Positions 1-22,322 of a stretch of 22,322 bases of DNA are shown here, one piece after another (positions within the stretch are counted from its first letter, which is position 1; each line of letters begins with the position of its first letter). The notes under the pieces are model-generated. The model had not been told where the DNA came from. It saw nothing but the letters and a program-made list of their open reading frames with translations, and searched no databases. The DNA is taken from the IMG/VR virus record IMGVR_UViG_3300046460_000278, positions 1 through 22,322 of that record; one strand, given 5' to 3'. The translations under genes were made by a program, and so were the position numbers. This stretch comes from a virus.

Positions 1-128
1 CCTTTTTTTCGCGCAGCTACGCCAAATCTGAGCCTGGGAATCCTTGCTCAAAACACAGATTTCAATCTCAGGCGCGTACTTTTCTGCCGTGGAAACCATG
101 GCCGACTTTTTCAACAGAATCGGCCGGT

Positions 129-186
129 TTCTGCTTGTCACGAAGGGCTGCAAACGACCCACTGCAGGTCTTCGTGACAGGCAGAA
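129..186. repeat. Long hairpin, intergenic repeat copy 1
   Basis: Arms 129-145 and 170-186 are inverted repeats of 17 bp with one T/G mismatch (core TGTCACGAAG at 136-145 against CTTCGTGACA at 170-179). The loop holds a further small CTGCA/TGCAG stem. Part of it (AGGGCTGCAA.CGACCC) recurs near 1095-1110. It resembles the hairpin-rich intergenic repeats common in Pseudomonas genomes (recalled, not searched). I see no convincing gene in bases 1-312. Confidence 0.6.
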
Positions 187-312
187 GGGGTCAGGAGCAG
201 CCGGTCGTGTCCGGTACGTGCAACGAATCAGCCTAGGCTGGATAAAAATTAGCTAATCTAGTTAAGGCGAGTGTTTAAGAAACGGGCACAGTGCTGCGCG
301 GAGGCTATGACA

Positions 313-999
313 ATGTCAGGAGCTCAAACGGAGGAAGAACTAAGACTAACGGTTCGCAAGCTCCAGCTAGAGGTAGATGAGTTAGAACACAAGGCAAAGT
401 GGCAAGGGCGTCTCGGTGCCGTCGGACACATCGGAACTATCCTGCTTCCCTATGCAGCGCTCATCTTCACTGTTTATCAGTTCTCCCTGCAGCAAGAAGG
501 AATTCGAGATAGTATTTATTTGCAAATCAAGGCTCAGGAGGAGTCCGCAAACAGGGCGTTTATGGCTCCTATGCTTGCTAAGCAAGCGGACTACTACTTT
601 GCCGCCGTTACGGCGGCGGCACAGTTTGTGAGCTCGTCTGATGAGAAGGTTAAGCACAAGGCAGCCGAAAATTTCCTGGAGCTATATTGGGGGCCGCTTG
701 TGATGTTTGAGTCACCAACCATCGTGAAAGGAATGCGAACGATGAAATTCTGCATTGAGCACCAGTCCAGCTGTAGCGATGGCGAACGCCAGATGCTCTC
801 GCTCTATCTTGGTTCCGCTCTTCAGAAAGACTATTTCAACAGTTGGAGACTGGCACCCAGCGCTTTTGCCGGACGTACTCATGATTATCAGCATTCACTC
901 GACAACGTGGCTGATAGCGTTTGGGAAAAAATTAAAACTGAAGGCAAAGAATCCATCCCCCCATCTGTATCATCGCGTAGTGACAAAAAACCTCATTGA
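313..999 (+). CDS. Orphan membrane-anchored coiled-coil protein
   Basis: I do not recognise this 228-residue protein. Residues about 5-30 are heptad-like and charged (a short coiled coil), followed by one hydrophobic segment at about 37-58 that should cross the inner membrane. The rest is a mixed soluble domain with two Cys near residue 150 and a polar, Ser/Lys-rich tail. The start at 313 is chosen because GGAGG at 300-304 lies 8 bases upstream; the in-frame ATG at 307 would be only 2 bases from it, and a start at 271 has no Shine-Dalgarno sequence. It stands alone between two copies of an intergenic repeat, which suggests an orphan of the host flank. No function can be assigned. Confidence 0.6.
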   Translation: MSGAQTEEELRLTVRKLQLEVDELEHKAKWQGRLGAVGHIGTILLPYAALIFTVYQFSLQQEGIRDSIYLQIKAQEESANRAFMAPMLAKQADYYFAAVTAAAQFVSSSDEKVKHKAAENFLELYWGPLVMFESPTIVKGMRTMKFCIEHQSSCSDGERQMLSLYLGSALQKDYFNSWRLAPSAFAGRTHDYQHSLDNVADSVWEKIKTEGKESIPPSVSSRSDKKPH

Positions 1000-1059
1000 T
1001 GCTAAGACCGAACGCTTCCATCCTTTGCACACAATGTTGTCCCTGATTCGCAGCGATGA

Positions 1060-1155
1060 ATTATTGCTATTGGCCGATTGCAGCCTGTCGCTAAGGGCTG
1101 CAATCGACCCCAAAGCAGCCTGGTATGGCAGACAAAAATCGGTCGAGACGGACGA
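1060..1155. repeat. Degenerate intergenic repeat copy 2
   Basis: This stretch shares the AGGGCTGCAA.CGACCC core and the preceding GGCCGATT/GGCCGGTT block with bases 120-170. It keeps a short stem (GGCTGC 1096-1101 against GCAGCC 1115-1120), while the outer stem has decayed. It fills the gap after the membrane-protein gene. Confidence 0.45.
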
Positions 1156-1258
1156 AGGGCTACGCCTGTAATCTACGGGAAGTTAACTCAACTGCTGCTG
1201 GCAGACGGTTGTCTACATATCGGCCGACTAACATGATCAAAACCAGAAAGGATCTCAC

Positions 1259-1882
1259 ATGAACTTCGGCGTGATTGCTACAACCGTTTTTTCCTTGGCC
1301 GTCCTCAATGGAGCCTACGCGGCTAACGACAAAAACAGAGTATTGGTTGAGGCTCGATGGTATACAGAGGCGTATGTAAAACAGAGTCTCGCCAACAGCA
1401 ATCCACGTTTATTGGCCTCAGCTTTTCCCTCGACGGCTACCTATGTTTTCGGTGCGGACGCCTCTGGATTTCGACCGGAAAGTGCAAATTTGCTTAAGAA
1501 AGAAGTTTCGACTATTCAGGGAGACTTTGTGCGGTGGCCCCCCAGGAAGGATGGCAAAACGCTCAAGACGCAGTGGGATGAGATGTGCGTGAGTCTGATT
1601 GCCCAAGGACTGGAGTCTTTGTACCAACAAACAAGGCAAAGGTCGTTCGTAACGATACCAAAGGATCTTGTTATTGCCAATATTGAAACGGGAGAGCTGG
1701 TTTCTGCGCCGTTGAGCCTAGATCAAACGAAGAAACGGAATGGAGGGGATATTAAGGTTATTCCTCCAGGGGGAGAGGGGAAAATGCGCTGTAATATATA
1801 TAAAACAACGAGAGGTGGCGATGTAATGTACGACATTTCCGTAGTGTTTATTGCAACGGCTGCTTACCGGAGAAGCCATTAA
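1259..1882 (+). CDS. Exported protein of unknown function
   Basis: This is a 207-residue protein with a hydrophobic N-terminus (about residues 4-19) and an AYA-A motif at 19-22 that could be a signal-peptidase I site. The n-region has no positive charge, so the signal is not textbook. After cleavage the protein is basic and has two Cys (about 109 and 178) that could form a disulphide in the periplasm. GAAAGGA at 1246-1252 is a good ribosome binding site 6 bases before the ATG. I do not recognise the family. Nothing in the neighbourhood indicates a role; it appears to be an orphan of the host flank. Confidence 0.65.
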   Translation: MNFGVIATTVFSLAVLNGAYAANDKNRVLVEARWYTEAYVKQSLANSNPRLLASAFPSTATYVFGADASGFRPESANLLKKEVSTIQGDFVRWPPRKDGKTLKTQWDEMCVSLIAQGLESLYQQTRQRSFVTIPKDLVIANIETGELVSAPLSLDQTKKRNGGDIKVIPPGGEGKMRCNIYKTTRGGDVMYDISVVFIATAAYRRSH

Positions 1883-2067
1883 ACAGACAAGCCGTTCGAT
1901 AGTAATCATCCGCAATCAATGAAACACCCTGAGCTGAGTGTCCGCGAGGACGAAGCAGGATTTCGTGAAAGGCAGCTGAGGCCGCTTTGCAGCTTGCTTT
2001 TCCTCAGCGAGGGTAGCGAAACTGGACAACGCGACCATTGCTGACTGGCCACTTTTGGTCGATCGCG

Positions 2068-2277
2068 TCACTCCGGCGTCATCATCACCGCAAGCGTCAT
2101 CTTGATGAACTCTTCATTCTTGTCGATGGCTTCCAGGGCGCCGCGCACGTTGTCGGCGACGTCGGCAGCGCCTCGCTGCTCGACCCAGTTGGAAAGCTCC
2201 AGTATGGCGGCTTCCAAGGCGAGCTGGTTTTCGTTGATCTTGAATAGCAGGGAAGGGAGCAGGTCTGAATGGGGCAT
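2068..2277 (-). CDS. Small conserved Pseudomonas-type hypothetical protein
   Basis: This is a 69-residue acidic, helix-rich protein with no membrane segment. A GAGG ribosome binding site lies shortly before the ATG. The pattern (NQLALEAAILELSNWVEQRG, then GALEAIDKNEEFIK) looks like a short hypothetical protein I recall from Pseudomonas genomes, but I cannot name a family or function. It reads leftward and ends about 180 bp from the exported-protein gene. It lies just outside the prophage attachment site, on the host side. The 176 bp between it and the terminator at 2454 shows nothing I can identify. Confidence 0.6.
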   Translation of the reverse strand: MPHSDLLPSLLFKINENQLALEAAILELSNWVEQRGAADVADNVRGALEAIDKNEEFIKMTLAVMMTPE

Positions 2278-2453
2278 CGCGAATCCTCGTTTTTGAGGTC
2301 AGCGTAGCAGGAGAGTGCAAGGTTGGCAGGACGCCGGAGAAGGGAGTGAAAGGTAGCTGTTTCAAGTCATTTCTGAGGGTGAGTTGCGGAAATAGCCGAA
2401 AAGATGCGGAAACGATGGCGTCAACACCACATCGAGCCACCAAACCCCAGAAA

Positions 2454-2485
2454 CGACAAAGCCCTGAAAAATCAGGGCTTTGTCG
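2454..2485 (-). terminator. tRNA-Ser terminator (perfect 13-bp stem)
   Basis: CGACAAAGCCCTG at 2454-2466 pairs perfectly with CAGGGCTTTGTCG at 2473-2485 around a 6-base loop. Read leftward it follows the tRNA CCA end by nine bases and is followed by a short T run, so it is most likely the terminator of the original tRNA-Ser unit. It could work in both directions. Confidence 0.7.
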
Positions 2486-2493
2486 TATAAAGA

Positions 2494-2554
2494 TGGCGGA
2501 GGCGATGGGATTCGAACTCATGGACCTGTTACAGTCGACGGTTTTCAAGTCCGC
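2494..2554 (-). other. attL: 3' half of tRNA-Ser(UGA)
   Basis: Read on the minus strand, this is the anticodon loop with TGA (CTTGAAAAC), a variable arm, the T loop TTCGAAT, the acceptor strand GCCTCCG and an encoded CCA. It matches the 3' part of a bacterial tRNA-Ser(UGA). Beyond the anticodon stem the sequence no longer resembles a tRNA (no D arm or 5' acceptor), and both the anticodon stem and the T stem carry a mismatch. With a tyrosine integrase 120 bp away, the simplest reading is the duplicated 3' end left at one prophage junction. The intact tRNA should lie at the other junction, right of this window. Confidence 0.75.
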
Positions 2555-2614
2555 TATAGAAGCGCTCTGAATCCACAGCTTACAGCTTTTTTTCGTTCCA
2601 ATACTTTTTTTTGT

Positions 2615-2649
2615 AGCACCTCTGTAGACCGCATTCTACAAGGGGTGCT
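2615..2649. repeat. Nested inverted repeat between att and int
   Basis: The outer stem is AGCACC (2615-2620) with GGTGCT (2644-2649) and the inner stem is TGTAGA (2623-2628) with TCTACA (2635-2640). It lies between the attachment core and the end of the integrase gene. No clean T tail follows it on the integrase strand, so it may be a protein-binding or structural element of the attachment region rather than a terminator. Confidence 0.5.
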
Positions 2650-2676
2650 GTTTGAGTTTTATAACGGTTTTTTGGC

Positions 2677-3726
2677 TTATTTTGACGGCCTGGCAATGGC
2701 GCCGACTCGGCGGTATACCCGCTCGGTGATGTCGCCTTTGGTGTGTCCAAGGAGCAGACTCGCCTCACCGACGTCAGTTATTTCTGACGCGGCTTTTGGC
2801 CGGATATCGCGGAACTGAAACTCTCCAATTCTGCCCGCCAGAAGCGTGTCGCCAGCTTCGATGGCTTCCAATCGCGCTGCCTCCCTGGCGACGTCCCAAC
2901 GCTTTCTCAGCATCGTCGCAGTCATTCGCTTACCGTGCCGGTTCACGATCAAATAGCTCGAGAGGTGGTGAGCATTGCGCTCCGTTATCTTCTTGATCAG
3001 TTGCCCCAGGGTATTTGCCAACCCGCCGGCATTGATCTGGATGCGAAGCTTCTTGTGGGTTTTGTTCTGCTGCACCATCAGATAGCCCCCCTCAACGTCA
3101 TCCTTTCGCATAACCAGGACATCTGCCGGCCGCTGACCGGTTAGGTAGGCCAGGTCCATCGCGTCTTTCAGCTCTTGAGTTGCCTTCTTGTAAACCGCAT
3201 CCCAAACAACATCATTCGCGTAATAGTCTCTTGGCGTTTCCTTGTTCTTGCGCACGCCCTGGCAAGGATTTTCTTTGGTTGTCAGACCCCACTCCCGGGC
3301 CATGTTGAACACATGGGAGAGGATGGCGATCTCACGATTCGCCCGCACCTTTGCCGTTCGTGCATCACGGTAACCGGCGATCGTTGCTGGCGTGATTGAG
3401 TCGATAGGGGCGCTGTCGAACATAGGGCGCAGTTGCTTGATCTCTGCCAAGTTGTCCTTCTGAGTGCGCGCAGCTTTCTTGGGAACGATGTCGCGGATGT
3501 ATCGATCGAAGATACCCTTCATTGTGCGCAGATCGAGCGGCTTATCCTTGGCTTCAAGTTCCGCCCATTTGATCCTGGCCAAGTCCAAATCCTTGCCGAG
3601 GGGGATCGCTTTGCCGGTCAGGTCCAGGTAGTAATAGGCGATCCAATCCTTTCCGCTTTTTCGTTGCCGCGTCCACTGGTACATGCGGGGCGGCAAGTTG
3701 CGTGTTTCGGCCTTGCGGGGTCGCAT
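2677..3726 (-). CDS. int: Prophage integrase (tyrosine recombinase)
   Basis: This 349-residue site-specific recombinase catalyses integration and, with an accessory factor, excision at the adjacent tRNA-Ser site. Residues 1-60 form an arm-binding region, about 65-165 a SAM-like core-binding domain, and about 170-349 the catalytic domain. Visible active-site residues are R199 (LTGQRPAD), K222, R309 (FRDIRPK), H328 (LGHTK) and the nucleophile Y338 (ERVYRR). The usual His of the HxxR box is Arg306, a variation I associate with some phage integrases. The gene reads toward attL and starts one base after the stop of the DUF4224 gene, so the two are coupled. Length and residues indicate an active enzyme. 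Confidence 0.93.
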   Translation of the reverse strand: MRPRKAETRNLPPRMYQWTRQRKSGKDWIAYYYLDLTGKAIPLGKDLDLARIKWAELEAKDKPLDLRTMKGIFDRYIRDIVPKKAARTQKDNLAEIKQLRPMFDSAPIDSITPATIAGYRDARTAKVRANREIAILSHVFNMAREWGLTTKENPCQGVRKNKETPRDYYANDVVWDAVYKKATQELKDAMDLAYLTGQRPADVLVMRKDDVEGGYLMVQQNKTHKKLRIQINAGGLANTLGQLIKKITERNAHHLSSYLIVNRHGKRMTATMLRKRWDVAREAARLEAIEAGDTLLAGRIGEFQFRDIRPKAASEITDVGEASLLLGHTKGDITERVYRRVGAIARPSK

Positions 3727-3727
3727 A

Positions 3728-3970
3728 TCAGTTCACTCGCGAGAAGTCGGGGGTCCATGCCGGCACGGCCGGCACCGGGTTGGGATCAGCGACGGTTGGG
3801 GAGACCATGCCCAGTTTCATACGGGCGTATATACGGCCCACCAGCGGGCGCTTGCCGCGGCTCTCGACGAATACCCATTGGCGATCCACCAGCCAACGAC
3901 GCTGGTAAGCCCTTGCCTTGTAGCCGGTGAGCTCCGCGAGCTCTTCGTCCGAGAGAATTTCGGTTTCCAT
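3728..3970 (-). CDS. DUF4224 protein, candidate excisionase/directionality factor
   Basis: This is an 80-residue protein whose first 45 residues match the DUF4224 pattern as I know it: LSDEELAELTGYKA, then QRRWLVDRQW and a short basic strand, a winged-helix-like DNA-binding fold. The C-terminal half is Pro-rich and probably unstructured. GGAG lies upstream of the ATG. Its stop is one base before the integrase start, so both are on one leftward transcript. Small DUF4224 proteins are usual in this slot in Pseudomonas prophages. A role as excisionase is inferred from position and size, not shown. Confidence 0.75.
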   Translation of the reverse strand: METEILSDEELAELTGYKARAYQRRWLVDRQWVFVESRGKRPLVGRIYARMKLGMVSPTVADPNPVPAVPAWTPDFSRVN

Positions 3971-4019
3971 AGCGATACTCCATGCCGCGCGTAGGGGCTC
4001 AAGATAGGTTGAGTTCAGA

Positions 4020-4125
4020 AATTTGGATGATGAGAGAGATACATGCAGAGTGTGTTGCCGCCTTCCGGCCTTCGAAGATGGTGTGCACCATCGGGGGCGA
4101 GAACAAGATCGACCATTCCTTAATT
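4020..4125 (-). pseudogene. Remnant of an ASCH-like phage gene
   Basis: Reading leftward, the translated stretch WSILFSPPMVHTIFEGRK resembles the start of a common Pseudomonas phage protein that begins roughly RPILFSAPMVRAILEGRKTQTRR (recalled from ASCH-domain phage proteins). The similarity then fades into SACISLIIQ with no continuation, and no start codon sits at the expected place. It would be a leftover of the leftward early operon, cut short where the rightward cargo pair now stands. The rest of 3971-4368 has no gene I can support. The call rests on one remembered motif. Confidence 0.4.
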
Positions 4126-4142
4126 TCAGGAATGGCTGTTCT
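4113..4142 (+). terminator. Possible terminator upstream of the ATPase-PIN pair
   Basis: CCATTCCT (4113-4120) pairs perfectly with AGGAATGG (4128-4135) around a 7-base loop, followed by CTGTTCTTTT. The stem is only moderately GC-rich and the T tract is interrupted, so this is a weak call. It might insulate the cargo promoter. Confidence 0.3.
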
Positions 4143-4368
4143 TTTGCCGTTTTTGCAGCCGGCCTGGAAAGGGGAGGGAGTTACTTTTCGTTGATGCGTG
4201 TTACTTCGTCGAGGCACGCAGCGCGTGCGACGCGATGGTTGCAGCTTCGACCCAAGCGAAACGAGCCGAAGGTGTCATAAGATTTTTTGTGTGAAGGAGG
4301 AAGCTTTCCCTGATACCTTTGACCAATAGGTTCAGATGTATCAGTTTTCGTAGCGGGCCGGGGGCTCA

Positions 4369-5664
4369 ATGCACTACTTTAGAAATTTTAAAAATTATTC
4401 AAACGCTCAGATAGACCTGTTCTCTAGTTTTACACTGCTAATCGGAAAGAATGGTAGCGGAAAGTCTAACCTGATCGAAGGTGTGGAACTTCTTGCCGCG
4501 CTTGCTGAAGGACGCCCGCTCCATGAGATGGTCGAGGGAAAAGGCTATGGTGCTAATGCATCTGCAGTGCGTGGCGGCATCCATAGTTGTGTTAAATTTG
4601 GAGAGAAAAATTTCTCTCTAGGGTTTTCAGGTAGTTATAAGTTTGAAGGAAAGGCACAATCATTTGATTATTGTATAACTATCGGAGTTGATCCGTATCC
4701 TTATGTTGTGGGTGAGCATCTGATTGTTGGCTCGAGGAAGATATTTCTGGCGGAGCCTGATGGAGTATCTCGTGACGGCTTGTTGAATGTGCAGTTTGAT
4801 AACTTTGCGCGCGGCGGAAAAAAACCGCAGAAAAAAATATTCGGCGACCGGTCTATAATTTCTCGCTATGAAGAGCTTGTCGAGGCTAGTGAGGCGGGCG
4901 ATAAAGATAGGAAGCTAAAAGCTGTAAAAATGGTAGCGACAATAAAGCGTTATTTGCAATCATCGTTTGTATTTGATCCTAGTCCTAAATTAATGCGCGA
5001 TTACGTTAGGATCGGTCAAAACGTGTTGCTCAAAGATGGATCAAATATTTCCGCTGTACTTTACTCAATGAGGTCGGAATCTGGGGAACTGTCACATCTG
5101 GATAATGTCCTTAATGTGATTCGACAGATTCCGGAAGAACCGTTTCTGGAATTTGATTTTGTAACAACTTCTCGGCATGATGTTTTATTAACACTGATGT
5201 CTGGAGTTAATTCTGTTGATGCTAGGTTGATTTCGGACGGAACTCTGAGGGCGATGGCTGTAATAGCGGCACTTGAATCAATTGGTGAAGGTTCTCGAGT
5301 TGTTATTGAAGAATTTGATAATGGACTACATCCGAGTCGCGCTGCTGTTTTAATTGAGGCTATAGGGGAGGTGGTTGCAAGAAAAAAACTCAACATATTA
5401 CTTTCTACTCATAATCCGGCTAGTTTAAATTCTTTGTCGAGTGAATGGCTTGCAAAGGTCCATGTTTGTTATTGGGATCAAGAGGCTAATTCTTCTAAAT
5501 TGATACGTTTGCTCGACGTCCCAGACGTCGACTCGTTGCTTGAGTCAAAGGGTGGTTTGGGTGATTTGGTAACTCGCTCCGTCTTTGAAAAACATTTGGC
5601 TCCACGCTTTGAGGAAGCAAAGAAAAAAGTAGCCACGGACTGGCTGAGCAGGTTGGGTTCATGA
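4369..5664 (+). CDS. AAA_21-type (ABC/OLD-like) ATPase, putative defence sensor
   Basis: This is a 431-residue SMC/ABC-like P-loop ATPase. It has an N-terminal FRNFKNYSNAQIDL strand, Walker A GKNGSGKS at 26-33, a signature-like ISDGTLRAMAV at 288-298, Walker B VVIEEFDNGLHP at 311-321 and a switch His in LLSTHNP (H348). A variable middle (about 90-280) replaces the SMC coiled coil. The pattern fits the AAA_15/AAA_21 group used as sensors or motors in PARIS, Septu, OLD and retron-linked systems (established for those families). The ATG is the only start after an in-frame stop at 4351 and has a G-rich stretch upstream. The gene is AT-rich relative to its neighbours, reads against the surrounding early operon, and overlaps the PIN gene by 4 bases. 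Its role in phage defence is inferred. Confidence 0.85.
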   Translation: MHYFRNFKNYSNAQIDLFSSFTLLIGKNGSGKSNLIEGVELLAALAEGRPLHEMVEGKGYGANASAVRGGIHSCVKFGEKNFSLGFSGSYKFEGKAQSFDYCITIGVDPYPYVVGEHLIVGSRKIFLAEPDGVSRDGLLNVQFDNFARGGKKPQKKIFGDRSIISRYEELVEASEAGDKDRKLKAVKMVATIKRYLQSSFVFDPSPKLMRDYVRIGQNVLLKDGSNISAVLYSMRSESGELSHLDNVLNVIRQIPEEPFLEFDFVTTSRHDVLLTLMSGVNSVDARLISDGTLRAMAVIAALESIGEGSRVVIEEFDNGLHPSRAAVLIEAIGEVVARKKLNILLSTHNPASLNSLSSEWLAKVHVCYWDQEANSSKLIRLLDVPDVDSLLESKGGLGDLVTRSVFEKHLAPRFEEAKKKVATDWLSRLGS

Positions 5665-6173
5665 GCAAAATTATTCTTCTTGATACTAGTTATCTTCTCG
5701 AGCTATTTAGAGTGCCACACGATTCAGTTGAAGGGCATCATCTGGTCGCAAAAGAGTTAATGACCGAAGCAATTGAGCTTGGGTATGATTTGTACTGCAC
5801 TCTTGGTGTTCTCTACGAGGTTGCGAATCATATCGTGGATGTGAAAAATGTCGAAGTGCAAAGAAGGTTGGCTAGGGAATTTCAAGAGATGGTGACTCTT
5901 GCATGGGAGGAAAACAGTCCGTTTTCAATAGTTCCCAACTCTAGTTCCGCAGAAATTTTGGCGGAGTTTGCCTCGCTTCCTGAACTCTGTGTTAAGTATA
6001 AAGATACTCTTCGGCAAGGTCTGAGTTTGGTGGACTGTACCATCATCGAAGTTGCGTCAAAAATTAAAGTCAACTATGCCGCACGGAAACGGAAATGGGC
6101 GGCGCATATTTGGACTCGACATGGAGAGCTTAAGGCGCTTGAGCCTGACAGATTTCATCATCCCCATTTTTGA
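5661..6173 (+). CDS. PIN-domain nuclease, partner/effector of the ATPase
   Basis: This 170-residue protein has the PIN layout: LLDTSYLLEL at the N-terminus (D8), LYEVANHIV (E53), GLSLVDCTIIEVA (D125, E130) and a terminal strand HIWTRHGELKALEPD. PIN domains are metal-dependent RNases, often toxins. The fourth acidic position, usually Asp in the final T-x-D motif, is His154 here, so activity may be altered or use E130. The ATG overlaps the ATPase stop (ATGA), which implies translational coupling and fixed stoichiometry. There is no small antitoxin beside it, so the ATPase is the likely controller. An ATPase-controlled RNase causing abortive infection is my preferred inference; a conventional VapC toxin is less likely. 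Confidence 0.75.
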   Translation: MSKIILLDTSYLLELFRVPHDSVEGHHLVAKELMTEAIELGYDLYCTLGVLYEVANHIVDVKNVEVQRRLAREFQEMVTLAWEENSPFSIVPNSSSAEILAEFASLPELCVKYKDTLRQGLSLVDCTIIEVASKIKVNYAARKRKWAAHIWTRHGELKALEPDRFHHPHF

Positions 6174-6193
6174 GTATCGAGCTTTTTCTTTAC

Positions 6194-6347
6194 CTACTTG
6201 GCAACCGATGAAGACTCGGAAATAGTCGGTTGCTTTACGCCGCGTCCGCTGGGACCGATGTTCACGACTGCGATGTAGTTGGTGCTAAGCAGCGCCCGGC
6301 AGAGCCGCTCTATCTGGGCGCATGTAGTTGGACTTGCGCTTGTTCAT
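6194..6347 (-). pseudogene. Truncated, frameshifted early phage gene (second of pair)
   Basis: The minus strand reads MNKRKSNYMR, then after a shift of frame QIERLCRALLSTNYIAVVNI GPSGRG, and ends VKQPTISESSSVAK. Restoring a lost GC in the GCGC run near 6315 would join both parts. The start matches a short Pseudomonas early-phage protein that I recall continuing well beyond the GPSGR segment. Here similarity stops at about 6243, where the cargo side begins, so both a frameshift and a truncation are suspected. Its ATG overlaps the previous remnant's stop (ATGA), showing the original operon coupling. Confidence 0.55.
6201..6236 (+). terminator. Hairpin behind the PIN gene, possible terminator
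   Basis: GCAACCGA (6201-6208) pairs perfectly with TCGGTTGC (6226-6233), followed by TTTACG. It lies 28 bases after the PIN stop. The 17-base loop and short T run make it a weak intrinsic terminator, but its position suits the end of the cargo pair. Confidence 0.4.
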
Positions 6348-6577
6348 GGTGATTCCGCGATTTGCCTCAGTGTGATCTGCTCTGCCTGGGATAGGGAAGG
6401 GGGGCGGCGCTTAAGGATGGTATCGAGGTCGATCTTTGTTCGAGCGAGGCGGACGGCTCAGTCATGAATTCGTCAGCTGATTTAGCCTCGCTGCTTGCTC
6501 CGAAGAACTGATCCAGCTACCGGTTCAGATTCGCGATGCTCGCGTTTTTCGGATTAGGGCTTTGGTCCGGCGCTCAT
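6344..6577 (-). pseudogene. Broken early phage gene (first of pair)
   Basis: The start ATG overlaps the stop of the upstream membrane-protein gene (ATGA). The reading is MSAGPKP then a stop. A shift of frame gives NPKNASIANLNR, a TAG stop, LDQFFGASSEAKSADEFMTE and PSASLEQ. A second shift gives IDLDTILKRRPPSLSQAEQI then TLRQIAESP and a stop overlapping the next ATG. Coding character and spacing fit a conserved early gene, but two frameshifts and one nonsense codon break it. Its loss appears tolerated in the lysogen. Confidence 0.6.
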
Positions 6578-6936
6578 CTTGATACTCCCATGAAGGTGAA
6601 GACGGAAAGCATCACAACGAACACGAACGCCCAGCGAGGCATCCATCGGCCCACGTTTGCGACGATGAGATTCGCGGCCTGATTGAAGCGAGCGGTGCTC
6701 TCAAAGTCTTGCGCTGACTTGCACGCGTTCATGTGGCCGACCACCTTCGAACGCACTGTACCGGTCTGGCGATCAACAACGCCAAACAGATTGTTTCCGT
6801 GCGGCACGACGGTGAAGCGCAGGGACATCGTTGAAGCGTTGATCCCAGCCTTTTGGTAGAACTCTGCAGTGGCCATGGTGGCGCGGTTACGCAGCCCGTT
6901 TAGGACGGTGCGGCGTTGTTGAATTTTCGGATTCAT
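6574..6936 (-). CDS. Early phage protein with C-terminal membrane anchor
   Basis: This is a 120-residue protein of unknown function. The first 95 residues are basic and soluble, with a strand-rich middle (RFTVVPHGNNLFGVVDRQTG). Residues about 102-117 (WAFVFVVMLSVFTFMGV) form a single hydrophobic segment at the extreme C-terminus, giving a tail-anchored topology with the body in the cytoplasm. GGAGAGG just before the ATG is a strong ribosome binding site. It lies in the leftward early operon below the LuxR-type gene and was translationally coupled (ATGA) to the broken gene after it. A role in excluding other phages or altering the membrane is possible but unsupported. Confidence 0.65.
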   Translation of the reverse strand: MNPKIQQRRTVLNGLRNRATMATAEFYQKAGINASTMSLRFTVVPHGNNLFGVVDRQTGTVRSKVVGHMNACKSAQDFESTARFNQAANLIVANVGRWMPRWAFVFVVMLSVFTFMGVSR

Positions 6937-7012
6937 GTCCTCTCCTCGGTGGGTTCGGTTGGAAAAACTTTTCCGTTTAGATGCAATTTGTTTCCGTACT
7001 GAATTCCGCTAC

Positions 7013-7396
7013 CTATGCCTGGTGGTCGTATGCCTCGGCGCGCTTTGCCGTTCGGACCTGGGCGATACGCCCCTCAGGGAATCGACGATCGCGCCGTAGT
7101 GAGTCGCCATCGAGCAAGGCGTGCATGGCGATGAGTGCAGCCAGCACGAAGCACATCGGCGAAATGATTTGGCGGCGCATTGCTTCGGCCACCAGTGCGG
7201 CGCGACGGGTGACGCCGAGCTTGAACATTGCGTTGGTGAGGCGTTTCGCCACGGCGGCCGGCGAAATGCCGACTTCCCGAGCGATTTCCTTCGCGGTCAG
7301 CCCTAGGGCTACCCATAAAAGGAACTGAAGTTCTCGTGGTGCCAGGCCACGCCCGAGGTGACCCTTCCATGTGCCATTTACGATCTCTGTTTCCAT
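7013..7396 (-). CDS. LuxR-type HTH regulator with membrane segment
   Basis: Residues 17-75 of this 127-residue protein form a GerE/LuxR C-terminal helix-turn-helix: LAPRELQFLLWVALGLTAKE, IAREVGISPAAVAKRL, then MFKLGVTRRAALV. There is no N-terminal receiver or autoinducer domain. A hydrophobic stretch at 81-95 (MCFVLAALIAMHALL) may tie it to the membrane, followed by a charged tail. Short solo LuxR-type regulators of this form are, as I recall, typical of Pseudomonas prophage early regions. GGGAG upstream of the ATG is a good ribosome binding site. It is the first sizeable gene downstream of the PL-like promoter, so repression by CI in the lysogen is expected. Its targets are unknown. Confidence 0.8.
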   Translation of the reverse strand: METEIVNGTWKGHLGRGLAPRELQFLLWVALGLTAKEIAREVGISPAAVAKRLTNAMFKLGVTRRAALVAEAMRRQIISPMCFVLAALIAMHALLDGDSLRRDRRFPEGRIAQVRTAKRAEAYDHQA

Positions 7397-7436
7397 CGCG
7401 TTGACTCCCGGTTGTTTTCCTAATACCCCCGGTCAA

Positions 7437-7652
7437 CCAGGTGCATCAGAGAAACTTTCCGTGTCTCTTCGGCATTACTGGCGCGGGATGGATTCATTTC
7501 GTTTATTTCTCCGACCGCGACTCAGTCCGCCGGATAACTGTTTGTGGTGCTTTACGCTGCACACCCGGGTCAGTTGCCAACCCTCTGAACCGTTGAGGCC
7601 GGTTCATCGCTGCCTTACATCAGGTCGGTTGTTTTCCGACGATGGATGCACG
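7437..7652 (-). other. PL leader region
   Basis: This gap between PL and the LuxR-type gene carries no large gene. Transcribed leftward it holds a small hairpin close to the start (GTCGG 7624-7628 with CCGAC 7636-7640) and a 7-bp stem (TGAACCG 7586-7592 with CGGTTCA 7600-7606). Two very small ORFs (7503-7607, 34 codons; 7420-7497, 25 codons) are packed in series, each with a weak ribosome binding site. Antitermination-type leader function is possible, but no boxA-like motif was evident. Confidence 0.35.
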
Positions 7653-7678
7653 GTAACCGGCGGTTTAATTGCCGTCAA
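7650..7678 (-). promoter_or_regulatory. PL-like leftward early promoter
   Basis: On the minus strand, TTGACG (7678-7673) is followed after exactly 17 bases by TACCGT (7655-7650). The -35 is near consensus and the -10 is weak. Operator sites at 7653-7667 and 7677-7691 overlap the two boxes, so bound repressor would block RNA polymerase as at lambda PL. It would drive the LuxR-type gene and, originally, everything leftward to int. Confidence 0.55.
7653..7667. promoter_or_regulatory. Operator OL1 (repressor site)
   Basis: GTAACCGGCGGTTTA is a 15-bp near-palindrome matching the consensus TTAACCGNCGGTTAA of the three operators between cI and cro. Its centre (7660) is 24 bp from the second site. 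Confidence 0.75.
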
Positions 7679-7691
7679 TACCGCCGGTTAA
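7677..7691. promoter_or_regulatory. Operator OL2 (repressor site)
   Basis: AATACCGCCGGTTAA is a 15-bp near-palindrome of the same family, overlapping the -35 box of the PL-like promoter. CI and Cro are the expected ligands because the same motif controls their own promoter region. Confidence 0.75.
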
Positions 7692-7729
7692 TTTCTTTTC
7701 AGAAAGAGTAGGTTATGCTTCCCCTTTGG

Positions 7730-7745
7730 CTGTATATATGTACAG
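7730..7745. promoter_or_regulatory. LexA box
   Basis: CTGTATATATGTACAG fits the gammaproteobacterial SOS box CTGT-N8-ACAG, with an alternating AT core; 14 of its 16 bases are palindromic. It lies 17 bp before the DUF1654 start codon, where bound LexA would block transcription or promoter clearance. Confidence 0.8.
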
Positions 7746-7762
7746 TGCATTGGGAATGGATA

Positions 7763-8071
7763 ATGAGCAAACCAAGCAGGAAAAATCAGGATAAGAAGGT
7801 TGGGGTCAGCGGAATAGAGCGCCTGGGCCTTCGGGTTTCGGAAATGATTAACCATCCCGTCGCACAAATTCAGCGCTGGGTGACCATCCACCGATTGGAT
7901 ACCGATGGCGATCGGGAGTGGGACGAGGTGATGGGCTTGCTTTCCGAGACGGACGGCATAAACATGACGTTTAACGACGATGAGTCGGTTACGCTGAAGT
8001 GGGAGGCGAGCGCCGAAGAGGATCGGCCGATAGAGGTGGTCGAGCAAATAGAAGAGGCTGCGCCTTTCTGA
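7763..8071 (+). CDS. DUF1654 protein, probably SOS-controlled
   Basis: The protein has 102 residues. Residues about 13-78 match DUF1654 as I remember it: ERLGLRVSEMINHPVAQIQR, WVTIHRLDTDGD, WDEVMGLLSE and DDESVTLKWE. DUF1654 proteins are small, largely confined to Pseudomonas and its phages, and of unknown function. The start at 7763 is preferred over an ATG at 7715 because TGGGA lies 8 bases upstream and the 7715 start would place the LexA box inside the coding region. The N-terminus is basic and the C-terminal tail acidic. With the LexA box and operators OL1/OL2 upstream, it is likely induced by DNA damage. A role in prophage induction is an attractive inference without direct evidence. Confidence 0.85.
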   Translation: MSKPSRKNQDKKVGVSGIERLGLRVSEMINHPVAQIQRWVTIHRLDTDGDREWDEVMGLLSETDGINMTFNDDESVTLKWEASAEEDRPIEVVEQIEEAAPF

Positions 8072-8073
8072 TA

Positions 8074-8200
8074 GTGCTATTCGCGCTTGTGCGCTGCACC
8101 AGATGCGGGTCGTTACGAAGGGCTCTGGTGCGGGCGTTGCCTACGAAGGGGATCGCAGGCGCACCTAAGGAACAAAGTAAATTTGATCTTGATTAATTGA
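8074..8200 (+). pseudogene. Frameshifted small zinc-ribbon ORF
   Basis: Immediately after DUF1654, one frame encodes LFALVRCTRCGS (CxxC; Cys codons at 8095 and 8104) and a second frame, one base off, encodes YEGLWCGRCLRRGSQAHL (CxxC; Cys codons at 8129 and 8138), ending with a stop at 8198-8200. Adding one base near 8113 would restore a CxxC-x(n)-CxxC zinc-ribbon protein of about 40 residues. The end overlaps the 3' end of the opposing GHKL gene, so the tail may not be original. It could be a true pseudogene or a sequencing error. Confidence 0.4.
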
Positions 8201-10253
8201 CGGTGGAAGACAATTCTGAAACAAGCTCCGATTGGGTGAGGCTCGACAGGTCTTTTCTTTGTGTCTTCAACCTTTCCAACAGAAAGTCACTTGTTAATTT
8301 GAACTCATCGAATATCCTTGGCCAAGTCTTGATGTAGGTTTTTATCTTGTCAGTGTTGTTGACTATTCCTGGCTCACCATGAATTTTGTTTGATTCAATT
8401 CGCTGGTGGATATTAAATGCTTCATCTGAGATGTTTCGACCGATTAAAAGCAGTTCAAATTTTGTAAGATCACTATTAAATGCTGGATATTTACTTAAAA
8501 TTGAAGCGTATCGATCTAGTTGTTGAAGGTGCTTGTCGTTAAGCGATACACCAGGGCGCTTAATTTCGACAATGACGCATCGAAAGTATTGTCTTCCATG
8601 AGAATCGAATTGCGGCTGCCTACGGATTAGCAATAAGTCAACCTGTTTGTTTGCTCCATCAATCGTGACGCCATCAGCCAAATCGCCGACATCGATGCCG
8701 CCGATATCTTTGATTTCTGATCTAAGGTTTTCAGCTATTTTAGTGAAGCTGTCTTCTTCGGCGCCTAGGATTGCGTAAGAAGCGCCGAATAACCAGGTAT
8801 TATTCTCGATTATACCTTGTAGGTGTGGTGTTTCTTTTACGTCCTTATAGTGGACATTCATAATTTCTTCAATTTGAGCTATTGCATGCTCTCGCTTTTG
8901 CAATACTTCGATCGTGTTGATTATGTTTTCGAGTTTTGTTTGTTTCAACTGAGTGGCAAATTTTTTCATAGCGGATGCATCCAAGTCTAGAATGCTTTCA
9001 ATTACATCGAGTATTCCGCTATTTTCGTTGGATACAGACAGTCTGTCCAGTAATCTTATTATTACTTTGCGCTGTTTCTTATTGCTATTAATTAGTAAGG
9101 TTGGTTCTTTTATGATTATGTGTCGAACGATATCTTTAACATAGCTAAGCCGCCATTCCCGCTCCGCCGGTCCAAGCTCGGAGTGATCAGGAAAGTCTCC
9201 TTCGATCTCATACTTCTTAACCTGCTCGTCAGCCTGTTCCACTAGAAATTCAGCATAATTTTTTGCAATCATGCTTTTTACTTCCTTTTCCAGCATGCGA
9301 CCTGCTTTGCTGGATAGGAATGAGTCGAATGGCTCGCTAAGAGCTTCGCTGCCTGGCGTATAGCGGTCAAATATTTCCGATGTAACGTATATGCTTATAT
9401 AATATTCAGGCTTATTATTTCCAGAGCTATGCTTCTTGTGAAGGACTCGCCCGTCTTGGTTTGCGAAATATGTCCAGGATTTATCGTTGCCAGGCTTTTC
9501 GTACCATCGGATCAGTTTAATATCAAAATTTTTGTTTTCTATTGTTACAGGGTGGGCAAATTCTAGGTGACGCGGAGGTTCAATCAATTTTTCGTCTAAC
9601 CAAAGCCGTCTTTGCGGCTTTAGGATAAAGTGAGCTCCGAACTCTTTGCTAAAATCCCTTGCAAGTTCCGAGCTCGGGGGTAGATTTTTGGCGAATTCAA
9701 GGAGCTCTACACATGTGCCTTTTTCGGATCCGGAAAGCAGCGCGTGAGTCGATCCCGGCAAAGCATTTTTTCCGGTAACTTTGCTTAGGTTAGAGCTGCT
9801 TATAGAAATAATAGCGTCTTCGCCCTGGTGTCGTGTATACCATGTGGCTAGATTGCATATTTTACTGAAGCTAAGTCTACCTCTACCATGTGACCCATGA
9901 GTGTCATATGAGGTGACTTTTAAAGAGTCGTTGAAACGCTTAAAGTTATTTGTGGACTTTCGGAACTCGATACCATTCCCGTCGTCCAGGATGGTCACAG
10001 ATTCAGTTCCATCTGCAGCAGTTTCGTGAATCGAAATCCGTACTTCAGTTGCATCAGCATCGAACCCATTCCAGATTAACTCTGCAATCGCCTGCCATGG
10101 CTTTACGTTTTTAAAGTGTTTTGCTATACCGTCATGGGTAATAGTGTTTGAGCCAGAGAAATCATATAAGGAAAATTCCGTTTCCACGACGCTACTCCAA
10201 AGTTCAGAAAGGGATGTGTTAATAGTTATGTTTAAAGCAGGTGAGCATTCCAC
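8193..10253 (-). CDS. GHKL ATPase fused to PD-(D/E)XK (Shedu-like) nuclease
   Basis: This is a 686-residue two-part protein. The N-terminal GHKL (Hsp90/MutL/MORC-type) ATPase shows an N box ELIWNGFDADA (E58, N62, D65), DDGNG at 90-94 and SHGRGRLS at 121-128. A linker of about 250 residues follows, with a likely coiled coil near 430-465. The C-terminus looks like a DUF4263-type PD-(D/E)XK nuclease: IIENNTWLFG (481-490), QVDLLLI (D539), VIVEIKRP (E563, K565) and QQLDRY (577-582). The listed start is GTG at 10253, overlapping the repressor gene by 22 bases. An alternative GTG at 10187 has GGAG 7 bases upstream and keeps every motif. The gene is AT-rich and probably co-transcribed with the repressor. 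Anti-phage function is inferred. Confidence 0.85.
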   Translation of the reverse strand: MECSPALNITINTSLSELWSSVVETEFSLYDFSGSNTITHDGIAKHFKNVKPWQAIAELIWNGFDADATEVRISIHETAADGTESVTILDDGNGIEFRKSTNNFKRFNDSLKVTSYDTHGSHGRGRLSFSKICNLATWYTRHQGEDAIISISSSNLSKVTGKNALPGSTHALLSGSEKGTCVELLEFAKNLPPSSELARDFSKEFGAHFILKPQRRLWLDEKLIEPPRHLEFAHPVTIENKNFDIKLIRWYEKPGNDKSWTYFANQDGRVLHKKHSSGNNKPEYYISIYVTSEIFDRYTPGSEALSEPFDSFLSSKAGRMLEKEVKSMIAKNYAEFLVEQADEQVKKYEIEGDFPDHSELGPAEREWRLSYVKDIVRHIIIKEPTLLINSNKKQRKVIIRLLDRLSVSNENSGILDVIESILDLDASAMKKFATQLKQTKLENIINTIEVLQKREHAIAQIEEIMNVHYKDVKETPHLQGIIENNTWLFGASYAILGAEEDSFTKIAENLRSEIKDIGGIDVGDLADGVTIDGANKQVDLLLIRRQPQFDSHGRQYFRCVIVEIKRPGVSLNDKHLQQLDRYASILSKYPAFNSDLTKFELLLIGRNISDEAFNIHQRIESNKIHGEPGIVNNTDKIKTYIKTWPRIFDEFKLTSDFLLERLKTQRKDLSSLTQSELVSELSSTVN

Positions 10254-11098
10254 ACCAGCAGAACCCGAGCTTGAATGAAGGTTTCATCCGCTCTAATCGT
10301 CTCGGGAGGGTGCTTGGTGTTGTCAGAAATCATTTTTAACCGTTCCTCACCCATCCACTGGAGACGCTTGATGTAGAGGTGCCCCTCCCAAGAAAACATG
10401 TAGATCCCATCCCCAGTGAACTCGCGAATGCTGACGTCGACGAGGAGCGGGTCGCGATGCTTAATCGTTGGCGCCATCGACTGTCCCCAACCTGTCACCA
10501 TCTTAAGGTGAAAGTGTTCCTTGAACTCAACCCCCATCTCACGCAGATGTTGGGGGCTGACACGAACATCCTGAAGCATTTCTGGGTAATCGTGTGGTAT
10601 CTGCCCACCACCCATGGCTGCGCGGACGTCGTAATGTGCGATCCATACTTCGTCACCCATCGCACCGGGGCGGTAGTAATCCAGCTCTATGACACCGCCT
10701 CCGTCATCCGCTTCAGCGGCTGATAGTAACCGCCGACGTGCCTCTTCAGAGAGTCCTTTTCCTTGCTTGGCTAGCATGTTTCGGACGATATCCGCGGCGG
10801 AAGTCCCAAGTTTTTCTGTGCTTTCAGAAACGTTGGTTAGTCCGTGGATTTCTTTAGCCAATCTCTTACTGAATTTTTCGACAGGTACGCCTAGCTGACG
10901 GGAGAGAACGGCAGCGAATTTCGCATTCAAGGGGTTGGTGCCATTCAAATACATCGCAACTGCGGCCGCGGAAATATCCGCAGCCTCCGCAAGGCTCGCC
11001 TGCGTGATCCCGAGAGTATTTTTCTTCGACACGAACAGAGCTTTCGCGGCATCGCACTCAGCCTTCAGCTCCGGTGATAACTCTTTCTTTTTCGTCAT
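10232..11098 (-). CDS. cI: CI-type phage repressor, S24 peptidase fold
   Basis: The protein has 288 residues. An HTH lies at about 30-62 (ITQASLAEAADISAAAVAMY, LNGTNPLNAKFA). The C-terminal LexA/S24 domain at about 150-288 has the catalytic Ser207 in GWGQSMAPTIK and Lys244 in LYIKRLQ. The usual Ala-Gly or Cys-Gly cleavage pair is not evident; AAMGGG (160-165) sits near the expected place, so self-cleavage is uncertain. It reads leftward from an operator cluster and is divergent from cro, the lambda arrangement. There is little leader and no clear ribosome binding site before the ATG, as with lambda cI from PRM. It should keep the prophage silent by binding OR and OL. Confidence 0.92.
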   Translation of the reverse strand: MTKKKELSPELKAECDAAKALFVSKKNTLGITQASLAEAADISAAAVAMYLNGTNPLNAKFAAVLSRQLGVPVEKFSKRLAKEIHGLTNVSESTEKLGTSAADIVRNMLAKQGKGLSEEARRRLLSAAEADDGGGVIELDYYRPGAMGDEVWIAHYDVRAAMGGGQIPHDYPEMLQDVRVSPQHLREMGVEFKEHFHLKMVTGWGQSMAPTIKHRDPLLVDVSIREFTGDGIYMFSWEGHLYIKRLQWMGEERLKMISDNTKHPPETIRADETFIQARVLLVWNAHLL

Positions 11099-11107
11099 TC
11101 GTGAAAT

Positions 11108-11122
11108 TTAACCGTTGGTTAA
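11108..11122. promoter_or_regulatory. Operator OR site nearest cI
   Basis: TTAACCGTTGGTTAA is a 15-bp palindrome, perfect in its outer six bases. It lies 9 bp from the cI start codon, where binding would block the repressor's own promoter (the OR3-like role in lambda). Confidence 0.78.
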
Positions 11123-11132
11123 CTTATTTGCG

Positions 11133-11147
11133 GCAACCGGCGGTATT
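11133..11147. promoter_or_regulatory. Middle OR operator
   Basis: GCAACCGGCGGTATT is the most degenerate of the three sites. Its centre is 25 bp from the cI-side site and 24 bp from the cro-side site, spacing that suits cooperative binding on nearly the same face of the helix. Confidence 0.7.
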
Positions 11148-11174
11148 GCTAAGAAGCTAACCGCCGGTTAATAT
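11146..11174 (+). promoter_or_regulatory. PR promoter for cro and the replication genes
   Basis: TTGCTA (11146-11151), a 17-base spacer and TAATAT (11169-11174) make a good sigma-70 promoter. The operator at 11157-11171 fills the spacer and enters the -10. The transcript would start near 11181, about 27 bases before cro. Confidence 0.65.
11157..11171. promoter_or_regulatory. Operator OR site nearest cro
   Basis: CTAACCGCCGGTTAA is a 15-bp near-perfect palindrome lying over the PR promoter. Repressor here would shut off cro and replication (the OR1-like role). Confidence 0.78.
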
Positions 11175-11207
11175 CTCGGCCGCACATCATTGCTCTTAGG
11201 CCGAAAA

Positions 11208-11402
11208 ATGAAGAAAACGTCACTGCCCGAATTGGTAGAGAGGATTGGTCAAGCCGCCGTCGCAAAGGCGCTAGGAGTCAGCTCGCCAGCGATCTCTAAA
11301 GCTCTTCGTATCCAGCGCGACATTCAGGTTCTAGAGCACCGCGACGGGACCTATACGGCCGAGGAAATCCGTCCATTTCCCTCTCGAAACGCTGCTGAGT
11401 GA
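11208..11402 (+). CDS. cro: Cro-like regulator
   Basis: This 64-residue protein has a Cro-type HTH at about 8-35 (ELVERIGQAAVAKALGVSSP, AISKALRIQRDI) and a C-terminal strand region (IQVLEHRDGTYTAEEIRPFP) of the kind that forms the Cro dimer sheet. The ATG at 11208 has TTAGG 7 bases upstream; a TTG start at 11190 would lack a ribosome binding site. It is divergent from the repressor gene with three shared operators between them and is followed by a terminator, as in lambdoid phages. It should repress cI transcription during lytic growth. Confidence 0.85.
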   Translation: MKKTSLPELVERIGQAAVAKALGVSSPAISKALRIQRDIQVLEHRDGTYTAEEIRPFPSRNAAE

Positions 11403-11502
11403 TACGCGCTGGCCGTGAGACGGATTATCTCGGACTAAACCCCAGAAGAGCAGAACACAAGATTAGCTGTTGATTCATCCAGTAACCAAATTACAGGCAC
11501 AA

Positions 11503-11529
11503 AAAAGCCGGTGGCTAGACCGGCTTCTT
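11503..11529 (+). terminator. Terminator after cro (tR1-like)
   Basis: GCCGGT (11507-11512) and ACCGGC (11519-11524) enclose a 6-base loop; flanking AAAA and TTCTTC extend the stem and supply a short U-rich tail. The position between cro and the replication genes is that of lambda tR1, so an antitermination step may exist, though no N-like gene was found. Confidence 0.65.
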
Positions 11530-11556
11530 CACAACGCAAAACACTGAAGGGCCATT

Positions 11557-11673
11557 ATGTACACGATCTCTACTCCCGGCAATACCCGCCATGTCGTGAC
11601 ACTTTTCGACCAGTCGGAAAACGTGTCACGACTTAGCGTCACAGTTGAATCTGAAACTGGAGATCAGTTGTGA
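11557..11673 (+). CDS. Small protein upstream of the replication gene
   Basis: A 38-codon ORF starts MYTISTPGNTRHVVTLF and ends ETGDQL. GAAGGG lies 5 bases before the ATG, and its TGA overlaps the GTG start of the replication gene (GTGA), which argues that it is translated and coupled. No domain is visible and I do not recognise a named family; the function is unknown. Its coding sequence contains a striking inverted repeat. Confidence 0.55.
   Translation: MYTISTPGNTRHVVTLFDQSENVSRLSVTVESETGDQL
11593..11632. repeat. 10-bp inverted repeat before the replication gene
   Basis: GTCGTGACAC (11593-11602) and GTGTCACGAC (11623-11632) are perfect inverted copies separated by 20 bp, with T and A tracts inside. 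It could be a replication- or regulator-binding site or an RNA hairpin that tunes translation of the downstream gene. Confidence 0.55.
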
Positions 11674-12377
11674 GCACCATAATCATGAGCTTGTGCTGGC
11701 CACTTCAGGGAATGAGCGGACCACAAAAAGCTGTGCTGATCTCGTTGGCGGATAACGCTAACGATGAGGGCGTTTGCTGGCCATCGATTGCACGTATTTC
11801 AGAACGCACCTGCCTTGCTGAAAGGACCGTGCAAACGGCCATCAAGTGGCTGGGTCAGGTCGGCCTGCTGACTGTCCGCGAACGGATGGGTCGCTCGACG
11901 ATGTACACCTTGACCCCGGCAGCATATGCACCCCTGCAAGAGTCGCACCCCGCAGTAGCTGCACCCTCACCCCCGCAGCTCACGACAGAAACCCCCGCAG
12001 CAGCCGCACCCAGAACCGTAATAGAACCATCAAGTGAACCGTCACCTCTTGTTGACGATGAATCGCCATCGAAGATTTCGAAGCCGAAGTGCCCAACCCA
12101 GGCAATCGTCGATTTGTTCAACGCGACGATCCCGGAGTTTCCTCGAGTCGTGATGTTGACCAAGGATCGGATCGCCAAGATCAATGCTCGCTGGAAGGAG
12201 AGCGACGTGCACCAGGACCTCGGCTTCTGGGCTGAGTATTTCGCCCAGGTGCGCTCAAGCAAGTTCCTGATGGGGGAGGTGGCTGCCTCTGGTGGCAGTC
12301 CATTCCGTTGCAACTTCGATTGGCTGATCGCCCCGAGCAACTTCGTCAAGGTTGTGGAGGGCAATTACAATGCGTGA
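11670..12377 (+). CDS. O-like replication initiation protein
   Basis: Residues about 10-80 of this 235-residue protein form a winged HTH: QGMSGPQKAVLISLADNAND, GVCWPSIARISERTCLAERT, VQTAIKWL. A Pro/Ala-rich linker (about 90-135) follows. The C-terminal domain ends FRCNFDWLIAPSNFVKVVEG, a pattern common in phage replication proteins of the O/DnaT-like type. The GTG start at 11670 has GGAG 7 bases upstream. It overlaps the start of the DnaB-type helicase gene by 8 bases, consistent with an initiator that recruits the helicase to the phage origin. In lambda the origin lies inside O; the Pro-rich linker region is where I would look for one, but no iterons stand out. Confidence 0.82.
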   Translation: MSTIIMSLCWPLQGMSGPQKAVLISLADNANDEGVCWPSIARISERTCLAERTVQTAIKWLGQVGLLTVRERMGRSTMYTLTPAAYAPLQESHPAVAAPSPPQLTTETPAAAAPRTVIEPSSEPSPLVDDESPSKISKPKCPTQAIVDLFNATIPEFPRVVMLTKDRIAKINARWKESDVHQDLGFWAEYFAQVRSSKFLMGEVAASGGSPFRCNFDWLIAPSNFVKVVEGNYNA

Positions 12378-13749
12378 TCCCTACAGCACCGAGGCTGAAC
12401 ACGGCCTGTTGGGCGCGATGATGCAGCGCCCTGAACTGATCGACTCCCTGAGCGACGATCTATCCCCCGAATCGTTTTACTTCCCGGAAAACGCCGAGGT
12501 GTACCGGGGGATCCTGGCGGTGCGCGCGGCCGGCAAATCCGTCGACTTCCTCACTGTGGGTGACCACGTTGGCGACTTGCCGGGAGGCTCCCCGGCGTTT
12601 GCCTACTGCGCCGAAATCGTAAATGGCACGCCCAGCGTTGCCAGCGCCAAGACCTACGCGGGAATCGTGCGAGAGAGGGCCATCGAGCGGTCTTTGTTTG
12701 ACCTTGGCAGCCAGGCGATGGATATCGCGCACAGCGATCAGGACGTGCAGGCGAAAATCGCCGCCGTCCAGGCGGCGGCCATGGCCATTGATTGCGGATC
12801 GGGTGATGACGACATCGTTAAAGTGGGTGACGTGCTGGCCGACCAACTGGAGGTGTGGCAGGAGCGTCATGATCGTCACGCCCGCGGTGAAACACTGATC
12901 GGCTTATCGACCGGCCTGCGGGACTTAGACGAAAAGCTGGGTGGCCTGCAACGGGATCACCTGTACATCGTTGCTGGCCGTCCCGCCATGGGCAAAACCA
13001 CGCTTGCCATGGGGTTTGTTGTCGAGGCAGCGGTGCGCCAGAGCAAGTCAGCCCTCGTCATCAGCCTGGAGATGAACAAAGGCCAGCTGCTGGACCGGGC
13101 TGTGGCGTCCGAAGGGCGTATTCCGCTCACGTTGGTGAAGAACGGAACGGCGTGCCAGACCCACGGAGCGGAGCTCTCTGCAGCGGCCGGCGTGCTGCGC
13201 CGCGCGCCGCTGTACATCGCTGACCGGGCCGGTTCGTCGATTGGTCGCATCCGCTCGCTGGCCCGCCGCCACAAGATGCGTTATGGCCTGGACCTGCTGA
13301 TGATCGATTACCTGCAGTTGCTGGAAGGCGAGGGCGGCAATCGAACCGAAGAGGTCAGCAGCATCAGCCGTGGCTGCAAGCTACTGGCCAAGGAGCTGGG
13401 CATCCCCGTCGTACTGCTGAGCCAGCTTTCGCGCAAATGCGAAGAGCGCCCGAACAAGCGACCCATCCCCTCGGACTTGAGAGAGTCAGGTGCCATCGAG
13501 CAGGACGCTGACGTGATCCTGTTCGTGTACCGCGACGAGGTCTATTACGAAAACACCGAAGCCAAGGGCATTGCCGAAATCATCATCGGCAAGGGGCGCG
13601 ACATCGAGATGGGCACTGTCCGCACGGCCTTTCTTGGGCAGTACAACCGTTTTGAAAACCTTGCCGCCGGGTGGAAACCAGAGCCGGTTGAGCAACCGGA
13701 AAAGGTCACCAGCCTGGCCAACCGTTACCGAAAAAAGGAATCGTTCTGA
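12370..13749 (+). CDS. dnaB: DnaB-type replicative helicase
   Basis: This 459-residue helicase has the DnaB N-terminal domain at about 1-105 (STEAEHGLLGAMM) and a RecA-like motor domain at about 175-430. Motifs seen are Walker A GRPAMGKT (203-210), H1a-like ISLEMNKGQ (231-239), Walker B LLMIDYLQLL (309-318), SQLSR (351-355) and LRESGAIEQDAD (370-381). The length fits bacterial and phage DnaB. The ATG at 12370 is chosen because GGAGG lies 9 bases upstream. It should unwind DNA ahead of the fork as a hexamer, loaded by the O-like protein. No separate loader gene is present. Its stop overlaps the next ATG by one base. Confidence 0.95.
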   Translation: MRDPYSTEAEHGLLGAMMQRPELIDSLSDDLSPESFYFPENAEVYRGILAVRAAGKSVDFLTVGDHVGDLPGGSPAFAYCAEIVNGTPSVASAKTYAGIVRERAIERSLFDLGSQAMDIAHSDQDVQAKIAAVQAAAMAIDCGSGDDDIVKVGDVLADQLEVWQERHDRHARGETLIGLSTGLRDLDEKLGGLQRDHLYIVAGRPAMGKTTLAMGFVVEAAVRQSKSALVISLEMNKGQLLDRAVASEGRIPLTLVKNGTACQTHGAELSAAAGVLRRAPLYIADRAGSSIGRIRSLARRHKMRYGLDLLMIDYLQLLEGEGGNRTEEVSSISRGCKLLAKELGIPVVLLSQLSRKCEERPNKRPIPSDLRESGAIEQDADVILFVYRDEVYYENTEAKGIAEIIIGKGRDIEMGTVRTAFLGQYNRFENLAAGWKPEPVEQPEKVTSLANRYRKKESF

Positions 13750-13958
13750 TGGACTCTCAGCGACTCGCTGTTCCAAATCCGGCCACCTACCGCTTCGCGG
13801 TGTTCTGCTGCTCTTTCAAGATGGAGTTGGGTAGCACCCCGGACCATGCCTTGGCCCTGTTCGCCGACGAGGCCATGGCCAAGCGTTATGGTGCGTGGAT
13901 GTGGCCTTCAACGTTTGAGGTAGTGGACCGTCTCGCCCAACCGGAGGCGACCGATTGA
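13749..13958 (+). CDS. Small hypothetical protein between helicase and recombinase
   Basis: This is a 69-residue protein with no recognised domain. The middle (FAVFCCSFKMELGSTPDHAL, ALFADEAMAKRYGAWMWP) looks like a compact alpha/beta fold with an aromatic-rich end. It begins on the last base of the helicase gene and ends within the start codon region of the recombinase gene, so it is embedded in a tightly coupled operon. The coding-like composition and both overlaps support translation. Function is unknown. Confidence 0.65.
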   Translation: MDSQRLAVPNPATYRFAVFCCSFKMELGSTPDHALALFADEAMAKRYGAWMWPSTFEVVDRLAQPEATD

Positions 13959-15283
13959 GCACCTTGATCAAGACCCTGACCGTGAAACTGTCAGACGCTG
14001 AGATTCAGCGCAACGCCAGGCTCGAGCATGTGCGTGACCTGCGTGATGCCAGTCACCCCGCGTTGCATTTCCGTTATGCGAAGAATCGCACGCGTGGCTC
14101 CTGGTATCTGCTGAATAAGCGTCAGTGGCACCGCATCGGCGGATTTCCCGACCTGAGCACCAAGCAGGTGGTTGCAGCGTTACCGGCAGTGCGTTTGCGA
14201 GTGGCGGCCGATGGTGCCGCCAGCGTTTCGGGTTGGGTAACCGTCGGCGAACTGCTGGACTGGTTTGGCGATCGCATGGCGCGCTCGCGCGCTCTGTCCG
14301 CCAAGCGCCGTTCCGCGAGCAAGTCAGCCATCAGTTGCCAGCTTAAGCCGCGCCTGGGTGATCTGCTGATTCGTGACGTCAACGCCCAGACCCTGGACAA
14401 GCTGCTGATGTGGCCGGCTCAGGCAGAGTTGTCGCTGTCGTACGTCCAGCAGTTGTACCGACTGCTCGCGGTGGCCTTTCGTCAGGCCCGTAAGCTCGAT
14501 CTGATTCCAGCCAACCCGATGGCGGAGCTCAAGTTCATCAACTTCACGACGGCGCGCATCCTGCCCAAGCCTGCCCGTCTGCGCGATGTCCAGGTGCCCG
14601 AATTGGTGGAGCAGTTGGCGGAGCGATTCGTGACTGCGCCGGGTGACGCCATGCTGGCCCTGATGATGCTGTGCCACGGGACCCGCATTGGCGAAACGCG
14701 TCAGTCGCGCTGGGCCGATATTGCGTTGCCTGAGCGTGAGTGGTACCTGCCGGCCGAGCACACCAAGAGCAAGACCGAGCTGCGGGTGCCACTGACCGAC
14801 CAAGTCTGCGCGTTGCTGCGCCGCTACCGAGAGCGGCAGACCGCGCAAGGTTACGAGGGACCGTTTCTGTTCCCGTCTCGCCGAGGCAAGCCGCTCAGCG
14901 ATAACCAGGCCAGTGCCGTGTTCACCCGATTGGGGCAGGGCGCCTGGACCAGTCACGACCTGCGCAAGGTGGCCCGTACCGCCTGGACTGACCTCGGCGT
15001 CGACGGGCATATCGGCGAGATGCTGTTGAACCACTCCCTGGGCAAGATCGCTTCAACCTACATCAATACCCAGGCCAAGGAGCAGCGTCGGCTAGCGCTG
15101 GTGAAGTGGCACAACTGGTTAGATGAGCGCGGCTTCAAGGCGATTCATGAGCAGACAGGCGCTAGATATGAGGATTCGCAAAACCTCGTAGACGCCTTGA
15201 ACGGCAGCGTCTGCGAGTCGATCCCGCAATTTGTTAAGGGCGAGGTTTTAAACCATGCAGAAAAGACCAATGCCTGGCTTTGA
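13955..15283 (+). CDS. Second tyrosine recombinase, in the replication module
   Basis: This is a 442-residue recombinase with all catalytic residues: R244 (CHGTRIGETR), K271/K273 (HTKSKTELR), H334 and R337 (SHDLRKVAR), H360 (LLNHSLG) and Y369 (STYIN). N-terminal residues 36-65 look like an arm-binding domain (FRYAKNRTRGSWYLLNKRQW) and about 95-190 like the core-binding domain. It differs clearly from the 349-residue integrase at the left end. The TTG start is supported by GGAGG 8 bases upstream. It sits between the replication genes and the antiterminator and would be expressed in lytic growth, so its job may be excision, dimer resolution or inversion rather than lysogenic integration. Confidence 0.9.
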   Translation: MSTLIKTLTVKLSDAEIQRNARLEHVRDLRDASHPALHFRYAKNRTRGSWYLLNKRQWHRIGGFPDLSTKQVVAALPAVRLRVAADGAASVSGWVTVGELLDWFGDRMARSRALSAKRRSASKSAISCQLKPRLGDLLIRDVNAQTLDKLLMWPAQAELSLSYVQQLYRLLAVAFRQARKLDLIPANPMAELKFINFTTARILPKPARLRDVQVPELVEQLAERFVTAPGDAMLALMMLCHGTRIGETRQSRWADIALPEREWYLPAEHTKSKTELRVPLTDQVCALLRRYRERQTAQGYEGPFLFPSRRGKPLSDNQASAVFTRLGQGAWTSHDLRKVARTAWTDLGVDGHIGEMLLNHSLGKIASTYINTQAKEQRRLALVKWHNWLDERGFKAIHEQTGARYEDSQNLVDALNGSVCESIPQFVKGEVLNHAEKTNAWL

Positions 15284-15569
15284 GCGGGAACGGATCGAGC
15301 TGGAGCAATGCTCGATCTGCAAGGGGAAAGCAGTAATAAAGGGGGTGTTTTATGAGCTGGCTTGCACTGATTGCAACGGCTCAGGTTGGGTTATTGGAGG
15401 TAGCAAGTTGGTGCTTTCTTCAGACGAGTTGGTTACCCAATTGAGCTTCAAGCTGCAGCAGGCGCAGCGTGAGATTGCGGCATTGAAAGGTCCGGCCAAG
15501 ATACACAAGCCAAAACATGAACAATCGAACCGCCTGGGGGCGGGCGGCACAAATTACACAGGGGATTGA
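15255..15569 (+). CDS. Zinc-finger-like small phage protein
   Basis: Residues 19-44 of this 104-residue protein carry a CxxC-x14-CxxCxGxG element (CSICKG, then CTDCNGSGW), similar to one DnaJ-type zinc repeat, so one metal site is likely. A short coiled coil follows at about 57-76 (LVTQLSFKLQQAQREIAALK), then a basic tail. It overlaps the end of the recombinase gene by 29 bases, with AAGGGCGAGG upstream of the ATG. Such proteins are common before the antiterminator in Pseudomonas phages as I recall; the role is unknown, possibly nucleic-acid binding or assembly. Confidence 0.7.
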   Translation: MQKRPMPGFERERIELEQCSICKGKAVIKGVFYELACTDCNGSGWVIGGSKLVLSSDELVTQLSFKLQQAQREIAALKGPAKIHKPKHEQSNRLGAGGTNYTGD

Positions 15570-15573
15570 GAGC

Positions 15574-15963
15574 ATGATGATTCGCAAGCCGGCAGGCCGA
15601 CCGTTGGGTGACACTGAGTATCTGCTTGAGCAGTGGGGGTGGTGGCGGATGGATGGAATGGGGGTTCCTGGTTTTACGAACCCAACCTTAGCGCTGATGC
15701 GCCAAGCGGTAGTCCAGCCGTCTGCAAGTAAGAATTACTGCATTACCGACGACTGGGCTATTGCTATCGACAATGCCGTAGCCCGACTAGCGCATCGGGA
15801 CCAGCAGATGGGAGACGTAGTGTGGTTATATTTTGGAGCCAAATGGCCGATGGTTCGTGTTGGCAAGCACTATGGGATGAGTGAAGGTAAAGCGCGTGAA
15901 TTGGTCAGAGCAGGTGCAGCATGGATTGATTGTGCTATTGATGACTTTCGATTGGCTGCATAA
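15574..15963 (+). CDS. Q: Q-type late antitermination protein
   Basis: This 129-residue protein fits the phage antiterminator Q family (PF06530-like): LLEQWGWWRMDGMGVPGF near the N-terminus, DDWAIAIDNAVARLAHRDQQ in the middle and a C-terminal HTH-like segment VGKHYGMSEGKARELVRAGA ending in AAWIDCAID. Q proteins bind at the late promoter and let RNA polymerase read through terminators into lysis and head genes. The start is one of two adjacent ATGs (15574/15577) just after the previous stop, with GGGGA and GAGAG upstream. Position at the end of the early operon, followed by tandem terminators and then holin and terminase, supports the call. Confidence 0.8.
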   Translation: MMIRKPAGRPLGDTEYLLEQWGWWRMDGMGVPGFTNPTLALMRQAVVQPSASKNYCITDDWAIAIDNAVARLAHRDQQMGDVVWLYFGAKWPMVRVGKHYGMSEGKARELVRAGAAWIDCAIDDFRLAA

Positions 15964-15977
15964 CTATGAGTTTCTGA

Positions 15978-16011
15978 TAAAAAGTGAAAAGCTGCCGGGT
16001 GTCCGGCAGCT
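15978..16011 (-). terminator. Terminator of the HEPN gene
   Basis: AGCTGCCGG (15990-15998) and CCGGCAGCT (16003-16011) form a perfect 9-bp GC-rich stem with a GTGT loop. On the minus strand it begins 4 bases after the HEPN stop codon and is followed by TTTCACTTTTT. On the plus strand no T tail follows, so Q transcripts would be affected less. Confidence 0.75.
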
Positions 16012-16015
16012 GGAG

Positions 16016-17554
16016 TTACTCGGATTTCGAGGGTGTGGGGACTGGTGACTTTCGCATATCCCTAAAGGCTTTATCTTCGTCTTTGCCACTGTAGGAGTTT
16101 AGCTCCATGGCTGCGCAAAAAAGAACGTCGCGGACTATTTGTTCAGAGAGTTTTCGGATTTCAGAATAAGAGTTAAGTCGATCGTATTGGGTGCCATGCA
16201 GTATTTTTGAGCGACCTGCGTTATAAACATCTTCAATCAATTTTCTTAGTGTTCTTGGGTTTGTACCTTTTGTCACGATTTTGTCTTGGGGAGTATCTAA
16301 TAGGTTGGACGTCATATCAAGAATACCACCGGCTTTTCCGCCATTACACAACACGTCCAAGCTTGTTCCCATTTTTGCGACTGCGATGGCGTCGCTAGTT
16401 TCACGGCAACCCTCCGCGTACCAGTCAAGTGCTGTGGCCCAGCGATTCGAGAGTTCCGGGTGAGCACTGGAACTTGGGTCACTTATCGCGGTGAGTATCT
16501 TGGCTACGGCTGCAATATAAGGCGCTATTGATGCTGCTGCTCTTTGCGCCTTTGTAGCGGGAATGTTGCGAATCATTTTTCCTAAAGACATTCCGGGAAG
16601 GCTGTCGAATATGCCATTTTTACTCGTGATGGTAGTTTTGCTAACTGCTGGGAGACGCTCTCCATTGAGCGTTTGTTGGAAGAAATAATTTGGTGAATTA
16701 AGTCCTAATGAAATTGCATCCAAGGCTGACTTGGCTATAATTTCAGCCAGTTTTCTTGACATTTCACGCTCATAACCATCGATAGTTACACTAACAATAG
16801 CTGGGTGTCTTGCAATTGATTCATATATTGTGTTGGTGAAGAAACCACCTTTGGGAGCAGGGCTTTTTGGATCTTTCAATATGTCTTTTATATCCTCCCT
16901 CCAACTGGAGTTTTCATTAGGGTTTCCATTTGAGTCTATTTTTTGGGATTCTGGGAGATCGATTGAGTCAAGCCAGTCAAATCGATTTTGAATTGTTACT
17001 GGTCCTATGGTGTAAGCTGTTTCAGCTTCAATCCCTAATGTCCCCGCAGGAAAGTGGTGTGTGAGTTTTGAAACTCTATTTGTTACAAGTTTTTCAACTC
17101 TTTCTGTTAATTCATTTTTTAGATCTAATCCTTCTTTTAGAGAAAGTCGACTTGCTGCGCCGTTTACGTATAGTTCGGATATCTCTTGGTGGACAAATTT
17201 GTAGTACAGCTCTTTGTCTACGCGTATGGGGCTTTTTCGGTTGATATGCAGTAGGTGTGTAATATTAACTATAAGTGAGTTTGCCTTGCTGCTGAAGTTC
17301 ACAACTCCTTTTGAAGTTGTTGTGAAGTTGAGTGCGATAGCGGCATATGCTGTAGGGTCGCTTGTGACTGATACCTTGTGAATGATATCCATTTCATTGA
17401 AAAACTCTCTTATTGTTTCCAGAAGATCCATGTTTTGCTCGCGCTTTTTGATTGGTAATTTATAAGTTGTTGAAAGTCGTACGTGGGCGTCCTTTTGAGC
17501 AATAGCAGACTGCTCTCCAATGTGAGGTGCCGCGGATTCAATTTTGAAGGACAC
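16016..17554 (-). CDS. HEPN-domain (Apea-like) protein, putative abortive-infection RNase
   Basis: This is a 512-residue protein. The C-terminal third (about 370-485) is helical and contains YNAGRSKILHGTQYDRL with R448-x4-H453, the HEPN RNase signature; the layout resembles Apea-like HEPN proteins. The first 350 residues match nothing I recognise and may be the sensor. The start at 17554 is GTG with no clear ribosome binding site; ATG at 17431 (residue 42) is an alternative that keeps all domains. TATAAA at 17605-17600 is a plausible -10 for its own promoter. It is AT-rich, reads against the late genes, and has its own terminator, all marks of a cargo gene. RNase activity and defence are inferred. 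Confidence 0.72.
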   Translation of the reverse strand: MSFKIESAAPHIGEQSAIAQKDAHVRLSTTYKLPIKKREQNMDLLETIREFFNEMDIIHKVSVTSDPTAYAAIALNFTTTSKGVVNFSSKANSLIVNITHLLHINRKSPIRVDKELYYKFVHQEISELYVNGAASRLSLKEGLDLKNELTERVEKLVTNRVSKLTHHFPAGTLGIEAETAYTIGPVTIQNRFDWLDSIDLPESQKIDSNGNPNENSSWREDIKDILKDPKSPAPKGGFFTNTIYESIARHPAIVSVTIDGYEREMSRKLAEIIAKSALDAISLGLNSPNYFFQQTLNGERLPAVSKTTITSKNGIFDSLPGMSLGKMIRNIPATKAQRAAASIAPYIAAVAKILTAISDPSSSAHPELSNRWATALDWYAEGCRETSDAIAVAKMGTSLDVLCNGGKAGGILDMTSNLLDTPQDKIVTKGTNPRTLRKLIEDVYNAGRSKILHGTQYDRLNSYSEIRKLSEQIVRDVLFCAAMELNSYSGKDEDKAFRDMRKSPVPTPSKSE

Positions 17555-17646
17555 CTACGAAAGACGCAAAAAAGGTTTTCCGCACGGAATAGATCTGTTT
17601 TTATAGCAGCGTGTATTGCTGTGAACGCAGCGTGACGCCTTTCAAG

Positions 17647-17672
17647 AACCCGGCCTTTGAGTCGGGTTTTTT
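17647..17672 (+). terminator. Terminator before late genes, first of two
   Basis: AACCCG (17647-17652) pairs with CGGGTT (17663-17668) and six Ts follow or overlap. It stands upstream of the holin gene on the late strand and is a candidate for the Q-responsive tR'-like terminator. Confidence 0.7.
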
Positions 17673-17684
17673 GTGCCCATTTAC

Positions 17685-17715
17685 AAGCCCTGCCAGTGAG
17701 CGGGGCTTTTTTTTT
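17685..17715 (+). terminator. Terminator before late genes, second of two
   Basis: AAGCCC (17685-17690) pairs with GGGCTT (17703-17708), with one mismatched pair inside the stem, followed by an uninterrupted run of Ts. Tandem terminators here would keep lysis genes silent until antitermination. Confidence 0.75.
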
Positions 17716-17788
17716 CGGCCCCATGCCTGGCTCTTTGCTTCAAGCGGATGCCAGTGACATGGAGGCCGGACCTATTCGAGGACTACAG

Positions 17789-18112
17789 ATGAACACTGAG
17801 CACCAGGCTCTTGCTGATGTGCCCCTATGGCTGTTGGTGTTGTTGAGCATGGCCGGTTTGTCAGGGGAAATGCTGAGGGCATCGGGTACCGACCTTGGGC
17901 TTCGACAGATCCTGCAGCGCGTAGCGCTGCGCTTTCTTGCGTCTGGTTTATTGGGTATGGCCACGCTACTGCTCGCTATGGCTCTGTGGACCAACCTCTA
18001 TCTAGCTGCTGGCTTAGGCATCGTTACTGCGGTGATCGGTGCAGACGTCGCGGGCGGTCTTTACACCCAGTTCCTGGCTAAGAAAGCCGGTATTAACTCC
18101 CGTAACTCCTAG
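17789..18112 (+). CDS. Phage holin (pyocin-type)
   Basis: This 107-residue membrane protein has the N-terminus MNTEHQALADVPLWLLVLLS, very close to the holin of Pseudomonas R/F-type pyocin clusters as I remember it. Three hydrophobic segments (about 12-29, 48-67 and 72-92) and a basic tail (FLAKKAGINSR) fit a holin that opens the inner membrane for endolysin. The start at 17789 is chosen for GAGGA 6 bases upstream; an upstream in-frame start would run through the terminator region. It is the first late gene after the terminators. No endolysin gene appears next to it; it is probably further right, outside the window. Confidence 0.88.
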   Translation: MNTEHQALADVPLWLLVLLSMAGLSGEMLRASGTDLGLRQILQRVALRFLASGLLGMATLLLAMALWTNLYLAAGLGIVTAVIGADVAGGLYTQFLAKKAGINSRNS

Positions 18113-18127
18113 GGAGGTGAGGGGGAA

Positions 18128-18865
18128 ATGTTCAAACTCGACATCGGCGTCAATGACGGACCGCTGACTAAGTCAGCGATGGAGTTGCAGCAGCGGCATA
18201 TCCCCTTTGCGTTGACCCTAACGGCGACGCGGCTAGCCCAGAGGGTCAAGAAGGGCGAACTGGCGGTGCTGAAACAGCGTTTGGATCGGCCGACCCCTAC
18301 CACGCTCAATAGCCTGTTTGTGAAAATGGCCAGCAAGGGCAAGCCCGCGCAGGTCTATTTCAAGGACCAATGGACGTCAGGCATACCCGCCGACACCTAC
18401 CTACAACAGGCAGTATTCGGTGGCTTGCGGCCACATAAGCGCTTTGAAAAATCGCTGATAGCACGCGGCATCATGCGGGCAGGCCAGTACGCGCTGCCCT
18501 CGGCGTCGTTCCTCAACCAGTATGGCAACGTATCGCGAGGGACGATGACCAAGGTGCTATCAGGTTTGGGGGCGGCCGAGTCTGGTCGCGGCTATGCGGC
18601 CAACGCCACGGACAGCAGGCGCAGTATGAGCAAGGGCAATAGGCGCTTCTTTGGTGGTGTGGTCGGTGATGAGTCGGGTGTCTGGGAGCGAATGAATACG
18701 AAGTGGGGCGATGCTGTTCGGCCCGTATTCATCTTCAGCGATGGCTCGCCGGGTTATCGCACCATCTTCCCGTTCTTCAAGATCGCGGAAAACATCGTCA
18801 AGGCCAATAAGGACCGTGAGTTTGCCGGCGCGCTGGCCGACACCATGGCCACGCCTAGGCCTTGA
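18128..18865 (+). CDS. Conserved phage protein, possible minor tail/virion protein
   Basis: This is a 245-residue basic protein following an ideal ribosome binding site (GGAGGTGA, 7 bases before the ATG). Segments such as GIMRAGQYALPSASFLNQYG, NVSRGTMTKVLSGL and RRFFGGVVGDESGVWERMN recall phage minor tail protein Z-like or head-completion proteins. I am not certain of the family. It lies between the holin and the terminase genes, an unusual place for a tail protein but one I recall for this family in Pseudomonas phages. No membrane segment or catalytic motif is visible. Confidence 0.65.
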   Translation: MFKLDIGVNDGPLTKSAMELQQRHIPFALTLTATRLAQRVKKGELAVLKQRLDRPTPTTLNSLFVKMASKGKPAQVYFKDQWTSGIPADTYLQQAVFGGLRPHKRFEKSLIARGIMRAGQYALPSASFLNQYGNVSRGTMTKVLSGLGAAESGRGYAANATDSRRSMSKGNRRFFGGVVGDESGVWERMNTKWGDAVRPVFIFSDGSPGYRTIFPFFKIAENIVKANKDREFAGALADTMATPRP

Positions 18866-18954
18866 GCCGTCACCCCCGAAAAAAGATCGAATAAAGCCGG
18901 TCTTCGTGCATTTTTCGCTTGACGGTCGTGGTTTGGTCGGAGCTGGCCCGTGGG

Positions 18955-19006
18955 CAATGGGTCCTCCCGGTGGGGTGGGGCATAGGGGGTAATTCGGGCC
19001 CCGCTC
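18955..19006 (+). other. Candidate cos site
   Basis: This is a G/C-rich block just upstream of the terminase small subunit gene, containing GGGTCCTCCCGG and an interrupted stem GGGG-TAATTCG-GGCCCC. Similar sequence stands before DUF1441-type terminase genes in other prophages as I recall. Lambda-type terminases cut at cos immediately upstream of their own genes, so position fits. The cut points cannot be read from this sequence. Confidence 0.4.
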
Positions 19007-19052
19007 TTTCGCTATGTATGAGGCATTTTCAGAGGTTGGTTGTTGTTTAGTT

Positions 19053-19607
19053 ATGGCCATTTCTTCGATCGCACGAAAGCCGGGCTGGCTTAACAAAAAG
19101 CAGATGGCCGAAAGTTTGGAGATTTCTGTCCAGGCCTTTGATAAATGGGGTGTCGAGCCGGTCGCCAAGATCGGACGCGAGTCGTTTTATGACGTGCGTT
19201 CGGTGTTGGATAACCGCCTCAAACACCAGGGCGACAAACAACAACCGACCGGACCTGACGGCGAAATCATCGACCCGCTCATTGATTACCGCTTGCAGCA
19301 AGAACGCCTGCGCCTGACTTCGGCTCAAGCCGATGCTCAACAGCGCAAAAACCAAGTCCAGGAAAAGGAGCTGGTGCCCGTGGGTTTTATGGTGTTTGCC
19401 CTGGGTCGCTTGTCCGCCCTATTGGGTTCGAAGCTGGACACCATTCCCAAGAATTTAAAACGCAAACATCCCGACTTGGCCATCCGGCATATGGAAGGGA
19501 TCGAGCGCGAAATTGCCGTTACGCGTAACGAGGCTGTTGGGTTGTCCGAAGCCATTCCGGAGATTTTGGATGACTACATCGCCACCTTGGATCAGGGGTC
19601 TGGCTGA
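19053..19607 (+). CDS. Terminase small subunit (DUF1441/Nu1-like)
   Basis: Residues about 8-50 of this 184-residue protein (GWLNKKQMAESLEISVQAFD, KWGVEPVAKIGRESFYDVRS) form the Nu1-type winged HTH that recognises cos. A charged helix of about 40 residues (DYRLQQERLRLTSAQADAQQ) follows, then a C-terminal assembly region (about 105-184) for the large subunit. The ATG at 19053 is preferred to one at 19014 because the HTH begins just after it; neither has a strong ribosome binding site. Its end overlaps the large-subunit gene by 38 bases, as in many lambda-type packaging operons. Together they select and cut phage DNA for packaging. Confidence 0.82.
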   Translation: MAISSIARKPGWLNKKQMAESLEISVQAFDKWGVEPVAKIGRESFYDVRSVLDNRLKHQGDKQQPTGPDGEIIDPLIDYRLQQERLRLTSAQADAQQRKNQVQEKELVPVGFMVFALGRLSALLGSKLDTIPKNLKRKHPDLAIRHMEGIEREIAVTRNEAVGLSEAIPEILDDYIATLDQGSG

Positions 19608-21630
19608 GGCCGTTCGCCGGGGACTTGATTCGCTATACAAAGAACCACCGATGACAGCGGTGGAGTGGGCCGATAAGCATTTTTATCTGTCGTCAGAATC
19701 CTCCTACCAGCAAGGGCGCTGGGAGACGGCCGCGTTTCAGGTGGCCATTCTCAACGCCATGGGCAACGACCTGATCCGGGTGTTCAACCTGCACAAGTCG
19801 GCCCGGGTTGGTTACACCAAGATGTTGATGGCGAACATCGGCTACAAGATTCAGCACAAAAAACGCAACGTGCTGAGCTACTGCCCGACCGATCCCGATG
19901 CTGACGAGCTGATGAAGCGGCACGTCGACACTATGATTCGTGACGTGCCGGTGCTGCTGGCCTTGGCGCCCTGGTCGGGCAAAAAGAACAGCGACAACAC
20001 GCAGGACGCCAAGCGTTTCGAAAACCAGAAAATGCTGTGGTGCCTTGGTGGCAAGGCGGCCCGCAACTACCGGGAGAAAAGCCCGGACGAGGTGATTTAC
20101 GACGAGCTGTCGAAATTCGACCACGACATTGAAGGGGAGGGCTCGCCGACCTCGCTGGGGGATAAGCGCCTTGAGGGGGCGACCTACAAGAAATCCATAC
20201 GCGGTTCCACGCTCGGCATTGCCGGGCAATGCCAGATCAGCCGAGCGGCCGAGAAGTCGCCGCACTTCTTGCGCTTTCACATCAAGCCGCCCTGCTGTGG
20301 TGGCGAGCAGTACCTAAAGTGGGGCGGCAAAGACGATCCCTATGGGCTCAAGTGGCGCAAGGACGAGCTGGGCGAAGTCGAAAGCGCCTGGTATCTGTGC
20401 GAGCACTGCCAGGGCGGCACCTTCGAATATCACGAGATGGTCGAGGCGTCGAACACCGGCCGGTATATCTGCGATTACACCGGCATCTGGACCCGCAACG
20501 GCATGGAGTGGTTCGGCAAGAATGACCAGCCGATCAACACCCCGCGTTCGGTCACGTTCCATATCTGGACGATCTATTCGACGTTCACCACCTGGGCCGA
20601 CATTGCGGCCGAGCGGCTGGAAGTCGGCAAGGACCTCGGCAAGCTCAAGACCTTTGTCAACACCACCCTGGGCGAGGTGTGGGAGGAAGACCAGTCGGAG
20701 AAAGTCAGCTGGGAGCAGCTGCGTGATCGTCGCGAGCGGTATCACGCGCAGGTGCCTGGCCGAGGCGTGGCGCTGTTCGGTTCCGTCGATACCCAAGACG
20801 ATCGCTATGAGGGCCGAGTCTGGGCGTTTGGCGCTGGTGAGGAAAGCTGGCTGGTACACCGGTTCATCTTGTACGGCGACCCGGCCAGCGTCGAGTTGCG
20901 GCGCAAGGTGGGCATCGAGCTGCATCGCCAGTTCATGCGGGCCGATGGCCAGGTTATGGGCGTCGAGCGTTGGTGCTGGGATGCCGGCGGCCACTATTCC
21001 GATGAGGTCCGAGCCGAGAGCCGCAAGCATGGCGTGCACTGGGTGATTCCAATTTTCGGCGCAAGCACCTACGGCAAGCCGATTGCCAACATGCCGCGCA
21101 AGAAAGAGAAGAAAAGCAAAACCTACCTGACCGAGGTGGGCACGGATAACGCCAAAGAGCTGATTTACAACCGCTTGAAGTTGCCGCCAAACGGCGACCA
21201 GCCGGTGCCTGGCTGCGTGCACTTCCCGCTCAGTGACGACATTTGCGATGAGGACGAGCTGAAACAGCTCACGTCCGAGACCAAGAAGTGGGTCGTGATT
21301 AAGGGGCGGCGGGTGTTCCGCTGGGATGCCAGCAAGAAGCGCAACGAGGCCCTGGATAACTTCGTGTACGTGCTCGCGGCCTTGCGAATCAGTCAGCAGC
21401 GTTTCGGTCTGGACCTGGACGAGCTGGCCAAAGGGCTGCCGCAAGCCCACGCCCAGCCCGACGACGGGCCCGACGACGAGCAATCGGAAATCGAGCAGCC
21501 GCAAGCGGCCGTTGAGCCTATCGAGACACCCGCCCCGGCCCCCGTGCCGGAACCGGCGGACCTTCAACCCGCAGCTGAGCCGGCGCCTGCCGGTGGCTGG
21601 ATCACTACAGGACAAGGCGCATGGCTGTGA
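19570..21630 (+). CDS. Terminase large subunit (lambda gpA family)
   Basis: This is a 686-residue packaging motor. The ATPase part has the Walker A-like KSARVGYTK at 76-84 and Walker B VIYDEL (D178, E179). A zinc-like cluster CC (242-243) and CEHC (277-280) lies between ATPase and nuclease domains. The nuclease part includes FGSVDTQDDRYEG (D407) and a conserved WCWDAGGHYSDEV. The last 60 residues are Pro/Ala/Glu-rich and disordered, a tail that probably contacts the portal. The start at 19570 has GGAG 8 bases upstream. KSARVGY is typical of the gpA family, which makes cohesive ends, so this phage is expected to be a cos phage. Confidence 0.95.
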   Translation: MTTSPPWIRGLAEAVRRGLDSLYKEPPMTAVEWADKHFYLSSESSYQQGRWETAAFQVAILNAMGNDLIRVFNLHKSARVGYTKMLMANIGYKIQHKKRNVLSYCPTDPDADELMKRHVDTMIRDVPVLLALAPWSGKKNSDNTQDAKRFENQKMLWCLGGKAARNYREKSPDEVIYDELSKFDHDIEGEGSPTSLGDKRLEGATYKKSIRGSTLGIAGQCQISRAAEKSPHFLRFHIKPPCCGGEQYLKWGGKDDPYGLKWRKDELGEVESAWYLCEHCQGGTFEYHEMVEASNTGRYICDYTGIWTRNGMEWFGKNDQPINTPRSVTFHIWTIYSTFTTWADIAAERLEVGKDLGKLKTFVNTTLGEVWEEDQSEKVSWEQLRDRRERYHAQVPGRGVALFGSVDTQDDRYEGRVWAFGAGEESWLVHRFILYGDPASVELRRKVGIELHRQFMRADGQVMGVERWCWDAGGHYSDEVRAESRKHGVHWVIPIFGASTYGKPIANMPRKKEKKSKTYLTEVGTDNAKELIYNRLKLPPNGDQPVPGCVHFPLSDDICDEDELKQLTSETKKWVVIKGRRVFRWDASKKRNEALDNFVYVLAALRISQQRFGLDLDELAKGLPQAHAQPDDGPDDEQSEIEQPQAAVEPIETPAPAPVPEPADLQPAAEPAPAGGWITTGQGAWL

Positions 21631-21836
21631 ACGCACAAGCGATGGTCGACCGCTATCTGGAGGCCGAAGTGGCCGTGCTGGAGGGCAAGGAAATTATTTT
21701 CGCCGGACGCAAACAGGTGATGGCCGACCTGCCGCATATTCGCGCGGGTCGGCTGGAATGGGAGCGCCGCCTGGCAGCACAGCAGAATGCCGACGCAGGG
21801 GGGCGCCCGGGTTATTCCCTGGCGACGTTTGAGTGA
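21621..21836 (+). CDS. gpW-like head-tail connector protein
   Basis: This is a 71-residue protein of the gpW size class: QAMVDRYLEAEVAVLEGKEI helix, IFAGRK hairpin, ADLPHIRAGRLEWERRLAAQ helix, and a flexible Gly-rich tail ending YSLATFE. In lambda, gpW follows the terminase large subunit and joins the portal to the tail-attachment proteins; the position here, between terminase and portal, is the same. Its ATG lies inside the last 10 bases of the terminase gene. Confidence 0.82.
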   Translation: MAVNAQAMVDRYLEAEVAVLEGKEIIFAGRKQVMADLPHIRAGRLEWERRLAAQQNADAGGRPGYSLATFE

Positions 21837-21841
21837 GTCGC

Positions 21842-22322
21842 ATGAATTTGCTCGATCGGGTCCTGGCGCCGGTGTTTCCGGGCACTGTGGCCCAGCGCTT
21901 GCGGGCGCGCAATGTGATCCAGGCGTTTGAGGCGGCGGACGTGACCCGCACGCACAAGGCTAAAAAACAGTCGGGCAGTGCGAATAAATCGTTACAGAAA
22001 GCGGCGGTGTCCCTGCGCGAGCAGTGCCGCAAGCTGGACGAGGATCACGACATTGTCACCGGCTTGTTTGATCGCCTCGAGGAACGCGTGGTGGGTGGCC
22101 CGGGCATTTCAGTCGAGCCCATTCCGCTGACGCATGCCGGCGACGTGCACCTGGACTTTGCCGCCGCGATCAAGGCGGCGTGGTCGGAATGGTCGCTGTC
22201 GCCGGAAACCTCGGGCGAGTTGTCGCGGCCGCAGATGGAACGCCTGATGTGCCGCACCTGGTTACGCGACGGTGAAGGCCTGGCGCAAATGCTGATCGGC
22301 AGAGTGGCCAACTATGAGCACC
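21842..22322 (+). CDS. Portal protein (lambda gpB family), 5' part
   Basis: The reading frame is open from the ATG at 21842 to the window end (160 codons). It begins MNLLDRVLAPVFPGTVAQRL and contains SLREQCRKLDEDHDIVTGLF, DRLEERVVGGPGISVEPIPL and MCRTWLRDGEGLAQMLIG, the pattern of lambda-family portals near their N-terminus (SRxLxRNNxxVxG-like segment, then the dVxGxGI loop). Portals of this family are about 500 residues, so roughly two thirds lies outside. Portal is the dodecameric ring through which terminase pumps DNA. It starts 5 bases after the gpW-like gene. Confidence 0.88.
   Translation, partial: MNLLDRVLAPVFPGTVAQRLRARNVIQAFEAADVTRTHKAKKQSGSANKSLQKAAVSLREQCRKLDEDHDIVTGLFDRLEERVVGGPGISVEPIPLTHAGDVHLDFAAAIKAAWSEWSLSPETSGELSRPQMERLMCRTWLRDGEGLAQMLIGRVANYEH

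Follow-up and report, generated by a model that had tools for sequence, protein, structure and literature searches.

A virus record of 22,322 bases (hereafter the window, meaning the whole stretch of DNA that was analysed) carries an ATPase gene whose end overlaps the gene of a small PIN-domain protein, raising the question of what such a pair does in a prophage and whether it belongs to a system that is already known. The window is that of a Pseudomonas-type prophage: Megablast matched it to 44 phage records, of which 43 are Pseudomonas phages, with the terminase gene matching at 72.5% over 8% of the window among the 15 matches listed for these 44 records, and Pfam identified a DUF1654 gene. 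A preliminary description had proposed that the pair constitutes an undescribed two-gene defence system. Our analysis supports a conserved ATPase-PIN module in defence-type context, for which a defence role is the probable reading, but it does not support the word undescribed, since the pair matches both components of the candidate PDC-M07 (PADLOC-DB 2.0.0, 2023) and dyads of OLD-ABC ATPases with PIN proteins are in print (PMC12839542).

Both genes lie on the plus strand. The first (4369..5664) encodes an OLD/Rad50-type ABC ATPase of 431 amino acids and the second (5661..6173) a PIN-domain nuclease of 170 amino acids, the start of the latter falling on the stop of the former in a 4-base ATGA overlap (5661..5664), which bears out the translational coupling read earlier. 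Beside this cargo slot, on the minus strand, are a tyrosine integrase (2677..3726; Pfam Phage_integrase, 9.4e-13; phrog_1) and a small ORF (3728..3970; Pfam DUF4224, 1e-11) that, from its position, we take to be xis-like. Between the xis-like gene and the pair a pattern scan found a weak terminator-like hairpin, readable on both strands (4112..4136); the region 3900-6600 held five such sites against 2.7 expected by chance, while a promoter scan gave five sites against 3.2 expected, none of them upstream of the pair. The GC content is 0.43 over the pair versus 0.56 in the flanking kilobase on each side. The orientation of the pair is opposite to that of the integrase, xis-like and repressor genes (minus) and agrees with that of the replication genes (plus), so that its described inversion relative to the early operon holds for the leftward genes and fails for the replication genes. 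In line with the preliminary description, no separate antitoxin was found: none of five small ORFs around the pair has a Pfam match at E up to 1.

The variability of this slot was surveyed in the best 80 of 226 viral loci (L127-L206), whose integrases are 84-96% identical to that of the window. A homologue of the xis-like gene is present in 78 of these 80 loci, whereas the PIN profile matched in none of them, mostly with 8 kb scanned upstream, and other ATPases gave weak matches in two. The slot gene, picked mechanically as the nearest ORF of at least 130 amino acids upstream of the xis-like gene, is AT-rich (GC <0.50) and opposite to the integrase in 21 of the best 80 loci, as it is in the window. 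These 21 genes include AbiP/putAbiC-like, PIN_12 (three), RelA_SpoT (one), DUF4145, AAA_21, PDC-S31 and PDC-S33 members, and such variety among AT-rich inverted genes indicates that the slot is a variable cargo site, partly defence-like, in agreement with the earlier view of the pair as AT-rich prophage cargo. The pair itself recurs in two other IMG/VR records, L002 (78% identity for the ATPase, 67% for the PIN protein) and L003 (77% and 68%). Next to its pair, L003 has an integrase with 56% identity to that of the window; the integrase-like ORF of L002 has no significant match to the window integrase.

Several other genes of the window are worth recording. A second tyrosine-recombinase-like gene (13955-15283, plus; phrog_1, 1.3e-53) follows a DnaB-like helicase gene. 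An AT-rich gene at 8193-10253 (minus; phrog_6203) encodes a 686-aa protein in which Pfam finds a GHKL ATPase domain (HATPase_c_3, 3.3e-19) and, at the C-terminus, a weak match to HSDR_N_2 (0.012). Since the start of this gene and the end of the S24 repressor gene overlap, the lysogen may express it, and by eye the protein resembles the GHKL-Shedu layout of VcSduA as given in excerpts of PMC12137116. A 512-aa AT-rich cargo protein (16016-17554, minus; phrog_38039) is 29% identical to a 'HEPN domain-containing' protein of Acinetobacter phage vB_AbaSI_5 and shows, on inspection by eye, an R-x4-H motif close to the C-terminus, making it a possible third defence gene of this prophage.

The ATPase carries all the motifs that had been ascribed to it, namely a Walker A (G26-K-N-G-S-G-K32-S), a signature-like S289-D-G-T, a Walker B with E314-E315 and a switch H348, and it belongs to Pfam AAA_21 (1e-20). 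Its match to PDC-M07A (2.9e-102, 340.9 bits) extends over residues 4-429 and profile positions 7-427 of 432, the next-best PADLOC family being HEC-01A (1.1e-28); the AriA (5.4e-24) and AbiLi (1.5e-20) profiles match more weakly. In an alignment of 58 pairs, in which at least one plasmid appears twice (L006, L093), the S-D-G-T and the switch His are present in all 58, and the Walker A Lys in all 57 rows that have a letter there. An AlphaFold2 model (pLDDT 85, pTM 0.83) is most similar to Rad50 (Z 19.9, rmsd 4.0 over 279 residues) and SMC heads (19.1), followed by PtuA of retron Ec78 (18.6) and of Septu (18.5), with some of these rows tied. Among phage records the ATPase has only three relatives, at 25-31% identity and no more than 77% coverage.

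The Pfam PIN match of the second protein (3.3e-4) scores 21.7 bits, just below the cut-off of 23.6, and the assignment was therefore settled by fold. Its AlphaFold2 model (pLDDT 83, pTM 0.80) finds its best matches in VapC toxins, including 5x3t_B (Z 12.8, rmsd 2.8 Å, 132 residues) and VapC20 (5wzf_B; Z 12.3, rmsd 2.7, 130 residues), the latter a sarcin-ricin-loop cleaver by its entry title. Six PADLOC profiles match at E up to 1 and all are PDC-M07B (4.6e-32, residues 5-167). The acidic residues D8 and D125 are where the preliminary description placed them, the third being E53, and the three columns are retained in 54 of 55, 56 of 58 and 56 of 57 letters for D8, D125 and E53, respectively. 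As a single query the PIN protein found no viral relative and no match in phage or plasmid records at E 1e-3, and an alignment query returned the same two contigs as the ATPase search; no E. coli match was found, and its sequence has no relative in the PDB beyond one chance-level row. Two homologues depart from the usual residues: that of an Anabaena plasmid (L009, 6244-6726) has Tyr in place of D8, and that of a Magnetococcales genome (L019, 7900-8376) lacks equivalents of E53 and D125, which we counted against the defence reading.

The company of the two genes was followed from either side. A genome scan from the ATPase side yielded at least 38 loci, which were scored with profiles derived from nine pairs of window, viral and plasmid origin (alignments A3 and A4). 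Among the matches listed, 15 exceed 300 bits on the ATPase profile, and all 14 of those with readable downstream DNA have a PIN-family ORF downstream, versus none of 22 distant AAA_21 loci (51-117 bits), 20 of which offer at least 500 bases downstream and two (L042, L045) fewer. The 14 include L018, counted as PIN-bearing from a fragment covering model positions 100-161 (the C-terminal part), and L019, a weak match of 39 bits; L028 (contig end) and L032 (an ATPase fragment, 173 bits) stand outside the count. That L018 has no more than a PIN fragment was likewise counted against the defence reading. From the PIN side, where regions were picked with no regard to the ATPase, the latter is directly upstream on the same strand in 35 of the 38 further regions examined, the other three (L101, L108, L125) having the PIN gene at a contig end, with two short PIN fragments in genome G687 left out. 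The ATPase-PIN module is thus near-obligate. Across its members the genes travel together, overlap or nearly so (out of 62 rows, which include redundant ones, 19 have a spacing of -4 and 16 one of -8), co-diverge, and keep the ATP-binding and most nuclease residues. For the 58 pairs the PIN and ATPase distances correlate with r 0.85, a value reached in none of 1000 permutations (maximum 0.16); this includes shared ancestry and so speaks for co-transmission, not for contact.

Carriage of the module extends over prophages, plasmids and type I restriction operons, the PIN-bearing plasmid pairs coming from Dolichospermum, Anabaena, Vibrio, Photobacterium, Acinetobacter, Lactococcus and Segatella. 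With the centre genome included in every count, the PIN gene is present in 4 of 369 genomes for the class to which a Halomonas genome belongs, in 35 of 388 for the class of a cyanobacterium, and in 1 of 395 for the class of a Cyclobacterium. Two ATPase relatives have other company. In Brasilonema (L013) a PDC-M07A-like ATPase (2.9e-68) is followed by a 193-aa protein (5221-5799) that has no Pfam or PADLOC match and is unrelated by profile comparison as well; this was counted against the defence reading, and the partner may represent an effector swap. A relative on a K. pneumoniae plasmid (L015, 25% identity) is without a PIN gene.

A recurrent context of the pair is the type I restriction operon. 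Plasmids L007 and L008 have the order hsdM-hsdS-ATPase-PIN-hsdR-SprT, as does L010, which bears the same plasmid name as L008; hsdM, hsdS, ATPase, PIN and hsdR also follow one another in L022 (Halomonas), L089, L096, L099 and L100, and L098 has the same order as far as its contig end. The pair therefore lies repeatedly between hsdS and hsdR of type I operons in Gammaproteobacteria and Cyanobacteria. Other arrangements occur in L020 (Myxococcales; pair between an hsdR-like gene and hsdM), L023 (pair inverted, between hsdR and hsdS/hsdM) and L027 (pair downstream of hsdS and hsdR), and an HsdM-like gene alone is near the pair in L121. Among the matches listed, type I genes are near the pair in 5 of the 38 regions reached from the PIN side and in 4 of the 14 loci reached from the ATPase side, whereas none of 20 control windows, each 16.4 kb long and taken from 11 of the cyanobacterial genomes concerned, contains Hsd genes. 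They do occur at 2 of the 22 listed control loci of non-M07 AAA_21 ATPases (L040, L042), so type I company is not unique to M07. The Hsd queries included proteins from L020, L023, L027 and L042, and queries from L007 alone had returned Hsd genes in the same loci. For 79 neighbours of 14 pairs, the commonest PADLOC families are of type I restriction, with two or three proteins each; the Pfam tally includes housekeeping genes, and by these tallies most neighbours are not defence genes, which we counted against a defence role. The PDC candidates reportedly stem from the 'guilt-by-embedding' survey of Payne et al. (bioRxiv, 2024; 10.1101/2024.01.29.577857), and embedding among hsd genes is therefore not fully independent of the PADLOC label. 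According to excerpts of PMC10440598, type I restriction operons also harbour RloB. The neighbour survey suggested earlier thus returned both conserved coupling and, in these operons and on mobile elements, defence-type context.

Taken together, the pair is a prophage-borne member of the candidate family PDC-M07 that probably acts in abortive infection. The PDC-M07 profiles, the co-occurrence and co-divergence of the genes, the VapC-like fold of one product and the Rad50/SMC/PtuA fold of the other all count for this reading, as do the hsdS-pair-hsdR order, the nature of the slot cargo and the precedents of WonAB and PARIS. We envisage that the ATPase would dimerise like Rad50, OLD and PtuA proteins, restrain the PIN protein and sense some consequence of infection; the trigger would then cause an ATP-dependent rearrangement that sets the PIN domain free to cleave tRNA or rRNA, and the resulting arrest of translation would leave the incoming phage unable to finish. 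Presumably the lysogen, and hence the prophage, would be protected in this way from competing phages. The repeated siting between hsdS and hsdR suggests a possible trigger, namely restriction that is lost or inhibited. One could speculate further, with considerable doubt, that PDC-M07 is a back-up restriction guard in which the ATPase senses failure or inhibition of the type I enzyme (compare AriA and Ocr) and fires a translation-ending PIN ribonuclease, prophages having adopted it as a stand-alone weapon with an altered active site (Asp to His in motif IV).

The main rival to abortive infection is a toxin-antitoxin role in prophage upkeep, with the ATPase neutralising a PIN toxin that prophage loss would set free. 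The PIN/VapC fold fits such a role, as does carriage on prophages and plasmids, and we keep it in view because toxins of the RNase-like and TOPRIM kinds were neutralised in E. coli by AAA ATPases, and the AAA/RNase-like toxin pair AarT:AAA of Acinetobacter guerrae conferred no protection from E. coli phages (PMC10440598, in excerpt). The latter result was also counted against a defence role, although AarT:AAA is, by its description, probably not a member of PDC-M07, its toxin being said in the same excerpts to lack an HHpred hit and to have an mRNA-interferase fold. We nevertheless consider upkeep unlikely: an ABC enzyme of this size whose catalytic residues are conserved exceeds the needs of neutralisation, the pair is repeatedly sited inside restriction operons, and the toxicity of WonAB requires its ATPase (PMC12137116, in excerpt).

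A second rival concerns the effector itself, which in the prophage might be altered or decaying, binding RNA and cutting it poorly. The motif-IV Asp is present in 52 of 57 letters, and His replaces it in just three of the 58 rows, those of the window, L002 and L003, which make up the whole prophage clade (3/3). Judged from the alignment, this His could weaken PIN catalysis, and it was counted against the abortive-infection reading. However, D8, E53 and D125 are intact, and the presence of His in three divergent copies indicates that the change is maintained. The dN/dS between L002 and L003 is about 0.02 for both genes (0.022 for the ATPase, 0.025 for the PIN protein) at a dS of 2.0-2.6, near saturation, comparisons with the window being saturated. 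Decay is thus improbable. Most improbable of all is that the pair forms a RecF/Rad50-like nuclease complex serving DNA repair or phage recombination and not defence. Although Rad50 and SMC heads are the best fold matches of the ATPase and RecF-like profiles match its N-terminus, the module has the patchy spread given above, is AT-rich mobile cargo and is partnered by a VapC-like PIN protein.

How, then, does the pair compare with known systems? By sequence comparison it is the catalogued defence candidate PDC-M07 and not a new architecture: both proteins match near full length, the genes are adjacent on one strand, and relatives share their order and close spacing. The window clade differs by the His at PIN motif IV. 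The preliminary description would have given way to a named, characterised system. A named candidate exists, but our full-text literature search found neither a paper naming PDC-M07 nor a functional test of it or of the present pair, which we counted against the defence reading. What is new here is a prophage member of an already listed candidate kind, together with its motif-IV change.

The same stated architecture appears in a 2026 survey of OLD-ABC ATPases paired with PIN endoRNases, whose dyads lie in BREX neighbourhoods, the likeness being one of described layout (PMC12839542, in excerpt). PIN ribonucleases are needed for phage defence in DS-3 and DS-5 of DefensePredictor, yet as excerpted DS-3 is one protein and DS-5 pairs with a DUF5830/AcrIF4-like protein, neither with an ABC ATPase (PMC13092281). 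Membership of VapBC was rejected, for while the PIN/VapC fold is present, the neighbour is a 431-aa ATPase and no small VapB gene was found among the five small ORFs around the pair. The ATPase fold is shared with the PtuAB of Septu and retrons, but PtuB is an HNH nuclease and the partner here a PIN fold, so Septu was rejected as well; no reverse transcriptase is among the window proteins scanned. PARIS (AriA/AriB) and AbiL/RloAB likewise combine an AAA_21/OLD ATPase with a separate nuclease gene, and in PARIS, as stated in excerpts of PMC12839542, AriA detects the DNA mimic Ocr and activates AriB, which leads to cutting of host tRNA. Their effectors are TOPRIM or TOPRIM-like, however, and PARIS membership was rejected because the partner is a PDC-M07B PIN fold and not a TOPRIM AriB.

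The closest tested analogue by layout is WonAB of the V. cholerae WASA-1 prophage, a two-gene system in which an OLD-like ABC ATPase and a small nuclease shut down translation; as excerpted, its nuclease depends on the ATPase for toxicity and the genomic DNA remains intact, the suggested target being rRNA or tRNA (PMC12137116). WonB is a PD-(D/E)xK variant in contrast to the PIN fold with D8, E53 and D125 found in the window, and membership of WonAB was rejected on this ground. To a specialist the architecture itself will be no surprise. The VapC-like PIN ribonuclease would be a further kind of nuclease added to the OLD/AAA_21 ATPase switches behind PARIS, Septu and WonAB, and the pair described here is a compact prophage example of it.

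Follow-up and report, generated by a model that had tools for sequence, protein, structure and literature searches.

What an ATPase joined to a nuclease does directly behind a phage repressor gene is the question raised by a 22,322-base IMG/VR virus record, a fragment taken here over its whole length (the window). The record carries a 686-codon ORF on the minus strand (8193–10253), and of 44 phage records that resemble it in DNA sequence, 43 carry Pseudomonas in their names. The original prediction, which came from the DNA sequence, read this ORF as a GHKL ATPase fused to a Shedu-like nuclease, placed it in the lysogenic transcript, and proposed superinfection exclusion as its role. The features of the locus are collected in Table 1.

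Table 1. Features of the cI-to-OL region of the window (residue numbers follow the 686-codon frame)
Feature	Position	Strand	Basis or remark
GHKL-Shedu-like protein CDS, probable	8193..10187	-	664 aa, GTG start; mechanical ORF reaches 10253
Shine-Dalgarno GGAG	10195..10198	-	7 nt 5' of GTG 10187; relatives likewise at same place
GHKL ATPase domain, residues 31–165	9759..10163	-	Pfam 3.3e-19, model, invariant motifs
S5-like transducer domain, residues 166–300	9354..9758	-	model and MORC matches; fastest-diverging, 38% identity
Coil and helical arm, residues 301–470	8844..9353	-	model
PD-(D/E)XK nuclease domain, DUF4263-related, residues 471–675	8229..8843	-	profile comparison, invariant residues, fold
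cI repressor, HTH and Peptidase_S24	10232..11098	-	upstream of the GHKL-nuclease gene, same strand
OR, three ACCGNNGGT operator-like sites	11111..11168		at 11111, 11136, 11160, upstream of cI
OL, two ACCGNNGGT operator-like sites	7656..7688		at 7656, 7680, upstream of DUF1654
DUF1654 gene, convergent, closes cargo slot	7715..8071	+	Pfam 6.5e-25; likely start ATG 7763

A Predicted MORC-Like ATPase Module and a Nuclease Domain in One Polypeptide

The N-terminal part of the protein was matched by the Pfam HATPase_c_3 model (residues 52–163; E 3.3e-19), and PHROG 6203, a family annotated as function unknown, covers nearly the whole protein (E 5.8e-84). The N box (ExxNxxDA), G1 (DxGxG), and G2 (GxxGxG) motifs of the GHKL superfamily are all present. 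In an alignment of 80 relatives, W61, N62, D65, D90, G92, G94, G120, G123, G125, and R126 are invariant and E58 is conserved in 79; toward the C terminus, the nuclease residues E474, D539, E563, K565, Q578, and Y582 are invariant in the 80 relatives. Conservation of these catalytic and motif positions lies far above chance and indicates that the motifs recognized in the original prediction are real. All of the GHKL and PD-(D/E)XK residues quoted there are found at their given numbers, but the conserved glutamine is Q578, not Q577.

An AlphaFold2 model was built on the 80-sequence alignment (mean pLDDT 82). The best PDB fold matches found by Foldseek were the ATPases of MORC4, MORC3, and MORC2, over ~330–390 columns (best E 2.8e-12), followed by Hsp90/TRAP1, gyrase B, a topoisomerase VI-type subunit, and MutL; the named matches in a viral structure library include RIIA proteins and topoisomerases. 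In the predicted model the GHKL domain is followed by an S5 transducer, as in MORC and paraMORC proteins, and the model supports the assignment of a MORC-like GHKL-S5 module. HMM and structure searches had been proposed as the check on the original prediction, and they recovered the GHKL domain through Pfam and the GHKL-S5 module through the MORC fold matches. Together with conservation across the 80 relatives and the profile comparison given below, they bear out a GHKL ATPase and a Shedu-like nuclease in a single chain.

The Gene Most Likely Starts Downstream of cI

In the mechanical 686-codon frame the ORF overlaps the end of cI by 22 nt, and the gene itself had been described as overlapping cI. 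That description applies to the ORF only. GTG 10187 corresponds to residue 23 of this frame and has GGAG 7 nt upstream, and it is exactly the codon at which relatives have a TTG start, 35 codons 5' of the catalytic Glu and behind the Shine-Dalgarno sequence GGGAGA or GAGGATGA. Residues 1–30 of the ORF are unconserved in the alignment of relatives (18% identity), and residues 1–27 are disordered in the AlphaFold2 model. Most likely, then, the gene starts at GTG 10187, 44 nt past the cI stop codon, encodes 664 aa, and does not overlap cI; in relatives the corresponding gap after the cI stop ranges from 27 to 367 nt. Translational coupling through the overlap was also considered and was dropped for a start at GTG 10187, which has a Shine-Dalgarno sequence of its own.

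Within the clade of close viral relatives, 10 genes (L094, L095, L097–L100, L102, L103, L105, and L106) have an apparent TTG start behind a good Shine-Dalgarno sequence rather than an ATG start, and some of the members with TTG have an ATG two codons further on. The non-ATG start (TTG, or GTG in the window) may keep expression of the GHKL-nuclease low.

Profile Comparison Supports a Relation of the Nuclease Domain to Shedu

Direct searches with PF14082/SduA_C found nothing within an E limit of 1 in this protein and 11 relatives. The only Pfam match to the nuclease part of this protein was HSDR_N_2 (E 0.012; up to 3.1e-6 in relatives), and the PADLOC SduA model matched a single relative, at E 0.02. 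A Shedu label taken straight from Pfam or PADLOC was therefore rejected for want of a usable match, and the relation is supported instead by profile comparison. The nuclease profile of the family was compared by hhalign with ten DUF4263 proteins from Vibrio genomes and aligned with E 2.6e-9 and probability 96 over 146 columns, which include a W-x-F-G stretch, the D, the ExK, and the Q. Control segments of the same family gave E 0.37 (GHKL) and 0.58 (middle), and the nuclease profile aligned with HSDR_N_2 at E 5.9e-5 over 50 columns. Because DUF4263 matched the nuclease profile while the controls were weak, a relation of this domain to Shedu DUF4263 is supported at the level of sequence profiles.

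The nuclease domain was also modeled alone (pLDDT 80, pTM 0.79). The fold matches of this model were weak (best E 0.011) and comprised EcoO109I, FokI, MspJI, AspBHI, McrBC, and other PD-(D/E)XK proteins; the solved SduA structures (PDB 8ti8 and 8ti9) were absent from the top 50. A PD-(D/E)XK fold type is plausible from this model, and identification specifically as SduA by fold was set aside, as the matches were to generic PD-(D/E)XK restriction enzymes with weak E-values. Searching the sequences of PDB entries with a profile of the nuclease alignment returned no match. For the nuclease, the HMM and structure check thus yielded the profile match to DUF4263, but neither a direct SduA_C match nor a fold match specific to one family.

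The Gene Lies between cI and OL, Where Lambda Carries rexAB

The gene shares the strand of cI and lies downstream of it, between cI and OL. The operator-like sequence ACCGNNGGT occurs ten times in the window against 2.0 expected (both strands counted), and nine of the ten sites fall within the OR and OL clusters. Among 66 related loci, operator-like sites were found upstream of cI in all 66 and upstream of DUF1654 in 61. Where relatives have other repressors, their operator-like repeats, judged by eye, change jointly at both ends, as with AAGCATGCTT in L095 and L106. With CI-type operators at both ends, the gene occupies the place that rexAB has in lambda, and the layout OR-cI-cargo-OL is the lambda arrangement. 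Lambdoid phages show a hotspot of mosaic variation at this site behind cI, and bstA lies downstream of cI there (PMC8585504).

Among the 13 closest viral homologues, 12 (L095–L106, some of them near duplicates) have cI just upstream and a convergent DUF1654 just downstream; the exception, L094, is preceded by a different ORF. The close viral homologues in the cI slot span at least three operator types. The placement in the lysogenic region that had been claimed for the gene is well founded, given CI-type operators that bracket cI, the gene, and DUF1654 and an order kept in 12 of the 13 homologues. No minus-strand terminator- or promoter-like site was detected in the stretch from the cI stop codon to the start of the gene, which is permissive evidence for co-transcription, and we infer that the gene would be transcribed together with cI from PRM in the silent prophage.

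A LexA-type box (CTGTATATATGTACAG) is located at 7730–7745, upstream of the DUF1654 gene as read from its in-frame ATG at 7763, and is the sole CTGT-N8-ACAG sequence in the window. Such a box lies near the start of 36 of 78 related DUF1654 genes, against ~0.003 expected per locus, a frequency suggesting that DUF1654 may be controlled jointly by CI and the SOS response.

Relatives and Selection

The species-genome collection contains homologues in 373 stretches. A single-sequence scan of viral contigs gave no homologue; an alignment-based scan gave 45 viral loci. Plasmid homologues occur in Deinococcus, rhizobia, Phaeobacter and other marine Alphaproteobacteria, Psychrobacter, and Streptomyces. 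The raw neighborhood listing for several plasmid copies contains Drt2, restriction-modification (R-M) genes, an abortive-infection protein, toxin-antitoxin pairs, and a DNA methyltransferase, and in one case the plasmid homologue comes immediately after a type ISP R-M gene.

In the phylogenetic tree, the window protein and ten viral relatives form one clade (support 100), and the chromosomal genes next to it are from Aliiglaciecola, Desulfogranum, Aquincola, Bordetella, and Rhodoferax. Viral copies are also found elsewhere in the tree, which indicates several separate captures. Three further observations concern individual loci. The distant homologues in Pasteurella phages Pmp14 (L003) and Pmp3 (L013) lie near tail genes rather than in a cI slot. 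The Aliiglaciecola contig JAOMVH010000012.1 carries two different GHKL-nuclease genes (L014 and L015) ~15 kb apart. A close copy of the gene (73–74% identity; L104, 5918–7899) is split by a frameshift, reflecting either decay or an assembly error.

Between close relatives, dN/dS (omega) is mostly 0.02 to 0.05 across the domains; such low values mean that the gene has been kept functional, and it is under strong purifying selection. Identity differs by domain, being 38–43% in the S5 domain and coil, 64% in the ATPase, 73% in the helical arm, and 75% in the nuclease. Diversifying selection on the S5 domain and arm as a sensor of phage variants was considered and rejected, because omega is low (mostly 0.02–0.1) in every domain. 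The S5 domain and coil diverge faster, yet their omega is low, so weaker constraint is a sufficient explanation.

Cargo of the cI-to-DUF1654 Interval in Related Phages

The interval was sampled in 80 viral loci, near duplicates included, whose cI is closely related (71–88% identity). It could be measured in 68 of them, where it spans 54 to 4,490 bases and holds 188 ORFs of 60 aa or more, which group into 101 clusters by sequence; most of these ORFs lie on the cI strand, a strand that the choice of ORFs favored. The GHKL nuclease is present in three of the 80. When the slot proteins alone were scanned with PADLOC, seven of the 20 largest other cargo proteins gave matches at 1e-5 or better. The matches were to HEC-04 (5.1e-220), BstA (3.9e-119), PD-Lambda-5B (1.6e-110, with an adjoining AriA/OLD-like AAA ATPase), and PDC-S42 (5.5e-35), in addition to an RmrA/CapP-like protein and a weak PDC-M24B. 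With these PADLOC-matching cargo proteins, the slot has the appearance of a defense-rich hotspot.

No earlier description of a DUF1654-bounded slot was found in the literature searched. We see an even chance that the cI-to-OL interval of Pseudomonas lambda-like phages, with its convergent DUF1654, CI operators, and LexA-like box, is a large and little-explored reservoir of repressor-coupled anti-phage systems, of which the GHKL-Shedu protein would be one prophage-adapted member and most other cargo families would be undescribed defense genes. Bounded by cI on one side and by OL and DUF1654 on the other, the slot offers a defined place to look for repressor-coupled anti-phage genes in Pseudomonas, and since it also holds homologues of BstA and PD-Lambda-5B, its unknown genes are directly testable candidates.

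Elsewhere in the same phage fragment, PADLOC reported PDC-M07, a complete two-gene candidate defense system on the plus strand (4369–5664 and 5661–6173, overlapping by 4 nt). PDC-M07A is an AAA_21/AAA_15 ATPase (2.9e-102) and PDC-M07B a PIN-domain protein (4.6e-32). The pair makes a second defense candidate in this phage, outside the immunity region. The fragment also has two different tyrosine-recombinase genes, at 2677–3726 (minus strand) and 13955–15283 (plus strand), the latter following a gene for a DnaB-like helicase and preceding an antiterminator Q-like gene.

Probable Function

The gene is probably a prophage-borne anti-phage gene of the paraMORC3/GHKL-Shedu kind (Shedu type I-D, similar to VcSduA) with a restriction-type action. 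A predicted clamp and an immunity-family nuclease are encoded where related viruses carry anti-virus genes, and the product therefore most likely shields the host from competing viruses. A role in superinfection exclusion, as originally proposed, is plausible by analogy with VcSduA of Vibrio cholerae (PMC12137116) and with the slot-mates BstA and PD-Lambda-5B. The protein would be made from the PRM transcript that it shares with cI while the prophage is silent, and would dimerize through ATP-bound GHKL heads, as other GHKL proteins do and as its fold and its MORC and MutL relatives suggest. The prompt might be some feature of the phage DNA as it enters, or of a phage protein bound to it; ATP binding and hydrolysis could then close an S5/arm clamp on the DNA, and the closed clamp may license the C-terminal nuclease to cut the invading phage DNA, as VcSduA would lead one to expect. 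VcSduA behaves in this way at the phenotypic level, since it requires both its ATPase and its nuclease residues and protects to a similar extent at all phage doses.

Cell suicide is a less likely mode of defense. Here a triggered nuclease would attack host DNA or RNA, and the cell would die before the phage matures. The gene occupies the position of RexAB and BstA, both of which are abortive (PMC8585504), and nucleases of the PD-(D/E)XK type are able to target the host. The nearest architecture to have been tested nonetheless behaves otherwise: the growth curves of VcSduA, with protection at all MOIs, fit direct restriction rather than suicide (PMC12137116). Direct restriction is accordingly favored over abortive infection.

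Two further accounts were weighed. It is quite improbable that the protein is a BbrUII/HgiDII-type restriction enzyme, modification-dependent or orphan, that acts together with a methyltransferase. The GHKL part does match NF050001 (9.3e-12), paraMORC genes are often found in R-M operons (PMC2292703), and there is the plasmid homologue next to the type ISP gene; but the NF050001 match is confined to residues 56–194 and scores 44 bits against a cut-off of 550, no methyltransferase was seen among the scanned ORFs of the window (itself a fragment), and the relatives in the cI slot stand alone. With neither a full-length match nor a partner methyltransferase among the ORFs of this fragment, classical type II R-M was likewise discarded as the best account. 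Least probable is a gene of the phage life cycle, MutL- or topoisomerase-like and serving DNA repair, replication, or lysogeny maintenance. The resemblance of the GHKL-S5 module to MutL, gyrase, and topoisomerase VI and the strong purifying selection would suit such a role, whereas its presence in no more than three of the 80 phages whose cI is close, the many homologues on plasmids and chromosomes, and the unrelated genes that fill the slot in sister phages do not. A restriction-type anti-phage gene thus remains the preferred reading.

Comparison with Known Systems

The closest counterpart is VcSduA, which combines a GHKL ATPase and a DUF4263 nuclease in one chain and is classified as Shedu type I-D (PMC12137116). 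It restricts Drexlerviridae in Escherichia coli and phage X29 in V. cholerae, and the E27A and K557A substitutions abolish restriction (PMC12137116). Its authors note that proteins so organized were earlier named paraMORC3, and they too propose that a clamp delivers the nuclease or controls it (PMC12137116). Like VcSduA, the window protein is the product of a single gene and has an N-terminal GHKL domain, a clamp-like middle, and a C-terminal PD-(D/E)XK nuclease of DUF4263 type, the last assigned by profile comparison. By the residues named in PMC12137116, its equivalents of the catalytic E and K are E58 and K565, so that the components of Shedu type I-D are all present. The two differ in location, VcSduA being on a genomic island (V. 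cholerae WASA VSP-II) and the window gene behind a phage repressor. They differ also in the spacing from E to K, which is 530 in VcSduA and 507 here (499–516 among the 80 relatives), and the window protein may therefore belong to a different branch. Homologues in other Vibrio species retain all motifs, and none of the Vibrio-genome homologues has the E-to-K spacing of VcSduA.

The paraMORC3 family was defined by a GHKL domain, an S5 domain, and a C-terminal RE-fold domain with E-D-ExK (PMC2292703). This extra domain and its residues, here E474, D539, and E563xK565, are found in the window protein and are invariant in the 80 sequences, and the family resembles it further in being often a standalone gene with a patchy spread. 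The description of paraMORC3 (Iyer, Abhiman, and Aravind 2008, PMC2292703) drew on genomes of bacteria and archaea; the window protein belongs to a clade found in phage immunity regions. With classical Shedu SduA (DUF4263; PDB 8ti8 and 8ti9) the protein shares a related C-terminal nuclease core, as the profile comparison suggests, but the N-terminal part is a different one, a direct Pfam match is missing, and SduA was unranked in the fold search. BbrUII/HgiDII (NF050001) has a related GHKL domain, but the similarity is confined to the ATPase region and far under the cut-off, and no methyltransferase partner was seen.

In its position the gene resembles the lambda rexAB and BstA loci, being right behind cI and expected to share the repressor promoter (PMC8585504); unlike them, it encodes an unrelated protein and has a convergent DUF1654 gene and OL as its far border, in Pseudomonas phages. 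The architecture itself is already known, since it matches paraMORC3 (2008) and VcSduA (2025), the latter phage-restricting. What the present locus adds is position: a recently validated GHKL-Shedu defense architecture is now tied to the lysogeny control of a prophage, in a repressor-coupled slot of Pseudomonas phages that looks productive for defense-gene searches.

Follow-up and report, generated by a model that had tools for sequence, protein, structure and literature searches.

In the published description of the HEPN superfamily, helix 3 ends in an Rx4-6H motif, the residue after the arginine is polar, mostly N, D or H, and helix 2 carries a conserved acidic residue, usually in an Ex3[KR] arrangement (PMC3710099). 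Metal-independent RNase activity is a further mark of the superfamily. The nearest system that has been worked out is Tha, a defence system of Staphylococcus aureus prophages, whose HEPN protein is activated by a phage tail protein; when the prophage is induced, an antisense gene shuts the protein off (PMC11087260). Tha-1 has 301 aa, is controlled by the cI promoter and is overlapped by its antisense inhibitor gene (PMC11087260). As it is described, Tha resembles the cargo protein reported here in being the product of a single prophage gene, with a HEPN R-x4-H motif in the C-terminal part and a poorly recognised N-terminus (PMC11087260). The cargo protein, a likeness to Tha being drawn from that description, is longer than Tha-1 (471 aa) and is encoded in a slot between the antiterminator gene Q and the late block, where the ORF listing gives no inhibitor gene like that of Tha. 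Tab, from the Pseudomonas aeruginosa phage JBD26, is a prophage defence gene located on the minus strand among late genes and has its own promoter (PMC10884400). The cargo gene is also a minus-strand prophage gene, but Tab is an 83-aa tail-assembly blocker, which has an anti-Tab partner and lies between terminase genes (PMC10884400).

ApeA and the Apea-like HEPN proteins share with the cargo protein a large N-terminal part followed by a C-terminal HEPN domain with an RxxxxHG motif, and a preliminary description of this DNA called the protein Apea-like. The profiles do not support this name. HEPN_Apea gives no match at E<=1 in the cargo protein and ten members of its homologue alignment (A1), nor at E<=10 in the 11 rows of the domain alignment, and ApeA_NTD matches neither the cargo protein nor the A1 homologues. 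BLASTP and a profile comparison with a single-sequence template detect no similarity to the true ApeA that occupies this slot in contig L027. Membership of ApeA (PF18739 and PF18862) is rejected on both grounds, although the cargo protein may function like ApeA despite this result.

The window, which is the whole stretch of DNA analysed, is a 22-kb virus record, a prophage of a Pseudomonas-like bacterium. The module inserted after Q probably is mobile prophage cargo that encodes a putative stand-alone HEPN ribonuclease, which would protect the lysogen by abortive infection; the abortive-infection role is a plausible inference. The features of the locus are the following:

15517 to 15963, plus strand: Q antiterminator, with a conserved start at 15574
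15964 to 17565, no strand: inserted cargo module, which begins just past the stop codon of Q and reaches approximately to the late block
15990 to 16011, minus strand: intrinsic terminator of the cargo gene, with a 9-pair stem and a T-rich tail
16016 to 17431, minus strand: likely cargo CDS, 471 aa from ATG 17431, indicated by the phrog_38039 match, homologue alignments and signs of purifying selection
16019 to 16564, minus strand: predicted C-terminal HEPN domain, residues 290-471, in which R407-S408-x3-H412-G413 ends helix 395-412
16565 to 17431, minus strand: N-terminal region (residues 1-289), which the full model shows as alpha/beta
17566 to 17646, plus strand: block conserved across the alignment of 70 gaps, probably the late promoter or Q-response region (putative function)
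17647 to 17672, plus strand: first late terminator, AACCCG...CGGGTT followed by a T run, read from the sequence and conserved
17685 to 17708, plus strand: second late terminator
17789 to 18112, plus strand: holin, superfamily III

The limits of the insertion come from two empty sites, L020 (JBD68) and L021 (PseuP_224), which have a related Q and late block without cargo: the module fills the interval between the stop codon of Q, which it follows directly, and the conserved block. In all 30 of the phage records listed among 40 matches, the two matched pieces, which extend from Q to beyond the block, fit within about 460-540 bp. The module is poor in GC, as had been proposed, with 0.39-0.41 over 16501-17500 versus 0.52-0.65 over 13001-16000 and 0.53-0.60 over 17501-19000 in windowed counts. 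The same description gave the gene its own terminator and a likely promoter. The terminator is found, its counterpart adjoins the homologue in L002 and it is missing from the two empty sites, while a consensus scan of the minus strand upstream of the gene gives no sigma-70-like promoter. A direct repeat, GCAGCGTG, occurs within the late block at 17606-17613 and 17627-17634, 21 bases from start to start, is kept across 70 loci and is a candidate Q-binding element. On the other side of the slot, a second integrase-family recombinase (13955-15283) is located between a helicase-like gene and Q, and PseuP_224 has the same arrangement.

The gene had also been said to face against the late genes, which is correct for its strand and incorrect for a position in the late transcript. 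Because the conserved late block follows the cargo gene and lies between it and the holin gene, the late transcript should start beyond the cargo gene and would not cross it, and antisense transcription of the cargo by the late operon is rejected for the same reason. Early transcripts that run past Q would cross the cargo gene in antisense and could, as a speculation, lower its expression at induction; many cargo genes of this slot face the other way.

From 146 holin relatives and 317 Q relatives in viral contigs, the best 80 of each were taken for a survey of the slot. Both Q and holin are present in 124 loci (the window included, with many contigs occurring twice), which correspond to 79 distinct gap sequences. 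The late block is kept in 70 of these 79 gaps; by a hand count from the census table, a 58-base block stands 144-153 bases before holin in 68 of them, at 265 in L061 and at 124 in L024, and in the remaining nine gaps Q is divergent (34-64%) and the block is missing from that place. Across the 70 gaps, the spacing from Q to the block goes from 44 to 3444 bases, and in their alignment (Q identity of at least 70%) conservation rises near window position 17566 and continues through the two terminators to holin. One gap, that of L023/L108, is empty. In every one of the 69 gaps of at least 900 bases, the cargo has a lower GC than its flanks (medians of 0.43 and 0.57), and the largest cargo ORF has the late direction in 49 of 78 gaps and the opposite direction in 29. 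The census thus supports the earlier proposal of cargo in the gap between Q and the terminators: the interval is a variable cargo slot in this phage group. It is not described as a defence hotspot in the titles and abstract openings of the open-access papers that the literature searches listed.

Other cargo of the slot was scanned in 45 representative proteins, eight of 53 being left out. PADLOC models of the OLD, AriA and GajA types match four members at E<=0.001, and Pfam finds AAA_15 in four, GmrSD_N in two, and ApeA_NTD1, HEPN_Apea, NACHT, nSTAND1 and DUF4238 once each. The slot of L027 has a true ApeA (NTD1 6e-17, HEPN 2e-7), with a protein of the same cluster in L070. Among cargo proteins scanned singly, Pfam matches five and leaves five of ten without a match, and in another ten PADLOC matches four and leaves six; PDC-S49, at 1.5e-142, is the sole strong match of that PADLOC set. 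With so many proteins unmatched, the slot may carry more than defence genes. Five cargo proteins (L078, L060, L035, L056 and L075) carry an R-N-x3-H motif and possibly represent further HEPN families; no Pfam HEPN model matches those that were scanned, L056 being represented by its cluster mate in L048.

The most probable alternative, though still unlikely, is that the gene is a moron unconnected with defence, coding for an RNase of growth arrest or stress that adjusts the physiology of the host or its lysogeny. The cargo of the slot is diverse and largely unannotated, and some of the sister cargo families are DUFs, as this alternative would have it, but among the recognisable cargo there are several defence families, named or candidate. 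The scan covered slot cargo alone, and enrichment of the slot for defence is for this reason an impression.

The cargo gene was read from a minus-strand ORF at 16016-17554, which is present in the ORF listing and has 512 codons when counted from GTG 17554. ATG 17431 is most likely the start because the best homologues align from residue 38-42 or so; it is residue 42 of the GTG numbering and opens a conserved MxL start, and GTG 17554 is rejected as a start on the same alignments. A chance ORF is ruled out by a match to phrog_38039 at 2e-69, by homologues at 21-71% identity and by a dN of 0.21 versus a dS of about 2, near saturation, in the comparison with the roughly 70% identical homologue in L002, and from these substitution values the gene is judged to be under purifying selection. 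In phrog_38039, which is the family of the cargo protein itself and which the homologue in L183 matches at 1.9e-115, the annotation is function unknown, without a HEPN assignment. Nothing in Pfam, PADLOC or NCBIfam exceeds family cut-offs for the cargo protein.

Homologues found by tblastn are located in phage and plasmid records, in one genome contig and in viral contigs. The family is sparse, since only three of 369 surveyed genomes are matched, counting the centre genome and a probably spurious match (G141). The homologue in Trinickia adjoins an integrase gene and a guaA-like gene, these neighbours being read from translations, and the homologue in Acinetobacter phage vB_AbaSI_5, annotated as "HEPN domain-containing", lies between minor capsid and DUF2213 genes in the head-gene region, where two relatives of this phage have other small genes. 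Such occupation of unrelated slots is consistent with movement of the gene from phage to phage as cargo. A divergent homologue (L180:1432-2805) is found beside a gene that, read from its translation, resembles a DNA methyltransferase.

These neighbourhoods bear on a second alternative, in which the protein would serve as the toxin in an addiction or toxin-antitoxin pair and so keep the prophage stable. Its partner would be encoded elsewhere or be an antitoxin RNA acting in cis, and defence would be a secondary effect. HEPN domains are described as common toxins of such modules, as in HEPN/MNT (PMC7641770). However, little of the slot is left beside the 471-aa gene and its terminator, the ORF listing has no second gene there and hence no MNT antitoxin gene adjoins the cargo gene, and the neighbours are unrelated at the two homologous loci that were looked at, so that an addiction toxin is quite improbable. 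The place of the gene between Q and the late block would also suit a phage self-regulator that cleaves Q or late transcripts and delays lysis. This is very unlikely, as sister phages with Q and the late block do not have the gene (L020, L021 and L023) and homologues occupy other phage slots, such as the head-gene region of the Acinetobacter phage.

The preferred reading is that of a defensive HEPN ribonuclease. In the C-terminal domain, both the motif and the predicted fold, the latter named beforehand as a check on the proposal, agree with the HEPN type proposed in the preliminary description. R-x4-H occurs once in the ORF, as R448/H453 in the GTG numbering, which correspond to R407/H412 in the ATG numbering. 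These two residues, whose conservation had been singled out as a further check, belong to a GRSxIxHG motif. Its R, S, H and G are shared by every row of two homologue alignments (10 of 10 in A1 and 10 of 10 in A2), and the motif GRSxIxHG is invariant in the domain alignment (A5, 11 of 11 rows), with identity to the window protein as low as 21%; the rows are partly dependent, and L002 and L003 are near copies. The motif closes helix 395-412, the third of the C-terminal bundle, which is its place in the HEPN superfamily. The residue after the arginine is Ser in 11 of 11 rows, which is polar and outside the usual N/D/H, and helix 2 has an invariant D347 and a conserved K353 with a spacing that differs from Ex3[KR]. 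Weak matches to the Pfam family MauJ appear in three of the 11 domain rows (best 1.2e-4).

The whole-protein model has a pLDDT of 80.3 and the C-terminal part modelled alone reaches 90.3, with helices at 36-54, 58-73, 78-89, 106-123 and 134-157, of which 106-123 is closed by the motif. In VIA-align, the C-terminal model is best matched by 4nqf (Z 10.3, rmsd 3.8, 121 aligned), and also by 1ufb, an unnamed Thermus protein (Z 10.1), 2hsb (Z 9.2, rmsd 3.0, 106 aligned), the HEPN domain of sacsin, 3o10 (Z 8.8, rmsd 3.1, 110 aligned), TtCsm6, 8jbc (Z 8.5, rmsd 3.4, 110 aligned) and HEPN-MNT, 8xeh (Z 8.1, rmsd 2.6, 102 aligned). The first plainly unrelated row is a designed minibinder at Z 6.6. Helical bundles may reach middling Z by chance, and the case for the fold is that solved HEPN proteins occupy the top rows; the two leading entries for the whole model are both Csm6 (Z 7.6 and 5.6). 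Foldseek gives no match at E<=0.001 for the whole model (PDB, BFVD) or the C-terminal model, and a sequence search against the PDB gives no helpful match. The modelling thus supports a HEPN fold for the C-terminal bundle. A HEPN fold without nuclease function, as in a binding or scaffold protein, is highly improbable. The motif is described as lost in some HEPN proteins (PMC3710099), but its R, S, H and G are here invariant down to 21% identity.

The N-terminal residues, about 290, match no family in any database searched and are presumed to be a sensor or regulatory part. For the abortive-infection ribonuclease, the following mechanism may be proposed. The lysogen, if it expresses the gene, would make the HEPN protein in an inactive form. 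The N-terminal region would sense a product of the infecting phage, as the HEPN class suggests, and release the C-terminal domain. The released domain, probably as a dimer, would cut RNA through R407 and H412, and the cell would halt. If this is correct, a catalytic function could be assigned to phrog_38039, a phage gene family of function unknown, together with an active site open to testing.

A broader reading, somewhat short of an even chance, is that in Pseudomonas-type lambdoid prophages the interval from the Q stop codon to the late promoter is a dedicated hypervariable defence bay of AT-rich and mostly undescribed one- or two-gene systems, with the window gene among them as an unnamed HEPN system that has a 290-residue sensor of an undescribed type. 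The P2 and P4 hotspots of E. coli, described as sources of defence systems, are the precedent (PMC9122126), and the slot would then be a fixed address yielding dozens of candidate defence systems from Pseudomonas prophages.

Elsewhere in the window, an AAA ATPase and a PIN-domain protein are encoded as a pair at 4369-6173, which corresponds to the PADLOC candidate PDC-M07A/B (2.9e-102 and 4.6e-32) and is a candidate second defence locus of the same prophage. On the minus strand, 8193-10253 encodes a GHKL-type ATPase protein of 686 aa (phrog_6203), one stretch of which weakly resembles HSDR_N; this gene overlaps the end of a repressor-like gene (10232-11098) and is possibly lysogenically expressed cargo.
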